In this document: positions 1-64,000 of the stretch, piece after piece
Position numbering within the stretch: the first letter of the stretch is position 1
Layout of the letters: every line of letters begins with the position of its first letter
Program-made: the position numbers and the translations under genes
DNA from: Amycolatopsis lexingtonensis
Lineage (GTDB): Bacteria > Actinomycetota > Actinomycetes > Mycobacteriales > Pseudonocardiaceae
Length of the DNA stretch: 64,000 nt
Assembly (NCBI RefSeq): GCF_014873755.1
Contig: NZ_JADBEG010000001.1
Coordinates: 6,298,501 to 6,362,500, forward strand
Direction: 5' to 3'
Notes under the pieces: generated by a model
The model's database searches: none
What the model was told of the DNA's origin: nothing
The model's input: the letters and a program-made list of their open reading frames with translations, nothing else

Positions 1-162
1 GGCGACGCCGTCCTGAAGAACGTCCTCACGCACGCCCGAGGCACCGTCGTCCTGGTCACCCACCGCCCCGAGCACCTCGACGGCTTCGACGAGGTGCTCA
101 CCCTCGAGGACGGGCGAGCACTTCCCGCATCGGCGGCCGGTCGGCGACCCGGACGGTCGTGA
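1..162 (+). CDS. ABC exporter ATP-binding subunit, C-terminal fragment (CydC-like)
   Basis: Only the last 53 codons lie in the window; the 5' part is upstream of base 1. The visible segment contains VVLVTHRPEHL, the switch-histidine (H-loop) region of an ABC ATPase, followed by the usual DEVLTLEDGR strand and a short tail. The wording of the H-loop resembles the CydC subunit of thiol-reductant (CydDC) exporters, but too little is present to be sure of the subfamily. The 3' end overlaps the convergent gpgS gene by 65 bases. Confidence 0.6.
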   Translation, partial: GDAVLKNVLTHARGTVVLVTHRPEHLDGFDEVLTLEDGRALPASAAGRRPGRS

Positions 163-1018
163 CGTCCGGCAGCCACTCCTCGTCGACCTGGACGAACTGC
201 GTGAACGGCGCGTCGGCGGCCGGGACCCCGCAGCGGGCCAGCGCCGTGCCCAGGATCTGGCGGGACATCACGCCCAGCTGGGGCAGCGAGCGGTTCCGGT
301 GCTTGCGGACGCCGAGGTTGACCTGGGCGAGCCCGTCGAGGCCGTACCGCGCCTCGGCGTCGAGGAGCAGCCCGATCTCGACGCCGTAGCCGGCGGCGAA
401 CGGCACCGATTCGAGGAACTCGCGCGTGCCCGCGTACTCGCCGCCGAGGGGCTGGACCAGCCCGCCGAGCGCGGGACGCAGCGCCGAAAGCACCGGCCGC
501 GCCAGCAGCTCCGTGACGCGCCCGCCGCCGCTGCTCTCCAGCCGCAGCGGACGGCGGTAGAAGCCCTTGACCAGGTGCACGCCCGGCTCGGTGACCAGCG
601 GCCCGAGCAGCGACGGCACGAACGCCGGGTCCGGGTCGACCAGGTCGGAGTCGAGGAAGACGACGAGGTCGCCGCTGGTGGCGGCCAGCGAGCGCCACAG
701 CACCTCGCCCTTGCCGGGGACCGGCGGCAGGTCCGGCAGCACGTCCTCGCGGCGGACCACCCGGGCGCCCGCGGCCTCGGCGACCCGCGCGGTGGCGTCC
801 GCCGACCCCGAGTCCACCACGACGAGCTCGTCGACGACCGAGCCGACCAGGGGGCGGACCGACGCGACGACGGCACCCACGGTCCGCTCCTCGTCGAGGG
901 CCGGTAGCACGACGGAAACCGTGCGGTCACCCTTCGCGGTCACGATGTCCTCGGGCGTCCAACCGGGCTCCTGCCACGTACGCCGCTCGAACCAACTCAC
1001 GAGTAACGATCGTGCCAT
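98..1018 (-). CDS. gpgS: Glucosyl-3-phosphoglycerate synthase
   Basis: A 306-residue GT2-fold glycosyltransferase (GT81 type). It transfers glucose from an NDP-glucose to 3-phosphoglycerate, the first step of glucosylglycerate and methylglucose lipopolysaccharide synthesis in actinobacteria. Visible signatures are the N-terminal VVLPALDEE strand (about 36-44) and the metal-binding DSD motif (123-125) in VVFLDSDLVDPDP. Length matches mycobacterial GpgS (Rv1208). The ATG at 1016-1018 is chosen because the frame upstream is an antisense shadow of the next gene. It is divergent from the acyltransferase gene, 33 bases apart. The neighbouring LOG and dapE/dapD genes match the mycobacterial neighbourhood of gpgS. 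Confidence 0.93.
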   Translation of the reverse strand: MARSLLVSWFERRTWQEPGWTPEDIVTAKGDRTVSVVLPALDEERTVGAVVASVRPLVGSVVDELVVVDSGSADATARVAEAAGARVVRREDVLPDLPPVPGKGEVLWRSLAATSGDLVVFLDSDLVDPDPAFVPSLLGPLVTEPGVHLVKGFYRRPLRLESSGGGRVTELLARPVLSALRPALGGLVQPLGGEYAGTREFLESVPFAAGYGVEIGLLLDAEARYGLDGLAQVNLGVRKHRNRSLPQLGVMSRQILGTALARCGVPAADAPFTQFVQVDEEWLPDVTTVRVADRPPMREVLARPRG

Positions 1019-1051
1019 GCTGGTGTCACCGCCACCGAGGAGGAGGACCAC

Positions 1052-1726
1052 TTGATCGCGCAGCTTGTCCGCTTCGTGCTGGGGCCGCTGGCCAGGGCGC
1101 TCTACCGGCCCGAGGTGCACGGCGTGGAGAACGTGCCCGCGACGGGCCCGGTGCTGCTGGCGGCCAACCACCGGGCGGCGCTCGACACCGGCGTGATCAC
1201 GTTCACGACCCCGCGGCAGGTCAAGTTCCTCGGCAAGGCGGAGTACTTCGTCGGCAAGGGCCTCAAGGGCAAGGCACTGGCGGGCTTCCTCGGCGGCCTC
1301 GGCTACGTCCCGGTCGAGCGCGGCAACGCCCAGGCCGGGCTCGCCGCGCTGGAAGCGGCGCGCAAGGTCCTCGACGCCGGCGGCGTCTTCGCGATCTACC
1401 CGGAGGGCACCCGCTCCCTGGACGGCCGGCTGCACCGCGGCCACACCGGCGTCGCGGCCCTGGCCCTGGCGACCGGCGCGAAGGTGGTGCCGGTCGCGCT
1501 GACCGGCACCGAACAGCTCCAGCCGAAGGGCGCGAAGATCCCCCGGCTCGCCAAGATCTCCATCACGTTCGGCGAGCCGCTGGACTTCTCGCGCTACGAG
1601 GGCCAGGACTACGCGCCGGCGATCCGCCGGTCGGTCACCGACGAGGTGATGTACGCGATCCTGGAGATCTCGGGCCAGGAGTACGTGGACACCTACCACA
1701 AGCGGCCGAGCGAAGGCGTCGCCTGA
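1052..1726 (+). CDS. 1-acyl-sn-glycerol-3-phosphate acyltransferase (PlsC family)
   Basis: A 224-residue membrane-associated acyltransferase expected to acylate lysophosphatidic acid to phosphatidic acid in phospholipid synthesis. It has the catalytic NHxxxxD block as NHRAALD (39-45) and the glycerol-phosphate binding block PEGTR (117-121), in the correct order and spacing. The start is TTG at 1052, preceded by a strong GAGGAGGA ribosome site. Actinobacteria carry several PlsC paralogues, so the exact acceptor is not certain. Confidence 0.9.
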   Translation: MIAQLVRFVLGPLARALYRPEVHGVENVPATGPVLLAANHRAALDTGVITFTTPRQVKFLGKAEYFVGKGLKGKALAGFLGGLGYVPVERGNAQAGLAALEAARKVLDAGGVFAIYPEGTRSLDGRLHRGHTGVAALALATGAKVVPVALTGTEQLQPKGAKIPRLAKISITFGEPLDFSRYEGQDYAPAIRRSVTDEVMYAILEISGQEYVDTYHKRPSEGVA

Positions 1727-1727
1727 G

Positions 1728-2444
1728 TCACCACGGCACCGGGCCCTCGTCGTCGACGAAGGTGCCCGTCGGGCCGTCCGCGGGAATCGTCGCCATCCGG
1801 ACCGCCGCCACCGCGCCCTGTTCCGGGGTGCGGAAGCCCGCGTGGCCGTTGAGGTCGGTCGCGCAGAAGCCCGGGCAGACGGCGTTGACCAGGATCCCGT
1901 CGGGCCGCAGCTCCCGCGCGTACTGCAGGGTCAACGACGTCAGCGCGGTCTTCGACGGGGTGTAGCCCGCCGAGATCGGCAGCTGGACGGCGGGATCGGC
2001 GTTCCGGGTCAGGGACGCGGCGCTGCTGGAGACGTTGACGACGCGCGGCGCGGCCGACCGGCGCAGCAGCGGCAGCAGCGCGTTGGTGACCGTGATGACG
2101 CCGAAGAAGTTCGTCTCGAAGATCGTGCGCAGTGTGTCCAGGTCGGCCGTGCTGGGGGTCTGGTGCGCCAGGTCGGTGCCCGGCGGGCGGGCGATGGCGG
2201 CGTTGTTGACCAGCACGTCGAGCCGGCCGTAGCGCTCTTCGAGGTGGGAGGCGGCCGCGGTGACCGACGCCGGGTCCGTCACGTCGAGGACCACCGAATC
2301 CGTGCCCAGCTCCGCGGCCGCCTTCCCGCCCAGTTCCGCGCTGCGGGCGCCGATGACGACGGTGTGCCCGAGGGCGGCCAGCTGCGCGGCGATCTCGCGG
2401 CCGATGCCCTTGTTCGCGCCGGTGACCAGAGTGATTTCGTCCAT
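1728..2444 (-). CDS. Short-chain dehydrogenase/reductase (SDR)
   Basis: A 238-residue NAD(P)-dependent oxidoreductase. The N-terminus has the cofactor glycine motif TGANKGIG (about 8-15), then LVNNAAI (the NNAG-equivalent), an NVSSS strand and the catalytic tyrosine-lysine pair in AGYTPSKTAL. PGFCATDLN follows, as in classical SDRs of the carbonyl-reductase type. Substrate unknown. It is divergently transcribed from a LysR regulator 70 bases away, the usual arrangement for a regulator controlling the adjacent oxidoreductase. Its stop lies 1 base past the acyltransferase stop (convergent). Confidence 0.9.
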   Translation of the reverse strand: MDEITLVTGANKGIGREIAAQLAALGHTVVIGARSAELGGKAAAELGTDSVVLDVTDPASVTAAASHLEERYGRLDVLVNNAAIARPPGTDLAHQTPSTADLDTLRTIFETNFFGVITVTNALLPLLRRSAAPRVVNVSSSAASLTRNADPAVQLPISAGYTPSKTALTSLTLQYARELRPDGILVNAVCPGFCATDLNGHAGFRTPEQGAVAAVRMATIPADGPTGTFVDDEGPVPW

Positions 2445-2514
2445 GGCCCCAGCACACCAGCGGGGCGGCCGCGCGGGCCAACACCGATGCCGCATCGGCC
2501 GATACCCTGGGGAT

Positions 2515-3447
2515 ATGGAGACGCGGGAGCTCGCGTATTTCGTGGCCGTCGCCGAGGAACTGCACTTCGGCCGCGCCGCGCAGCGCCTCGGCATGGCGCA
2601 GCCGCCGCTGTCGCGCGCCATCCAGCAGCTCGAACGCCGCATGGGCGTGCCGCTGCTGAACCGCACGAGCCGCGGCGTGAGCCTGACGCCCGCGGGCGCG
2701 GTTTTCCTTGCGGAGAGCCGAAAAGCGCTCGACGCGGTGGACGCCGCCGTGCGCCGGGCGCGGCGCGCGGGGCAGGAGGTGCCGAAGCTGCTCGTGGCGA
2801 TGAAGCCCGACGGCGACGCCGGCCTGCTCGAGCGGATCCTCCCCGGTTACCGGGCCGACCCGGACGCGATCGAGGTCGAGGTCGTCGTCTGCGGGATCGG
2901 CGAGCAGTCCCCCATGCTGCGCGACGGCCGCGCCGACCTGGCGTTCCTGCACGGCCCGCACGACGACTCCGTCGGGTTCGACACCGAGCTGCTGCTGGAG
3001 CAGGACCAGCTGGCGCTGCTCCCCCTCGGCCACCGCCTGGCCGGCCGGGCGGCGCTGGTCATGGCCGACCTCGACGGCGAGCCGTTCCCGCGCTGGCCGG
3101 GCAGCGACGTGCCCGGGCCGGCGGTGCGCGACGCGGGCCAGCTGCTGCAGCTGGTGGCGCTGGGCCAGGTCGTCGCGGTGGTCCCGGAGTCGGCCCGGCG
3201 CCACGTGCGGGCGGACGTCGTGTGCGTGCCGGTGCTCGACGCGCCGCGGACGTCGGTGCTGCTGGCCTGGCCCGACCGGACGCGGTCGCGCGCGGTGGCG
3301 GCCTTCGTCCGGGCGAGCACCGCCGTCAGATCCCCGGTGGCTCCTTCGCCCACTTCGGCGGAGCCGGCGGTTCGTACGTCGCGAACCGGTCCAGCAGCGC
3401 CGCCGGGTCGGCGTCCGCCATCAGCAGCTGCCGGTACTCCGGCTTGA
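2515..3447 (+). CDS. LysR family transcriptional regulator
   Basis: A 310-residue LysR-type regulator. The first 58 residues form the winged HTH typical of the family ([20 protein letters not shown], then [13 protein letters not shown] and FLAESR). A periplasmic-binding-like effector domain follows with the family strands [10 protein letters not shown] and [10 protein letters not shown]. Start is ATG 2515. The last 40 or so residues are Pro/Ala/Ser-rich and overlap the convergent LOG gene by 122 bases, so the functional domain probably ends near base 3330. The divergent SDR gene is the likely target; no operator was identified with confidence. Confidence 0.9.
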
Positions 3448-3910
3448 CGAACCCCTCGGTCACCATGTGGTCGGCGAACGCGAGCAGCGGCCCGTAGTAG
3501 CCGTCCACGTCGACCAGGCCGATCGGCTTGCCGTGCAGGCCGAGCTGGGCCCACGTCCAGACCTCGAACAGCTCCTCCAGCGTGCCCGCGCCGCCGGGCA
3601 GGGCCAGGAAGCCGTCCGACAGGGCGGCCATCTTGGCCTTGCGCTCGTGCATGTCGCGGACGACGTGCAGCTCGGACAGGCCCGCGTGGGAGATCTCGAC
3701 CGACGACAGCGCCTCCGGGATCACGCCGATCACTTCGCCGCCCGCCGCGAGGGCCGCGTCGGCGACCACGCCCATCGTGCCGACGCTCGCGCCGCCGTAG
3801 ACCAGGCCGATGCCGCGCTGGGCCAGGAGCTTGCCGAGCGCCGCCGCCTGCTCGGCGTAGCGCGGCGAGAACCCCATGGACGAGCCGCAGAACACGCAGA
3901 TCCGGCTCAT
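3326..3910 (-). CDS. LOG family protein (TIGR00730, Rossmann fold)
   Basis: A 194-residue protein of the lysine-decarboxylase-like LOG family, members of which are cytokinin riboside 5'-monophosphate phosphoribohydrolases. N-terminal VFCGSSMG begins the Rossmann fold. The nucleotide-binding signature PGGAGTLEE is present near residue 100, and [13 protein letters not shown] matches the second glycine loop. The start ATG shares one base with the stop of the upstream LOG gene (TGATG), so translation is probably coupled. In bacteria the real substrate may be AMP or another nucleoside monophosphate. Confidence 0.9.
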
Positions 3911-4695
3911 CAGTGGGTGTCCTCCCACGCCTGGTAGGACTCCTGGACCACGCGGACGGCGTCGTCGATGTCGTCGGTGACGTGCAGCAGGTCCAGGTCG
4001 TGCGGGCTGATCTTGCCTTCGGCCTGCACGGTCTTGGCGATCCAGTCGTAGAGGCCGCCCCAGTAGTCGCTGCCGAACAGCACCACCGGGAACTTCGTGA
4101 CCTTCTTGGTCTGCACCAGCGTCAGCGCCTCGAACAGCTCGTCGAGCGTGCCGAAGCCGCCGGGCAGGCAGATGAAGGCCTGCGAATACTTGATGAACAT
4201 CGTCTTGCGGGCGAAGAAGTACCGGAAGTTGACGCCGAGGTCGACCCACGGGTTCAGGCCCTGCTCGAACGGCAGCTCGATGCCGAGCCCGACGGAGAAG
4301 CCGCCGGCCTCGGCCGCGCCGCGGTTGACCGCCTCCATCGCGCCCGGCCCGCCGCCGGTCATCACCGCGAAGCCCGCGTTGGCCAGCGCGCCGCCGATCT
4401 TGCGGCCGAGCTCGTACTCCGGGTTGTCGCGCTTGGTGCGCGCCGAACCGAACACGGTGACCGCGCGCGGGACCTCGGCGAGCGCGCCGAAGCCCTCGAC
4501 GAATTCGGCCTGGATCCGCAGAACGCGCCACGGGTCGGTGTGCACCCAGTCGCTGGGGCCGCGCGAATCCAGGAGCCGCTGGTCGGTGGTGCTGCCCTGG
4601 TCGCGGCGGTCGCGGCGGAGCACGACCGGGCCCTTGTGCCGCTCCACCGGGCGTTCGGGGTACTGGCCGTCCGGCCATTCAGACTGATCGCTCAC
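3910..4695 (-). CDS. LOG family protein (TIGR00730), longer paralogue
   Basis: A 261-residue member of the same Rossmann family as the next gene, with an additional N-terminal charged extension of roughly 60 residues. The fold starts at [29 protein letters not shown] and [10 protein letters not shown] are the phosphate-binding loops. It corresponds to the larger LOG type that accompanies dapE in actinobacteria. It forms a two-gene unit with the downstream LOG gene (1-base overlap). Two neighbouring paralogues of different length suggest a hetero-oligomer or two different nucleotide substrates, which the sequence cannot decide. Confidence 0.88.
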
Positions 4696-4852
4696 TACGC
4701 CATGCTACGGCCTGACCGCCACCGAAAACGCGAGCAGCGCCGTGGCGGGGAAGTCGCGCCCGCGGCCCCGGTCCGGCGGGTCCGATCGGTCCAGAGTGGA
4801 CAGATCGCGGATCGGGTCCGCGACGGCGGCGCCGATGACCTACCGTGGGGAG

Positions 4853-6127
4853 ATGACCGAACCGCTCGGCGCGCGGATCCGGCGGTTGCGCACCGACCGC
4901 GGGTGGACCCAGCGCGAGCTCGCCGAGCCCGGCTACGACCGCGGCTTCCTGGCGAAGGTCGAGACCGGCAGCCGGCCGCCGTCGGACGAGATGCTGGCCT
5001 ACCTGTCCGAGCGCTTCGGGCTGACCGTCGACGAGCTGCGGTTCGGCCGTCCCCCGGGCGTCGCCGACGAACTGCGGGCGGCACTGGACGAGGGCTACCG
5101 CGACCTGGAGCAGGGCCGCGTCGCCGACGCCGAGACGCGGTTCGCCGCCGTGGCGAAGCAGGCCGCGGGCTACCACCTCGACGACGTCGAGTGCTACGCG
5201 CGGTTCTGCCAGGCCGAGGTGAAGTGGCAGCTCTTCGACGTCGCGGGCGCGCAGGCGGACCTGGAGCACGCGGAGGAACTGGCGGCCGCGGCCCCGCCGT
5301 GGCTGCGGGCGATGATCGTGCACCGCTGGTCCGGCTGCCGGTACCTCAGCGGCGACGCGGGCACGGCGATCGCGCGCGTCGAGGCGGAGCTGGCCGCGGG
5401 ACCGGCCGACCCCGACGCCGAGCTGTGCCTGCTCAGCGCGTTGATCCACCCGCTGATGGAGATGGGCGGCCTGCACCGCGCCCGCCGCGCGGCCGAGGAC
5501 GGCAGGCGGCTGGCGCGCGCGGCCACGCGGCCGGACTTCGTGGCGCGCTTCCACCGCCAGGCATCGCAGGTGTGGCAGGCGATCGGGCGCGCGGACCAGG
5601 CGTTGCACGACCTGACGGAGGCGTGCCGGCTGTTCACGTCGGTGGGCTTCGACCGCGACGCGGCCCGCTGCCGCTGGGCTCGCGGCTACCTCCTGCGGCG
5701 GCTGGGCCGGCTCACCGAGGCCCGCGCGGAGCTGACGGAGGCGCGCGACCAGCTGGCGGCGATCGGTTCCGACGAGGGCCTGGCCGGTGCGACGGTCGAG
5801 CTGGCCGAGGTCCGGCTCCGCCAAGGTGCCCCGGACGAGGCGGCGGCGCTGGTCGCGGAGGTCTGGCCGCTGCTGGCCCGCGACGTCGAGGCACTGGGCG
5901 AGGCGACCGGCCTGCGCGGGCAGATCGCGCAGGCGCAGGGCGACCCGGAGACGGCGATCCGGCTGCTGCGCGAGGCGGCGGAAATCCAAACGGGAGCGTC
6001 GCTGCACGGGGCGGCGGTTTCGACGTCGCTGCGGCTCGGCGACGCGCTCCGACAACGTGGTCAGCTGGCCGAAGCCATCGAGGCCTACCGCCGTGGCCTC
6101 GACTCCGCGGCAGGCACCGAAGGCTGA
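4853..6127 (+). CDS. HTH (XRE)-TPR transcriptional regulator, copy 1
   Basis: A 424-residue cytoplasmic regulator. Residues about 5-60 are an XRE/Cro helix-turn-helix (IRRLRTDRGWTQRELAEPG, then FLAKVETGSRPPSDEML). The remaining 350 residues are alanine/leucine-rich helices with tetratricopeptide-like periodicity, suited to binding a peptide or protein. The start ATG 4853 follows GGGGAG; an in-frame ATG at 4835 is possible. It lies immediately upstream of, and in the same direction as, the secreted M4 protease, and is paralogous to the regulator at 8493, which likewise precedes a secreted protease. HTH plus TPR next to a neutral protease resembles NprR-type RRNPP regulators of Firmicutes by architecture only. 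Confidence 0.88.
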   Translation: MTEPLGARIRRLRTDRGWTQRELAEPGYDRGFLAKVETGSRPPSDEMLAYLSERFGLTVDELRFGRPPGVADELRAALDEGYRDLEQGRVADAETRFAAVAKQAAGYHLDDVECYARFCQAEVKWQLFDVAGAQADLEHAEELAAAAPPWLRAMIVHRWSGCRYLSGDAGTAIARVEAELAAGPADPDAELCLLSALIHPLMEMGGLHRARRAAEDGRRLARAATRPDFVARFHRQASQVWQAIGRADQALHDLTEACRLFTSVGFDRDAARCRWARGYLLRRLGRLTEARAELTEARDQLAAIGSDEGLAGATVELAEVRLRQGAPDEAAALVAEVWPLLARDVEALGEATGLRGQIAQAQGDPETAIRLLREAAEIQTGASLHGAAVSTSLRLGDALRQRGQLAEAIEAYRRGLDSAAGTEG

Positions 6128-6131
6128 ATTC

Positions 6132-6157
6132 CCGGACCACTGGGCTCGGTGGTCCGG
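6132..6157 (+). terminator. Stem-loop after HTH-TPR gene 1
   Basis: Nine-base arms CCGGACCAC and GTGGTCCGG separated by 8 bases begin 5 bases after the regulator stop. The right arm also belongs to an overlapping 14-bp palindrome (6149-6162, GTGGTCCGGACCAC). There is no long T-run, as is usual in high-GC actinobacteria. It most likely ends the regulator transcript; a protein-binding role for the overlapping palindrome is possible. Confidence 0.55.
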
Positions 6158-6188
6158 ACCACGACCAAATTCCTACTAAAGTCTGTGA

Positions 6189-6204
6189 ATTGGTTCAGAC
6201 CAGT
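6189..6204 (+). promoter_or_regulatory. DasR-type (dre-like) site upstream of the M4 protease
   Basis: ATTGGTTCAGACCAGT matches 13 of 16 positions of the DasR responsive element ACTGGTCTAGACCA(C/G)T known from Streptomyces and Saccharopolyspora. It lies about 80 bases upstream of the predicted -35 of the M4 protease gene, whose product ends in a chitin-binding-like module, so control by N-acetylglucosamine metabolism would make sense. The distance from the promoter weakens the case for direct repression. Confidence 0.4.
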
Positions 6205-6281
6205 CGGCACACCGGCCGTTTCCTGCGGTTTTGGCACGAACGCCGCGATCTTGCCGCACGGCCACTACGCCATCCGGCCCA

Positions 6282-6354
6282 TTGACCGGCGCGCCCACCG
6301 GAACCTTTACTCGGACGCGTCCGGCGCAATAACAGCAGTTATTCCGTCGGACAC
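6282..6354 (+). promoter_or_regulatory. Predicted promoter/operator of the M4 protease
   Basis: TTGACC at 6282 and TTTACT at 6306 (18-bp spacing) resemble a housekeeping promoter. The block CCTTTACTCGGACGCGTCC starts at 6304 and recurs with one mismatch upstream of the M28 protease at 9918. In both places it is followed 23 bases later by CGGACAC (6348-6354 here). GGACGCGTCC is a perfect palindrome at the expected transcription start, and a further inverted repeat AATAAC/GTTATT lies at 6328-6343. The shared layout points to one regulator acting at both protease genes. Confidence 0.6.
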
Positions 6355-6383
6355 ACTCCCCACGGTCCCCGGAAAGGTTCCCC

Positions 6384-8414
6384 ATGAGATCCCCACGAGG
6401 GCTGGCGGCGATCGCCGGCCTGGCCCTGAGTTTCGCGGTGCCGGTGATCCCGGCCGCCGCTGCCGCACCTCCCGTCGCCACCCCACCCGAGGCGCTCGCC
6501 GCGCGAGCCGCCGACCAGGCCGCCCTCAACGGCGCCGACCGGCTCGCCAAGGGCGCCGGGGAGGCCTTCGTCCGCACCGGGGTCACCCCGGGTGGCGGCG
6601 GGCTCTACTTCGCCTCCTACCAGCGCACCTACCACGGCCTGCCGGTCGTCGGCGGGGACGCGGTCGTCGTCGCCGACGGGGCCGGGCGCGTCCGCGGCAC
6701 CGAAGCCGCGAAGACCGCGCCGATCACCGTCGGCACCCAGGCCACGCTGAACGCCGCGCAGGCCACGAAGATCGCCACCGCCAAGGTGTCCACAGTGGAC
6801 AAGTCCGAGGCGCCGAAGCTGGTCGTGCTGGCCGGGGACGCCCCCAAGCTCGCCTACGAAGTCGTCGTCAGCGGGCGCACCGGCGGGAAGCCCACCCACC
6901 TGCACGTCTTCGTCGACAGCGCAACCGGCGCCGTCCTCGACACCCGGGACGACGTCCGCGAGGCGGGCACCGGCAACTCCTACTACGCCGGCACCGTCTC
7001 GATCGACACGTCCGGCTCCGGCAGCTCCTACTCGATGACCGACCCGGCCCGCCGCGGCATCGCCTGCGGCCGCGAGGGCGGCTCGATCTTCACCAAGAGC
7101 AGCAACAGCTGGGGCAACGGCTCCGGCACCGACCTCGAAACCGGCTGTGTGGACGCGCTCTACAGCGTCCAGACGGAGTGGAAGATGCTCGGCGACTGGC
7201 TCGGCCGCAACGGCATCGACGGTGCCGGCGGCGGTTTCCGGGCGAGCGTCGGCCTCAACGACGTCAACGCCTACTGGGACGGCTCGTCGACGCACTTCGG
7301 GCACTCGCAGGACAACCAGCGCCAGGCGACGCCGATGGACGTCGTCGGGCACGAGTTCGGGCACGCCATCTTCCAGACCACGCCGGGTGGCGCCGGGTCG
7401 GGCAACGAAAACGGCGGGCTCAACGAGTCCACCGGCGACATCTTCGGCGCGCTGACCGAGTACTACGCCAACAACCCGAAGGACACCCCGGACTTCACCG
7501 TCGGCGAGGGCGTCAACCTGGTCGGCCAGGGCCCGATCCGCTACATGTACAACCCGGGCCAGATCGGCGACCCGAACTGCTACTCGTCGTCGATCCCGAA
7601 CACCGAGGTGCACGCCGCCGCGGGGCCGCAGAACCACTGGTTCTACCTGCTTTCCCAGGGCAGCAACGGCTCCGGCGGGCCGACCAGCCCGACCTGCAAC
7701 AACTCCAGCGTCACCGGCATCGGCATCCAGAAGGCAGGCAAGATCTTCTACAACGGCCTGTTGAAGAAGACGTCGTCGTGGAACCACAGGGCCGCCCGCA
7801 AGGCCACGCTGGAAGCGGCGATCGCGTTGTTCCCGGGCAGCTGCACCGAGTTCAACTCGACCAAGGCCGCCTGGGACGCGGTGAGCGTCGCCGCGGTCAG
7901 CGGTGAGCCGACGTGCAGCGGCCAGCCGCCGGCCGGCAACGACTACTCGCTGACGCTGTCGCCGACGTCGGCGTCCGTCCAGCCCGGACAGACGGCGACC
8001 ACGACCATCACCACGCGGGTCACGTCGGGCAACGCCCAGACTGTCCAGCTGCTGGCCAGCGGCCTGCCCGAGGGCGCGAAGGCGACGATCAGCCCGGCGA
8101 GCGTCCAGTCCGGCGGCACCACCACGCTGACCATCACCACCTCGGCGAGCACGCCGCAGGGCACCAGCCAGGTGACGGTCTCCGGGGACGGCCCCGACGC
8201 CGACCACAGCGCGCAGTTCTCGCTGACCGTCGGCACCGGTACCCCGCCGACCGGCTGCGACGGCCTCGCCGAGTGGGACGTGGCGAAGGCGTACGTGCCC
8301 AACGACGTCGTCGGCCACAACGGTCACAAGTGGACATCCCTGTGGTACTCGACCGGTGCCGAGCCCGGCGCGCCCACCTCGTGGGCCGTGTGGAGCGACA
8401 GCGGCGCCTGCTGA
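6384..8414 (+). CDS. Secreted M4 (thermolysin-type) metalloprotease with chitin-binding-like C-terminus
   Basis: A 676-residue exported zinc endopeptidase. An Arg-bearing N-terminus and hydrophobic stretch ending in PAAAAAP (about 1-28) form a signal peptide. Residues 29-190 are the FTP/PepSY-type propeptide. The catalytic domain has HEFGH (323-327), the third zinc-ligand block GLNESTGD (345-352) and the downstream VHAAAGPQNHW histidine region. After about residue 518 comes an Ig-like domain (NDYSLTLSP to VGTG), closely similar to one in the nearby M28 protease. A final 50-residue module with CDGLAEWDVAKAYVPND and WTSLWYSTGAEPG is of CBM5/12 chitin-binding type. The protease is probably released with propeptide removal and targeted to chitinous material. 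Confidence 0.95.
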   Translation: MRSPRGLAAIAGLALSFAVPVIPAAAAAPPVATPPEALAARAADQAALNGADRLAKGAGEAFVRTGVTPGGGGLYFASYQRTYHGLPVVGGDAVVVADGAGRVRGTEAAKTAPITVGTQATLNAAQATKIATAKVSTVDKSEAPKLVVLAGDAPKLAYEVVVSGRTGGKPTHLHVFVDSATGAVLDTRDDVREAGTGNSYYAGTVSIDTSGSGSSYSMTDPARRGIACGREGGSIFTKSSNSWGNGSGTDLETGCVDALYSVQTEWKMLGDWLGRNGIDGAGGGFRASVGLNDVNAYWDGSSTHFGHSQDNQRQATPMDVVGHEFGHAIFQTTPGGAGSGNENGGLNESTGDIFGALTEYYANNPKDTPDFTVGEGVNLVGQGPIRYMYNPGQIGDPNCYSSSIPNTEVHAAAGPQNHWFYLLSQGSNGSGGPTSPTCNNSSVTGIGIQKAGKIFYNGLLKKTSSWNHRAARKATLEAAIALFPGSCTEFNSTKAAWDAVSVAAVSGEPTCSGQPPAGNDYSLTLSPTSASVQPGQTATTTITTRVTSGNAQTVQLLASGLPEGAKATISPASVQSGGTTTLTITTSASTPQGTSQVTVSGDGPDADHSAQFSLTVGTGTPPTGCDGLAEWDVAKAYVPNDVVGHNGHKWTSLWYSTGAEPGAPTSWAVWSDSGAC

Positions 8415-8492
8415 TCCCGGCCGCGCGGCGGCGGGCGACTCCCCCGCCACCGCGCGGCCTACCCTGGACGTCCACGGCGGAAAGGCACCCGG

Positions 8493-9758
8493 GTGAGCGA
8501 GAGCGTCGGCGAACGCCTGCGTGAGCTGCGCATCGAGCGCGGGCTCACACAGCGCGAGCTCGCCGGGCCGCAGTACTCCGCGGCGTACGTGTCGTCGGTC
8601 GAAACCGGCGCGCGGACGCCGTCGGGCGACGCGCTGCGGTTCTTCGCCCGGCAGCTCGGCATCGACCCCGACGAGCTGCTCGGCGGCCGCTCCCCGCGCG
8701 AGCTGCTCGAACTCGACCTCGAGCTGATCGAGACGGCGGAACGGTTCCTGGCCGGCGACGTCCGCCGTGCGGCACCGCGCATGCAGCGGATCCGACGGCA
8801 CGCCGAACGCCTGGACCGGCCGCGGCAGGCCGGGATCGCGCTGCTGTGGCTGGCCGGGTACTCGACGGGCGACGCCCGCACGAAGTACGTCGCCGCCGCC
8901 GAAACGGCGTTGTCGGGCGAGCCGCCGCCGGTGCGGGCGATGGTCGTGCCGCTGCGCGCGGCGGTGCTGTCCGGCTGGGGCGAGGCGCAGTATTCCTTGC
9001 ACCTGCTGGAAACCTGCCACGCGGAGCTGCTGCGCGACGGCTACCCGCAGCCGTCGATGCTGCTGACGCTGCGGGCCTGCCTGGCCGAGCGGCACCTGCG
9101 CCAAGGCGACCTGGAGCGGGCGTCGGAGTACGCGGATTCGGCGCTGCGGCTCACCCGGGGCGGCCCCGCGGTGCTGGCCGAGCTGACCCACAGCCACCTC
9201 GAGGTGTGCCGCAGCCACCTGGCGGCCGACCGGTTCGCCGACGCGGCCGCGTCGGTCGCCGCGGCCTACGACCTGATGCAGGAACGGGCGCTGCACCCGG
9301 CGATGGCGCACTGCCTGCTGGCCAGGGCCCGGGTCCGCGGCCGCGCGGGTGACGTCGAGGGCGCGCTGGCCGACCTCGGCGCGGCGCGGGAAACGGCGTG
9401 GCCGGACGACGTCCCGGCGATCACCGTCGAGCTCGCCGCCGAATACCTGGCGGCGGGCCGGCTGGAAACGGCGGCCGCGCTGCTCGACCAGGTCCGCCCC
9501 TCGGTCGTGTCGGGTACGGCGCTGGCCGCGGAACTGAAGCTGCAGCTGGGTTCGCTGGCCAGGGCCCGCGGCGACGGCCGGCGCGCGGCCGAGGACCTGC
9601 GCGCCGCCGTCGAGCTGGCCACGGGCTTGGGCGCGCGCGGGGTGCTGGTCCGCGCGTTGCGGCCGTTGAGCGAGCTGCTCGGCGAGACGGGAAAGCAGGC
9701 GGAGGCGGCGGATGTGCTGCGCGACGGGCTCATCGCGCTCGGCGCGGAAGCCGACTGA
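8493..9758 (+). CDS. HTH (XRE)-TPR transcriptional regulator, copy 2
   Basis: A 421-residue paralogue of the regulator at 4853: an N-terminal XRE helix-turn-helix ([19 protein letters not shown], then [17 protein letters not shown]) followed by TPR-like helical repeats to the C-terminus. The GTG start at 8493 follows GGAAAGG. The next gene, 265 bases downstream in the same direction, is the secreted M28 peptidase, so the regulator-then-protease order of copy 1 is repeated. The strongest inference is that each regulator, or both, acts on the shared promoter/operator at 6282 and 9897. Confidence 0.87.
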
Positions 9759-9896
9759 GCAGGCGTTCGGATGGTGTCCGGGACAATGCCTACGAAAGTC
9801 GGTCCGGTGCGGCACCGGCCGTGAATGCCCTGCTGCGACAGGCTTTGTACGTTTTGAGCTGAGAATCCTTAACGCGTCGTTGGTCCGTTCGGCGCA

Positions 9897-11628
<1,732 letters not shown>

Positions 11629-11634
11629 CCCCGC

Positions 11635-11670
11635 CGAGGGCGGCACTTTCACGTGAAAGTGCCGCCCTCG
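11635..11670. terminator. Perfect 36-bp palindrome after the M28 gene (CACTTTCACGTGAAAGTG family)
   Basis: An uninterrupted palindrome with 18-base halves centred between 11652 and 11653, starting 6 bases after the M28 stop. The core CACTTTCACGTGAAAGTG recurs inside the GNAT gene (23668 and 23701), and shortened or related versions occur in the array at 45606. It is well placed as a transcription terminator between the protease and the chitinase, but its sequence conservation goes beyond what a terminator needs. Confidence 0.65.
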
Positions 11671-11673
11671 CAA

Positions 11674-11689
11674 ATTTGTCTAGACCACC
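11674..11689 (+). promoter_or_regulatory. DasR-type (dre-like) site upstream of the chitinase
   Basis: ATTTGTCTAGACCACC matches 13 of 16 positions of the DasR consensus and 11 of 12 of the TGGTCTAGACCA core known from Streptomyces chitinase promoters. It ends 72 bases before the chitinase start codon. Chitinase genes are classical DasR targets induced by chitin-derived aminosugars, so the site and gene fit together. Confidence 0.65.
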
Positions 11690-11761
11690 CGTTCGTAGGT
11701 AGTCACCGGTTCCCCGCGGCGCTTATCTTGGGCGGACACGCCGCGTTCACCCTCAACGACG

Positions 11762-12825
11762 ATGGGAATCGGTATGTCCGGTCGCAGAACCCGCCTGTTC
11801 GGAACCCTTCTGGCAGCGGTATTGGCCGTCCCGCTGCTCGTGCCGGCCCCCGCGCAGGGGGCGGTGCAGGCCGACACGTGCGCGGTGAAACCACGGCCGC
11901 GGGCAAGGTCCTCCAGGGCTACTGGGAGAACTGGGACGGCGCCGCGAACGGCGTCCACCCCGGCATGGGGTGGGTGCCGATCACCGACAGCCGGATGGCC
12001 CAGCACGGCTACAACGTCATCAACGCCGCCTTCCCGGTGATCCGCTCCGACGGGACCGTGTTGTGGGAGAACGGGATGGACGCCGGTGTGAAGGTGTCCA
12101 CGCCCACCGAGATGTGCGCGGCGAAGGCCGCGGGCGCGACGATCCTGATGTCCATCGGCGGCGCGGCGGCCGGGATCGACCTCTCGTCGTCGGCGGTGGC
12201 GGACAAGTTCGTCGCCACGGTCGTCCCGATCCTGAAGCAGTACAACTTCGACGGGATCGACATCGACATCGAGACCGGCCTGACCGGCAGCGGAAACATC
12301 ACCACCCTCTCGGCGTCGCAGGCGAACCTGATCCGCATCATCGACGGCGTGCTCGCGCAGATGCCGGCGGGCTTCGGGCTCACGATGGCGCCGGAAACCG
12401 CGTACGTGACCGGCGGCAGCATCACCTACGGCTCGATCTGGGGCGCGTATCTGCCGATCATCAAGAAGTACGCGGACAACGGCCGGCTGTGGTGGCTGAA
12501 CATGCAGTACTACAACGGATCCATGTACGGCTGCGCCGGTGATTCGTACCAGGCCGGGACCGTGCAGGGCTTCACCGTGCAGACGCAGTGCCTGAACAAC
12601 GGACTGGTCGTGCAGGGCACGACGATCCGCGTCCCCTACGACAAGCAGGTTCCCGGCCTGCCGGCCCAGCCCGGCGCGGGTGGCGGGTACCTGTCGCCGA
12701 GCCTGGTTTCCCAGGCGTGGCGGTCGGTTCCGGGTCTCAAGGGCCTGATGGACTGGTCGATCAACTGGGACGGCTCGAAGGGCTGGACCTTCGGCGACAA
12801 CGTCAAGTCCTTGCAGGGCCGCTGA
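11762..12825 (+). pseudogene. GH18 chitinase, frameshifted after the signal peptide
   Basis: The signal peptide (RRTRLFGTLLAAVLAVPLLV, ending APAQGA) starts at ATG 11762 or 11774 in one frame and continues to VQADTCAVK. The complete catalytic domain (AAGKVLQGYWENWDG onward) continues in a different frame to the stop at 12825. One missing A in the AAA run at 11888-11890 explains the shift: restoring it gives CAVKTTAAGKVLQ, as in intact chitinases. The catalytic motif is intact as FDGIDIDIE. No carbohydrate-binding module is attached. If real, the shift leaves a short secreted peptide only; a sequencing error is equally possible, because everything else is well preserved. Confidence 0.85.
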
Positions 12826-12826
12826 G

Positions 12827-13930
12827 TCAGCGTCCCGCGAGTTCCGACCGCACCAGCTCCAGCAGGCGCCCCACCCAGTTGGTGCCGTCGGAACTCCAGT
12901 ACGGCGATCCCCGGTCGCCGTAGAGCAGCCGGGCGTCGCCGGTTTCCCGCAGCTGCCGTGCCATCGCCGGATGCCGGTCGAACTTGTCCCGCAGGAGCGC
13001 GGCCATCACCCCGAGCCGCACCGCGGACCAGCCGTCCCGGCGGGGTGCCCGCTCGGCGAGGTTCCGGGCGTCGAGGCCGCGCTCGGCGGCGGCGATCCGG
13101 TCGCGCCAGGCGTCGTCGTCGGTGGACAGCGCCCAGTAGGCGTGCATGACCGTCCGGTACTCGCGGCCGTCGTGGACGACCAGTGCCGGGTAGTCGATCT
13201 GCAGCACCTCGGGGCCCGGCGGCTCCGGCCAGCCGCTCGGGTAGACCCATCCGCCGATCCGCAGCGGGAGCGCGCTCGCCGTCTCCGGCCCGTCCGCCGA
13301 GTTCCGCCGCCGAGACTCGGCGACACCGCGCTCGCCGCGGCGGAAGTAGTCCACCGCCCGGTCTCGCACCTCCGGCGTCACGGTGAGGGTGCGGTCCGGG
13401 CGCCGGGCCGGGATCGTCTCGCCCGGCTCGGCGAGAAGGATCCGTACCGGCACGTCGTTCTGGTCCATGTCACCCAGCACGTAGATCCGCCGGTGTTCGG
13501 GCACCGCGTGGTACCGCTCGCGGACGATCTCCAGGTTGGCCGGGCTCGGTTCGGCGGCATACGCGACGAGTGCGTCCCAGCAGCGTCCGGCGGAATCCGG
13601 CCGGTCGTTGAGCCGGTCCACCTCGTCGGCGAGGTCCGCGATGACCGACTCGGGCGTCAACCAGGACTCCAGCCGCGCCGTGCCGGCGGCGGTGCCGCTC
13701 ACGGTGACCCTCGCGTCCTCGGGTGGCGCGAGGGTCAGGGTGCCGTCGGCGAACGCGGCGCGAAGGCCGTCGAAGTCGGTCGGCTCCCACTGCCAGGCGA
13801 CGACCCCGTCGGCGTAGACGGCGAGAGTGGTCAGGAGGTAGCTGTCACGTTCGCGGACGAAGACCAGGCGTTGCCGCCCCTGAACGACGTCGTCCTCGAC
13901 GGGGCGCCAGGTCGGAGTGGTGTCCGGCAT
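12827..13930 (-). CDS. NADAR-family protein with extra N-terminal domain
   Basis: A 367-residue protein. The C-terminal 140 residues fit the NADAR/YbiA family (N-glycosidases acting on riboflavin intermediates or ADP-ribose): YRTVMHAYWALSTDD, then WSAVRLGVMAALLRDKFDRH, LRETGDARLLYGDRGSPYW and GTNWVGRLLELVR. The N-terminal 220 residues are acidic and not recognised. They contain WQWEPTDFDGLRAAF and YVLGDMDQNDVPVRI. NADAR proteins detoxify reactive riboflavin precursors or remove ADP-ribose; some occur with defence or toxin systems. The stop lies 1 base past the chitinase stop (convergent). The function of the fusion is unknown. Confidence 0.75.
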   Translation of the reverse strand: MPDTTPTWRPVEDDVVQGRQRLVFVRERDSYLLTTLAVYADGVVAWQWEPTDFDGLRAAFADGTLTLAPPEDARVTVSGTAAGTARLESWLTPESVIADLADEVDRLNDRPDSAGRCWDALVAYAAEPSPANLEIVRERYHAVPEHRRIYVLGDMDQNDVPVRILLAEPGETIPARRPDRTLTVTPEVRDRAVDYFRRGERGVAESRRRNSADGPETASALPLRIGGWVYPSGWPEPPGPEVLQIDYPALVVHDGREYRTVMHAYWALSTDDDAWRDRIAAAERGLDARNLAERAPRRDGWSAVRLGVMAALLRDKFDRHPAMARQLRETGDARLLYGDRGSPYWSSDGTNWVGRLLELVRSELAGR

Positions 13931-13939
13931 GCGGCAAGC

Positions 13940-14749
13940 CTAGGAGTCGCCCGCCGGGATGGGGTCGTCGTACTCCCCCGGCGGGCCGGCGTATTCGCGG
14001 CCGCCGCCGTCCGGGAAGGGCCAGGGGTTCGGGACGCAGCCGTGCAGCCCGAGCGTCTGCTGCTCCATCACCGGCGCCGGCTTTCCCGGGCCGGGGCACA
14101 GCTCGTGGCCCTGCCCGAGCCGGTGCCCGGTCTCGTGCGTGACCATGTACTGGCGGTAGACGTCGAGCGGGGCCCCGTAGTTCGGCACGGCGTTGGCCCA
14201 GCGGGCGACGTTGAGCACGACGTTGCTGCCGTTGCGGCAGGACGTGTAGCTGTCCGGGGTACCCCCGCACAGCTTGTCGCGGCTGGCGGGGGTGGCCAGG
14301 TAGATCGTGAAGTCGGCGCTGTCGGTCGGCCCGACCTGCTGCAGCCGCCACTGCCCGCCGGCGGTCCAGCCGCGGGGGTCGCCGAGGATGCCGCGGATCT
14401 TCTTCGCGAAGTCGACGGGCCCGACGCCGTCGATGTCGGTCTCCAGCGCGATCCGGTACCGCATCAGGCGACCTTGGGTGCCGGCGACCTCGTCGCTGCC
14501 CGGGGTGAACATCCACTGCCCGGACCCGGTCCGCGGGAAGGTGATGGCCACCTCGACGGGCGCGGCCTGCGTGACGGGTGCCGCCGGCTCGTCGGGCGGC
14601 GGCGGCAGCGCGGTGGCCTCCCCGATGGCGGTGAGGATCGGCCCGGCCGCCGGCGCGGCCACCGGCTGCTGCTCACAGGCGGTGAGCACCCCGGCCACCG
14701 CCACGGCGAGCACAGCGGCGAACGCTGCTCGTCCAGCGGTTTTGGGCAT
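13940..14749 (-). CDS. DUF3152 lipoprotein with metzincin zinc-binding motif
   Basis: A 269-residue exported protein. A hydrophobic N-terminus ends in the lipobox LTAC (about 22-25), so it is probably lipid-anchored to the membrane outer face. A Pro/Ala linker precedes the DUF3152 domain. THETGHRLGQGH near residue 205 matches the metzincin pattern HExxHxxGxxH, and APVMEQQ afterwards could be the Met-turn. A peptidase or zinc-dependent hydrolase role is plausible but untested for the family. Its upstream region runs into the repeat units and IS element described below. Confidence 0.82.
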   Translation of the reverse strand: MPKTAGRAAFAAVLAVAVAGVLTACEQQPVAAPAAGPILTAIGEATALPPPPDEPAAPVTQAAPVEVAITFPRTGSGQWMFTPGSDEVAGTQGRLMRYRIALETDIDGVGPVDFAKKIRGILGDPRGWTAGGQWRLQQVGPTDSADFTIYLATPASRDKLCGGTPDSYTSCRNGSNVVLNVARWANAVPNYGAPLDVYRQYMVTHETGHRLGQGHELCPGPGKPAPVMEQQTLGLHGCVPNPWPFPDGGGREYAGPPGEYDDPIPAGDS

Positions 14750-14878
14750 GGGTCCTCCCCGGGTGCGCGGCTTCACCAGTGGATACGGGCGAGAACGGCG
14801 AAAAGTTGCGGTGACCTGTGGCGACGCTGCGTCACCGCAGCTCAGGACCCACGGGTGTGACGACGGCCACAACGCCCC

Positions 14879-14949
14879 AAGGTGGCCTTGGTTGCGTCGG
14901 ACGCACCGAAGGCCGCCTTGGGTGCGTCTCACGCACCGAAGGCCACATT
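14879..14949. repeat. Tandem 30-bp hairpin units interrupted by the IS element
   Basis: Two adjacent 30-bp units (14879-14908 and 14909-14938) share the pattern AAGG, then GGTTGCGTC or GGTGCGTC, then ACGCACCG. Each can form a small stem such as GGTGCGT/ACGCACC. A third unit starts at 14939 (AAGGCCACATT) and is broken by the insertion sequence; its remainder (ATTGGGGCGCTC) resumes at 15900. The units lie between the DUF3152 gene start and dapE. Confidence 0.7.
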
Positions 14950-15899
14950 GAGGTTTTCTCAGTAGCGTCCGTGGTGTTCGTGGTGGGTGAGGACGAGGGC
15001 TGCTTGGACGATGGTGCCGATGCGGTGTGGGCAGAGGCTGATGCGGTGTAGGGCTGACCAGCGGGTTTTGAGGATGGCCATGGCGCGTTCGCCGAGGGCG
15101 CGGGCTCGGGATTGCAGCTGGTTGTAGACCCGTTGGCGGAGGTGGAGGGGTGGTTGGCCGGCGGCTTTCTTGACCGGGGTGTAGATGCCGATGCCGGCGG
15201 AGTGGTAGGCCTTGTCGGCCAGGGTGGGCAGGCCGTGGGCTGCGGCGGCGGTTAACGCGCCGATGATGTCGAGGTCGCGGGCGGCGGAGAGGTCGTTGCG
15301 GGAGCCGGGCAGCACCGGGGAGACCCACAGCGGGAATCCGTCGGCGCTGGCCAGGAACTGGATGTTTCCGCCGAAGGCTCGGTGTTTGCCCGAGTACCAC
15401 AGGTGCACGGTCCGGCCGCGGTTCTTGCCTTTGGTTTTGGTCGTGGTCGCCGCGACCCGGTCGCAGGAGATGAGGCTGCCGTCGAGGATCACGTGGGTGT
15501 CACCCCGGGCGCGGCGGTCGGCCAGGACTTGGTGCAGGTCCGGGGCTTGGGCGGCGAGGGCGGTGATGGCTTCGTGCAGGTAGCGGTAGGCGGTGGCGGT
15601 GCTGATGTGGTGGTCGGTGGCCAGCCGGTGCACGGGGGTGGCGTCGCGGAACCAGCGCAGCGCCAGGACCGCGTGCCGGTAGGGGGTCAGGGCGCGCCGG
15701 CCGCGGCGGGTGCCGCGCCGCAGCCGCTCGGTCTGCAGGACACGGGCAACGAACCAGACCAGCTCGCGCGCCACGTCGAGGGTGGCGCCATAATTGATCA
15801 CGTGGGGCCTCTGGAACCTCGGACTTGATCTTCGCAAATCCAGTCCTACCAGGGGCCCCACGCCTATTCGCGGAACCACACCGCTACTGAGAAAACCTC
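14950..15899 (-). mobile_element. Complete IS5-type insertion sequence, 950 bp
   Basis: Perfect 18-bp terminal inverted repeats: GAGGTTTTCTCAGTAGCG at 14950-14967 and its complement at 15882-15899. The element is flanked by the direct repeat ATT at 14947-14949 and 15900-15902, the target duplication. Removing the element and one ATT restores a continuous third copy of the 30-bp repeat unit, which proves the boundaries. It holds one uninterrupted transposase gene. Intact ends, intact gene and intact duplication point to a recent insertion. Confidence 0.93.
14959..15801 (-). CDS. IS5-family transposase (DDE, HARBI-like)
   Basis: A 280-residue transposase that begins INYGATLDVARELVWFVARV after a GTG start at 15799-15801, like many Streptomyces IS5-group enzymes. 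A helix-turn-helix region (RLATDHHISTATAYRYL) precedes the catalytic core: first Asp in HVILDGSLISCDR, second in PGSRNDLSAARDL, ADKAYHSAG after it, and the Glu probably in LGERAMAILK. The frame is open to GTG 15879, which lies within the element, so a longer N-terminus is possible. The stop codon lies inside the left terminal repeat. Confidence 0.9.
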   Translation of the reverse strand: MINYGATLDVARELVWFVARVLQTERLRRGTRRGRRALTPYRHAVLALRWFRDATPVHRLATDHHISTATAYRYLHEAITALAAQAPDLHQVLADRRARGDTHVILDGSLISCDRVAATTTKTKGKNRGRTVHLWYSGKHRAFGGNIQFLASADGFPLWVSPVLPGSRNDLSAARDLDIIGALTAAAAHGLPTLADKAYHSAGIGIYTPVKKAAGQPPLHLRQRVYNQLQSRARALGERAMAILKTRWSALHRISLCPHRIGTIVQAALVLTHHEHHGRY

Positions 15900-15916
15900 A
15901 TTGGGGCGCTCGGGAC

Positions 15917-16987
15917 TCAGCCCAGGAACTTGCGGAGGACCTCCGCGACCTGCCGGATCTCCGCCGTCCGCACGTTCTCCTGCTGCGTGTGCGCCAGCGT
16001 CGGGTTCCCCGGGCCGAAGTTCACCGCCGGCATGCCCAACGCCGCGAAGCGGGCCACGTCCGTCCAGCCCAGCTTCGCCGCCGCGCGGCCGCCCGCCGCC
16101 GTCACCAGTTCCGCCGCCGCCGGGGCCGACAGGCCGGGCAGTGCTCCCGGGGAAAGGTCCACAACGGACAGTTCGTAGCCGTCGAAGACCTCGCGCAGGT
16201 GGCGCTCGGCGGCTTCCGGCGAGCGGTCCGGGGCGAAGCGGTGGTTCACCGTCAGGACCGCCGCGTCCGGGACGACGTTGCCCGCCACCCCGCCGCTGAT
16301 CGCGGTCGCCTGGAGGCCCTCGCGGTAGGTCAGGCCGTCGATGTCGACGATCCGCGGCTCGTACTCGGCCAGCCGCCGCAGGGGGCCGGCCAGCGCGTGG
16401 ATCGCGTTCTCGCCCATCCACGCCCGCGCCGTGTGCGCGCGCTTGCCGGAAAACCGCAGCTCGACGCGCATCGTGCCCTGGCAGCCGGCCTCGATGACGC
16501 CGTTGGACGGCTCGCCGACGATGGCCAGGTCGCCCGCCAGCCACTCCGGCAGCTCGCGCTCGATCCGGCCGAGGCCGTTCTTGACCGCCTCGACCTCTTC
16601 GTTGTCGTAGAAGACGAACGTGACGTCGTGCTTCGGCGACGGCAGCGTCGCGGCCAGGTGCAGGAAGACGGCGTCGCCGCCCTTCATGTCGACCGAGCCG
16701 AGGCCGTGCAGGACCTCGTCGTCGCCGGTGCCTTCGCGCCGCGACGGGAAGTTGCCGTTCTCCGGCACCGTGTCCAGGTGCCCGGCGAGCACGACCCGCG
16801 AGCCGCGGCCGAGGTTCGTGCGCGCGAGGACGGCATCGCCGTTGCGGACGACCTCCAGGTGCGGTGCCTGCTCCTGGAGCGCTTCCTGCACCAGCGTCGC
16901 GAGCTCGGCCTCCGAACCGGACACGCTGAAGACGTCCACGAGGGCCGCGGTCAGGTCGACGGGATCGGCGCGCAGGTCGAGGCTCAT
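15917..16987 (-). CDS. dapE: Succinyl-diaminopimelate desuccinylase
   Basis: A 356-residue M20-family metallohydrolase that removes succinate from N-succinyl-LL-diaminopimelate in lysine and peptidoglycan synthesis. Dinuclear-metal residues are visible: H70 and D72 in LAGHLDTVP, the shared Asp in [11 protein letters not shown], the catalytic Glu pair in YDNEEVEAV, the next ligand in VGEPSNG, and the final His in [12 protein letters not shown] 16987 is preferred; an in-frame GTG at 16996 would add three residues. It is divergent from a lipoprotein gene and near dapD, with dapC further along, so most of the succinylase branch is grouped here. Confidence 0.95.
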
Positions 16988-17010
16988 GCCCGGCACGCTA
17001 CCGTGAGGGT

Positions 17011-17439
17011 GTGCGTAAGTTCCCGGTCGCCGTGGGCGGCGCGTTGCTGGTCCTGGTCCTGTCCGGCTGCGGCAGCGAAGCGGGCCCGACGCCCAAGCAG
17101 GGCGGCGAGCCGGGCCCGGACGCGCTCCCGACGAAGCTCGACGCGCTGACCGCCGACCAGTGCTACGCGAGCCCGCGCACGCAGCTGCCGAAGGGCTGTG
17201 AGAAGTACGTCACGGAGGTCGGCAACGTGCCGGGCGCGGCCCGCAAGCGCGCGGACGACCGCGACCCGCGGCTGGTCGCCGAGGCGGACAAGCTCGACAC
17301 CGCCGTGAAGGCGTTCCGCAGCGCGGGCTGCACGACCGTGCCGGACGTGGGCGGCCCCTGCACGCAGGCGCTGGTCGACGTCGCCGCCGCCCTCTCGGGC
17401 CTGAAGGGGCAGGTAGACGCGCGGCCCACGAGTGGTTGA
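17011..17439 (+). CDS. Small secreted lipoprotein of unknown function
   Basis: A 142-residue protein with an N-terminal positive charge (MRKF), a hydrophobic helix ([12 protein letters not shown]) and a lipobox LSGC around residues 18-21, so it is likely a membrane-anchored lipoprotein. The mature part has a Pro/Gly-rich linker and four further cysteines (QCYAS, GCEKY, GCTTV, GPCTQ), which could form two disulfides outside the cell. No family was recognised. GTG start 17011. It is followed closely by dapD, so the two may be cotranscribed. Confidence 0.78.
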
Positions 17440-17467
17440 TCCGCGTCACTCCACTACGGTGAGGGCC

Positions 17468-18451
17468 GTGAGCGAGCAGAGCCCGAACCCCGAAACGACC
17501 GGCGCCAGCGGCGTCGGGCTGGCCACCGTCGCGACCGACGGGACGGTCCTCGACACCTGGTACCCGCAGCCCAAGCTCGTCGAGGGCGGGACCCCCGGCA
17601 CCCAGCGCCTGAGCGCGGCGGAAGCGACCGAAATCCTCGGCGAAGCGGCCGCGGGCCTGCTCGGCCCGGACACCGACCGCGGGGTCGAGGTCGTCGCCGT
17701 CCGGACCACGATCGGCAAGCTCGCCGACGCACCGGCCGACACGCACGACATGTACCTGCGGCTGCACCTGCTCTCGCACCGGCTGGTCCGCCCGCACGGC
17801 CAGAACCTCGACGGCATGTTCGGCCTGCTGGCCAACGTCGTGTGGACCAACCACGGCCCGTGCCCGGTCGAAGGCTTCGAGCAGACGCGCCTGCGGCTGC
17901 GGGCGCGCGGCCCGGTGACCGTGTACAGCGTGGACAAGTTCCCGCGGATGGTCGACTACGTCATGCCGTCCGGCGTCCGGATCGGCGACGCCGACCGCGT
18001 CCGGCTCGGCGCCCACCTGGCGTCCGGCACCACGGTCATGCACGAGGGCTTCGTCAACTTCAACGCCGGCACGCTCGGCGCGTCCATGGTCGAAGGCCGG
18101 ATCTCGGCCGGCGTGGTCGTCGGCGACGGCTCGGACGTCGGCGGCGGCGCGTCGATCATGGGCACGCTCTCCGGCGGCGGCAAGGAGACGATCTCCCTGG
18201 GCGAGCGCTGCCTGATCGGCGCGAACGGCGGCATCGGCATCTCCCTGGGCGACGACTCGGTCGTCGAAGCCGGCCTGTACGTGACGGCGGGGACGAAGGT
18301 CGTCGTCGAGGGCAAGGTCGTGAAGGCCCTCGAGCTCAACGGCATTTCCGGCGCGGTGTTCCGCCGCAACTCGGGCACCGGTGCGGTCGAGGTCGTGCCG
18401 CGGCGGGGCACCGGGGTCGAGCTGAACGCGATGCTGCACGCCAACGACTGA
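17468..18451 (+). CDS. dapD: Tetrahydrodipicolinate N-succinyltransferase
   Basis: A 327-residue acyltransferase using succinyl-CoA to succinylate tetrahydrodipicolinate, upstream of DapC and DapE. The C-terminal half is a left-handed beta-helix built of hexapeptide repeats ([39 protein letters not shown] turns, [19 protein letters not shown]). [15 protein letters not shown] carries the active-site region of the actinobacterial DapD type. GTG 17468 is chosen as the start. The order lipoprotein-dapD, divergent from dapE, resembles the clustered dap genes in mycobacteria. Confidence 0.93.
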
Positions 18452-18479
18452 CACTGCGAATTCACCTACCATTCATGGG

Positions 18480-19409
18480 GTGACCACCGAATCGTTGCCT
18501 CGCACCCCGGCCGAGCTGGGCCTGCCGGACGCACCGGTGGAAGCCGGGCCCGCCGACCCGGCCGCGCACCACGTGCGGGCCAAGCTCGACCGGGAGATCC
18601 GCGCGCTGCTCGCGTACGAAGCCGGCACGCGCTCCGGCGCGGATCCCGAGGACCTGCACCAGATGCGTGTCGCCCTGCGGCGGATGCGCAGCGTGCTCAA
18701 GCTGTCCGGCGGGCTGGTCGGCGACGGCGCCGAGCCGGTGCGCGCGGAACTCGGCTGGCTCGGGCAGTCGCTCGGCGAGGTGCGTGACTACGACGTCCTG
18801 ATCGGGCACCTGCGCGAGGTCATCGCCGACTTCGAGGTCCGCGACCAGGCCGCCGGGCACCGCCTGGTGTCCCGGTTCGTCACCGAGCGCGCGGCGGCGA
18901 AGCGGCGGCTGACCCGGGCCCTGACCAGCGCCCGCTACTCGACGCTGCTGCGCGAGGTCAGCCTGCTGACCCGCTCGACGGCCGACGTGCCCGACCAGCC
19001 GCACGACCTGGTCGGCGGGCTCGCGAAGCCGCACCGCAAGCTCGCCAAGGCCGTCCGCGCCCTGCCCGCCGACCCGCCGGACGACGACCTGCACGCCCTG
19101 CGCATCCACGGCAAGAAGCTGCGCTACGCCGCCGAGCTGGCCCAGACGTCGGCGAAGAAGAAGCGGGCGAAGCGGATCAAGGCCCTGATCAAGGCGACCC
19201 GCGACTTCCAGACGGTGCTGGGCGACCACCAGGACGCGGTCGTCGCGGCCGAGCGGATGCGCTCAGTGCTGGCGTCGGCCGACGGCGAGGTCGGCTTCGT
19301 CGCCGGCCGGATCGCCGAGCGCGAGCTGGCCCGCCGCGCCGAGGCCCGCGCGACCTGGCGGGCTTCCTGGGCCGCCGTCGACACCGCCGCCCAAGCCCTG
19401 CACGCCTGA
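18480..19409 (+). CDS. CHAD-domain protein
   Basis: A 309-residue all-helical protein with the conserved histidines and basic patches of the CHAD family: LHQMRVALRRMRSVLKL near residue 60 and LHALRIHGKKLRYAAEL near residue 205, plus DFQTVLGDHQDAVVA. CHAD proteins bind inorganic polyphosphate; some are fused to CYTH triphosphatases, but no CYTH domain is present here. GTG start at 18480, 28 bases after dapD, so probably cotranscribed. It ends before a large inverted repeat shared with the convergent monooxygenase gene. Confidence 0.88.
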   Translation: MTTESLPRTPAELGLPDAPVEAGPADPAAHHVRAKLDREIRALLAYEAGTRSGADPEDLHQMRVALRRMRSVLKLSGGLVGDGAEPVRAELGWLGQSLGEVRDYDVLIGHLREVIADFEVRDQAAGHRLVSRFVTERAAAKRRLTRALTSARYSTLLREVSLLTRSTADVPDQPHDLVGGLAKPHRKLAKAVRALPADPPDDDLHALRIHGKKLRYAAELAQTSAKKKRAKRIKALIKATRDFQTVLGDHQDAVVAAERMRSVLASADGEVGFVAGRIAERELARRAEARATWRASWAAVDTAAQALHA

Positions 19410-19415
19410 CCGGAG

Positions 19416-19468
19416 GTCTTGAATGAGTCATTCAGGACCTCCGACGACCTGAATGACTCATTCAAGAC
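19416..19468. repeat. Large inverted repeat built from nested TGAATGAGTCATTCA palindromes (copy 1)
   Basis: Two perfect 21-base arms (19416-19436 and 19448-19468) around an 11-base spacer. Each arm itself contains the 15-base palindrome TGAATGAGTCATTCA or its partner. It lies between the convergent CHAD and monooxygenase genes, where a bidirectional terminator is expected. A second copy with the same arms is at 28248-28302. Confidence 0.75.
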
Positions 19469-19489
19469 GTTTCGGCCGGGCTCCGGTGC

Positions 19490-20896
19490 TCAGGACATCG
19501 ACCAGACGTACCCGTCCGGCCGGATGAGCACCCGCCGCCCGTCCGAAGCCTCGTAAGCCGCGTACGCGTGGCCGCCCTCGTCGACCAGGTCCGTGCCCGT
19601 CGGCACGCTCCCCGCCGGCAGGATCCGGTACCCCGCCGTCTCGCCCTCACCGAACAGCAGCTCCGTCGAGTGGGGGCCGCGGAACAGCTCGAACAGCCGG
19701 ACCCGCTTGCCGTTCGCGTCGGCCAGCGGCGCGTCCGGTGCCCGGTCGCCCGGCCGCAGCGCGCCCGTTCCCGCCGGGGACAGCGGGCCGCCGCGGTAGC
19801 CGACGTCCAGCTGCTGGGTGTCTTCGCCGCGGCGGTGGGCGTCCTCGTCGCCGTCGACGTACTTCTGCAGCAGCGCCGTCGAGACCCCGAGCACCCGGGC
19901 CGCGACCGTGCGCCGCTCCGGCTCGTAGCTGTCGAGCAGCTCGGGCGAACCGTCGGCGAGCTTCCAGCCCAGGTTGTAGCCGTCCTGGACGCCGGTGTTG
20001 AGGCCCTGACCGCCGGTCGGCGGGTGGACGTGCGCCGCGTCGCCGGCCAGGAACACGCGGCCGTCGCGGAACCGCGCCGCGAGCCGGACGTTCGGCCGCC
20101 ACACCGTCGACCAGGCCAGGTCGGACAGCTTGACCGTGCCGCCGCTCAGCACGTCGAGCCGGGCCTGGACCGCGGGCAACGCCGTCTCGACGTCGGTCTC
20201 GCCGTCGTTGAGCGAGGCGCCGAACTGGAAGTGCGGGGTCCCCGCCAGCGGGGTGAACATCATGCCGTTCATCGGTTCGTCCGGGGTCGCGAACCAGTGG
20301 CCGAACGCCCGGTCGAGCCCCTCGGCCCGGACGTCGCCGAGCAGCATCCGGATCGACTCGTCGGTGGTGCCCTCGAACGCGATCCCCAGCGCCTTGCGCA
20401 CGAAGCTCTTCCCGCCGTCGGCGCCGACCAGGTACTCCGCCCGCACGGTCTCGCCCGTGCTCAGCGTGGCGGTGACGCCTTCGGGGTCCTGCTCGAACCC
20501 GGTCAGCGCGGTGTTCAGCTCGACGTGCACGCCGAACTCCGCCAGCCGGTCGCGCAGGATGCCCTCGGTCTGCGACTGGCCCAGGAACCAGCCGGTCGGG
20601 TACGGCGTCGACGGCGTCGGCTCGACCGGGTCGAACATCATCCGCTCACCGACCACCTCGCCGCCGAGGTGGATCTTCATCGGGACCGGGGCCATGCCCG
20701 CGGCCAGCACGGCGTCGAGCACGCCCAGGTCCTCGAACACCTCCAGCGTGCGCGGCTGCATCCCGTCGCCGCGCGAGCCGACGAAGTACGTCTCCGCCTT
20801 GTCGATGATCCGCACGGGGACGTCCCGCCGCGCCAGCTCGATGGCCAGCGTCAGCCCGGTCGGTCCCGCCCCCGCGATCAGCACCCGTGTGTCCAT
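19490..20896 (-). CDS. FAD-dependent aromatic monooxygenase
   Basis: A 468-residue flavoprotein hydroxylase of the PheA/TfdB type. The N-terminal dinucleotide fold has GAGPTGLTLAIELARR (about 8-23). The middle region carries the DG motif in VGADGGKSFVRKAL. The second FAD motif is GDAAHVHPPTGGQGLNTGVQD, split here for length as GDAAHVHPP and GGQGLNTG. The C-terminus is thioredoxin-like. Such enzymes hydroxylate phenolic or polyketide substrates or inactivate antibiotics such as rifamycins and tetracyclines. ATG 20896 follows GGGAGGG. It is divergent from a TetR gene with an operator-like palindrome between them. Confidence 0.92.
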   Translation of the reverse strand: MDTRVLIAGAGPTGLTLAIELARRDVPVRIIDKAETYFVGSRGDGMQPRTLEVFEDLGVLDAVLAAGMAPVPMKIHLGGEVVGERMMFDPVEPTPSTPYPTGWFLGQSQTEGILRDRLAEFGVHVELNTALTGFEQDPEGVTATLSTGETVRAEYLVGADGGKSFVRKALGIAFEGTTDESIRMLLGDVRAEGLDRAFGHWFATPDEPMNGMMFTPLAGTPHFQFGASLNDGETDVETALPAVQARLDVLSGGTVKLSDLAWSTVWRPNVRLAARFRDGRVFLAGDAAHVHPPTGGQGLNTGVQDGYNLGWKLADGSPELLDSYEPERRTVAARVLGVSTALLQKYVDGDEDAHRRGEDTQQLDVGYRGGPLSPAGTGALRPGDRAPDAPLADANGKRVRLFELFRGPHSTELLFGEGETAGYRILPAGSVPTGTDLVDEGGHAYAAYEASDGRRVLIRPDGYVWSMS

Positions 20897-20909
20897 GTCG
20901 CCCTCCCAG

Positions 20910-20938
20910 TGAATTGTCATTCAGTGAATCTGGATTCA
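20910..20938. promoter_or_regulatory. Operator-like palindromes between monooxygenase and TetR genes
   Basis: The 81-bp divergent intergenic region holds overlapping inverted repeats of TGAAT/ATTCA: TGAAT-4 bp-ATTCA at 20910-20923, ATTCAGTGAAT at 20919-20929 and the 14-bp TGAATCTGGATTCA at 20925-20938. This is the usual place and form of a TetR operator that shuts down both its own gene and the enzyme gene. Confidence 0.65.
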
Positions 20939-20977
20939 GAATGGCGCTGCTAGCGTCCCGTGTCAAGGGAGGTGCCG

Positions 20978-21595
20978 ATGACGGCGACGAGCCGCAAGGA
21001 GAAGGCCGCGGAGACCGAAGGCGCGCTCAAGGCCGCCGCCAAGCGCGTCTTCGCGCGCAAGGGCTACCTGAACACCAAGATCACCGACATCACCGCCGAG
21101 GCGGGCCGGGCCGCGGGGTCGTTCTACAACCACTTCGCGAGCAAGGAAGAGCTGCTCGAGGCGCTCCTGGCCGACATCGCGGCGTCCGGCGACGAAAGCG
21201 CCGAGCACGAGGACCACCAGAACGACTTCAGCGACCCCGCGGCCGTGCGCTGGCACGTCAAGCAGTACTGGGACTTCTACCGGGACAACGCCGCGACGAT
21301 GCTGGCGCTGCGCCAGGCGGCGATGGTCAGCGAGTCGTTCGCGCGCACGCTCGCGCAGTTCGGCGCGTCCCAGGCCGCCGACCTCGACGACCACCTCGCG
21401 CACATCACCCGCGCCGGGCTGAAGCTGCCCACGACGCCGGACCGCTGCGGGATGCTGATGTACAACCTCGTCGACGCCTTCGCGGCGACGTGGCTGCACG
21501 GCTCACCGCCGGGCTGGACCCCGCCGACCGACGAAGAAGCGATCGAGCTGCTGACCCGGTTCGTCTACCGGGGCCTGACCGGCCGCGACTACTGA
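20978..21595 (+). CDS. TetR family transcriptional regulator
   Basis: A 205-residue TetR repressor. The N-terminal HTH is visible in AAKRVFARKGYLNTKITDIT, then AGRAAGSFYNHFASKEELLEALL. The C-terminal ligand domain is helical with no assignable ligand. ATG 20978 is preferred over the in-frame GTG 20960 because AAGGGAGG lies just upstream of the ATG. It most likely represses the divergent FAD monooxygenase, with release by the enzyme's substrate. Confidence 0.92.
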   Translation: MTATSRKEKAAETEGALKAAAKRVFARKGYLNTKITDITAEAGRAAGSFYNHFASKEELLEALLADIAASGDESAEHEDHQNDFSDPAAVRWHVKQYWDFYRDNAATMLALRQAAMVSESFARTLAQFGASQAADLDDHLAHITRAGLKLPTTPDRCGMLMYNLVDAFAATWLHGSPPGWTPPTDEEAIELLTRFVYRGLTGRDY

Positions 21596-22680
21596 GTGAG
21601 CCGCTCCACGGCGGCGTCGACGCGCTCGTCGGTCGCGGTCAGCGCGACGCGGACGTGCTTGCCGCCCTTCGGGCCGTAGAACGTGCCGGGCGCGACCAGG
21701 ATCCCGCGCTCGGCCAGCCAGGCGACGGTGGCCTGGGCGTCCTCGTCGCGGGTGGACCAGAGGTACAGGCCGGCCTCGGAGTGGTCGACGCGGAAGCCGT
21801 TGTCCTCCAACGCCTTCCGCAGCACGAGCCGGCGGCGCGCATAGCGCCCGCGCTGGGCTTCCAGTGCCTCGTCGTCGGTCAGCGCGGCGACCATCGCCTC
21901 CTGGACCGGGCGCGGCACGATCATGCCCGCGTGCTTGCGGATGTCGAGCAGTTGCTTGATCAGGCGCGGGTCACCGGTCAGGAACCCGGCGCGGTAGCTG
22001 GCCAGGTTCGCCGACTTCGACAGCGAGTGCACCGCGATCAGGCCGTCGGTCCGGCCGCTGGAGACGTCCGGGTGCAGGATCGACAGCGGCTCGGCCTCCC
22101 AGCCGAGCGCCAGGTAGCACTCGTCGGAGACCACGACGACGTCCCGCTCGCGCGCCCACTCGACGACCTTGCGCAGGTGCTCCGCGGGGAGCACCTTGCC
22201 GGTCGGGTTGGACGGCGAGTTCAGCCAGATCATCGCCGGCTTCTGCGGGCCGAGCGCCAGCGTGCTGTCGGCGCGCAGGATCGACGCGCCCGCCAGCAGC
22301 GCCCCGACCTCGTACGTCGGGTAGGCCAGCTCCGGGATGACGACGAGGTCACCTTCGCCGAAGCCGAGCAGGCGCGGCAGCCAGGCCACGGCCTCCTTGG
22401 ACCCGATCGTCGGGAGCACGGCGTCCGGCTCGATGCCGGTGACCCCGTGCCGCCGCCCGAGCGCGGCGATGGCGGCCGCGCGCAGGGCCGGGATGCCGTG
22501 CGTGGTCGGGTACCCGGGGATCTCCGAAACCGACGCCAGCGCGTCGCGGATGCCGGCCGGGACCGGGTCGACCGGGGTGCCGATGGAGAGGTCGACCACC
22601 CCGCCGGGATGCGCCTGCGCCGTGGCCTTGACCTCGGCGAGCGAATCCCAGGGGAAGTCGGGCAGCGCGACCGGGCTCAT
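21589..22680 (-). CDS. dapC: Succinyldiaminopimelate transaminase
   Basis: A 363-residue fold-type I PLP aminotransferase of the actinobacterial DapC type, using glutamate to aminate N-succinyl-2-amino-6-ketopimelate. WLNSPSNPTGKVLP holds the family Asn, VVVSDECYLALGW the PLP-binding Asp and Tyr, and VHSLSKSANLASYRAGF the Schiff-base lysine. The start ATG overlaps the ferredoxin stop (ATGA), a fdxA-dapC pairing that is common in actinobacteria. The 3' end overlaps the TetR gene by 7 bases. Confidence 0.94.
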   Translation of the reverse strand: MSPVALPDFPWDSLAEVKATAQAHPGGVVDLSIGTPVDPVPAGIRDALASVSEIPGYPTTHGIPALRAAAIAALGRRHGVTGIEPDAVLPTIGSKEAVAWLPRLLGFGEGDLVVIPELAYPTYEVGALLAGASILRADSTLALGPQKPAMIWLNSPSNPTGKVLPAEHLRKVVEWARERDVVVVSDECYLALGWEAEPLSILHPDVSSGRTDGLIAVHSLSKSANLASYRAGFLTGDPRLIKQLLDIRKHAGMIVPRPVQEAMVAALTDDEALEAQRGRYARRRLVLRKALEDNGFRVDHSEAGLYLWSTRDEDAQATVAWLAERGILVAPGTFYGPKGGKHVRVALTATDERVDAAVERLTQ

Positions 22681-22997
22681 TCGCCCTGCGGGGGCAGCGC
22701 CTTGATGAATGACGGGTCGTTGGCCGTCTTGCCCACCTTGGAGGCGCCGCCGGGCGAGCCCAGCTCGTCGAAGAAGTCGACGTTGGCCTTGGTGTAGTCC
22801 GACCAGTTGTCCGGGACGTCGTCCTCGTAGTAGATCGCCTCGACCGGGCAGACCGGCTCGCAGGCGCCGCAGTCGACGCACTCGTCGGGGTGGATGTACA
22901 GCATCCGCTCGCCCTCGTAGATGCAGTCCACGGGGCACTCGTCGATACACGCCTTGTCGAGCACGTCGACGCAGGGCTCGGCGATCACGTAGGTCAC
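22677..22997 (-). CDS. fdxA: Seven-iron ferredoxin (3Fe-4S/4Fe-4S)
   Basis: A 106-residue ferredoxin close to mycobacterial FdxA/FdxC. The N-terminal cysteines (C9, C17, C21 and C25 in PCVDVLDKACIDECPVDCI) and the second cluster CVDCGACEPVCP give the 7Fe pattern. The long acidic C-terminal tail (DNWSDYTKANVDFFDELG) is typical of this class. It carries low-potential electrons in the cytoplasm. GTG start 22997 follows AGGAG. It is translationally coupled to dapC. An iron-box-like sequence lies 70 bases upstream. Confidence 0.94.
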   Translation of the reverse strand: MTYVIAEPCVDVLDKACIDECPVDCIYEGERMLYIHPDECVDCGACEPVCPVEAIYYEDDVPDNWSDYTKANVDFFDELGSPGGASKVGKTANDPSFIKALPPQGE

Positions 22998-23066
22998 TGC
23001 GCACTCCTGCTTTTCTCTGCAAACAGCCAGTCCGTGCCGACATTACGCGGCATCGGCACCCGTTCG

Positions 23067-23085
23067 GTTGGTGAGGCAAGCCTTA
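23067..23085 (-). promoter_or_regulatory. Iron-box-like (IdeR/DmdR) site upstream of fdxA
   Basis: GTTGGTGAGGCAAGCCTTA matches about 13 of 19 positions of the IdeR/DmdR consensus TTAGGTTAGGCTAACCTAA when aligned on AGGC. It lies 70 bases upstream of the ferredoxin start. Iron control of a ferredoxin would be sensible, but the match is partial. Confidence 0.4.
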
Positions 23086-23106
23086 GCCATACCCCGGGTA
23101 TGGAGC

Positions 23107-23328
23107 TCACCGCTCCCGGCGGCGCGGGGGCGGGGTCGCCCGGGCGTCACCGGTGATGACGAAGCGCGGCTTGGGGGCCTCGTCCTCGGCTTTCTTCTCC
23201 CCCACGGCCCGGTTGAACCCCTCGGAGATCTCGTCGACGAGCTTCTCGTTGTGCCGCTCGTCCTTGCGCTGGATGCCCACGGCCACCTCCTCGGAAATCC
23301 GTTCCGCGGCTTTCACCGCCTCCGTCAC
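23107..23328 (-). CDS. Small charged hypothetical protein
   Basis: A 73-residue frame, rich in Glu and Lys (VKAAERISEEVAVGIQRKDE, then KLVDEISEGFNRAV), that looks like real helical protein rather than an antisense shadow. GTG start at 23328, no clear ribosome site. Its start is 9 bases from that of the divergent GNAT gene, so both would need leaderless or overlapping promoters. No family recognised. Confidence 0.5.
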   Translation of the reverse strand: MTEAVKAAERISEEVAVGIQRKDERHNEKLVDEISEGFNRAVGEKKAEDEAPKPRFVITGDARATPPPRRRER

Positions 23329-23337
23329 AATCTAGCG

Positions 23338-24117
23338 GTGAACACACCCGAGATGCTCGAAATCGCCTGCAGCAGAGCATGGCCGCCGGTGGTCGAGGAG
23401 TACTCGGGCGAGTGGCGGCTGCGCTGGGCGGACGGCTTCACCGGGCGCGCCAACAGCGTCCTCGCCGTCGGCGACCCCGGCCGCCCGGTGCCCGAGGCGC
23501 TGCGGGCGGCGTGTGACTTCGCCCACGGTCGGGGGATCGCGCCGATGGTGCAGGTGATCCGCGACAGCCCGAACGAGCACGCGATCGCGGCGGCGGGCTG
23601 GGTCCCGGCCACCGCGCACGGCGCCGGCCACGAGGTCGTCGTCCTCACCGCCCCACTCGACAAGCGGCACTTTCACGTGAAAGTGCCGCCCCCAGGTGGG
23701 CACTTTCACGTGAAAGTGGCGGATGAGGCGACGCCGGGCTGGTGGGAGCTGGCGCTCGGGTCGGACGCCGACACCGGAGCCGCGCGGGCCGTCCTGACCG
23801 GCGGGAAGGTCGGCTACGGCGTCGCGACGGACGGCGAGGTCACCACGGCCGCGGTCCGCGGCGCGCTGGTGGATGGCTGGCTGCACGTCGGACGGCTGGC
23901 CGTGCGCCCGGCGCACCGGCGGCGGGGGCTGGCGTCGGCGCTGATGGCGGCGCTGGGAGCCTGGGGGGTGGAACAGGGAGCGGACCGAGCGGTGTTGCAG
24001 GTGGCGGAGGGGAACTCGGGCGCACTCGCGCTCTACGCGGGGCTCGGCTACGCCCCGCACCACAGATACCGGTACTGGGTGCCCGCACCCGGCTCGTGCG
24101 AGGATTCGACGTCGTGA
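23338..24117 (+). CDS. GNAT N-acetyltransferase with palindromes inserted in frame
   Basis: A 259-residue acetyltransferase. The C-terminal GNAT core has the acetyl-CoA pyrophosphate loop VRPAHRRRGLASALM and the final VAEGNSGALALYAGLGY. The N-terminal half is a divergent GNAT-like lobe (YSGEWRLRWADGFTGRANSV), as in two-lobed mycobacterial homologues. Between the lobes, residues about 110-127 read RHFHVKVPPPGG followed by HFHVKV. They are encoded entirely by two copies of the CACTTTCACGTGAAAGTG palindrome, 33 bases apart and in frame. GTG start 23338; the stop overlaps the cofD start (GTGA). Substrate unknown. Confidence 0.85.
   Translation: MNTPEMLEIACSRAWPPVVEEYSGEWRLRWADGFTGRANSVLAVGDPGRPVPEALRAACDFAHGRGIAPMVQVIRDSPNEHAIAAAGWVPATAHGAGHEVVVLTAPLDKRHFHVKVPPPGGHFHVKVADEATPGWWELALGSDADTGAARAVLTGGKVGYGVATDGEVTTAAVRGALVDGWLHVGRLAVRPAHRRRGLASALMAALGAWGVEQGADRAVLQVAEGNSGALALYAGLGYAPHHRYRYWVPAPGSCEDSTS
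23664..23718. repeat. Two CACTTTCACGTGAAAGTG palindromes inside the GNAT coding sequence
   Basis: Cores at 23668-23685 and 23701-23718; the first extends to a perfect 26-bp palindrome (23664-23689). The same core forms the 36-bp palindrome after the M28 gene, and a shortened version occurs in the array at 45606. The 33-base spacing preserves the reading frame. Position in a linker between protein lobes suggests tolerated insertion of an otherwise intergenic element. Confidence 0.85.
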
Positions 24118-25103
24118 AGATCGTGGTAGTGGTCGGCGGAGTGGGCGGGGCCCGCTTCCTGCTGGGTGTCAAGGCAGCGCTGGGCATGGCACCCGAGGGT
24201 GCCTCCGAGTCGGAGCACGAGGTGACGGCGCTGGTCAACACCGGCGACGACGTCTGGATGCACGGGCTGCGGATCTGTCCCGACCTGGACACCTGCATGT
24301 ACACCCTGGGCGGCGGGATCGACAAGGAACGCGGCTGGGGGCACTCGGGCGAGACCTGGGTGGTCAAGGAGGAGCTCGCGGCCTACGGCGCCGACCCGGA
24401 CTGGTTCGGGCTCGGCGACAAGGACATCGCCACCCACCTGATCCGGTCGCGGATGCTGCGCGCGGGCTACCCGCTCTCGGCGGTGACCGAGGCCCTGTGC
24501 GACCGCTGGCAGCCCGGCGTCCGGCTGCTGCCGATGTCGGACGACCGCGTCGAGACGCACGTCGTGATCGACGACCCGGAGCAGGACGGCCAGCAGAAGG
24601 CCATCCACTTCCAGGAGTGGTGGGTGCGCTACCGCGCCGAGCCGAAGGCGCACTCGATCGTCGCGGTCGGCGCCGACGAGGCCAAGCCCGCGCCGGGCGT
24701 GCTCGAAGCGCTCAAGGAGGCCGACGCCGTGCTGTTCGCGCCGTCGAACCCGGTCGTGTCGGTAGGCACCGTGCTGGGCGTTCCAGGCGTGCGTGACGCG
24801 CTGCGCAAGACGTCGGCCGGCGTCGTCGGGGTGTCGCCGATCATCGGCGGCAAGGCGCTGCGCGGGATGGCCGACGCGTGCCTGACCGCGATCGGCGTCG
24901 AGACGTCGGCCGAGGCCGTCGGCCGCCACTACGGCTCGCGCAAGGACGGCGGCGTGCTCGACGGCTGGCTGATCGCCGAGGGCGAGACGGCCGACGTGCC
25001 GGGCGTGACCGTCCGCGACGTCCCGCTGCTGATGTCCGATGTGGACGCGACCGCGGCGATGGCCCGCGCGGCGCTCGAACTCGCCGGAGCCCCTGTTGAG
25101 TGA
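24114..25103 (+). CDS. cofD: 2-phospho-L-lactate transferase (coenzyme F420 synthesis)
   Basis: A 329-residue FbiA/CofD enzyme that joins the phospholactyl/phosphoenolpyruvyl moiety to the deazaflavin Fo. N-terminal [29 protein letters not shown], the [11 protein letters not shown] region and [18 protein letters not shown] are the family signatures. GTG start 24114 overlaps the GNAT stop by four bases, and the gene overlaps fbiB at its 3' end, so GNAT-cofD-fbiB-NUDIX read as one operon. F420 supports redox enzymes in primary and antibiotic metabolism. Confidence 0.95.
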
Positions 25104-26433
25104 CCACGCTTCCGCCAAGCTGGAGATCCTGCCCGTTCCCGGACTCCCGGAATTCCGCCCGGGCGACGACCTGACCGGCGCGATCGTGTCCGCGGCGCCG
25201 TGGCTGCGCTCGGGCGACGTCCTGGTCGTGACCAGCAAGATCGTCTCCAAGGCCGAGGGCAGGCTCGTCCGCGTGCCGTCCGACCCCGAAGCCCGGGACG
25301 CCGAGCGCCGCAAGCTCGTCGAGCAGGAGGCCGTGCGGGTGGTCGCGCGGATCGCGCGCACGGTGATCACCGAGAACCCGCTGGGCATCGTGCAGGCCGC
25401 GTCCGGCATCGACGCGTCCAATGTGGCCGGTGACGAGGTCGCGCTGCTGCCCGCCGACCCGGACGCCTCCGCGCTGGCGCTGCGCAACGGCCTGCGCGAA
25501 CGGCTCGGCGTCGAGGTCGCCGTCGTCATCACCGACACGATGGGCCGCGCCTGGCGCGTCGGCCAGACCGACAACGCGATCGGCGCGTCCGGCCTGCGCG
25601 TGCTGCACGCCTACCGCGGGCAGGTCGACGGGCAGGGCAACGAGCTCGCCGTCACCGAGGTCGCCGTGGCCGACGAGCTGGCCGCGGCCGCCGACCTGGT
25701 CAAGGGCAAGCTGGGCGGCACGCCGGTCGCGGTCGTGCGCGGGCTCGCGATCGAGGACGACGGTTCGACGGCGCGCTCGCTCATCCGGCCGCTGGAGGAG
25801 GACCTCTTCCGGCTGGGCACCAACGAGGCCATCGCGCAGGGCCGCCGGGAAGCCGTTCCGGCGCGGCGCTCGGTGCGCCAGTTCGCGGACGAGCCGGTGG
25901 ACCCGGAAGCGCTGCGGCGCGCGGTGGGTTCGGCGCTGACCGCGCCCGCGCCGCACCACACGCACCCGGTCCGGTTCGTCTGGCTGCGTGACGGCGGAAC
26001 GCGCAAGAAGCTGCTCGACGCCATGCGCGAATCGTGGCGGGCCGACCTGGCGAGCGACGAATTCACCGAAGAGCAGATCGCGAAGCGGCTCAGCCGCGGC
26101 GACATCCTCTACCGGGCACCGGAAGTCGTCATCCCGTTCCTGGTGCCGGACGGCGCCCACACCTACCGCGACGACCGCCGGAACGACTGCGAGAAGACGA
26201 TGTTCACCGTGGCGGGCGGCGCCGCGGTGCAGGGCCTGCTGGTCGCGCTGGCGGCCGAAGGGCTCGGCTCGTGCTGGATCGGGTCGACGATCTTCGCCGC
26301 CGGCCTCGTCCGGGACGTCCTCGGCCTCGACGACCGCTGGCAGCCGCTGGGTTCGGTCGCGATCGGCGTCCCGCTGGAATCGCCGCCCCCGCGCGGGGAA
26401 GTTTCGCCGGGCGAAGGGTTGCTGGAGCTGTGA
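25096..26433 (+). CDS. fbiB: Bifunctional F420:gamma-glutamyl ligase / FMN reductase
   Basis: A 445-residue two-domain protein as in mycobacterial FbiB. Residues 1-240 are the CofE ligase that adds glutamates to F420-0 ([31 protein letters not shown]). Residues 245-445 are a nitroreductase-fold FMN domain ([29 protein letters not shown]) that reduces dehydro-F420. The start is TTG 25096, overlapping cofD by 8 bases. No other start fits before conserved sequence begins. Confidence 0.93.
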
Positions 26434-26975
26434 CGCTGCACGCGGACGCCGTCTCGACGCTGGATTCGTGGCGGCCTGGTGATCCTTCGCAGGAATCCCT
26501 GCGGCAGGCGTTCCTCGGTTTCCTGGCCGCGCGGGAGGACAGCTGTCAGCGCTCGTGCGCGGCCGGGCACCTCACGGCGTCGGCGGTGCTGCTCGACCAC
26601 ACCGGCACGCAGGTGCTGCTCACGCTGCACCCCCGTGTCGGCCGCTGGCTGCAGCTCGGCGGGCACTGCGAGCCGTCGGACGCGTCGCTGGCCGGAGCGG
26701 CGCTGCGGGAGGCCACCGAGGAGTCCGGCATCGAGGGGCTGAGCATCTCCGCCGAGCCGGTGCACCTGGACGTCCACCCCATAACGTGCTCGCTCGGCGT
26801 CCCGACGCGCCACTTCGACGTCCGGTTCGCGGTGCACGCCCCGCCGGGCGCTTCGCCGGTGCGCAGCGACGAGTCCGACGACCTGCGGTGGTGGCCGGTG
26901 GACGCGCTTCCCGAGGGGTCGGAAGATCTCGCCGATCTGGTGAAAGCAGCCGTTCCTGTCGGTGCCGGGCACTAG
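26430..26975 (+). CDS. NUDIX hydrolase
   Basis: A 181-residue NUDIX protein. The box is [20 protein letters not shown], followed by EESGI, a variant with GGH at the start as seen in several actinobacterial enzymes. It probably hydrolyses a nucleoside diphosphate derivative; the substrate cannot be read from sequence. The GTG start overlaps the fbiB stop (GTGA), so it is the last gene of the F420 operon. A link to F420 or flavin precursors is only contextual. Confidence 0.9.
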
Positions 26976-27002
26976 CCTGGATCGCGGACAGGGAGGGACC
27001 AC

Positions 27003-27506
27003 ATGGCTACGCAGTTTCCCGAGCGGGTGCACTACCACTCCGGAAGTGGTGGGGACACCGGGGTGTTCGGGTACATCGTGCTCGGGCTGATCATCCTGGG
27101 CGTCATCGTGTTCATCATCGCGGTGATCGTGCGGGTGTCGAAGATGCGCCGCGAAGAGGCGATGAAGAACGGCGGGCAGTTCCCGCCGAACCCGAACTTC
27201 CCGCCGCAGCAGGGTTTTCCGCCGCAGGGCTTCGCGCCCACGCAGACGGGTGCCACGCCGCAGCCGGGGTTTGCGGGTGCCGCACCGCAGCCCGGGTTCG
27301 CGGGTTCCGCACCGCCGCAACCGGGGTTCGCGCCGCCGTCGCAGGGGTTTCCGCAGCAGCCCGGTTACCCGCCTTCGCCGCAGCAAGGGTTCCCGCAGCA
27401 GCCGGGGTACCCGCCCGCGCCGCAGCAGTACGCGCCGCAGGGGCCGTCGTTCCCGCCGCCGCCGCAGCAGCTGCCGGGTCCGGGAGCGGGGCCGCAGAGC
27501 TGGTGA
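27003..27506 (+). CDS. Membrane protein with Pro/Gln-rich cytoplasmic tail
   Basis: A 167-residue protein: a short hydrophilic N-terminus, one strong transmembrane helix (about 22-45, YIVLGLIILGVIVFIIAVIV), a basic stop-transfer VSKMRREE, and a 110-residue low-complexity tail of Pro, Gln, Phe and Gly repeats (QGFPPQ, QPGFAG, QQPGYPP). Such tails are common on actinobacterial membrane proteins and may mediate clustering. AGGGAGG ribosome site. The stop overlaps the GntR start (GTGA). Confidence 0.82.
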   Translation: MATQFPERVHYHSGSGGDTGVFGYIVLGLIILGVIVFIIAVIVRVSKMRREEAMKNGGQFPPNPNFPPQQGFPPQGFAPTQTGATPQPGFAGAAPQPGFAGSAPPQPGFAPPSQGFPQQPGYPPSPQQGFPQQPGYPPAPQQYAPQGPSFPPPPQQLPGPGAGPQSW

Positions 27507-27868
27507 TCGTCCCCTACGACAGCGGCTCGGCGGTGCCACCCTTCGAGCAGGTCCGGTCCGGGCTCGCGGCGCGGATCAACGACCGGAGCCTGGCCGTGGG
27601 CACCAAACTGCCGACCGTCCGGCAGCTCGCCGCCGACCTGGGCATCGCCCCGAACACGGTCGCGCGCGCCTATCGCGAGCTGGAGGAAGCGGGCCTGATC
27701 GAAACCCGCGGCCGGGCGGGCAGCTTCGTCGCGGCGTCCGGCGACCAAAGCCGCCGCCGGGCCCAGGAGGCCGCCGCGGAGTACGCGAAGATCACTCGTA
27801 AGCTGGGCCTCGGTTCCGCCGAGGCGCTGTCGATCGTCCGCGCCGCGCTCGACGAGGGGAATGGTTGA
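27503..27868 (+). CDS. GntR regulator, YtrA type
   Basis: A 121-residue regulator made of the GntR winged HTH (VPPFEQVRSGLAARINDRSL, then LPTVRQLAADLGIAPNTVARA and ELEEAGLIETRGRAGSFV) plus a short helical tail for dimerisation. This is the size of the YtrA subfamily, which usually controls adjacent membrane transport genes. It sits between two single-helix proline-rich membrane proteins and overlaps both, so it is part of their operon and probably regulates it. Confidence 0.9.
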   Translation: MIVPYDSGSAVPPFEQVRSGLAARINDRSLAVGTKLPTVRQLAADLGIAPNTVARAYRELEEAGLIETRGRAGSFVAASGDQSRRRAQEAAAEYAKITRKLGLGSAEALSIVRAALDEGNG

Positions 27869-28149
27869 TGGTGAGCGTGCTGATGCTGCTGATCATCGTG
27901 GTGGTGCTCGCGGGCATCGTCGGGGTGGTGCTGCTGATCGTCAACTCCAGCAAGCCCAAGCAGCCGCCGTACCCGCCGCAGTACCCGGGCTACCAGCAGC
28001 CGGGCTACCCGCCCCAGCAAGGCTTCCCCGGCCAGCAGCCCCCGGGCTACCCACCCCAGCCGCCGTACCCCGGCCAGCAACCGCCGTACCCCGGCCAGCA
28101 ACCCCCGTACCCGCCCCCGCCGGGCGGCTACCCCCCGCCGCCGCAGTAG
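27868..28149 (+). CDS. Small membrane protein with Pro/Tyr/Gln-rich tail
   Basis: A 93-residue protein: an N-terminal transmembrane helix (VSVLMLLIIVVVLAGIVGVV), then a tail of YPPQYPG, QQPGYPP and PYPGQQPP repeats. It is a shorter relative in design of the protein at 27003, on the other side of the GntR gene. ATG 27868 shares one base with the GntR stop; a TTG one codon earlier is possible. Function unknown. Confidence 0.78.
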   Translation: MVSVLMLLIIVVVLAGIVGVVLLIVNSSKPKQPPYPPQYPGYQQPGYPPQQGFPGQQPPGYPPQPPYPGQQPPYPGQQPPYPPPPGGYPPPPQ

Positions 28150-28152
28150 CCG

Positions 28153-28182
28153 AAAGCCGTGAATGCCACATTCACGGCCTTT
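28153..28182 (+). terminator. Stem-loop terminator after the proline-rich operon
   Basis: Ten-base arms GCCGTGAATG and CATTCACGGC with a three-base loop CCA, flanked by AAA on the left and CTTT on the right. It starts 4-7 bases after the stop codon. Its GTGAATG/CATTCAC stem belongs to another recurring actinomycete hairpin type. Confidence 0.7.
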
Positions 28183-28247
28183 GAGTCCAGGGCTCCGGCG
28201 AAGTCGCGCGGCCAGGCCACTCCACCGCCGGTAACCCGCTCGCCCAA

Positions 28248-28302
28248 CGTCTTGAATGAGTCATTCAGGTCTTCGGACGTCCTGAATGACTCATTCAAGA
28301 CG
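28248..28302. repeat. Large inverted repeat of nested TGAATGAGTCATTCA palindromes (copy 2)
   Basis: Two perfect 22-base arms (28248-28269 and 28281-28302) with an 11-base spacer, nearly identical in arms and spacing to 19416-19468. It lies between the end of the proline-rich operon and the convergent DNA glycosylase gene. The arms can pair with each other or each fold alone, so a cruciform or a double hairpin is possible. Confidence 0.75.
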
Positions 28303-28326
28303 CCGGCGCACCGCTGCGGACCGACC

Positions 28327-29223
28327 TCACATGGCGCGGTAGTCGCGTAGCTCGATGCGCGGGCCGAACCGCGGGCGCGTGTGCCCGGCCGCCTCCAGGT
28401 ACCGCACCGCCCGCTGCCGCTGCGGGGCGTACGGCGCCAGCAGCTCCGCCATCCCCGCGTCGTCCGTCTTCGTGCCCGCCAGCGCGTGCCCGACCATCGA
28501 CGGGATGTTGTAGTCGCCGAAGCTCACCGCGTCCGGGTCGCCCCACGCGCGCTGGGCGATCTCCGCCGCCGTCCAGACGCCGATGCCCGGGACCTGACGC
28601 AGCCAATGCCGCCCCTCGAGCCCGCGCAGTTCCACGGCCCGCTCCAGGTGCGGGGCGACGCGAGCCGCGTTGAGCAGGGCCGTCCGGCGCTTGATGTCGA
28701 CGCCCGCGCGGTGCCAGTGCCAGTCCGGCAGCGAGCGCAGCGCCACCGGCGTCGGCGGTACGCGCAGCCGTTCCGGCCCCGGTCCGGGTGCCGGCGCGCC
28801 GAACCGGCGGCACAGCTCGGCCCACGACCGGATCGCCTCCTTGCCGGCGACCTTCTGCTCCAGCACCGCGAGCACCAGCCAGTCCCACACCACGCCCGTC
28901 GCACCCAGCCGCAGGCCGGGGTTCGCCCGCCGGGCGCGCGCGACGACGTCGTGGTGCGCGACGAAACCGGTGTCGTCGTCGTTCGCCCCCAGCAACGCCG
29001 GGACGCCGGTGAGCAGCCGGTCCGCCCCGTCGCCCCAGGCCGCGGCTTCGACGCGCCCGTCCGAAAGCCGACGCAGCGCGAGCGTGCCCGGGCCGTCGGG
29101 GGTGTTCGACGCGAGCCAGGTGATCCCGCGCTCGTCGGTGAGGATGTTCAGCGACCCGCGGCCGCGCTTCAGCGGACCCAGGACCCGGCCCAGGTCGACC
29201 TCGAACGCGGGACGCCAGAACAT
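28327..29223 (-). CDS. DNA-3-methyladenine glycosylase 2 (AlkA family)
   Basis: A 298-residue HhH-GPD base-excision enzyme. The helix-hairpin-helix is in LRQVPGIGVWTAAEIAQRA (about 210-228), and the catalytic Asp is in VSFGDYNIPSMV. An N-terminal beta domain and a fold-spanning VLEQKVAGKEAIRSW helix are as in actinobacterial AlkA. It removes alkylated purines. The start ATG directly abuts the manC stop (TAG then ATG), so it is cotranscribed with manC. Confidence 0.9.
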   Translation of the reverse strand: MFWRPAFEVDLGRVLGPLKRGRGSLNILTDERGITWLASNTPDGPGTLALRRLSDGRVEAAAWGDGADRLLTGVPALLGANDDDTGFVAHHDVVARARRANPGLRLGATGVVWDWLVLAVLEQKVAGKEAIRSWAELCRRFGAPAPGPGPERLRVPPTPVALRSLPDWHWHRAGVDIKRRTALLNAARVAPHLERAVELRGLEGRHWLRQVPGIGVWTAAEIAQRAWGDPDAVSFGDYNIPSMVGHALAGTKTDDAGMAELLAPYAPQRQRAVRYLEAAGHTRPRFGPRIELRDYRAM

Positions 29224-30303
29224 CTACGCGTCGCTCGAGAAGCGGATGGCGCCGTCGGGCAGCACGGTGTCGGGCCAGACGCGGGCGCCTTCCAGCAGCT
29301 CGCAACCGGCGCCGACGGACACGCCGTCGCCCAGGACCACACCGCGCAGGACCGCGCCGGCCCCGACACGCGCGCCGTGCCCGAGCACCGAGCGCTCGAC
29401 GACGGCGCCTTCGGACACAGCCGCGCCGTCGAACAGGACCGAGCCGTCGATCTTCGCGCCCGAGCCGACGACCGCGCCGCCGCCGATGGTCGAACCACCG
29501 GAGAGCTGGGCGTCCTCGGCCACCGAAGCGCCGTCGAGGACCAGGAACTCGCCGGGCCGGCCGGGCAGCGCCGACGTCGGCGCGACGCCCCGCACCAGGT
29601 CCGCCGAGCCGCGGACGAACGCCTCCGGCGTGCCGACGTCCAGCCAGTAGGACGCGTCGACGAAGCCGTGGATGTGCGCGCCCTGCTCCAGCAGCTGCGG
29701 GAACGTCTCGCGCTCGACCGACACGCGGCGGCCGGTCGGGATGGCCTCGATCACCGGGCGGCGGAAGACGTAGCAGCCGGCGTTGATCTGGTCGGTCGGC
29801 GGGTTCGGCGTCTTCTCGAGGAACGCCTGGACCCGCCCGGTCTCGTCGGTGGGCACCGAGCCGAACCGGCTCGGGTCCGGGACGCGCTGCAGGTGCAGGG
29901 TGACGTCGGCCCCGGACTCGCGGTGCACGCGCAGCTGCTCGCCGAGGTCCGAGCCGGAGATGATGTCGCCGTTGAAGACGATCACGTTGTCGGCGCGCAG
30001 CTTGTCGTGGACGTTCCGGATGGCGCCGGCGGTGTCGAGCGGCTCCTCCTCGACGACGTACTCCAGGTCCAGACCGATCGACTTGCCGTCGCCGAAGTAC
30101 TCCTCGAACACCTCCGCCCGGTAGCTCGTCCCCAGCACGACGTGCCGGATCCCGGCTTCGCGGATGCGCGAGAACAGGTGGCTCAGGTAGGGCGTCCCGG
30201 CTGTCGGGAGCATCGGCTTCGGCGCCGAAAGGGTGAGCGGGCGCAGCCGGGTGCCCTTGCCCCCGACCAGCACGACGGCGTCGACCTCGACCTCGGACGT
30301 CAC
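29224..30303 (-). CDS. manC: Mannose-1-phosphate guanylyltransferase (GDP-mannose synthesis)
   Basis: A 359-residue nucleotidyltransferase. The N-terminal domain has VLVGGKGTRLRPLTLSAP (signature GGxGTRLRPLT), metal-binding NGDI and the EKTPNPP sugar-binding loop. The C-terminal 110 residues are a left-handed beta-helix of hexapeptides (GGSTIGGGAVVGSGAKIDG). It is the counterpart of mycobacterial ManB/Rv3264c and supplies GDP-mannose for glycolipids and mannosylation. GTG 30303 follows AGGAGGAG. It is near wbbL and rmlD as in mycobacteria. A glucose-1-phosphate thymidylyltransferase activity is a less likely alternative. Confidence 0.88.
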   Translation of the reverse strand: MTSEVEVDAVVLVGGKGTRLRPLTLSAPKPMLPTAGTPYLSHLFSRIREAGIRHVVLGTSYRAEVFEEYFGDGKSIGLDLEYVVEEEPLDTAGAIRNVHDKLRADNVIVFNGDIISGSDLGEQLRVHRESGADVTLHLQRVPDPSRFGSVPTDETGRVQAFLEKTPNPPTDQINAGCYVFRRPVIEAIPTGRRVSVERETFPQLLEQGAHIHGFVDASYWLDVGTPEAFVRGSADLVRGVAPTSALPGRPGEFLVLDGASVAEDAQLSGGSTIGGGAVVGSGAKIDGSVLFDGAAVSEGAVVERSVLGHGARVGAGAVLRGVVLGDGVSVGAGCELLEGARVWPDTVLPDGAIRFSSDA

Positions 30304-30445
30304 GGAAATCTCCTCCTGTATCACGCACCGCTGAGCGACAAGCCGCGGGAAACCCTGACGGAGGTCGCCCGGAGGGCCTACCCTAGACAGGAAACAGGCG
30401 GGCCTTTCCCCAGAGGGCCCCCGGGTCAGTCGGGAGGCCGAGGGG

Positions 30446-30898
30446 ATGGACCCCCGCGATCGGGCGGACGCCCTGCTCGCACGAGCCCAGGCGCGTGGTG
30501 TGTTCGTAGTGACACCCGACAGCGCGACGTCACCGATGGACTCGTCGAACACCCAGCAGATCCCGCGCGCGGCGATCGACGGCCTCGACCGGAGCCGGGA
30601 CCCCGACACGACGACGCAGCTGCCGGCGTCGCTGATCGAGGAGAACGACCACCCGCTGGCCGGCTCGTCCCCGACGCGCCGGCTGGAGGTGCCGGGCGGC
30701 CGCCGCCCGCAGCCGACGACGCCGTTGAGCACGCCCACGCCGACGACGCCGATGCCCACGCCGCTGGCCCGCCGTCCGCAGGCCGAGCCGATCACGAGCC
30801 CGCTGAAGGAGCCGGACCCGGAGGACACCGGACTGGTGCCGACGGTCACGCAGACCAACGGCAAGTCCGACCTCTCGCGCCGGCTCGACGGGATCTAG
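30446..30898 (+). CDS. Proline/threonine-rich hypothetical protein
   Basis: A 150-residue soluble, probably disordered protein with no transmembrane helix. The N-terminus MDPRDRADALLARAQARGVF looks folded and helical; the middle is Pro/Thr/Ser-rich (TPLSTPTPTTPMPTPLARRP) and the end is DLSRRLDGI. A strong GAGGGG site precedes the ATG. It is divergent from manC and its stop overlaps that of the convergent wbbL by 4 bases. The function is unknown; the position suggests a role with envelope glycan genes. Confidence 0.75.
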   Translation: MDPRDRADALLARAQARGVFVVTPDSATSPMDSSNTQQIPRAAIDGLDRSRDPDTTTQLPASLIEENDHPLAGSSPTRRLEVPGGRRPQPTTPLSTPTPTTPMPTPLARRPQAEPITSPLKEPDPEDTGLVPTVTQTNGKSDLSRRLDGI

Positions 30899-31752
30899 CG
30901 GGTCTCGAGCTTCAGCCGCAGCGCGAGCCCGAGCTTCGTCGCGGCCAGCACGGGCTTCCAGAGCAGCCCGGGGTGCCGGTCGGCGAGGTACTGGTAGGCG
31001 CTCGCGTGGTGCGCGGCGAGCATCTTCTTGGACGCCTGCGACGTCGAGTGCCCGCCGAGGTGCATGACGCCGGCCGAGGGCACGTAGACGTTGAGCCAGC
31101 CGGCCTTGCCGAGCCGGTCCCCGAGGTCGACGTCCTCGAAGTACATGAAGTACCGCGAATCGAACCCGCCGACCGACTCGAACGCCTCCCGGCGCAGCAG
31201 CAGGCAGGACCCGGACAGCCACTCGGCCGTGCGCTCGACCGGCGTCCCGGTCTCCTGCCGGTACTGCCTGGTCCAGGGGTTGCCGGGCCAGACCTTCCCG
31301 AGCGCGGCGTGCCCGATCCCGCGCCCGAAGGAGGGCAGCAGCCGGGCGGAGGGGTAGGTGGTCCCGTCGAGCTCGTGGATCAGCGGCCCGAACGACCCAC
31401 CGCGCGGCCACCGCTTCGCGGCTTCGAGCAGCGTGTCGAGGGACCCGGGCTCCCATTCGAGGTCGGGGTTGGAGATGACGATCCACCCGTACCGGTCGTC
31501 CAGCTCGGCGACCCCGCGGTTGCACCCGGTCCCGTACCCGACGTTCTCGCCGATGCTGAGCAGGTGCACGTTCGCGCGCTTCGCGGCCTTCTCGGGCGCA
31601 CCGTCGGTGGAGACGGTGTCGGCGACGACGACCTGCACGTCGCGATCGGTGGCCTTCTCGAGAGTGTCGAGGAACCGCTCGAGGGTTTCGCCGGAGAAGT
31701 ACGTCACGGTGACGACGCCGATCTGGTCGCCGTAGCGGGTCTGCTCAGTCAC
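30895..31752 (-). CDS. wbbL: Decaprenyl-PP-GlcNAc rhamnosyltransferase
   Basis: A 285-residue GT2 enzyme matching mycobacterial WbbL, which adds L-rhamnose from dTDP-rhamnose to decaprenyl-diphospho-GlcNAc, completing the linker that joins arabinogalactan to peptidoglycan. Features: VVTVTYFSGETLERFL at the N-terminus, VGYGTGCNRGV, the ISNPDLEWEPG metal region (DxD-equivalent), and YFMYFEDVDLGDRLGKAGW. GTG start 31752. Together with rmlB and rmlD in the window it defines the rhamnose branch; rmlA and rmlC are elsewhere. Confidence 0.9.
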   Translation of the reverse strand: MTEQTRYGDQIGVVTVTYFSGETLERFLDTLEKATDRDVQVVVADTVSTDGAPEKAAKRANVHLLSIGENVGYGTGCNRGVAELDDRYGWIVISNPDLEWEPGSLDTLLEAAKRWPRGGSFGPLIHELDGTTYPSARLLPSFGRGIGHAALGKVWPGNPWTRQYRQETGTPVERTAEWLSGSCLLLRREAFESVGGFDSRYFMYFEDVDLGDRLGKAGWLNVYVPSAGVMHLGGHSTSQASKKMLAAHHASAYQYLADRHPGLLWKPVLAATKLGLALRLKLETR

Positions 31753-31887
31753 CGGGCCATTGTCCCTTCGTCACGCAGCGCTCTCCCGGCACCCCGGCTC
31801 AGGGGCACGCTGGGAGAAATCAGCGCTTGTCACTTGAAGTAGTCACCCGACTTCGGCACGTACAACTGCGCACGTCATGATGTCGCG

Positions 31888-32421
31888 ATGACGGTGCACG
31901 CCTTCGTCGACGAGTCAGCACGTGCCGGCAGCTATCTACTCTGCGCGACGATCGTCGAACCGGCGCACCTCACCACCGCTCGGCGAGCGTTGATGTCACT
32001 GCTGCTGCGCGGCGGGCGCGAGTTGCACTTCAAAAAGGAGAAAGAACCTCGCCGCAGGATGCTCATCGACCGGATGGTGGCGATGCCGGTCACGGCTCGG
32101 CTCTATTCGGGCACCTGCGCACCCAAGGCCGAAGAAGCCACCCGGCAGCGCTGCTTGGCGCTCCTCACCCAGGATCTGCTCGGGCTGCAAGCGCACCGGC
32201 TGGTTCTCGACAGCCGTGACCACCGCGACGGGCACGATCGCCAGACCTTGCAGCAGGCTCTCGGCTTCCGACCGTCGAAGACGGAACTCACCTACGAGCA
32301 CGTCGATTCGACCGCCGAACCGCTGCTGTGGATCTCCGACGCGGTGGCTTGGTGCGTCGGCGCGGGCGGGGACTGGCGGCGCCGCGCGAGTCCCCTCATC
32401 ACCGAGCGCTTCGAGGTATGA
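31888..32421 (+). CDS. DUF3800-like protein
   Basis: A 177-residue protein with the spaced acidic motifs of DUF3800: N-terminal HAFVDESARAGSY, then GRELHFKKEKEP, RLVLDSRDHRDGH, and ISDAVAWCVG near the C-terminus. The family has an RNase H-like arrangement of Asp/Glu residues and is often found in defence islands and mobile regions. It interrupts the envelope-glycan cluster, has its own terminator and slightly AT-richer codons, consistent with acquisition. Enzymatic activity is inferred from fold resemblance only. Confidence 0.68.
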   Translation: MTVHAFVDESARAGSYLLCATIVEPAHLTTARRALMSLLLRGGRELHFKKEKEPRRRMLIDRMVAMPVTARLYSGTCAPKAEEATRQRCLALLTQDLLGLQAHRLVLDSRDHRDGHDRQTLQQALGFRPSKTELTYEHVDSTAEPLLWISDAVAWCVGAGGDWRRRASPLITERFEV

Positions 32422-32430
32422 GAACAGCGA

Positions 32431-32470
32431 AAAGCCCGCGAGACGACCGTCCGGACGCGTCACGGGCTTT
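32431..32470 (+). terminator. Stem-loop terminator after the DUF3800-like gene
   Basis: Arms AAAGCCCG and CGGGCTTT enclose a GC-rich loop and end in CTTTC, 10 bases after the stop codon. The A-run/T-run pairing lets it act in both directions, also for the convergent glycosyltransferase gene. Confidence 0.65.
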
Positions 32471-32535
32471 CATACTCGGCCCCACGGGGACCTCGCACAC
32501 CCAGCGTACCACCGCCGATCACAGCCCGGTACGAA

Positions 32536-33684
32536 TCAGCGGGAACGCAGGTGGCGTGACCAGGCCTTCCCGTACGCCTCCCGATGACGCTCCGCCGTCG
32601 TGGCCCAGGAGAACTCCTTCGCCCGCTGCTGCGCCGCAGTAGCCAGCTCAGCCCGCCGCCCGGGATCCGCCAGCAGCTCGCTGATCGCCGCCGCCACGTC
32701 CCCGGCACCGACCCCGCAATACGCCACCGCGTCCCCGCCCACCTCAGGCAACGAGAGCCGCCGGGTGGTCAGCACGCAAGCCCCGCACGCCATCGCCTCG
32801 AGCACCGGCAGCCCGAACCCCTCGCCCAGCGACGGGTACGCGACCAGCTCGGATCCCCCCAGGAACCCCGCCAGCGTCCCGAACGGCAGGTACCCCGCCC
32901 GGATCACGCGCAGCCGATGCGGCACCGCGTCCAAAGCCCGCTCCACCTGGGTGTCCCACCCCGGCTGCCCCGCCAGCACCAACGCCGGCGCGTCCGGCCG
33001 CCCCGCCACCGCGCGGGCGAACCCCCGGATCAACGCGGGCACGTTCTTCCGCGGCTCCAGCGCACCCAAGAACGCCACGTACGGCGTCCGCCCCAGCCCG
33101 ACCGCCGCCCGCGCGGAAGCGATCTCCGCTGGGGACGGCGGGTGGAAGCGCTCGGTGTCGACGCCGTGGTGAATGACTTCCAAAGCCGCGTGCCGGACCG
33201 GGCCGACGCGGGCCAGTTCCGACGCCGTCGCCGCCGACGGAACCACGCACAGCGTCGCCCGCCTCAGAGCCGTCGCCGTCCACGCGCGGAAGAAGCGGGC
33301 CTTCACCGACGAGTGGAGCACCGCGTCCGTGAAGAACGTCGCGTCGTGCAGCGTGACCACCGAAGCCGCCGACGTCGCGAGGGGCATCGTGTAGTGCGGC
33401 GAGTGGACTACGTCCGCGCCGAGGCGGCGGGACAGCCGGGGCAGGGTCGCCTGTTCCCAGGTCAGCCGGGCGGTGCGGGTGGTCGTCGACGGTGAAGCCG
33501 GGACGACGCGCGAGTGCGGCGCCAGCCGATCGTAAAGCTGCAGGTCGCGGGGCTGGCAGACGACCGTGAGCCGCGCGCCGTCCGCGTCCAGGGCCGCGAC
33601 CAGCGAATCCACGTACCGGCCCACCCCGCCGCGGTCCGCGGGCACCGCGGTCGCGTCGATCAGCACCCGGGGGTCATCGCTCAC
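32536..33684 (-). CDS. Glycosyltransferase family 4
   Basis: A 382-residue GT-B enzyme. N-terminal VLIDATAVPADRGGVGRYV is the acceptor-side glycine loop of mannosyl/rhamnosyl transferases; VVTLHDATFF follows. The C-terminal donor domain has FLGALEPRKNVPALIRGFA and the E-x7-E motif in PSLGEGFGLPVLEAMACG. The GTG start 33684 follows GCAGGGG. It heads a convergent/divergent set of four glycosyltransferase genes, presumably assembling one surface polysaccharide. Donor and linkage unknown. Confidence 0.9.
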   Translation of the reverse strand: MSDDPRVLIDATAVPADRGGVGRYVDSLVAALDADGARLTVVCQPRDLQLYDRLAPHSRVVPASPSTTTRTARLTWEQATLPRLSRRLGADVVHSPHYTMPLATSAASVVTLHDATFFTDAVLHSSVKARFFRAWTATALRRATLCVVPSAATASELARVGPVRHAALEVIHHGVDTERFHPPSPAEIASARAAVGLGRTPYVAFLGALEPRKNVPALIRGFARAVAGRPDAPALVLAGQPGWDTQVERALDAVPHRLRVIRAGYLPFGTLAGFLGGSELVAYPSLGEGFGLPVLEAMACGACVLTTRRLSLPEVGGDAVAYCGVGAGDVAAAISELLADPGRRAELATAAQQRAKEFSWATTAERHREAYGKAWSRHLRSR

Positions 33685-33738
33685 CCCTGCAGGGTACGGC
33701 GACGACCCTCCGCGCTGGTGGGGAACTGGCAAACCGGG

Positions 33739-34815
33739 CTAATCGTGAGCCCGCCGGTGGATGCCCCAGACGGCTTCCGCGGCGCGGCGCCAGGTGAACG
33801 TCTTCGCCCGGTCGCGGCCCGCGCGGACCAGTTCCGCCGCGCGCGACGGCGACCCGAGCACCTCCCGGAGGGCGGCCGCCAGCGCCGTCGCGTCGCCGCG
33901 CGGCACCGTCATGCCCGCGCCGCCCGCCACCTCGACCAGGGCCGGGACGTCGGTGTGCACCACCGGGACCCCGGCCGCCATCGCCTCCAGCAGGCCGAGC
34001 CCGAACCCCTCGGCGAGGCTCGGCACCGCCAGCACGCTCGCGTGGCGCAGCGCGGTCGCCAGCTCGGCGTCCGACACCTTCCCGAGCATCCGCAGCCGGT
34101 CCGCCGGCAGCCCGCGTTCGGCGGCCAGCGCGACCGGGTCGATGCCGCCCCAGCCCGGCTGGCCGGCCAGCACGAGCATCGTGCCTTCCAGCGCCGCGAC
34201 CGCGTCGATCAGCACGTCGATGCCCTTGCGCGGCTCGATCGTGCCGACCGCCAGCACGTACCGGGCGGGCAGCTCCAGGTCCGCGTCCCCGGCAGGCACC
34301 CGCACGCCGTGCGGGATCACGCGCACCGGGACGTCGAGGTCGATCAGCACCGCCAGCTCGTCGGCGACCGCCCGCGTCGGCACGACCAGCCCGGTCGCCC
34401 GCCGCGCGGCCCGCGCGATCATCGACCGGTGCCAGCTGACGCCGCGCGAGGTCAGCGTCTCGGGGTGGGTCCACGGCACGGTGTCGTGCACGGTCACGCT
34501 CAGCGTCTTCCCGGCCGGGGCGCGTGGCGGCGCGAACGGGGTCGGCGCGTGCACCGCGTCGCCGCCCGGCCACCACCGAAGGCCCAGCTGCCACGCGGCG
34601 ACCAGCGCGCGCGGCGGGATGCGCAGCACCCGCGGGCCTTCGACGCCGTCGAGCTCGGCCGCCCGGACGTCGGCGTGCCGCGCGACCACGCTGGACACCG
34701 TCCAGCCCGGCGGCGCGGTCTTGGCGAGCGCGGGGAGCAGCTCGGCCGTGTAGCGCCCGGTGCCACCGGGCACGGGCGCGAGGAGCTGCTCGGCGAGCAC
34801 GACCAGTCTGGGCAC
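33739..34815 (-). CDS. Glycosyltransferase family 4
   Basis: A 358-residue GT-B protein. N-terminal LAEQLLAPVPGGTGRYTAEL, SVTVHDTVPWTHP in the middle, the donor-site AVGTIEPRKGIDVLIDAV, and the E-x7-E motif in PSLAEGFGLGLLEAMAAG. GTG start at 34815. It is paralogous in layout to the gene at 32536 and is divergent from the GT2 gene at 34834 with only about 18 bases between starts. It acts at the inner face of the membrane on a lipid-linked acceptor by analogy. Confidence 0.9.
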   Translation of the reverse strand: MPRLVVLAEQLLAPVPGGTGRYTAELLPALAKTAPPGWTVSSVVARHADVRAAELDGVEGPRVLRIPPRALVAAWQLGLRWWPGGDAVHAPTPFAPPRAPAGKTLSVTVHDTVPWTHPETLTSRGVSWHRSMIARAARRATGLVVPTRAVADELAVLIDLDVPVRVIPHGVRVPAGDADLELPARYVLAVGTIEPRKGIDVLIDAVAALEGTMLVLAGQPGWGGIDPVALAAERGLPADRLRMLGKVSDAELATALRHASVLAVPSLAEGFGLGLLEAMAAGVPVVHTDVPALVEVAGGAGMTVPRGDATALAAALREVLGSPSRAAELVRAGRDRAKTFTWRRAAEAVWGIHRRAHD

Positions 34816-34833
34816 GCGGCTATTGTGCGGGAC

Positions 34834-35757
34834 GTGACCGCGAATCCCGCCACCACGGTGGTCGTCGTGACCTGGCGGGGTGCCGGGCACGTCACCGCCT
34901 GCCTCGACGCGCTCGCCGCGCAGACGCGTCCACATCGGACGCTCGTGGTGGACAACGCCTCCGACGACGGCACCGCCGCCCTGCTCGAAGCCCATCCTTC
35001 GCGTCCGCAAGTAATCCGCCTGCCGCGCAACACCGGGTACGCGGGCGCGCTCGCCGTCGCGGTGAAAAAGGTCGGGACGCCGCTGATCGCGTGGCTGAAC
35101 GACGACGCCGAGCCGGCGCCCGACTGGCTCGCGACGCTGGAGGACACCCTCGAGAAGGCGCCGCTGGCCGCCGCGGCGACGTCGCTGCTCGTGCTGCCCG
35201 ACGGCACCACCCAGTCCGCCGGGGTCCGGCTGACCGCCGACGGCCACGGCGCCGACCTCACCGAACCCTCCGAAGAGGTGTTCGCCTTCTGCGGCGGCGC
35301 GGCCCTGCTGCGCACCGACGCCCTCCGCGGCATCGGCGGCGTCCCGGCGGCCTTCTTCTGCTACTACGAGGACACCGACACGGCGTGGCGGCTGCGGCTG
35401 GCCGGCTGGGACGTCGTCGCGGCGCCGGAGGCCCGCGTCCGGCACGCCCACGGCGTCAGCAGCAAGCCCGGTTCGCCGCTGTTCCACCGCTGGAACGAGC
35501 GCAACAGGCTGCTCATGCTGCTGCGCTGTGCGCCCGGCGGCGTCGCGGTGAACCAGCTGGTCAGGTTCGCCGTGTTGACAGCGGTGCTGCCGCTACGAGG
35601 TCGTCCGGCGGCGGCGAACTTCCGGTTCGGCCTGCGCTGCCGCGTCCTGGTGGAGGTAGCCGCACGGCTACCAGCGACGTTGCTCGCCCGCCGCGTGATC
35701 GGCCGGCGGGCGGCGCTCGGCCGAGGCGCGGTCTGGGAAGCATGGGCTGGCCTTTAA
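34834..35757 (+). CDS. Glycosyltransferase family 2
   Basis: A 307-residue GT-A transferase related to WbbL. N-terminal TTVVVVTWRGAGHVTACLDA, VDNASDDGT, NTGYAGALAVAV, WLNDDAEPAPDW (nucleotide-sugar/metal region) and CYYEDTDTAWRLRLAGWDV are the rhamnosyltransferase-type signatures. Two GTG starts fit, 34825 and 34834; the latter begins nearer the conserved strand. It is followed 31 bases later by the two-domain glycosyltransferase, so they are probably cotranscribed. Confidence 0.88.
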   Translation: MTANPATTVVVVTWRGAGHVTACLDALAAQTRPHRTLVVDNASDDGTAALLEAHPSRPQVIRLPRNTGYAGALAVAVKKVGTPLIAWLNDDAEPAPDWLATLEDTLEKAPLAAAATSLLVLPDGTTQSAGVRLTADGHGADLTEPSEEVFAFCGGAALLRTDALRGIGGVPAAFFCYYEDTDTAWRLRLAGWDVVAAPEARVRHAHGVSSKPGSPLFHRWNERNRLLMLLRCAPGGVAVNQLVRFAVLTAVLPLRGRPAAANFRFGLRCRVLVEVAARLPATLLARRVIGRRAALGRGAVWEAWAGL

Positions 35758-35788
35758 GCTGAGCGCCATCCCGACGAAGGAGCAGGCT

Positions 35789-38290
35789 TTGGCGCAGGGG
35801 GAACCGCAACCGCTCGTCTCGGTGATCGTGGTGAACTACCACGGTGCCGACGACACGATCGCGTGCCTGCGCGCGCTCGCCGAGCACGACTACGCCGAGC
35901 TCGAGCTGATCTGCGTCGACAACTCCGACGAAGCCGCGCGCATCCGCGAGGCCGTCCCCCAGGCCCAGGTGGTCGAGGCCGGGCGCAACACCGGCTTCGC
36001 GGGCGGCTGCAACCTCGGCGCGAAGCGCGCGAAGGGCACTGTCCTCGGCTTCCTCAACAACGACGCCCGCCCGGCTCCCAGCTGGGTCGCCGCGGCCGTC
36101 GCCGAACTGCGCGCCCAGCCCCGCGTCGCCGCCGTGGCCAGCAAGGTCCTCGACTGGGACGGCACCGGCACCGACTTCGTCGACGGCGGCCTGACCTGGT
36201 TCGGCATGGGCTACAAGCGCCACGCGGGCTCGCCGCTGGCCGACGTCCCGGCCGCCGAGCACGAGGTCGCGAAGGACGTCCTGTTCGGCACCGGCTCGGC
36301 GATGTTCGTCCGGGAAAGCGTGTTCGCCGAGCTCGGCGGCTTCGACGAGCGGTTCTTCATGTTCTACGAGGACGTCGACCTCGGCTGGCGGCTCAACCTG
36401 CGCGGCTGGCGCGTCCGGTACGTCCCCGAGTCGCTGACCTATCACCGCCACCACGGCACGATGTCCGCCGTGGACGCGCCGGAGACCGGCCGCGAGACCT
36501 TCCTCCTGGAGCGCAACGCCCTCGCCGCGCTCTACAAGAACCTCTCCGACGAGACGCTGGCCCGCGCGCTGCCCGCGGCGCTCGCCCTGGCCGTGCGCCG
36601 GGCGACCGCCCGCGGCGAGCTGGACGCGACCCAGCTCGACCTCGAACACGGTGTCGGCCCGATCGAATCCGGCGACGTCGCCATCCCGCGCACGACGCTG
36701 GCCGGGCTGCTGGCCATCGACCAGTTCGTCGAGCAGCTGCCCTCGCTCGCCGAGTCGCGGGCGATCGAGCAGGCCGCGCGCGTCCGCACCGACGCCGACC
36801 TGCTTCCGTTGCTGCGCAAGGCGTTGGAGCCCGCCTACCCGCTGCCGCGCTACCTCGCGGCGCACGACATCCTCGTCGAGGCGTTCGGCATCGAAAAGGC
36901 ATTCGGGCAGCGGCGCAAGATCCTCGTGATCACCGGTGACGCGCTCACCGAGCGGATGGCGGGCCCGGCGATCCGCGCCTGGAACATCGCGCTGGCGCTG
37001 GCCGCCGAGCACGACGTCCACCTCGTCACGACGAACCCGCTCGCCACGCCGCCGCCCGCGCCGTTCCGCGTCAGCGCCGGCAAGCACCGCGAGCTGGACG
37101 CGCCGATCGCCTGGGCCGACGTCATCGTCCTGCAGGGTCACGTGCTCGAACTCGCGCCGACGCTGAAGAAGCAGCACAGCGGCAAGATCGTCGTCGCCGA
37201 CCTCTACGACCCGATGCACCTCGAACTGCTGGAGCAGGGCAAGGGCGTCGCCGACGACCAGCGCGCGGCCGACCTCGCGGGCGTCACCCGAGTCCTCGAC
37301 GCGCAGCTCGAGCGCGGCGACTTCTTCCTCTGCGCGTCCGAGCGGCAGCGGCACTTCTGGCTCGGGCACCTGGCCGCGCTGGGCCGGCTCTCGCCGCGGC
37401 TCTACGACGCGGACCCGACGACGCAGTCGCTGCTCGCGGTCGTCCCCTTCGGACTGTCGCCGGAACCGCCGGTACGCACCGGGCCGGGCCTGCGCTCGTC
37501 GCTGGGCATCGGCGGCACCGACCACGTGGTGCTCTGGGCGGGCGGGGTGTACAGCTGGTTCGACCCGCTGACCCTGGTCCGCGCGATCGACCAGCTGCGC
37601 CGCCGCCGCGGTGACGTCCGGCTGGTGTTCCTCGGGATGAAGCACCCGAACCCCGAGGTCGCCGAGATGGACATCGGCACCCGGACGATCCGGCTCGCGG
37701 ATTCGCTGGGGCTGACCGGCAAGCACGTCTACTTCAACGAGCAGTGGGTGCCCTACCACGAGCGCCAGAACTGGCTGCTCGACGCGAACTGCGGCGTGAC
37801 GACGCACTACGAGCACGTCGAGACGACGTTCGCGTTCCGCACCCGCGTCCTCGACTACCTGTGGGCCGGGCTGCCGATCGTCACCACCGACGGCGACGCC
37901 TTCGCCGATCTGGTACGGGCGGAGAAGCTCGGCGTCGTCGTGCCGGCCGAGGACGCTTCCGCGCTGGCGGACGCGCTCGAAAAGTCGTTGTACGACGAGG
38001 AGTTCGCCGCGGCTTGCGTCGAACGGATCGCCGTGGTCGCGCAGCGGTTCGCGTGGCCGGAAGCGCTCAAGCCGCTGGTGGAGTTCTGCCGCGACCCGCG
38101 CCCGGCGGCCGACCGGCTGCCCGGGTCGGCCGACCTGGTGAAGACGCCGGCGGTGCGCGGGCGGGCGATGCTGCGCCGCGACGTCGACCTCGTCCGCGAA
38201 TACCTGGCCGCGGGCGGCGCCGGCGAGCTGGCCCGGCGCGCGGGCGGCCGGGTGCTGAAGGTCGCGAAGCAGCGGTTGCGCCGTGGCTAG
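35789..38290 (+). CDS. Two-domain glycosyltransferase (GT2 + GT4 fusion)
   Basis: An 833-residue fusion. Residues 1-260 form a GT2 domain (VSVIVVNYHGADDTIACLRA, NTGFAGGCNLGAKRA, FLNNDARPAPSW, FFMFYEDVDLGWRLNLRGW). A helical linker of about 100 residues follows, and residues 375-740 are a GT-B domain (ILVITGDALTERMAGPAIRAW, VLWAGGVYSWFDPLTLVRAI, VFLGMKHPNPEV, LDYLWAGLPIVTTDGD). The chain could add two successive sugars. TTG start 35789 follows GAAGGAG. The 3' end overlaps the next glycosyltransferase by 8 bases. No transmembrane segment. Confidence 0.9.
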   Translation: MAQGEPQPLVSVIVVNYHGADDTIACLRALAEHDYAELELICVDNSDEAARIREAVPQAQVVEAGRNTGFAGGCNLGAKRAKGTVLGFLNNDARPAPSWVAAAVAELRAQPRVAAVASKVLDWDGTGTDFVDGGLTWFGMGYKRHAGSPLADVPAAEHEVAKDVLFGTGSAMFVRESVFAELGGFDERFFMFYEDVDLGWRLNLRGWRVRYVPESLTYHRHHGTMSAVDAPETGRETFLLERNALAALYKNLSDETLARALPAALALAVRRATARGELDATQLDLEHGVGPIESGDVAIPRTTLAGLLAIDQFVEQLPSLAESRAIEQAARVRTDADLLPLLRKALEPAYPLPRYLAAHDILVEAFGIEKAFGQRRKILVITGDALTERMAGPAIRAWNIALALAAEHDVHLVTTNPLATPPPAPFRVSAGKHRELDAPIAWADVIVLQGHVLELAPTLKKQHSGKIVVADLYDPMHLELLEQGKGVADDQRAADLAGVTRVLDAQLERGDFFLCASERQRHFWLGHLAALGRLSPRLYDADPTTQSLLAVVPFGLSPEPPVRTGPGLRSSLGIGGTDHVVLWAGGVYSWFDPLTLVRAIDQLRRRRGDVRLVFLGMKHPNPEVAEMDIGTRTIRLADSLGLTGKHVYFNEQWVPYHERQNWLLDANCGVTTHYEHVETTFAFRTRVLDYLWAGLPIVTTDGDAFADLVRAEKLGVVVPAEDASALADALEKSLYDEEFAAACVERIAVVAQRFAWPEALKPLVEFCRDPRPAADRLPGSADLVKTPAVRGRAMLRRDVDLVREYLAAGGAGELARRAGGRVLKVAKQRLRRG

Positions 38291-39368
38291 GTCACTCCGC
38301 GTCCTCCTCGACGGCACCCCGCTCCTCGGCGCCCGCACCGGGATCGGCCGGTACACGGCCGCGCTGAGCGAAGAACTGATCTCGATCCCCGAGGTGGACA
38401 CGCGCGCGGTGGCGTTCACGCTGCGCGGCTGGCGGCGGCTGCGGCACGTGCTCCCCTACGGCGCCCGCGCCCGCGGGATGCCGGTGGCGGCGCGGCTGCT
38501 GCGGATGGCGTGGCTGCGTTCGGACTTCCCGCCGGTGGAGCTGTTCGCCGGCCCGACCGACGTCGTGCACGGCACGAACTTCGTGCTGCCGGGCCGGTTC
38601 CGGGCGGCGGGCGTGGTGACGATCCACGATCTGGCCTTTTTGGACAACCCGGCCGAGCTGGCGCCGAGCGACCGCGACCTCCCGGAACTGGTCCGCCGCG
38701 GCGCCCGCCGGGCGAACGTGATCTGCACCCCGACGGCGGCGGTCGCGGACTCGGTGGCGGAACGCCTCGACGTCTCCCGCGACAAGATCGTGGTGACCCC
38801 GCTGGGCGTGAACCCGGCGTGGTTCACCGCGCGTCCCCCGGACGACGAGCGCCGCGCCCGCCTGGGCCTGCCCGCGCGTTATCTGTTGTTCGCGGGTGCC
38901 GCCGGGCCGCGCAAGGGCCTGGACTGGCTGACCCGCGCCCACGACGCGGCCCCGGACCTCCCGGACCTGGTGTTCGCCGGCCCCGGCCCGTTCCCGCACG
39001 GCCCCCGCCGCCGTCAGACCGGCTATCTGTCCGATGTGGACCTGCGCACGGTGGTGGCGGGCGCGTCGGCACTGGTGCTGCCGTCGCGCGACGAGGGTTT
39101 CGGCCTGCCGGTGCTGGAGGCGATGGCCTCGGACGTCCCGGTGGTCTGCACGGACATCCCGGCCCTGCGCGAAGTGGCGGGCGACTGCGCGAGCCTGGTC
39201 CCGTACGGCGACGTGGACAGCCTGGCCGCGGCACTGAGGACGGCGGTGACCGACCCGCACGCGGTGGCGACGTCGGCGGCCCGCCGGACCCACGCGGCGG
39301 GCTTCACCTGGCGCACGTGCGCGGAGCTGACGGTGGGCGCGTACCGCCTGGCTTCGGGTCGTCACTGA
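38283..39368 (+). CDS. Glycosyltransferase family 4
   Basis: A 361-residue GT-B enzyme of the mannosyltransferase type: VLLDGTPLLGARTGIGRYTA at the N-terminus, VVTIHDLAFLDNP, LFAGAAGPRKGLDWLTRA at the donor site, and PSRDEGFGLPVLEAMASD with the E-x7-E motif. GTG start 38283 lies within the end of the preceding two-domain gene, indicating translational coupling. It converges with the Wzt-like ATPase gene, overlapping its stop by 7 bases. Confidence 0.9.
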   Translation: MARSLRVLLDGTPLLGARTGIGRYTAALSEELISIPEVDTRAVAFTLRGWRRLRHVLPYGARARGMPVAARLLRMAWLRSDFPPVELFAGPTDVVHGTNFVLPGRFRAAGVVTIHDLAFLDNPAELAPSDRDLPELVRRGARRANVICTPTAAVADSVAERLDVSRDKIVVTPLGVNPAWFTARPPDDERRARLGLPARYLLFAGAAGPRKGLDWLTRAHDAAPDLPDLVFAGPGPFPHGPRRRQTGYLSDVDLRTVVAGASALVLPSRDEGFGLPVLEAMASDVPVVCTDIPALREVAGDCASLVPYGDVDSLAAALRTAVTDPHAVATSAARRTHAAGFTWRTCAELTVGAYRLASGRH

Positions 39369-40099
39369 CCTTTGTAGACGGAGAGCACTTCGCCGAGCCG
39401 GCCGCTCGCGCGGATCCTGCCTTCGTCCAGCCACACGGCGTCGGTGCACAATTCCCCGAGCAGTTCGTCCGAGTGCGAAGCGAACACGAGGATCCCGGAG
39501 CGGCGGGCGAGGTCCACCAGCCGTTCGCGCGCCTTGGCGAGGAATGCGGCGTCGATCGCGCCCAGACCTTCGTCGAGGATGAGGATCTCGGGGTCGATGG
39601 TGGTGACCACGCCGAGCGCGAGCCGCACGCGCATGCCCGCGGAGTAGGTGCGCAGGGGCAGGTGCAGGTAGTCGCCGAGTTCGGTGAACTCCGCGATGTC
39701 GTCGACCCGCTTCTCCATCTGGGCGCGGTTCATGCCGAGGAACAGGCCGCGGATCAGGATGTTCTCGCGCCCGGAGACCTCGGGGTCGAGGCCGACGCCG
39801 AGGTCGAACACCGGCGCGATCCGCCCATCGACGCGGGTGCGGCCGCGTGTCGGCTCGTAGATACCGGCCAGCAGCCGCAGGAGCGTGGACTTGCCGGCCC
39901 CGTTGTGCCCGACCAGGCCGACGCGGTCGCCTTCTTCCAGCGACAGCGTGATGTCCTGCAGGGCTTCGATGATCGGCGTCTTTGTCCCGGTGCCGATCTT
40001 CCCGCCGACCTTGCCGAGCACCCGTTTCTTCAGCGACCGGGTCTTGGCGTCGAAGATCGGGAAGTCGACGTAAGCGCCCTGCACCTCGATGCTCACCAT
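39362..40099 (-). CDS. Polysaccharide-export ABC ATPase (Wzt/RfbE-like)
   Basis: A 245-residue ATPase: Walker A GHNGAGKST (about 64-72), signature YSAGMRVRLALG, Walker B ILILDEGLGAID, and the H-loop FASHSDE. The FDLGVGLDPEVSGRENILIRG region is diagnostic for ATPases exporting lipid-linked polysaccharide and O-antigen, such as RfbE, which acts on the galactan precursor in mycobacteria. The short C-terminus lacks the carbohydrate-binding extension of some Wzt proteins. The cognate permease is not adjacent. It is divergent from a TetR gene sharing a 44-bp palindrome. Confidence 0.9.
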   Translation of the reverse strand: MVSIEVQGAYVDFPIFDAKTRSLKKRVLGKVGGKIGTGTKTPIIEALQDITLSLEEGDRVGLVGHNGAGKSTLLRLLAGIYEPTRGRTRVDGRIAPVFDLGVGLDPEVSGRENILIRGLFLGMNRAQMEKRVDDIAEFTELGDYLHLPLRTYSAGMRVRLALGVVTTIDPEILILDEGLGAIDAAFLAKARERLVDLARRSGILVFASHSDELLGELCTDAVWLDEGRIRASGRLGEVLSVYKGQ

Positions 40100-40113
40100 G
40101 CTGCCACCCCTCC

Positions 40114-40157
40114 ACGGCTCGAATGCGAACGCAAGTTATCATTCGCATTCGAGCCGT
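40114..40157. promoter_or_regulatory. Operator-like inverted repeat between the ABC ATPase and TetR genes
   Basis: Perfect 16-base arms (40114-40129 starting ACGGCTCGAATGCGAA, and 40142-40157) around a 12-base AT-richer spacer, in a 73-bp divergent intergenic region. Size and position are as expected for a TetR-family operator controlling both genes. The inner half sites ATGCGAA/TTCGCAT are the likely recognition cores. Confidence 0.75.
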
Positions 40158-40172
40158 TCTTGGGAGGTATCC

Positions 40173-40748
40173 GTGCCGCAGGGCTTCAACCCGCCCCAGC
40201 AGGCCCGCAGCCGGGCGTCGCTGGAGAAAGTGCTGGCTGCCGCCGAATACGTGCTAGCTCACCGCGGGCACGAGGAGTTCACGATCGGCGCGGTGGCCGA
40301 GCGGGCGGGCCTGTCGGTCGGCGCGATCTACCGCCGGTTCGCCGGCAAGGACCAGCTCCTGTACGCCGTGAAGGATCAGCTGCTCACGCGGCTGGAAACG
40401 AACGTCACCGAGGCACTCGCCGGGTCAGGACCGCACGACGTCGTCGGCGCCTTCACGCGCGCCTTGGCGGAAACGTTTGCCGCCCACGACCGGATCTTCC
40501 CCGAGCTGCTCGACGGCCAGCGCGCGGACGGCCGCGACCGCGGACTCCAGGCCCTGGCGTCGATCCAGCGCGCATTCGTCGAAGCCGCGGGCGACAGCGC
40601 GGCCGTCCGGATGACGGCCCGGACCGTCATCGGCGCCTGCGTGCACCGCGCCGCGACCTGCCGCCACTGGCCCGACGGCCTGGACTGGACCACGTGGGCC
40701 GCCGAGACGACCGAGCTGGCGCTCGCCTACTTGGCGGCCGCGAAGTAG
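40173..40748 (+). CDS. TetR family transcriptional regulator
   Basis: A 191-residue repressor. HTH in VLAAAEYVLAHRGHEEFTIG, then AERAGLSVGAIYRRFAGKDQLL. The C-terminal domain is helical. GTG 40173 follows GGGAGGT; longer frames upstream run into the palindrome and are not used. It probably represses its own transcription and that of the divergent polysaccharide-export ATPase, which would make export inducible. The 3' end overlaps rmlD by 22 bases (convergent). Confidence 0.9.
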   Translation: MPQGFNPPQQARSRASLEKVLAAAEYVLAHRGHEEFTIGAVAERAGLSVGAIYRRFAGKDQLLYAVKDQLLTRLETNVTEALAGSGPHDVVGAFTRALAETFAAHDRIFPELLDGQRADGRDRGLQALASIQRAFVEAAGDSAAVRMTARTVIGACVHRAATCRHWPDGLDWTTWAAETTELALAYLAAAK

Positions 40749-41617
40749 GCGTCCAGCGCCACTTCCCACGGCCGCATCGGCGTCAGCCACGCCGCTTTCC
40801 ACGAAGCCGGCGACAGCACCGAGTACGCCGGGCGCGCCGCCGGGCGCGGGAACTCCGCCGTCGTGCACGGGTGCACCCGGGACGGGTCCGCGCCCAGCCG
40901 CGTGAAGACCGCGCGCGCGAAGCCGCACCAGCTCGTCGAACCGGCGTTCGTGCAGTGCAGGATCCGCGCCTCCGGCCCGTCCCCGCCCGCCACGCGGGAA
41001 GCCAGCTCCAACAGCCCCGCGGCCAGGTCGGCCGTCCACGTGGGACCGCCGACCTGATCGTCCACAACGGACAGTGTGTCCCGCGAAGCCTCCAGCGAAG
41101 CCATGGTCTTCACGAAGTTCGACCCGGACTTCCCGTACAGCCACCCGGTCCGCACCACCCACGACGCCGCCCCGGACCCGAGCACCGCGTCCTCGCCCGC
41201 CGCCTTCGTGCGGCCGTACGCCGAACGCGGGCCGAGCTCGTCGGAAGGCTCGTACGGCGCCGAAGCGTCGCCGGAGAACACGTAGTCCGTCGACACGTGG
41301 ATCAGCGGCACGCGCCGGGCCGCGCACGCCGCCGCCAGGACCCGCGGCCCGTCCGCGTTCACCGCGAAAGCGCGTTCTTCGTCCTTCTCCGCCGCGTCGA
41401 CCGCGGTGTACGCCGCCGCGTTGACGACCACCGGCGCCGAACCCGTTTCCCGCGCGCGGTCGGCCAGGGCGCCGACCGCCGCGAGGACCTGGCCCGTCGC
41501 CGTCACGTCGAGTTCCGCGGAACCCGGCGCCACGACGTCCACCGAGGGAGACGCCAGCGCGGCGAGATCCCGGCCGAGCTGCCCGGAACCACCGGGCACG
41601 AGCACCGTCAGCCGCAC
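40727..41617 (-). CDS. rmlD: dTDP-4-dehydrorhamnose reductase
   Basis: A 296-residue extended SDR, last step of dTDP-L-rhamnose synthesis. It has the cofactor loop GGSGQLGRDL (about 9-18), NAAAYTAVDAAE, the active-site Thr in VSTDYVFSGDASAPY and YGRTKAAGE with the Tyr-Lys pair. GTG start 41617, 10 bases after the rmlB stop, so rmlB-rmlD form a unit. The product feeds WbbL and probably the other GT2 enzymes here. Confidence 0.94.
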   Translation of the reverse strand: MRLTVLVPGGSGQLGRDLAALASPSVDVVAPGSAELDVTATGQVLAAVGALADRARETGSAPVVVNAAAYTAVDAAEKDEERAFAVNADGPRVLAAACAARRVPLIHVSTDYVFSGDASAPYEPSDELGPRSAYGRTKAAGEDAVLGSGAASWVVRTGWLYGKSGSNFVKTMASLEASRDTLSVVDDQVGGPTWTADLAAGLLELASRVAGGDGPEARILHCTNAGSTSWCGFARAVFTRLGADPSRVHPCTTAEFPRPAARPAYSVLSPASWKAAWLTPMRPWEVALDAYFAAAK

Positions 41618-41627
41618 AGAAAGTCCT

Positions 41628-42617
41628 TTACTTCTTCAGCGCGGCCCGCTCCGCCAGGGGCTCCCACCACGCGCGATTGTCCGTGTACCAGGCCACTGTC
41701 GCGGCCAGACCGTCCTCGAAGGACACGCGCGGAGCGTACCCCAGCTCCCGGTTGATCTTCGTGATGTCCACCGAGTACCGGCGGTCGTGGCCCTTGCGGT
41801 CCTCGACCGGTTCGACGCTGTCCCAGCCGGCCCCCACCGCGGCCAGCAGCTTCTCCGTCAGCGCGCGGTTGGTCAGCTCGGTGCCGCCGCCGATGTTGTA
41901 GATCTCGCCGGGCCGCCCGCCCTCGGCGACCAGCTGGATGCCCTGGCAGTGGTCGTCCACGTGCAGCCAGTCACGGACGTTCAGCCCGTCGCCGTAGAGC
42001 GGCACCTTCCGCCCGTCCAGCAGGTTGGTGACGAACAGCGGGATGACCTTCTCCGGGAATTGGTACGGACCGTAGTTGTTGGAGCACCGCGTGACGCAGA
42101 CCGGCAGCCCGTGGGTGCGGAAGAACGACCGCGCCACCAGGTCGGAGGACGCCTTCGACGCCGAGTACGGCGAGTTCGGCTCCAGCACGTGGTCTTCGGT
42201 CCACGACCCTTCCGCGATCGAGCCGTACACCTCGTCGGTGGACACGTGCACGAACTTGCCGACGCCCGCCTCGACGGCCGCCTGCAGCAGGTTCTGGGTG
42301 CCGAGCACGTTCGTCAGCACGAAGTCGGCGGAGCCGAGGATCGAGCGGTCCACATGCGACTCCGCGGCGAAGTGCACGACCAGGTCCACGCCCCGCATGA
42401 CGTCGGTGACCAGCGCGGTGTCGCAGATGTCGCCGCGGACGAACCGCAGCCGCGGGTCGGCGGCGACCGGGGCCAGGTTGGCCTCGTTGCCGGCGTAGGT
42501 GAGCTTGTCCAGCACCACCACCTCGGCGTCACGCAACGCCGGGTAGGCGCCGGTCAGCACCTGCCGGACGTAGTGCGACCCGATGAAGCCCGCACCACCG
42601 GTGACCAGGACCCGCAT
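41628..42617 (-). CDS. rmlB: dTDP-glucose 4,6-dehydratase
   Basis: A 329-residue extended SDR converting dTDP-glucose to dTDP-4-keto-6-deoxyglucose. TGGAGFIGSHYVRQVL binds NAD; HFAAESHVDRSI, VSTDEVYGS (catalytic Asp-Glu) and YSASKASSDLVARSF (Tyr-Lys) are the RmlB hallmarks, with NNYGPYQFPEKVIPLF following. It is divergent from the first LCP gene. rmlA and rmlC are not in the window. Confidence 0.95.
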   Translation of the reverse strand: MRVLVTGGAGFIGSHYVRQVLTGAYPALRDAEVVVLDKLTYAGNEANLAPVAADPRLRFVRGDICDTALVTDVMRGVDLVVHFAAESHVDRSILGSADFVLTNVLGTQNLLQAAVEAGVGKFVHVSTDEVYGSIAEGSWTEDHVLEPNSPYSASKASSDLVARSFFRTHGLPVCVTRCSNNYGPYQFPEKVIPLFVTNLLDGRKVPLYGDGLNVRDWLHVDDHCQGIQLVAEGGRPGEIYNIGGGTELTNRALTEKLLAAVGAGWDSVEPVEDRKGHDRRYSVDITKINRELGYAPRVSFEDGLAATVAWYTDNRAWWEPLAERAALKK

Positions 42618-42755
42618 AACCCCGCCTTTCCTCGCGCCCCCGGACGGGGCAATCCGCCCCCAGCCTACGGAGGTCCAACAGCACCCTCAGTAGAGTCTAG
42701 GTGGAGGCACACTGGTGCCCTGGGGGAAGCACGGGGTTCACAGGGGAGGAAGCGC

Positions 42756-44282
42756 GTGACCGAATGGCCTGCGCCGCCCGTCCCGGCGCGCCGTGGCAGC
42801 GGTGCCGCCCTCTTCGCGCGGCGCGGCGGCAAAGTCGTCGTGACGCTGCTGTCCGTCGCGATCCTGGCCGTGACCTGGTACGGCTGGCACTTCATCGGTG
42901 ACCCGAACACCGGCCTGACCACCACGAACGTCTTCGCCGACACCGAGGCGCACGCGAAGCCGCTCGACGGCGCGATCGACATCCTCCTGGTCGGCCAGGA
43001 CAGCCGCACCGACGCGCAGGGCAACCCGCTGCCCCGCGAGGTGCTGGACATGCTGCACGCCGGCGTCTCCGACGGCGAGCTGAACACCGACACGATGATC
43101 CTCGTGCACATCCCCCAGAACGGGAAGCACGCGATCGCGATCTCGTTCCCCCGCGACTCCTGGGTGGAGCTGGCCGGCGGCTACGGCAAGCACAAGCTCA
43201 ACAGCGCCTTTGTCTACGCGTACACGGACACTTACAAAACGTTGCAGCGCCAGGGCATGACGGACTTGAAGCAGGCCGACGCGGAAGCGAAGGTCGCCGG
43301 GCGGAAGAACCTGATCGCGACGATCGAGAAGTTCATCGGCAAGCCGGGCATGATCGACCGCTACGCCGAGGTCAACCTGGCGAGCTTCTACGAGATCACC
43401 AAGTCGATCGGCGGCGTCGAGGTCTGTCTCAACGGGCCGGTCAAGGAAGTGAAGTCCGGCGTGGACCTGCCGGGCGGGCGCCAGACGATCGAGGGCGTGC
43501 AGGCGCTCGCGTTCGTCCGCCAGCGCTACGGCCTGCCCAACTACGACCTCGACCGGATCGCCCGCCAGCAGGCGTTCCTGTCCGGGCTGGCGCGCAAGGT
43601 CCTCTCCACCGACGTGCTGACCAGCCCGGGGAAGATCGCCGACCTCGTGGCGGCGGTCAAGAAGTCGGTCGTGCTCTCGCAGGGCTGGGACCTGACCGAG
43701 TTCGCCGAGCAGATGCGCGGCCTGACCGGCGGCAACATCGAGTTCCACACCATCCCGACGCTGGGCAACGCGGTGATCGGCGGCGCGGACGTGCTCCGCG
43801 TCGACCAGCCGTCGGTGGCGGCGGAGGTCGCCCGGCTGACCTCGGACGGCGACACCCCGGCGGCGCCGGCGTCGACGCAGCTGCCGGGCGCGAAGGCCGT
43901 CACGGTGGAGCTGTTCGACGGCACGGGCGCCGCGGCACTGGCCGCCCAGACGCACGCGATGCTGCAGGGCAAGGGCTTCACCCTCGCCGCGGACCAGAAG
44001 CTGAGCACCCGCAACACGACGATCGTCCGGTACAACCCGGCCGACGACACCGCGCTGGCGCTCGTCAAGCAGGCGCTGGGCACGACGGTCCAGGCCGAGC
44101 CGGACCGGGATGTCACGGCCGGGCACGTGCGCGTGCTGCTCGGCAAGGACTTCCGGAACTCGGCCGCCGCCCCGGGTGGCGCGCCGACGTCCACGGCCGC
44201 GAAGCCGCCGACGTCGTCCGTGGCCGCCACCACCCCCGCCGCGCCGCCGATCACGGCGGGCGACGTCCCCTGCGTCAACTAG
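42756..44282 (+). CDS. LCP (LytR-CpsA-Psr) family cell-wall ligase with LytR_C domain
   Basis: A 508-residue membrane-anchored protein: cytoplasmic N-terminus, one transmembrane helix (VVVTLLSVAILAVTWYGWHF), an extracellular LCP domain (DILLVGQDSRTDAQGN, SFPRDSWVEL, KLNSAFVYAY, RYAEVNLASFYEI, LAFVRQRYGLPNYDLDRIAR) and a C-terminal LytR_C domain (about 395-470, VELFDGTGAAALAAQTHAML). LCP proteins transfer lipid-linked glycans such as arabinogalactan to peptidoglycan. It corresponds to Rv3267 next to rmlD and wbbL. GTG 42756 follows GGGGAGGAAG. Confidence 0.92.
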   Translation: MTEWPAPPVPARRGSGAALFARRGGKVVVTLLSVAILAVTWYGWHFIGDPNTGLTTTNVFADTEAHAKPLDGAIDILLVGQDSRTDAQGNPLPREVLDMLHAGVSDGELNTDTMILVHIPQNGKHAIAISFPRDSWVELAGGYGKHKLNSAFVYAYTDTYKTLQRQGMTDLKQADAEAKVAGRKNLIATIEKFIGKPGMIDRYAEVNLASFYEITKSIGGVEVCLNGPVKEVKSGVDLPGGRQTIEGVQALAFVRQRYGLPNYDLDRIARQQAFLSGLARKVLSTDVLTSPGKIADLVAAVKKSVVLSQGWDLTEFAEQMRGLTGGNIEFHTIPTLGNAVIGGADVLRVDQPSVAAEVARLTSDGDTPAAPASTQLPGAKAVTVELFDGTGAAALAAQTHAMLQGKGFTLAADQKLSTRNTTIVRYNPADDTALALVKQALGTTVQAEPDRDVTAGHVRVLLGKDFRNSAAAPGGAPTSTAAKPPTSSVAATTPAAPPITAGDVPCVN

Positions 44283-44319
44283 ACTGCGTACGCAGGGTGG
44301 TCGGGGGAGGTAGTCCAGG

Positions 44320-45600
44320 GTGGAAGACGAGCAGAAAAAGCCGGATGCGGCCGCCGAGCCGGTGACGCAGAGCGACGACTGGAAGCCGTCGCCGTTTCCG
44401 CGGACGGCTCCCGCTCCGGTGCCGTCGCGCGTGCGACGGGCCGGCCGCGTGACCCGCCGGGTCGCGATCGGCCTGGTGTCGCTGCTCGCGCTCGGCGCCA
44501 GCGGCTACGCGTACGTGACGAAGGACCAGTTGCAGAGCACGGTCCCGACGACCGACGCGCTCACCCCGCGCGCCGGCGAGCCCGCGCCACCCCCGGCGGA
44601 CGACGGCGCGGACGACATCCTCCTGGTGGGCAGCGACGCGCGAACCGACGCCCAGGGCAACCCCCTCCCGGCGCGGCTCCTGCGGCAGCTGCGCACGGAA
44701 GCCAACAACGGCGCGGTGAACACCGACACGGTGATGGTGCTGCGGGTGCCGAAGAACGGCGGCAAGCCGTCGGCGGTCTCGATCCCGCGCGACACGTGGA
44801 CCGACATCCCCGGGCGCGGCCAGGCGAAGATCAATTCGGCGTACGGCATCGCGAAGGCGCACTTCGCGCAGGAGCTGCGCGGGCAGGGCGAGCGCGACCA
44901 GGCGAAGATCGAGCGCGATTCGGACACCGAGGGCCGCCGGGTGCTGGTGCAGGCGGTCCAGGACCTGACGCAGGTGCGGATCGACCACTACGCCGAGGTC
45001 AACCTCCTGGGTTTCTACCTGCTGACCGAGGCACTCGGCGGCGTAAAGGTCTGCCTGAACCACGCGACCGAGGACAAGGACTCGGGCGCGAACTTCCGCC
45101 GCGGCGAGCAAACGGTGTCGGGCGGCGAGGCCTTGTCGTTCGTCCGCCAGCGCAAGAACTTGCCGCGCGGCGACCTGGACCGGATCGTGCGCCAGCAGGC
45201 GTTCCTGTCCTCGGCCCTGCACCAGGTGCTGTCGGCGGGCACGCTCACCAGCCCCGGCACGCTGAACGGCCTGATGGACGCGGTCCACCGCGCGCTGACG
45301 ATCGACCCGGGGCTCGACCTGCTGCAGTTCGCGCAGCAGGCGAAGGGGATCGCTTCGGGGGACCTGGCGTTCGCGACGATCCCGGTGATCACCGCGAACG
45401 GGCGGAGCGCGGACGGCCAGAGCATCGTGGAGGTCGACCCGAAGGCGGTCCGGGAGTACGTGGCCGGCCTGGCGGGCCGCACGGCAACCCCGGCCGCGCC
45501 TCCCTCCGGCGGCGGCTCGGGCAGCGGCTCGGGCAGCGGCACCGCCCCCGCCGCGGCACCGCTGCGCCAAGACACCCCCGGCGTCCCCTGCGTCAACTGA
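44320..45600 (+). CDS. LCP family cell-wall ligase, shorter paralogue
   Basis: A 426-residue LCP protein 37 bases after its longer paralogue. Pro-rich cytoplasmic N-terminus, transmembrane helix (VAIGLVSLLALGASGYAYV), and LCP domain (DILLVGSDARTDAQGNPLP, SIPRDTWTDI, KINSAYGIAKAHF, HYAEVNLLGFYLL, LSFVRQRKNLPRGDLDRIVR). It lacks the LytR_C domain and ends with a Gly/Ser linker and DTPGVPCVN, the same C-terminal end as the first paralogue (GDVPCVN). GTG start after GGGGGAGG. The pair arose by duplication and is probably cotranscribed. Confidence 0.92.
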   Translation: MEDEQKKPDAAAEPVTQSDDWKPSPFPRTAPAPVPSRVRRAGRVTRRVAIGLVSLLALGASGYAYVTKDQLQSTVPTTDALTPRAGEPAPPPADDGADDILLVGSDARTDAQGNPLPARLLRQLRTEANNGAVNTDTVMVLRVPKNGGKPSAVSIPRDTWTDIPGRGQAKINSAYGIAKAHFAQELRGQGERDQAKIERDSDTEGRRVLVQAVQDLTQVRIDHYAEVNLLGFYLLTEALGGVKVCLNHATEDKDSGANFRRGEQTVSGGEALSFVRQRKNLPRGDLDRIVRQQAFLSSALHQVLSAGTLTSPGTLNGLMDAVHRALTIDPGLDLLQFAQQAKGIASGDLAFATIPVITANGRSADGQSIVEVDPKAVREYVAGLAGRTATPAAPPSGGGSGSGSGSGTAPAAAPLRQDTPGVPCVN

Positions 45601-45605
45601 CCCCA

Positions 45606-45777
45606 GCGCCACTTTCCCTACGAAAGTGCCGCCACCTCACGAAAACCCAACGCGGCACTTTCCCTACGAAAGTGGCGCCGCCTCACAAGAACCTAACGCG
45701 TCGCTTTCACGTGAAAGTGGCGCCGCCTCACAAAAACCCAACGCGGAGCTTTCATAGGGAAAGTGCCGCGTCGTCAG
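45606..45777. repeat. Tandem array of four ~46-bp hairpin units
   Basis: Units at 45606-45651, 45652-45697, 45698-45742 and 45743-45777. Each has a short palindromic core followed by GCCGCCTCAC and AAAACCCAACGCG-type spacer. The cores differ: CACTTTCCCTACGAAAGTG in units 1 and 2, CTTTCACGTGAAAG in unit 3, CTTTCATAGGGAAAG in unit 4. The array fills the gap between the convergent LCP and NAD(P)-binding genes and reaches into the latter's stop. It is related to the palindromes at 11635 and 23664. Confidence 0.85.
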
Positions 45778-46610
45778 GCGAAGTCGGTGCGGTGGTCCTC
45801 CGCCCACTGCCGGAACGTCCGCGGCGCCCGGCCCGTCACCTCGCGCACGACGTCCGTCACCGGCGACGGCTCCCGCAACCTCCGCTCCCAGGCCCGCAGG
45901 ATCTCCGGCGGCAGCTCGGGCGGCCAGCCCAGCGCGGCCATCCGCTCGGCCGCCTGCTCCGTCGTCAGCTCCTCGACCCGCAACGGCCGCCCGAGGACGT
46001 CCGCGAGCACCGCCGCCTGCTCGCGGAACGAGATCGGCTCCGGGCCCGTCAGCGCGAGCGATTCGCCGGCGTGCGAGCGGTCGATCAGGATCCGGGCCGC
46101 GACCGCCGCCATGTCGCGCTCGTGGACGGCGTCGACGCGCGCGTCCGGGTACGCCGTGCGCACCACGCCTTCGGCGATGTCCGCGCGCCAGCCGAAGGCA
46201 TTCGTCGCGAACGCGCCCGGGTTCAGCGCCGTCGAGGCGAACGACGCCGCCGCCAGCGCCTGCTCCACGGCGTTGTGCAGCCGCGCGATCCGGCTCTCCG
46301 CGGACTCCGGTTCGAGCGTCGCCCCCGACGACAGCAGCACCACGTGCTCGACGCCGGCCGCCTCGGCGGCCTTCACGAACCCTTCGATCCCCTGCGGCCG
46401 CGCGTACAGGAAGACCGCGGACACACCGGCCAGCGCGGCGTCCAGCGTCGAGGCGTCTTCGAGGTCCGCGCTCACCTTCGCGACGCCCTCCGGGACGTCC
46501 AGCGTGGTCGCGTCCCGGCTCGCCGCGCGCACGTCCTGACCTGCGGCGACAAGCTCTTCCACCACTGCCCGCCCGACGTTCCCGCGGGCTCCGGTGACGA
46601 GAATGGTCAT
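45774..46610 (-). CDS. NmrA-like NAD(P)-binding protein
   Basis: A 278-residue atypical SDR: MTILVTGARGNVGRAVVEEL cofactor loop, VRAASRDATTLD, VVLLSSGATLEPES, ALNPGAFATNAFGW, and the C-terminal PISFREQAAVLADVLGRPL typical of NmrA/QOR2-type proteins. These sense or reduce NAD(P)-linked quinones and are often controlled by HxlR or MarR regulators. ATG 46610 is chosen over the frame opening at 46646. A palindrome upstream suggests repression, but no regulator is adjacent. Confidence 0.88.
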   Translation of the reverse strand: MTILVTGARGNVGRAVVEELVAAGQDVRAASRDATTLDVPEGVAKVSADLEDASTLDAALAGVSAVFLYARPQGIEGFVKAAEAAGVEHVVLLSSGATLEPESAESRIARLHNAVEQALAAASFASTALNPGAFATNAFGWRADIAEGVVRTAYPDARVDAVHERDMAAVAARILIDRSHAGESLALTGPEPISFREQAAVLADVLGRPLRVEELTTEQAAERMAALGWPPELPPEILRAWERRLREPSPVTDVVREVTGRAPRTFRQWAEDHRTDFA

Positions 46611-46631
46611 GGTTGTTCCCCAGTTCCGAGA

Positions 46632-46656
46632 TAGCTTTGCTTGCAAAACAAAGCTA
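46632..46656. promoter_or_regulatory. Operator-like palindrome upstream of the NmrA-like gene
   Basis: TAGCTTTG and CAAAGCTA are perfect arms separated by nine AT-rich bases in an otherwise GC-rich region, 22 bases upstream of the start codon. It has the size of a winged-helix dimer site (HxlR or MarR type). The AT-rich sequence also overlaps any promoter here. Confidence 0.5.
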
Positions 46657-46718
46657 CTCAGCCCGGCGATCCGGTGTCAACCGGCGAGGTCACCGGTCCG
46701 CGCTTTAGCCTTGTCCAC

Positions 46719-47429
46719 ATGAGCCTGACCGACGAGCTGCTGCGCCCGCTGCTGGCCTCGCCCGCCCGACCGTTGATCACCCATTACGACGACCAGCTCG
46801 GCAGCCGCGTCGAGCTGTCCGTCGCGACAACCGCCAACTGGGCGGCGAAAACGGCCAACTGGCTGACCGAGGAGTTCGACGTCGAGCCGGGCGACGCGGT
46901 GGCCTTGCAGCTCCCGGCGCACTGGCAGACCGTCGGCGTGCTGCTCGGGGCATGGTGGTGCGGGGCGCGCGTGGTGGCCGAGGGCGCCGGCGCACGGGTG
47001 GCGTTCGTCGGGCCGGACGACCCGGAGCCGACCGGCGCGACCGCGACCGCCGTCGTCACGCTCGACCCGATGGGCCGCGGCCTCGCCGAACCGCCGGGCG
47101 GCGGCGCGTTCGACTACCTGACGGAGTCCCGGATGGCGGGCGACCAGTACAGCCCGCTCTTCCCGGTCCCCGGCGACACGGCGGCACTCTTCGACTCCAC
47201 TGTGGACGAAGTACTGGCCGAAGCCCGCGCCCGCGCGGCGAAGCTGGGCCTCACCCCGGACGACCGCGTACTGTCCACAAAGGACTGGAACGGGCCGGAG
47301 GGCATCCTCGACGGCCTCCTCGTCCCCCTCGCCGCCGGCGCCCACCTGGTCCACGTCAGCAACGCGGACGAGGCAAAGCTGGGAGCCCGCCGTGATGCGG
47401 AGCGCACCACGGCGGACCTCCCGGCTTAA
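46719..47429 (+). CDS. TIGR03089 family protein (truncated AMP-binding-like)
   Basis: A 236-residue protein matching the actinobacterial TIGR03089 family and Rv3268, which lies beside the LCP gene in mycobacteria. The sequence resembles the N-terminal half of AMP-binding enzymes (NWAAKTANWLTEEFDVEPGD, LQLPAHWQTVGVLLGAWWCG) but lacks the adenylation core. It ends with VLSTKDWNGPEGILDGLL. The function is unknown; conserved linkage to the envelope cluster suggests a related role. ATG start 46719. Confidence 0.85.
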   Translation: MSLTDELLRPLLASPARPLITHYDDQLGSRVELSVATTANWAAKTANWLTEEFDVEPGDAVALQLPAHWQTVGVLLGAWWCGARVVAEGAGARVAFVGPDDPEPTGATATAVVTLDPMGRGLAEPPGGGAFDYLTESRMAGDQYSPLFPVPGDTAALFDSTVDEVLAEARARAAKLGLTPDDRVLSTKDWNGPEGILDGLLVPLAAGAHLVHVSNADEAKLGARRDAERTTADLPA

Positions 47430-47863
47430 GCGTTCTGCAGTTCCCCGGCTTCGACGCGGCGGGCGCGCTTGCGGCCCCACAGCAGGTGGTCCAGCGAAAG
47501 CCGCCCGCCGTTGAAGCCGAGTGCGAGCCCGGCCAGCGCCAGCACCAGGACGAGCTCGTAGCCGCCCTGCCCGGTCAGGCCGTTGTCGATGTGCACCGAA
47601 AGCAGCGCGCCGACCGAGATCACGACGTACCCGATGCCGACCAGCGGCAGCAGGAACCCGGCGATGAACGCGATCGAGCCGAGGATTTCGACCGTCATCG
47701 CGAAGACCGCGGCGGCCGTGGGCAGCGGGATGCCCGTCATCGAGAAGAACTTCGCCGTGCCGTCGATGCCGTTGTTCCACTTCTGGAGGCCGTGCGCGAG
47801 GAAGACGACCGCGACGCCGATCCTCCCCAGCAACAGGGCCACGTCCTTGAATCGTCCGAACAT
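47426..47863 (-). CDS. DoxX family membrane protein
   Basis: A 145-residue protein with four transmembrane helices (VALLLGRIGVAVVFLAHGLQ, AAVFAMTVEILGSIAFIAGF, LVGIGYVVISVGALLSVHI, YELVLVLALAGLALGF). It matches DoxX/DoxD, whose members associate with sulfur or quinone oxidoreductases or redox-stress complexes. ATG start 47863. The stop overlaps that of the convergent TIGR03089 gene by 4 bases. Confidence 0.9.
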   Translation of the reverse strand: MFGRFKDVALLLGRIGVAVVFLAHGLQKWNNGIDGTAKFFSMTGIPLPTAAAVFAMTVEILGSIAFIAGFLLPLVGIGYVVISVGALLSVHIDNGLTGQGGYELVLVLALAGLALGFNGGRLSLDHLLWGRKRARRVEAGELQNA

Positions 47864-48060
47864 CGGTTTCAGCTCCCCGGTGGGTGAATTTTCAACTGAC
47901 CCGACCCAAGTTAGGGCCCCGGAACCCCCGATCGAAGCATCGGAGGGTGATCGACAGGGAACCGACAGGGACCGGCAGTAACTCGAAAACCCGGTTGGCG
48001 AGGGCCGCCGCGAGCGCTATTTTCGCCCTGACCTGCGTCGACGACCGTGAGGAGACCCCG

Positions 48061-48168
48061 ATGCGCCGACAGACCGATCCGCCCGGCCTGTCACCCGCAT
48101 CACAAAGGATCCCCCACGACCGTGAAAACCCTGAACATCGGCATTCTCGCGCACGTCGACGCCGGTAA
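48061..48168 (+). CDS. Possible leader peptide overlapping the ribosomal-protection gene
   Basis: A 35-codon frame beginning at ATG 48061 with an excellent Shine-Dalgarno (GAGGAG at 48049-48054, six bases upstream). The product is Arg/Pro-rich, ending [14 protein letters not shown]. It runs past the GTG start of the next gene (48122) in another frame. That GTG has only a distant AAAGGA. Tet(M)-type genes are often preceded by leader peptides that couple translation to antibiotic stalling, so this is a candidate attenuator. Confidence 0.4.
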
Positions 48169-49975
48169 GACCAGCCTGACCGAGCGCCTGCTCTTCGAAG
48201 CGGGCGTCATCGACCGCCTCGGCAGCGTCGACCGGGGCGACACCCAGACCGACTCGCTCGAGCTCGAACGCCGTCGCGGCATCACCATCCGGTCCGCGGT
48301 GGCGTCGTTCCCGGCCGGCGACACCCGGATCACCCTGATCGACACCCCGGGCCACTCGGACTTCATCGCCGAGGTCGAGCGCGCCCTGCGCGTGCTCGAC
48401 GGCGCCGTCCTCGTGGTGTCCGCCGTCGAAGGCGTCCAAGCCCAGACCCGCGTGCTGATGCGCACCCTGCGCCGCCTCGCCATCCCGACACTGGTCTTCG
48501 TCAACAAGATCGACCGGCTGGGCGCCCGCGACCAGCTCGGCGACATCCGCGCGAAGCTGGCGCCGCGGGCGTTCGCGCTGCACACGACGTCGCCCGACGA
48601 GCTGGCCGAACTGCTGGCCGACGGCGACGACGCCTTCTTGGAGTCCTATGTGGAGGGCCACGCCGACGCCGCGGCCTGCCGCGCCGAGCTGGCCCGGCAG
48701 GTCGCCCGCGCCGAGCTGCACCCGGTGCTGACCGGCTCGGCGATCACCGGCGCCGGCGTCGCGGACCTGGTGACGGCGATGGCCGGGCTGCTCCCGGCGA
48801 CCGAGCGCACCGGCGACGGGCCGCTGGCCGCGACGGTGTTCAAGATCGACCGCGGCCGCGCCGGGGAGAAGGTCGCCTACGCCCGCCTGCACTCCGGATC
48901 CCTGGCGCCACGGCAGAAGATTTCCTTCTACCGCGGCGAAACCGAGTTCACCGGCCGGGTCTCCGCGGTCGACGTCGACGGCGAGGACGTGGCGCTCGCC
49001 GGGGACGTCGCCCGGGTGCGCGGCCTGCGCGAGGTCCGGATCGGCGACCGGCTCGGCTCCCCCGGTGCCGCCCGGGACGGCGGGTTCGCGCCGCCGAGCC
49101 TGGAGACCGTCGTGCGGCCGGTCCGGCCCGAGCAGGCCGCGGCGCTGTTCACCGCGCTGACCCGGCTGTCCGAAGAGGACCCGCTGATCGACGTCCGCCG
49201 GTACGGCCACGACGTTTCGGTGCGGCTCTACGGCGAAGTGCAGAAGGAGGTGCTGCGCTCGATGCTGGCCGACGGCGCCGGCATCGACGTCACCTTCGAG
49301 CGGACGCGCACGCTGTACGTCGAGAAACCCGTCGCCCGCGGCGAGGCCCTCGAGGAGCTGGACCCGGAGCAGCGGCTGTACTTCTTCGCGACGGTCGGGT
49401 TGCGGGTGGAGCCCGGCCCCGGGGTCACGTTCGGGCTGTCGGTGGAGCTGGGCTCGCTGCCCCTGGCGTTCCACAAGGCGATCGAGGAGACCGTCCACAG
49501 CACGCTCGAACAGGGGCTCTACGGCTGGGAGGTGCTGGACGTCGCCGTCACGCTGACGCACACGGCGTTCTTCAGCCCGAACAGCGTCGCGGGCGACTTC
49601 CGCAAGATGACGCCGCTGGTGCTCATGGCGGCGCTGCAGGAGGCCGGCACGCGGGTGCACGAGCCGGTGCACCGCTTCGAGCTGGAAGTCCCGGTGCACG
49701 CCGTCAGCGCGGTGCTGGTCAAGCTGGCCGAGCTGCGCGCGGTCCCCGGCGAGCCGGTCACCGCGGGCGGTTCCTGCACGCTGCACGGCACCATCCCGGC
49801 GGAACACGTTCACGAGTTCGAGCAGGCGCTCCCGGCCCTCGGCCAGGGCGAAGGCGTCTTCCTCAGCGAGTTCTGCGAGTACCGGCCGTACCCGGGGCCG
49901 CCGCCGATCCGGCCGCGGACGGGCGACAACCCCTTGGACCGCAAGGAATACCTGGCGCAGGTCGCCCGGCGTTAG
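48122..49975 (+). CDS. Tet(M)/OtrA-like ribosomal protection GTPase
   Basis: A 617-residue EF-G-like translation GTPase. The G domain has [20 protein letters not shown] (P-loop), GITI in switch [11 protein letters not shown] (G3) and VFVNKIDR (G4). Domains II-V follow as in ribosomal protection proteins, with [20 protein letters not shown] in the last domain. It is closest in style to OtrA/Tet of Streptomyces, which dislodges tetracycline from the ribosome. GTG 48122. It may protect against a self-made or environmental tetracycline. A housekeeping or different antibiotic role cannot be excluded. Confidence 0.9.
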
Positions 49976-50841
49976 CGCTTGTGGGCCCAGGCCGCGCCGA
50001 AGCAGTACGCGCCGAACGCGGCGAGGCCGAGCGCCACGACGGTGAGCAGCACGGTGCCGAAGGGCTGGGCGGCGAGCGTCTTGAGGGCGGCGTCCAGCCC
50101 GCCGGCCTTGTTCGGGTCGGCCTCGAACCCGGCGATGGCGAGGAGGATCGCGACGATCGCGAGGACGACGCCCTTGGCGAGGTAGCCGACCCGGCCGACG
50201 CCGCCGATCCACCGCTTGGTCTTGCCCGGCAACTCGGTCGTGTTCAGGTCCTCGAGGAACTTCTTCTTGGCGCCCTTCACCCCGGCGGCGATCGCGACCC
50301 CGAGGACGGCCGCCGCGGCGATGACCACCAGCGCCGGCCCGGCCGGCAGCTTCAGCAGTTCGGCGGTGAACTCCTGCTGCTTCTGGCTGCTCGACCCGCC
50401 GCCCCCGCTGCCGGTGGCGATCCGGACGGCGGTGAAGCCGAGCAGGATCACGACGACGCCGCGGGCGGCGGCGCCGATCCGCTTGCGCGTCCGCTTCCCG
50501 CCGCTGACCCACTCGTACCCGGTCGCGGCCATCAGGAACTGCCAGAGCCCGAACAGGACGAGGCCGACGGCCACGACCCACAGCAGGACCTGGCCGAACG
50601 CCGTCGAGCCGATCTGCTGCAACGCGCCCTTCTGGTCGGCCTGCTCGCTGTCGCCGAAGGCGACCTGCAGGGCCAGGTAGGCGATGACCAGGTGCACGAC
50701 GCCGTAGCACGCCATGCCGATCCGGCCGAGCAGCTGAGCGGTGTTGCTCTTTTCGCCCCGCTGGGCGTCGGCCTCGGTCCGGTGCACGCCTCTTTCGGCC
50801 TTCGCCCCGGCCCGGTTCGCGCCTTCTGATGTCCGGTTCAT
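49972..50841 (-). CDS. DUF1206 membrane protein
   Basis: A 289-residue integral membrane protein with six predicted helices arranged as three repeats of the DUF1206 pair ([60 protein letters not shown]). The N-terminal 30 residues are charged and cytoplasmic. The function of the family is unknown. ATG start 50841. Its stop overlaps the ribosomal protection gene stop by 4 bases. Confidence 0.88.
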
Positions 50842-50924
50842 GCCCGCACGGGTACCCGCTCCGGCGCGCCTCCCGCTGCGCCAAGCGGCGTAATCACTTG
50901 CTGTGCCTGTGGCACGATCGCTTG

Positions 50925-51320
50925 GTGAACGCGCGATTGGTCGGCTACTGGTCGGAGTCGGAGCTGTACCCCGGCTCGACCGAGTACACCGAGCTCGGGT
51001 TCCGCGCCGACGGGACGGGCTGGCAATACTGGTCGAGCTGGAGCACCGAGTTCGTCGTCCACCGGTTCGCCTGGCACACACCGGAACCGGGACGGCTGGC
51101 CGTGCACCTGCGGATGGAGCTCGACGGCACGTGGGCGGCGGACAACACCCACCGCGTCGAACGCCGGGAGCACATCGACACCCGCCTCGACCTCGCCTGG
51201 ACGCTCGAGCCGGACCACCGGCTGACGCTGGACCGGCCGCTCGACGACATGCTCGGCGGCACCCGGTTCGGGCCCGTCGAAGGCGGCGGGACGGACCCGA
51301 CACTGGCGCCCGGGACTTAG
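50925..51320 (+). CDS. Hypothetical protein, small beta-rich
   Basis: A 131-residue soluble protein without signal peptide. Alternating hydrophobic/charged strands (LVGYWSESELYPGSTEYTEL, GTGWQYWSSWSTEFVVHRFA, GRLAVHLRMELDGTW) suggest a lipocalin-like barrel. No family is recognised. The start is GTG 50925 (TTG 50922 also in frame). The last 4 bases overlap the convergent gene at 51317. Confidence 0.7.
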   Translation: MNARLVGYWSESELYPGSTEYTELGFRADGTGWQYWSSWSTEFVVHRFAWHTPEPGRLAVHLRMELDGTWAADNTHRVERREHIDTRLDLAWTLEPDHRLTLDRPLDDMLGGTRFGPVEGGGTDPTLAPGT

Positions 51321-51742
51321 GCGGGCCGCCGCCGGACCTCGTCGAGCCCGGCCCAGCCGCCGTTGACGGCGAGCAGCGTCAGCACCTGCTCGGCCTGTTC
51401 GGCGAACCGCGCGAGGTCGTCGTGCAGCAGCGCGGCGCGGTCGCCGTCGAGCTGGTCGGCGTCGTCGAACCAGAGCGAGATCACCGAACCGGCGGTGACG
51501 GCGAGCCCCTGCGTCAGGCGGAGGAAGCCGTCCGACGGCTCATCGGCGTCGGCGCGGTAAGCGGTTTCGATCTCGTCGCACGCGGCGAGCAGTTCCCGCA
51601 ACTGCCGGACGGCCCCGGCCGGCGTGCCGTCCCAGGCGGCCGTCGGCCAGGCGCGGTCGGACAGCTCGAGCCACAGCCGCCAGCCGGCGACCAGCTCGGC
51701 TTCGTCGTGGGGCGTCCAGGACGCCGGAACCGGCCAGTACAT
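51317..51742 (-). CDS. Hypothetical helical protein
   Basis: A 141-residue acidic, helix-rich soluble protein beginning MYWPVPASWTPHDEAELVAG and ending LDEVRRRPA, with several Asp/Glu-rich stretches (WFDDADQLDGD). No signal, membrane segment or recognised family. ATG start 51742. It sits between two other genes of unknown or hydrolytic function with no operon partner. Confidence 0.7.
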   Translation of the reverse strand: MYWPVPASWTPHDEAELVAGWRLWLELSDRAWPTAAWDGTPAGAVRQLRELLAACDEIETAYRADADEPSDGFLRLTQGLAVTAGSVISLWFDDADQLDGDRAALLHDDLARFAEQAEQVLTLLAVNGGWAGLDEVRRRPA

Positions 51743-51810
51743 GCTTCGAGGGTGACACCGCCGGAGCGGAAATCCGCCCCGGCGGTGGGTTATGTCTCAT
51801 GTGGCGAAAC

Positions 51811-52740
51811 TCAGCTGATGACGGGCGGCACAGGCACGCACGGCGGCGTCTTGGCGTGTGCGGGGTCGAGCGCGTTGAGCACCAGCCCCGCGGCGACGGG
51901 GTCGTAGGTGATGCCGAGGTGGTCGGTGAAGTCGAGCCCGCAGACGTTCTGCAGCAGGATGTTCTTGACGTTCGGGGCTGCTTCGAGGAACGCGCTCGTG
52001 TACGGCGTGACGACGTCGTCGTACCGGGTCTGGATGACGGTGTACTGGATGCCGTCGACGGTCTCGCCCCCGGCGTTGAGGTCGGTGAGGAAGTCCGACC
52101 CGACGGCTTGCTCGTTGCACGCCTGGCAGACGGTCCCGAGCGCGGCGGGCACGCCGGGGATCATTTCGAGGGTGCTGAGCAGCCCGAAGAGATCGGTCCC
52201 GTGGTTCGACGGCGACAGCCCGACGAGCCGGCTGATCTTGCCGGCGCCGCCGAGGTACTTGATCCAGTACCGGACGTTCATCCCGCCCTGCGAGTGCCCG
52301 ACGACGTCGAGCTTCCGGGCCCCGGTGGCGCTGAGGACCTTGTCCCCGAAGGCGGCAAGCGCTTTCGTGGTGTCGGCGATCGGCCCGACGGTCTGCAGGA
52401 AGGTCCCGGGCGTCCCGCCGAAGTTCCCGGCGAAGACGCAGTACCCGGCGTTCGCGAGCTTCTGCGAGAGGTTGGCCCAGTTTTCGTAGGCGTTGGCGGT
52501 GGTCCCGTTGGAGAGCAGCACGGGATTCGGGTGTGCGGCGGAGGGCTTGCAGTTCCAGTCGTTCGCCCCGGGCGGCGCGATGGTGGGCGCCCCCAGCGAG
52601 TAGAGCGCGGCCGTGAGGATGTTCGGCTGCACGGGCCCGGTGGGTTCCCGTTCCGCGGCCTGTCCGGTCCCGGCCCCCAGTGCCAGCGCCGCCACCGTGG
52701 CGACGGCCGCCGTGAGCCACCTGCGCGTCGTTGCGCCCAT
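51811..52740 (-). CDS. Secreted lipase (alpha/beta hydrolase)
   Basis: A 309-residue exported esterase/lipase. A twin-arginine-like start (TTRRWLTAAVATVAALALG) forms a signal peptide to about residue 28. The nucleophile elbow is VVGHSQGGMNVRYW (GxSxG), the probable Asp is in QTRYDDVVTPY, and the His in FTDHLGITYDP. Paired cysteines (YCVFAG, TVCQACNEQ, NVCGLD) fit an extracellular protein. It resembles actinomycete lipases of the LipC/class 2 type. ATG 52740 is preferred because GAGAGG lies 8 bases upstream; GTG 52749 is too close to it. Confidence 0.9.
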   Translation of the reverse strand: MGATTRRWLTAAVATVAALALGAGTGQAAEREPTGPVQPNILTAALYSLGAPTIAPPGANDWNCKPSAAHPNPVLLSNGTTANAYENWANLSQKLANAGYCVFAGNFGGTPGTFLQTVGPIADTTKALAAFGDKVLSATGARKLDVVGHSQGGMNVRYWIKYLGGAGKISRLVGLSPSNHGTDLFGLLSTLEMIPGVPAALGTVCQACNEQAVGSDFLTDLNAGGETVDGIQYTVIQTRYDDVVTPYTSAFLEAAPNVKNILLQNVCGLDFTDHLGITYDPVAAGLVLNALDPAHAKTPPCVPVPPVIS

Positions 52741-52828
52741 CCGTTTCACCTCTCTGTGAACCGATGGTGATCCGCGTCACCACTGGGTTAACGCGCGGGT
52801 AACTTGTCTGGACACTCCCCCTTGTGGG

Positions 52829-53767
52829 TCATTTTCCTTCCGTCTTTTTGCTGGTAAGGGCTTCGCTGAAGTACGCGGCGAGCTTCTCGACGGCGGGATC
52901 GATGTACTCCTTCCGGTCGTAGAGGTCGACGTGGCTGGCGCCGTCGATCCAGTGGAGCTCCCGGGGACCGGTGGCGCGCTGGTGGACCTCGACGGCCATC
53001 CAGGACGTGACGGCGCGGCTGCCGACGATCTGCAGCAGCGGGCGCGGGGCGATGAGCGGGACGGCGCGGAAGGCGTCGAAAGCGGCCAGTTTGTCGACGC
53101 TCGGCCAGGTGAGGAACTTCGCGGAGCGGTCGTGCGCACCGCGCGGGGTGCAGTAGTACTCGAAGCCCTCGACGCCGTGCTGCCCGCCGAGCGCGCCGGC
53201 CTGCTCCGCGGTCTCGGGGAACATGGTCATGACGCCGGGATCTTCCCCGCGCGCCGCGGTGGTGCGAGCCTGCGCGGCGAGGTCGAGCAGCCCCTGGAAG
53301 ACGGCCGGGTCCTGGGTGCCGTCGGCGCCGTAACGGAACTGACGGGCGACGTCGACGCCGGAGACGGTGGCCACGGCCTTGACGCGGTGGTCACCCCCGG
53401 CCGCGGCCAGCGAGTAGCCGCCGGAGGCGCAGATGCCGAGCAGGCCGACGCGGTCGGCGTCGACGTCGTCGCGGGTCATGAGGAAGGAGACGGCGGCCTT
53501 GAAGTCCTCCACGCGCTGGGCGGGGTCCTCCAGCCCGCGGGGCAGGCCGCCGGACTCGCCCTGGTGAGCGGCGTCGAAGGCGAGGGTGACGAAGCCGCGT
53601 TCCGCCATCAGCTGCGCGTAGGTGCCGGCGGTCTGTTCCTTGACGCCGGTCCCGGGGTGCCCGACCACCAGTGCCGGCCACGGCCCGGAAGCCGGTGTGT
53701 CAGGGGTGTAGAGGTGGGCGGCGAGCGGGATGCCGGCGCTGTCGAAGCTGACGGTGGTCCTGGCCAT
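52829..53767 (-). CDS. Alpha/beta hydrolase (dienelactone hydrolase-like)
   Basis: A 312-residue cytoplasmic hydrolase. VVGHPGTGVKEQTAGTYAQL forms the oxyanion loop, LAFDAAHQGESGG precedes the nucleophile elbow LLGICASGGYSLAAAGG (Ser of GxCxSGG), the Asp strand is LLQIVGSRAVTSW and the His probably ASHVDLYD. The substrate is unknown. ATG 53767 follows GAGGAG. It is divergent from an XRE regulator, which probably controls it. Confidence 0.88.
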   Translation of the reverse strand: MARTTVSFDSAGIPLAAHLYTPDTPASGPWPALVVGHPGTGVKEQTAGTYAQLMAERGFVTLAFDAAHQGESGGLPRGLEDPAQRVEDFKAAVSFLMTRDDVDADRVGLLGICASGGYSLAAAGGDHRVKAVATVSGVDVARQFRYGADGTQDPAVFQGLLDLAAQARTTAARGEDPGVMTMFPETAEQAGALGGQHGVEGFEYYCTPRGAHDRSAKFLTWPSVDKLAAFDAFRAVPLIAPRPLLQIVGSRAVTSWMAVEVHQRATGPRELHWIDGASHVDLYDRKEYIDPAVEKLAAYFSEALTSKKTEGK

Positions 53768-53793
53768 GGTGGCGCTCCTCGAGACGGTGGTGA

Positions 53794-53808
53794 GTGGTGC
53801 TCCACCAC
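53794..53808. promoter_or_regulatory. Inverted repeat between hydrolase and XRE regulator
   Basis: GTGGTG and CACCAC arms with spacer CTC, in the 147-bp divergent gap, 27 bases upstream of the hydrolase start. It is a possible operator for the adjacent XRE protein. Arms are short and GC-rich, so chance is not excluded. Confidence 0.3.
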
Positions 53809-53914
53809 AGTCCGCCGGATCCCGGCCGGGCGGGAGAGACAGGTTTCTGCCGGGGAAAGGACTTGCCCCCCTTCACGTCCCCTGCATCAGCCGCGGCGGC
53901 GGGACACTGTGGAC

Positions 53915-54781
53915 ATGACGGCAGACTCCGACCCCCGCGCGCTGGGCGCGTTCCTCAAGGCCCGGCGGGCCCAGCTGACCCCGCAGGAGTGCGGCCTGCC
54001 CGAGCCGGATTCCGCGCGCCGGGTCGCCGGGCTGCGCCGCGAGGAGGTCGCCCGGCTCGCGTCGATCAGCGTGGACTACTACACCCGGCTGGAGCAGGGC
54101 CGCGTCCGGGCGTCCGCGCCCGTGCTGATCACCCTGGCCCGGGCCCTGCGGCTGGGCGACGACCAGCAGCGATACCTCTACGAGCTCGCCGGCCGGGCCG
54201 ACGCCCTGCCCCGCCGGCGGCGTTCCGCGCAGCGCCTGCGCCCGGCGATGCGCCGGCTGCTCGGCCAGCTCACCCGGACACCCGCGCTGGTTCTCGGCAA
54301 GCGCCTGGACGTCCTGGCCTGGAACCCGGCCGCCGCGGCCCTCTTCACCGACTTCGCCGCCCTCCCGGCGGACCGCCGCAACTACCTGCGGCTGCTGTTC
54401 ACGAACCCGGCTGTCCGGCAGCTGCACGAAGAGTGGGCCCACGACGCCCGGGAAGCCGTCGCCGCCCTGCGGATGGAGGCCGCGGCCGACCCCGACGACC
54501 CCGATCTCGCCCGCCTCGTCGGCGACCTGTCCGTCCAGGACCGGGACTTCCGCACCTGGTGGGCCGAACACCACGTCAACAGCGCGAGCTACGGCACCAA
54601 GCACTACCGCCACCCGGTGGTGGGCGAGCTGACGCTCGACTGCGACACCTGGGCCAGCCCCGACGGCTCCGGCCAGCGCCTCATGGTCCTGACCGCGGAG
54701 CCCGGCAGCCCCTCCCACGACGCCCTGCTGATCCTCACCTCGTGGACGGCGGAGCAGCCGAGCCCGGACCGGACGCGATGA
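53915..54781 (+). CDS. XRE regulator with MmyB-like ligand domain
   Basis: A 288-residue regulator. HTH at about 8-75 (LGAFLKARRAQLTPQECGLP, VAGLRREEVARLASISVDYY, RLEQGRVRASAPVLITLARA) and a PAS-like MmyB domain (VLGKRLDVLAWNPAAAALFT, AEHHVNSASYGTKHYRHPVV) that in homologues binds a small hydrophobic ligand. These regulators often repress an adjacent oxidoreductase or hydrolase, here the divergent gene at 52829. Its stop overlaps the next start (ATGA). Confidence 0.92.
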   Translation: MTADSDPRALGAFLKARRAQLTPQECGLPEPDSARRVAGLRREEVARLASISVDYYTRLEQGRVRASAPVLITLARALRLGDDQQRYLYELAGRADALPRRRRSAQRLRPAMRRLLGQLTRTPALVLGKRLDVLAWNPAAAALFTDFAALPADRRNYLRLLFTNPAVRQLHEEWAHDAREAVAALRMEAAADPDDPDLARLVGDLSVQDRDFRTWWAEHHVNSASYGTKHYRHPVVGELTLDCDTWASPDGSGQRLMVLTAEPGSPSHDALLILTSWTAEQPSPDRTR

Positions 54782-55135
54782 CCGGGTGGCGACCCGAAGA
54801 CCTGGCGCTGCTGACCGGCGCGGAGTCCCTGGTCCTGACCGCCGGCGGCGAGGGCGGCGGCGTGGAGCTCGGGATGGTCCTGGTCCGCGGTGAGCTGTAC
54901 GTCCGCGCGTACCGCGGGGGCCGGATCCCGCTGGTACCAGGCGGCACGGGAGCACGGCCACGGCCGGATCCGGCTGGGGAACGTCACCCGCGACGTCGCC
55001 CTGGAAACACCGGTCGACGAGCCCGCGGCGGAAATCGACGCCGCCTACCGGCGCATGTACGGGCAAGCGGCCGGCTCGCTGGTCGCGAGCCCGGCGGCCC
55101 ACGCCGCGACGGTCCGGATAGTTCCGGCGGGGTGA
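54778..55135 (+). pseudogene. DUF2255 gene with a frameshift
   Basis: The first frame (ATG 54778, coupled to the XRE stop) reads MTGWRPEDLALLTGAESLVL up to LVRGELYVRAYRGG. The rest of the DUF2255 domain (SRWYQAAREHGHGRIRLGNV, then DAAYRRMYGQ and ATVRIVPAG, stop at 55135) is in the next frame. One extra base near 54911-54925 (region CGCGGGGGCCGGATCCCG) accounts for it. All family positions are otherwise kept, so the break is recent or is a sequencing artefact. DUF2255 function is unknown. Confidence 0.75.
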
Positions 55136-55154
55136 CCCCGCCGGAACGATCCGG

Positions 55155-56312
55155 TCAGCCCTTGAGCAGGGCGCGGGCCATGACGACCTTCTGGATCTGG
55201 TTGGTGCCTTCGTAGATCTGGGTGATCTTCGCGTCGCGCATCATGCGCTCCACCGGGAAGTCGCGGGTGTAGCCGGCGCCGCCGAAGAGCTGGACCGCGT
55301 CCGTCGTGACCTCCATCGCGATGTCCGACGCGTACGCCTTCGCCGCTGAGGCCATGAAGCCCGCGCGCTTGTCGCCGCGCTCGGAAGCCGCCGCCGAGGC
55401 GTAGACCAGGTGGCGGGCCGCTTCGATCTTGGTGCCCATGTCGGCCAGCATGAACTGGACGCCCTGGAACTCCGCGATCGCCTTGCCGAACTGCTTGCGG
55501 TCCTTCACGTATGCCACGGCCGCGTCGAGGGCGCCCTGGGCGATGCCCAGTGCCTGGGCGCCGATCGTCGGGCGGGTGTGGTCGAGGGTGCGCAGGGCCG
55601 TCTTCAGGCCGGTGCCCGGCTCGCCGATGATGCGGTCCTCGGGGATCGTGCAGTTCTCGAAGTAGATCTCGCGCGTCGGCGAACCCTTGATGCCGAGCTT
55701 CTTCTCCTTCGGGCCCACCGAGAAGCCCGGGTCGTCCTTGTGCACGACGAACGCCGAGATGCCGTTGGCCTTCTTCTCCGCGTCCGGGTCGGTCACGGCC
55801 ATCACCGTGTACCAGGAGGACTCGCCCGCGTTCGTGATCCAGCACTTGGTGCCGTTGAGCACCCAGTGGTCGCCGTCGAGCCGGGCGCGCGTGCGCATCG
55901 ACGCGGTGTCCGAGCCCGCTTCGCGCTCCGAAAGCGCGTACGACGCCGAAGCCTCGCCCGACGCGATCGAGGGCAGCACCAGCTTCTTCACGCTCTCCGA
56001 GCCGGACAGGATGATCGGCTGCGTGCCGAGCTTGTTCACCGCCGGGATCAGCGACGCCGACGCGTCGACCCGCGCGACCTCTTCGATCACGATGCAGGCG
56101 CCGACGGCGTCCGCGCCCTGGCCGTCGTACTCCTCGCCGATGTGGACGGCGTTGAAGCCCGACTTGACCAGCGCGTTGTACGCCTCGATCGGGTAGCGCT
56201 CGTTCTCGTCGACCTCGGCCGCGTACGGCGCGATCTCCTTCTCGGCCAGAGCCCGGACCGCGGCCCGCAGCTCCTCGTGCTCCTCGGCAAGCTGGTACAG
56301 GCCGTCGGTCAC
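55155..56312 (-). CDS. fadE25: Acyl-CoA dehydrogenase (FadE25-like)
   Basis: A 385-residue flavoenzyme for alpha,beta-dehydrogenation of acyl-CoA. ALSEREAGSDTASMRTRARL and the NGTKCWITNAG block are the FAD/substrate signatures. The catalytic Glu is in IYEGTNQIQKVVMARALL near the C-terminus, and QLFGGAGYTRDFPVERMMRD is the second family motif. Its location near purE and purK matches Rv3274c (fadE25). GTG start 56312. It is divergent from an acyl-CoA ligase gene, suggesting joint fatty-acid use. Confidence 0.93.
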   Translation of the reverse strand: MTDGLYQLAEEHEELRAAVRALAEKEIAPYAAEVDENERYPIEAYNALVKSGFNAVHIGEEYDGQGADAVGACIVIEEVARVDASASLIPAVNKLGTQPIILSGSESVKKLVLPSIASGEASASYALSEREAGSDTASMRTRARLDGDHWVLNGTKCWITNAGESSWYTVMAVTDPDAEKKANGISAFVVHKDDPGFSVGPKEKKLGIKGSPTREIYFENCTIPEDRIIGEPGTGLKTALRTLDHTRPTIGAQALGIAQGALDAAVAYVKDRKQFGKAIAEFQGVQFMLADMGTKIEAARHLVYASAAASERGDKRAGFMASAAKAYASDIAMEVTTDAVQLFGGAGYTRDFPVERMMRDAKITQIYEGTNQIQKVVMARALLKG

Positions 56313-56426
56313 TTCGGGTCACCTTCTCTGCAACGTCGGAAGAGTTCTGTCGATGTTAGCGCTCGTTCACAGCAGGTGGCGCCCTCGTCCTTGTGTCGTT
56401 GACCGCAGAATTCGTATGGTCGAGTG

Positions 56427-58085
56427 ATGCCGCTCACCGCGCCGACGACGCCGCCCGGTTTGCCCGCCTCCCTCGACTACCCCGAAGTCCCCGTGGGTTC
56501 GATCCTCGCCGCGGGCGCCGCCCGCTGGGGCGACCGGATCGCCTTCGAGCACGAAGGCCGCACCCTCACCTTCACCGAGACGTGGCACGCCGCGTGCCGG
56601 TTCGCGCACGCGCTCCGGGCCCGCGGCATCGGCCGCGGCGACGTCGTGGCGCTGCACCTGCCGAACTGCCTCGCGTTCCCGGTCGCCTACTACGGGACGC
56701 TGCTGGCCGGCGCCACCTTCAGCCCGGCGAACCCGCTGCTCCCGCCGGACGACCTCGCCTTCCAGCTCGCCGACTGCGAGGCCGCGGCCGTGGTGACGTT
56801 CGGCCCGGTCGCGGGCGCGCTGGCGAGCGTCGCCGACCGCGTCCCGGTGCGGCTGACGGTCGTCGTCGCCCCCGCCGGCGACCTGGCCGAGGGCGCCGTC
56901 GAGTTCGAGGCGTTCCAGGACGGCCGGCCCGCGACGCGTCCCGAGGTGGACATCGACGTCCACGAAGACCTCGCGCACCTGGCCTACACCGGCGGCACCA
57001 CGGGCCGTTCGAAGGGCGTGCGGCTCACGCACCGCAACGTCGTCGTCAACACCCTCCAGCACGCCTGCTGGGGCTCCGGCTCGGTGCCGGCGCTGGACGC
57101 GCGGGGCGACATCACCCTCGACCAGATCGGCAGCGAGGAGGAGTGGGCGACGCGCCTGGGCACCGGCGTCGCGATCAACCTGACGCCGTGGTTCCACGCG
57201 ATGGGCATCATCGGCGGCCTGAACGCGGCGGTCCTCGCGGGCACGACGATCGTCCTGCACACGCGCTTCGACCCGGCGGCGTACGTCGCCGACGCCGAAC
57301 GGCTGCGCATCACGGGCATCGGCGGCGCCCCGGCACTGTTCGCCGCGCTGCTCGCGACGCCGTCGTTCCACACCGCCGACCTGTCGTCGGTCCGCTCGAT
57401 CGGTTCGGGCGCGGCGCCGATGAACCACGCGATGATCACCGCGCTGCGCGAGCGCTTCCCCGGCGTCGTCGTCAGCGAGGGCTACGGCCTCACCGAAGCG
57501 ACGATGGGCGCGGTGATTTCGCCGACGTACCAGTCGGGAACGCGCAAGGTCGGCTCCGTGGGCGTCCCGATCTTCGACACGGAGGTCAAGATCGTCGCGG
57601 CCGAAGGCGGCGAAGACCCGCTCCCGGCGGGCGAGAAGGGCGAGGTCTGCCTCCGCGGCCCGCAGATCATGCAGGGCTACCGCAACCGCCCCCAGGAGAC
57701 GGCGGACGCCCTGGTCGACGGCTGGCTCCACACGGGCGACATCGGCATCCTCGACACCGACGGCTACCTCTCCATCGTAGACCGCAAGAAGGACATGCTG
57801 CTGTACAAGGGATACAACGTCTTCCCCCGCGAGCTCGAGGAACTGCTGGTGACGATGCCCGGTGTGGCGGCGGCCGCGGTGGTCGGCCGCCCGGACACCG
57901 AGGTCGGCGAGCTGCCGGTGGCGTTCGTGGTGCCGCGCGGGCCGCTGGACGCGGACGAGCTGATGGCCGCGGTCAACGAGAAGGTGCTGCCGTACAAGCG
58001 GTTGCGGGAAGTGCACGTGGTCGAGCAGATCCCGGTGTCCGCGGCGGGGAAGGTGCTGAAGCGGCAGCTGCGGGAACAGCTGTGA
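56427..58085 (+). CDS. Long-chain fatty-acid-CoA ligase (AMP-binding)
   Basis: A 552-residue adenylate-forming enzyme. P-loop-like YTGGTTGRSKGVRLTHRN (about 191-208), YGLTEATMGAVISP (A5), LHTGDIGILDTDGYLSIVDR (A7/A8) and the catalytic Lys in PVSAAGKVLKRQLRE (A10). It activates a carboxylic acid to acyl-CoA; chain length is not readable. ATG 56427, one codon after an in-frame GTG. It is divergent from fadE25, so both may be expressed for beta-oxidation. Confidence 0.92.
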   Translation: MPLTAPTTPPGLPASLDYPEVPVGSILAAGAARWGDRIAFEHEGRTLTFTETWHAACRFAHALRARGIGRGDVVALHLPNCLAFPVAYYGTLLAGATFSPANPLLPPDDLAFQLADCEAAAVVTFGPVAGALASVADRVPVRLTVVVAPAGDLAEGAVEFEAFQDGRPATRPEVDIDVHEDLAHLAYTGGTTGRSKGVRLTHRNVVVNTLQHACWGSGSVPALDARGDITLDQIGSEEEWATRLGTGVAINLTPWFHAMGIIGGLNAAVLAGTTIVLHTRFDPAAYVADAERLRITGIGGAPALFAALLATPSFHTADLSSVRSIGSGAAPMNHAMITALRERFPGVVVSEGYGLTEATMGAVISPTYQSGTRKVGSVGVPIFDTEVKIVAAEGGEDPLPAGEKGEVCLRGPQIMQGYRNRPQETADALVDGWLHTGDIGILDTDGYLSIVDRKKDMLLYKGYNVFPRELEELLVTMPGVAAAAVVGRPDTEVGELPVAFVVPRGPLDADELMAAVNEKVLPYKRLREVHVVEQIPVSAAGKVLKRQLREQL

Positions 58086-58229
58086 GGTAACCGGGCAATA
58101 TCGAATACGCATCGGACCGCGGGCGGCGTAACGAAATCCGGGCGGATCACGAAGCGCTTCCGAAGCTGTGGCGAACTCCTTATCATGGCGGGGATCGCCA
58201 CACAGTGGTCCGCCGGCCGGGGGAATTGC

Positions 58230-60791
58230 ATGGAGCAGAAGTTCACGGCAACCAGTCTGCCCGCGGCCGTGCGCTGGCTTTTCGAAACCAACGGCTACGA
58301 CGTCAGCGGTCCCGTCGAGCGCGGCGGCGTCGAAGTCGAGCTCGTCGCGACCCAGCTGTCGGGCTTCAGCGAGCAGAACGTCTACATCGAGCCCACGGTC
58401 CAGCAGGTGGACGACACGATGTACGACGGGTACCTCGCCAAGCTGACGCCGTTCCGCAACGAGCCCGGCGCGCAGCGGATGATCATTTCCCCGACGGGAT
58501 TCGCGCCGGGTGTCAAAGAACGAGCCGGTGCCGAGGGAATTCTCACCTTCACCTACGACGAGCTCTTCGCGAACTTCGAACGAGTTCAACCCTATTTGTC
58601 GTACATCCTGGGCGATTCACGTCAGGCCAAGACCCTGCAGGCGCTCGACGAAGTCTACGAAGAGCCCAACTTCGACGACAAGTACGGGAACCAGTGGGCG
58701 ACGCGCCACCTCAGCGAGTGGCTCTACGACGAGGACAAGGACCGGTCCTGGCTGATCATCGTCGGTGAGTACGGCACCGGCAAGACCGCGTTGACCGAGG
58801 TGCTGCAGAAGCGCTGGGCCGAGCTGTACCAGCAGGGCCTCAGCCCGCGCCTGCCGTTCCGGATCGAGCTGCGGGACTTCGCGAAGCAGTTCGACTCCCG
58901 CGGCTTGCTGCACCACTTCCTCGACCGGAACGAACTGACCCACCTCCCGGTTTCCTTCGTCGAAAGCATGATCTCCAACGGCCGCGTCGTGCTCCTGCTG
59001 GACGGCTACGACGAGATGGCCCAGTACCTGAACGTGCGCGAGCGGCGCGCGTGCTTGGAGGCGCTCGCGGACCTGGCGAGCAACGGGGCGAAAGGGATCT
59101 TGACGAGCCGCCCCAACTACTTCACGGAAGCCGAAGAGCTGCGGGTGTTCGAAGTCCTGTACCAGAAGCTGGGCGGGTCACACCGCCCGATGGACGTGCT
59201 GGACCGCGCCGTCGTCGAGCAAGAGCGCGAGGTCGACTCGCTGCTGGAGCGCTTCGTGCTCAACCGCGTGGAACGCAGCTTGCGGGACCTGACGTACGAA
59301 CAGACCATCGAACTGGTGCGCAGGCGCCTGAAAGACGACCCCGAGGGCGCCGACGTGGTCACCGGGCTGCTGTCGAAGGTCTTCCGCAACGAAGAGGACC
59401 GGAACGTATCGCTGTCCGGGAAGCCGGTGATCATCACCTACCTCCTCGACGTCGTCGAAGAACTGAAGAAGGACGACAACGAAGACCTCGAACGGAAGAT
59501 GTCCGAGTGGGACATCTACAACCTGATCGTGAACAAGCTCATGCTCCGCGACTGGGCGCGGACAGCGACCCTGTTCCCGACGGAGCGGCTTCTCTTCCTC
59601 CAGAAACTCGCCCTGCACACGTCGACGAGCCAGCAAAAGAGCGTCAACGAAGCCAACTTCCGCGAAGTCGTCCGAACGGTGTTCGAGTCGAAGATGACGA
59701 GGAAGCGCATCGAAGGCGTCACCGATGCGGAAGATTCCCTCTTCGACGACCTGCGGTCCTCCACCACGCTCACGAGAAGCACCGACAAAACCACCGCGCG
59801 GTGGCAGTTTTCCCACAACTCGCTGCGCGAGTTCCTGCTGGCCGGCTACCTCATCGACTGCCTCGTCGACGGCAAGCCGGAGCCGCGGTCCGTCCCGGTG
59901 ACCGACACCATGATCACCTTCGTCAACTCGATGCCGGAGGAGAAGCTGCAAGAGGCCTACACGCAGCTCTCCGCCCTCTGGCCGTCGCGGAAGATGCACA
60001 AGGGCATCGATCAGATGCTCACGCTGCTCTGGGGCGCGAAGCGGCACAACGAACGCAAGAACCGAAGCGTCCCCGCCAGCCTGCGCGACCTCATCGGCGA
60101 CAGCTTCGACCTCTCGAACTGCACGCTGACCGGCGTCAGCTTCAGTTCAGGGGACCACGTCGACCTGCGCGGCCTGAACGCGTCGAGCAGCATCATGACC
60201 GACACCGTCTTCACCGGTGTGGATCTGACCGGGTCGAACTTCTCCGAATCCGCGATCGACGCGTGCGTGCTCTCGAACGCCGACGTGACCGGCGCGGACT
60301 TCTCAAACCTCCTGATGCTGGACACGGAGATCACCGGGCTGGTGTGCACCGGAGCCGACTTCACCAACCTCGCCAAGGACTCGACGGCGCTGCTGAAGGT
60401 CGGGAAAGACCTCCACGTGCTCGACGCGACCAGGCTCCGGGGCTACCTGAAGCGGCGGGGTGCGATCACCGACCCCGTCAACCCGTACTTCATGTTCTGC
60501 CTGGACCAGAACTTCGACATCTGCGAGAAGATCTGCCGCGTCCTGCTGGACGGCGCGTGGCACCAGCGCCTCGGTTTGGAGCAGCGCGGCGCGTCCGAAC
60601 GGAACGTCAAACTGGCCAAGAAGTTCGTCCAGTTCCTGATCTCCGTCGGGCACGTCCAGATCAAGAACGGCACCGGCGGAAAGCTCATCGGCACCACGCA
60701 GAGCGGTCGCCCGGTCGTGGCCCGGCTGAGCGAGAACGCCCACATCGACGAGACGCTGCTGCCCTTCTTCGAGGAGAACTTGCGCCAGTAG
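58230..60791 (+). CDS. NACHT-domain STAND NTPase with pentapeptide repeats (probable anti-phage protein)
   Basis: An 853-residue protein. Residues 1-115 resemble a Mrr-type nuclease fold (VRWLFETNGYDVSG, then GGVEVELVAT), but where ExK would be expected it has VYIEPTVQ, so the active site looks degenerate. The NACHT NTPase has Walker A GEYGTGKT (179-186), Walker B VVLLLDGYDEM (253-263) and the sensor LTSRPNYF (291-298). FSHNSLREFLLAGYL (527-541) is the STAND winged-helix end. Residues 626-715 are pentapeptide repeats (FTGVDLTGSN, ADVTGADFSN); the last 135 residues are a novel helical domain. ATG 58230 follows GGGGGA. It is a single-gene unit with AT-richer codons between housekeeping genes, as in bacterial NACHT defence genes. 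Confidence 0.85.
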   Translation: MEQKFTATSLPAAVRWLFETNGYDVSGPVERGGVEVELVATQLSGFSEQNVYIEPTVQQVDDTMYDGYLAKLTPFRNEPGAQRMIISPTGFAPGVKERAGAEGILTFTYDELFANFERVQPYLSYILGDSRQAKTLQALDEVYEEPNFDDKYGNQWATRHLSEWLYDEDKDRSWLIIVGEYGTGKTALTEVLQKRWAELYQQGLSPRLPFRIELRDFAKQFDSRGLLHHFLDRNELTHLPVSFVESMISNGRVVLLLDGYDEMAQYLNVRERRACLEALADLASNGAKGILTSRPNYFTEAEELRVFEVLYQKLGGSHRPMDVLDRAVVEQEREVDSLLERFVLNRVERSLRDLTYEQTIELVRRRLKDDPEGADVVTGLLSKVFRNEEDRNVSLSGKPVIITYLLDVVEELKKDDNEDLERKMSEWDIYNLIVNKLMLRDWARTATLFPTERLLFLQKLALHTSTSQQKSVNEANFREVVRTVFESKMTRKRIEGVTDAEDSLFDDLRSSTTLTRSTDKTTARWQFSHNSLREFLLAGYLIDCLVDGKPEPRSVPVTDTMITFVNSMPEEKLQEAYTQLSALWPSRKMHKGIDQMLTLLWGAKRHNERKNRSVPASLRDLIGDSFDLSNCTLTGVSFSSGDHVDLRGLNASSSIMTDTVFTGVDLTGSNFSESAIDACVLSNADVTGADFSNLLMLDTEITGLVCTGADFTNLAKDSTALLKVGKDLHVLDATRLRGYLKRRGAITDPVNPYFMFCLDQNFDICEKICRVLLDGAWHQRLGLEQRGASERNVKLAKKFVQFLISVGHVQIKNGTGGKLIGTTQSGRPVVARLSENAHIDETLLPFFEENLRQ

Positions 60792-60794
60792 GAC

Positions 60795-61292
60795 TCAGTG
60801 GCCGGTCTTCGCGCGCAGGGCCGCGTCCTTGTCCAGGACCAGCTTCTCCAGGTCCTGCTGGAACTTCGCCATCTTCGAGCGCAGGCCTTCGTCGGACGCC
60901 GCCAGGATGCGGACGGCCAGGAGGCCCGCGTTGCGGGCGCCGCCCACCGAGACCGTCGCCACCGGGACGCCGGCCGGCATCTGGACGATCGACAGGAGGG
61001 AGTCCATGCCGTCCAGGTACTTCAGGGGGACCGGGACGCCGATCACCGGGAGGACCGTGGCCGAGGCGACCATGCCCGGGAGGTGGGCCGCGCCGCCCGC
61101 GCCCGCGATGATCACGCGGATGCCGCGGGCCACCGCCGAGGTCGCGTAGTCCAGCATGCGCTGGGGCGTCCGGTGCGCCGAGTAGACGCCGACCTCGTAC
61201 TCGACGCCGAACTCGTCCAGCGCCGCGCCGGCCGCCTCGAGGGTCGGCCAGTCCGAGTCGCTGCCCATGATCACGCCCACCTGCGGCGCCAT
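60795..61292 (-). CDS. purE: N5-carboxyaminoimidazole ribonucleotide mutase
   Basis: A 165-residue class I PurE that converts N5-CAIR to CAIR in purine synthesis. [18 protein letters not shown] at the N-terminus, the active-site [11 protein letters not shown], and [20 protein letters not shown] are diagnostic. ATG 61292; a GTG at 61301 would add three residues. It follows purK by 14 bases in the same operon. Its stop is three bases from the NACHT stop (convergent). Confidence 0.95.
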
Positions 61293-61306
61293 ACCCGTCA
61301 CTCCCG

Positions 61307-62491
61307 TCAGTGGATCTCGTAGCCGTCGAGCCAGACGGCGTGGGACAGCCAGTGCGCCGACAGCAGCGCGCGGTTGCGCAGGTCGTCCATGCGCTCGCCG
61401 GTGAAGTTGACGTGCCCGAGCTTGCGCCCCGGGCGCTCCTGCTTGCCGTACAGGTGCACGCGGACCTCCGGGTACCGCGCGAACAGGTGGTGCAGCCGCT
61501 CGTCCGGGCCCATCTCGGGCAGCACGTCGGCACCCAGCACATTCGCCATCACGCACGCCGGCGCGACCAGGTCGGTGCGGCCCAGCGGGTAGTCGAGGAC
61601 CGCGCGCAGGTGCTGCTCGAACTGCGACGTGCGCGAGCCGTCCATCGTCCAGTGGCCGGAGTTGTGCGGGCGCATCGCCAGCTCGTTCACCAGCAGCCCG
61701 GTGTCGGTCTCGAACAGCTCCACCGCCAGCAGGCCCGTGACGTCCAGCGTCGACGCCACCCGCAGCGCCAGGTCCTGGGCCTCGTGCACCCGCGAGTCGG
61801 ACAGCCCGGGCGCCGGCGCCAGCACCTCGGTGTTGATGCCGCCCTCCTGGACCGTCTCGACCACCGGGTACGCCGCGCCCTGGCCGAAGGGCGAGCGGGC
61901 GACGAGCGCGGACAGCTCCCGCCGCATCGCCACCTTCTCCTCGACCAGCAGCGCCGTGCCCGCTTCGAGCAGCTCCGGCACCGTCTCGCGGGCGTGCTGC
62001 GCGGTGTCCAGCATCCAGACACCGCGGCCGTCGTACCCGCCGGTCGACGCCTTGAGCACGACCGGCCAGCCGTGCTCGCCGCCGAACTTCACCACGTCGT
62101 CCACTGTGGACACCTCGGCGAACGCCGGGCCCGGCACGCCGAGGCCCGCCATCATCTCGCGCATCACCAGCTTGTTCTGCGCGAAGCCCAGCGCCGACGG
62201 CGCCGGCCGGATGACGTAGCCCTCCATCGCCAGCGTCAGCAGGTGCTCGCCCGGCACGTGCTCGTGGTCGAACGTGAGCACGTCGACCGAGGCCGCGAAC
62301 TTCCGCAGGGCTTCGAGGTCGGTGTGGTGCCCCAGGGTGACGTCGCCCGCGACGAGCCCCGCGGCTTCGTTCTCGCTCGCGGCGAGCACGCGCAGGGACT
62401 GGCCGAGGGAGATCGCCGCCTGGTGGGTCATCCGGGCCAGCTGGCCGCCGCCCACCATGCCCACGACGGGCAGACCGGTGTGTTTGTCCAT
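61307..62491 (-). CDS. purK: N5-carboxyaminoimidazole ribonucleotide synthase
   Basis: A 394-residue ATP-grasp ligase making N5-CAIR from AIR, bicarbonate and [23 protein letters not shown] begins the protein; the ATP-grasp core shows [37 protein letters not shown] and [23 protein letters not shown] 62491 is chosen; sequence upstream in frame is not family-like. With purE it forms the two-gene operon known from mycobacteria (Rv3275-Rv3276). Confidence 0.95.
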
Positions 62492-62602
62492 AGCGCCAGT
62501 CAGCCTACTGCGCCGATTTTTGACAATCCGACCGGCAGTCACGGCGGAAAGTGCGGTCAGCGGGTCGGCGCCGGACCGTTCCACCTGCTTTCGGCCGGAT
62601 TG

Positions 62603-63817
62603 TCAAACTGTCACGACCTGGGGTGACCGCCGGACCAGGCGAAGCTCACGCGCCGCCAGCCCGAGGATCCCGGCCGCCGCCGCGAGGACGTAGACGTTGC
62701 CGAGGACCGACCAGCCCAGGCCCCAGCCGAACTCCCGGTCACCGCCGTTGGGCACCAGCATCACGATCTGCGAGAGGAACAGCGCCGCCACCGCCGCCGC
62801 GGCCCACCAGCGGGCCTTGACCACCAGCAGCGTGAGCAACGGCACGCACCAGACCCAGTGGTGCGACCACGACACCGGCGACAGCAGCAGCCCGTAGAAC
62901 GCCGTCACGAGCAACGCCGCCGCGTCCTCACCGCGCCGGTGCAGCCGCACGACCAGCCACACCGCGGGCACCGCCAGCACCGCCGCCACCCCGACCGCCA
63001 CCGCCAGCGACCAGGGGGCCAGCGCCGAGGCCCGGTTGACCAGCCCGTTGAGCGACTGGTTGAAGATCCAGTGCACCGACCCGACCCGGCTCGGGTCGGT
63101 CGCCGAATCCCGCCAGAACCGCGCCGCGTCGACCGGGATCACCGCGAACATCACCGCTTCGAGCGCCACGAACGTGCCCAGGGCCCGCAGCCCGTCCTTC
63201 CACCGGCCCGTGAAGAACAGGTGCGGCACGAAGATCAGCGGGGTCAGCTTGATCGCCGCCGCCACGCCGATCAGCACGCCCGCCCACCGCGACCTCCGCG
63301 CGGACAGCACCAGGACGTCCAGCACCACGAACGCCATCAGTATCAAGTTGATCTGGCCCAGGAACAGCGTCTTCCACACCGGTTCCAGCGCCAGCGCGAT
63401 GGCCGTTCCCGCCGGCAGCGCCCACCGGCTTCTTCCCAGAAGCGACGAGCCCCCCGGCGACGACGAAACCACCGTGATCACGACCATAAGACCGACCACC
63501 GACAAAAACGCGATCACGCCCCAGACCAGGCCCGACGGCACGAGAGCCAGCGGCAGGAACAGCGGCGCGGCGGCGGGCGTGTAAGTGAACGGCAGCCGCA
63601 CCCAGTCCGGCAGCGCCGTCAGCACGTCGCGCGTGTAGAGCGGGTCACCGTGCAGCAGCGTCAGCGCGCTGGCGCGGTAGACGGCGCTGTCCGCGCCCAG
63701 GTGCCAGCCGGCCAGCCAGGCGAGGACGCCGAAAGCCAGCACCAGCAGCGCGATCCCGCCGGCCAGGAGCAGGCCGAGCCGGCCCCGCGGGTCAGACGCC
63801 GGCTTCGACGTCGACAT
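62603..63817 (-). CDS. GT87-family polyprenyl-phosphate mannosyltransferase-like membrane protein
   Basis: A 404-residue integral membrane protein with about ten transmembrane helices. Its features fit GT87/DUF2029 alpha-(1,2)-mannosyltransferases of actinobacteria: a first extracytoplasmic loop with LGADSAVYRASALTLLHGDP (acidic catalytic region), LPFTYTPAAAPLFLPLAL, GQINLILMAFVVLD and SPVSWSHHWVWCVPLL. Such enzymes use decaprenyl-phosphomannose for lipomannan-type glycans. ATG 63817 lies inside the end of the upstream paralogue (26-base overlap), so the two are coupled. Confidence 0.9.
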   Translation of the reverse strand: MSTSKPASDPRGRLGLLLAGGIALLVLAFGVLAWLAGWHLGADSAVYRASALTLLHGDPLYTRDVLTALPDWVRLPFTYTPAAAPLFLPLALVPSGLVWGVIAFLSVVGLMVVITVVSSSPGGSSLLGRSRWALPAGTAIALALEPVWKTLFLGQINLILMAFVVLDVLVLSARRSRWAGVLIGVAAAIKLTPLIFVPHLFFTGRWKDGLRALGTFVALEAVMFAVIPVDAARFWRDSATDPSRVGSVHWIFNQSLNGLVNRASALAPWSLAVAVGVAAVLAVPAVWLVVRLHRRGEDAAALLVTAFYGLLLSPVSWSHHWVWCVPLLTLLVVKARWWAAAAVAALFLSQIVMLVPNGGDREFGWGLGWSVLGNVYVLAAAAGILGLAARELRLVRRSPQVVTV

Positions 63818-64000
63818 GCTCGTCCGGTGCGGCCTTCTCCCGCGCTCGACGGAGGAGCCCCCAGCGCAGGATCAGCGCGAAGGCCAGCACGACCGGCATC
63901 AGGATGTAGGCGTCCCCCAGCACGTTCTGCCACACCTTCCAGTGCAGCTCGACGTTGCGGCCGTTCGGCAGGATCAGCAGCACGCAGCTGACGAACACGA
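63792..64000 (-). CDS. GT87-like membrane protein, C-terminal part (cut by window edge)
   Basis: Only the last 68 or so residues are inside the window; the frame continues past base 64000. The visible end, LPNGRNVELHWKVWQNVLGD followed by AYILMPVVLAFALILRWGLL, parallels the C-terminus of the next gene (VPNGGDREFGWGLGWSVLGN, then VYVL), so it is a tandem paralogue. One transmembrane helix and a charged cytoplasmic tail are visible. Stop at 63792, overlapping the downstream start. Confidence 0.75.
   Translation of the reverse strand, partial: VFVSCVLLILPNGRNVELHWKVWQNVLGDAYILMPVVLAFALILRWGLLRRAREKAAPDEHVDVEAGV

Follow-up and report, generated by a model that had tools for sequence, protein, structure and literature searches.

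The bNACHT clade tree is reportedly defined in Kibby 2023. Judged by description, bNACHT25 and bNACHT32 of clade 6 resemble the protein reported here in combining a central NACHT module and an N-terminal PD-(D/E)XK-type domain in a single protein (PMC12169576). There are two differences: (i) their C-terminal domain is NCH1, whereas here pentapeptide repeats and a probable winged helix take its place; and (ii) their nuclease is active and needed, with D48A abolishing defence, whereas here the canonical lysine is missing. Pentapeptide repeats are also listed for TRADD-N conflict proteins, as one kind of C-terminal repeat (PMC8195603).

Avs (AVAST) proteins share the arrangement of a STAND switch, an N-terminal effector and a C-terminal sensor. 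Avs4 came at rank 37 in our fold search (E 9.6e-8), but the NACHT core ranked nearer to animal NLRs. NLRC4, NOD2 and NLRP3 differ in turn (14% identity), as pentapeptide repeats stand here for their LRRs and an Mrr-like domain for their CARD or PYD. The pentapeptide segment also matches HalA (PDB 9nyi) by profile (E 0.002), a protein studied with oligodeoxyadenylate that we take to have a role in the Hailong defence system; the match is limited to the repeats, and in that search it was outscored by pentapeptide proteins of designed and of stand-alone kind. Against PADLOC-DB 2.0.0, which includes Avs, our protein matched no family at E 1 or better. A scan of 53 family members gave weak matches only, among others to PDC-S60 (16 members, best 1.5e-7), mad8 (22, best 1.2e-4) and PtuA (31, best 8.2e-4). 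We found no description of the family in the literature searched, which left out most subscription papers, nor in the accessible parts of PMC7159879, PMC12169576, PMC10853773, PMC8195603, PMC12839542 and PMC13092281.

A stand-alone NACHT gene with pentapeptide repeats

The gene lies in a window of 64,000 nucleotides (the whole stretch of DNA analysed), taken from a soil bacterium with a 10.74-Mb genome in a single contig. Its features are collected in Table 1. The frame on the + strand stays open up to 60791 and holds two in-frame ATGs, at 58185 (868 aa) and 58230 (853 aa). The second is preceded by GGGGGAATTGC, a stretch common to the copies in two other Amycolatopsis genomes, G017 and G041. 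The 868-aa frame is not kept: our sequence has 45 bases from the upstream ATG to the 58230 start, and that of G017 has 44. The intergenic region 5' of the gene (58086-58229) contains GAAGCGCTTC and a TATCAT box, both by eye common to the G017 and G041 copies, which may be the gene's own promoter. As the preliminary description had noted, codons are AT-richer than those of the neighbours, with a GC3 of 0.91 versus 0.96 for the ligase and 0.99 for purE. Elsewhere in the window, the gene at 48047-49975 encodes an elongation-factor-G-like protein with GTP_EFTU, EFG_IV and EFG_C domains, which we presume may be of the ribosome-protection kind.

Table 1. Coordinates of the gene, its domains and motifs, and its neighbours in the window
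Feature	Position	Strand	Basis or remark
Stand-alone NACHT STAND protein gene, 853 residues	58230..60791, stop codon included	+	ORF translation, Pfam
N-terminal Mrr-like domain, residues 1-118	58230..58583	+	D37 changed to E, E54-x-T56 replacing Mrr's QxK, K64 changed to M, K71 kept
NACHT nucleotide-binding domain, residues 171-310	58740..59159	+	PF05729, residues 175-301, E 8.7e-12
Walker A GEYGTGKT, residues 179-186	58764..58787	+	Translation, family alignment
Walker B LLLDGYDEM, residues 255-263	58992..59018	+	Translation, family alignment
LTSRP, sensor-like, residues 291-295	59100..59114	+	T292 and R294 in 121/121 members
Helical and winged-helix part (predicted NLR-like core), residues 311-610	59160..60059	+	
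FSHNSLREFL, residues 527-536, within predicted NLR-like core	59808-59837	+	
Pentapeptide-repeat solenoid (predicted), residues about 626-722	60105..60395	+	Net charge -11; segment with highest dN/dS
C-terminal domain, residues 726-853, probable winged helix	60405..60788	+	Net charge +5
Acyl-CoA ligase (AMP-binding enzyme), upstream neighbour	56424..58085	+	PF00501, E 1.4e-87
purE, downstream neighbour, convergent	60795..61292	-	PF00731, E 2.5e-65

Translation placed the Walker A, Walker B, LTSRP and EPT motifs (the last at residues 54-56) where they had been reported. The Pfam NACHT profile scores 45.6 bits against a cut-off of 26.7 (residues 175-301), and the Pentapeptide profile 32.0 bits against 20.2 (around residues 643-701). 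Both scores are well over their cut-offs, and hence far beyond chance. The protein can be assigned to NACHT-clade STAND NTPases because it passes the curated cut-off, has intact Walker A and Walker B motifs, and is predicted to carry helical and winged-helix domains C-terminal to the NTPase core. The repeat assignment combines the profile score with a predicted right-handed solenoid. The domain order and the NACHT score bear out the reading as a single-gene NACHT STAND protein in effector-switch-sensor order, and the architecture, with its predicted NLR-like core, resembles that of animal and plant immune sensors.

The C-terminal domain had been described as belonging to no recognised family. 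In the structural model, residues 726-853 instead form what is probably a winged helix, an assignment of moderate confidence. This predicted winged helix is basic on average, and the pentapeptide segment is acidic. A long-shot reading, to which we give little weight, builds on these charges: the acidic solenoid would be a built-in DNA mimic lying on the basic winged helix (or on the Mrr-like domain) and holding the NLR core shut, until an invader's DNA-binding protein or DNA competes and assembly follows. On this view the N-terminus would be a variant of the PD-(D/E)XK type, with the catalytic lysine shifted off the ExK strand and onto the next helix (K64 or K71).

A protein search returned at least 356 relatives at E 1e-3 or better. 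Among the 120 matches listed, all carry NACHT and pentapeptide Pfam labels as read, with lengths of 834-887 residues in every case but three. Both NACHT and pentapeptide repeats were present in each of the 53 members scanned, so the layout is standard for the family. What had been put down as an uncommon layout, pentapeptide repeats in place of LRRs or TPRs, is by these domain labels the family's normal form and no oddity of this gene.

A conserved variant motif in the Mrr-like domain

The N-terminus was said to be a degenerate Mrr/REase-like domain. Its likeness to Mrr and its lack of the catalytic lysine held up, but decay peculiar to this gene did not. In the family alignment, threonine occupies the place of Mrr's QxK lysine (position 56) in 119 of 121 relatives, and D37, E54, K64 and K71 are 94-99% conserved across the 121 members, which points to a conserved variant site rather than random decay. 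EPT is, by this alignment, the local form of a family-wide E-x-T. Our copy departs further from the family motif at D37 (E) and K64 (M), while keeping K71. With the motif of this branch altered further, the N-terminal domain of our protein may no longer be catalytic, even if that of relatives is.

The place of the missing (E/Q)xK lysine was set by spacing relative to E. coli Mrr. Two MAFFT alignments with that protein conflict around the motif, and the position therefore rests on the spacing and on the pair VYVQAK / VYIEAT. The spacing of the D, (Q/E)xK/T and GF elements agrees with Mrr within one residue (16 and 35 in Mrr, 17 and 36 here). A single-sequence HMM comparison with E. coli Mrr aligned the GFT region alone. 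Against Mrr_cat (cut-off 21 bits), N-terminal pieces of relatives scored 20.7, 32.8, 31.1 and 28.5 bits, and 24 of the 53 scanned members matched at E 0.1 or better; our own piece did not match this profile. A sequence search of the N-terminus against solved structures gave chance matches only. In the fold search with the whole model, which barely tests residues 1-116, a match to 1y88, presumably of nuclease-like fold, covers model residues 6-204.

These observations bear on whether the domain cuts at all. It might instead be a sensor or decoy that binds a nucleotide or nucleic acid, with the output lying elsewhere, for example in DNA binding by the winged helix or in assembly itself. We regard this as a serious possibility, somewhat short of an even chance. 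The threonine in place of the QxK lysine and the further changes in our copy would fit such a role, as would weak matches of 3 of the 53 members to NACHT-associated inactive restriction endonuclease 1 (NA-iREase1, PF22722; best E 0.0051). PMC12839542 proposes inactive REases as nucleotide sensors, often so when paired with NTPases. However, the conservation of D37, E54, K64 and K71 goes beyond the need of a dead site, and every NA-iREase1 score obtained with N-terminal pieces lies below the 27-bit cut-off: pieces of three relatives reached 13.0, 15.8 and 19.3 bits, and our own piece did not match that profile. The domain thus differs from both described types, with threonine for lysine and no match of its own to Mrr_cat or NA-iREase1.

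Scattered occurrence and a variable insertion site

Full-length copies are present in 3 of 80 Amycolatopsis species, a patchy occurrence as anticipated, and not at one place in nearly all relatives. At E 1e-3, 36 of the 80 genomes match, 33 of them through partial NACHT or pentapeptide matches and not by the whole gene. With the threshold at E 1e-60, it was found in 1 of 396 Actinomycetota genomes, our own being that one, and in 2 of 200 genomes drawn from the taxonomic family. The nearest named relative among the matches listed is from Amycolatopsis eburnea (96% identical); that copy is not independent of G017 in the genus survey.

Scanning genome contigs with two peptide patterns as seeds, we obtained 36 loci. 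Of these, 13 had long strong matches and were kept for analysis, and the 23 with weaker matches were set aside. The 13 include Verrucomicrobia, Microbacterium, Roseomonas, Albimonas, Corallococcus, Caulobacter, Actinokineospora, Micromonospora and Sphingomonas. By unfiltered base composition, the GC of the gene is below that of the rest of the locus in all 13 (for example 0.41 versus 0.71, 0.47 versus 0.70, and 0.64 versus 0.71 in A. eburnea). We trust this measure over GC3 comparisons with neighbours in loci above 58% GC, which are biased since the neighbour ORFs were picked by a filter favouring high GC3. Foreign composition and patchiness suit other mobile genes too. No relatives were found in phage records, or in viral contigs in the scan seeded by the two patterns, and ten plasmid records gave partial matches only (at most 48% of the query, 24-30% identity). 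On these searches we rejected carriage by phages or plasmids.

Twelve of the 13 loci have no match to the window's purE, ligase or dehydrogenase, the exception being A. eburnea, where the gene is at the same site. This bears on a different role, that of a STAND-type transcription regulator in which the NACHT core switches a DNA-binding C-terminal winged helix on a cell signal. STAND regulators with DNA-binding domains are known, MalT being an example, and the probable winged helix is basic on average. We nevertheless consider such a role improbable: the gene is rare and scattered, no target gene is conserved alongside it, and an Mrr-like domain is also present.

Stops interrupt the matched stretch in 3 of the 13 loci (the Occultella, Micromonospora and Sphingomonas relatives), and a fourth copy, from Rhodospirillaceae, is shortened (L150-L153), which suggests frequent loss. 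Taken together, the pattern is that of a gene apparently moving alone and often lost. It could also mean that the gene is a passenger or is decaying in this strain, with no current function, and the presence of an empty site in G069, a genome that groups with the carriers, agrees with that. We think this unlikely, as G000, G017 and G041 carry intact copies, with whole-gene dN/dS values of 0.11-0.19. The gene is maintained.

At the insertion site, purE is present in all 80 Amycolatopsis genomes and the ligase is nearby in 77 of the 80 regions. The two genes are less than 150 bases apart in 40 of 77. A gap of 300 bases or more occurs in 36 of the 80 regions, and all three full-length copies lie at this junction, among those 36. 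These differing gap sizes agree with the earlier suggestion of an insertion at a variable site. G069 has an identical PurE protein and 41 bases at the junction, which we take as an empty site, and the three carriers group with it in a flanking-gene tree (28 of the 80 loci used). One gain followed by loss through recombination and several gains are both possible. The carriers' ligase ends a few codons earlier than in five compared gaps of under 120 bases, and by eye we saw no mobile-element gene or repeat at the carriers' junctions.

In Amycolatopsis generally, the ligase-purE junction holds variable cargo. The preliminary description had proposed surveying it for variable defence genes; its variability was confirmed, but the other cargo looks ordinary by eye. 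It resembles a regulator paired with a reductase, membrane proteins, an acyl-CoA dehydrogenase, small proteins related to secretion, and biosynthetic genes. We accordingly rejected a defence hotspot, noting that cargo named by eye could include an unrecognised defence gene. Nor was a defence island seen: the ten flanking window ORFs tested (between 48047 and 63817) had no PADLOC match at E 0.01.

Several loci (L064, L066-L068, L070, L072, L082, L084, L088 and others) hold unrelated gene sets at the junction, mostly metabolic or envelope-like by eye. Six more (L090-L092, L099, L101, L108) hold AT-richer cargo of about 2.6-3.3 kb, with small ESX/WXG-type-like proteins and a lipoprotein, again by eye. 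The 118-base gap of L071 (G075) contains a near-perfect palindrome with arms of about 22 bases by eye, then an apparent second copy of the ligase 3' end. A 20-base piece of the palindrome recurs twice in the window with 3 mismatches, at 14876-14895 (+) and 14933-14952 (-), and not at all in shuffles; the palindrome may be a dispersed repeat that helps build the variable site.

Segment evolution and proposed role

In a simple pairwise count over three Amycolatopsis sequences with shared branches, dN/dS was highest in the pentapeptide segment (0.29-0.66), followed by the N-terminus (0.18-0.36), the C-terminus (0.02-0.13) and NACHT (0-0.06). Relative to the rest of the protein, amino-acid changes were in excess in the pentapeptide segment (P 1.9e-5, 0.008 and 1.0e-5 for three non-independent pairs), and in two of these pairs in the N-terminus (P 0.16, 1.0e-7 and 7.4e-6). 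Across the 121 members, mean pairwise identity is 0.30 in the pentapeptide segment, 0.33 in residues 551-610, 0.38 in the C-terminus, 0.56 in the N-terminus and 0.71 in NACHT. Within the N-terminus, 14 of the 30 variable sites of the three copies fall in residues 31-37 and 55-68 (Fisher P 1.1e-5, intervals picked post hoc). Such divergence would suit a pentapeptide segment that acts as a recognition surface, together with an N-terminus that is changing in this branch. Against the recognition-surface argument, dN of the N-terminus equals or exceeds that of the pentapeptide segment in two of the three pairs (0.133 versus 0.093; 0.131 versus 0.131).

We hypothesize, with a probability of about two in three, that the protein is NLR-like (NACHT STAND) and acts against invaders, standing alone and spreading horizontally. 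The reading draws on (i) the domain order, intact NTPase motifs, predicted NLR-like core and conserved variant D/E/T/K motif; and (ii) the rare, foreign-looking distribution of a maintained gene whose pentapeptide segment has the highest dN/dS. Weighing against it are the absence of PADLOC matches for the protein and the ten flanking genes tested, and the family's missing canonical lysine. We infer that sensing would be C-terminal and that the N-terminus would act on nucleic acid. The trigger, either a product of the invader or a host component in a disturbed state, would be recognised by the pentapeptide solenoid and the probable winged helix. The NLR-like core would open through nucleotide exchange and the protein would oligomerise. 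The clustered Mrr-like domains would then most likely attack nucleic acid as an atypical nuclease that dispenses with the canonical ExK lysine, or would bind it instead.

If the gene is protective, it would represent an NLR-like defence family, its own protein unmatched in PADLOC-DB 2.0.0, that occurs as single genes in several phyla. With copies outside recognised defence islands, island-based discovery would tend to miss such a family. With the family one could test cleanly whether, in STAND proteins, REase domains that lack the canonical lysine serve as nucleases or as sensors, and its pentapeptide repeats would do the job that LRRs do in animal NLRs.
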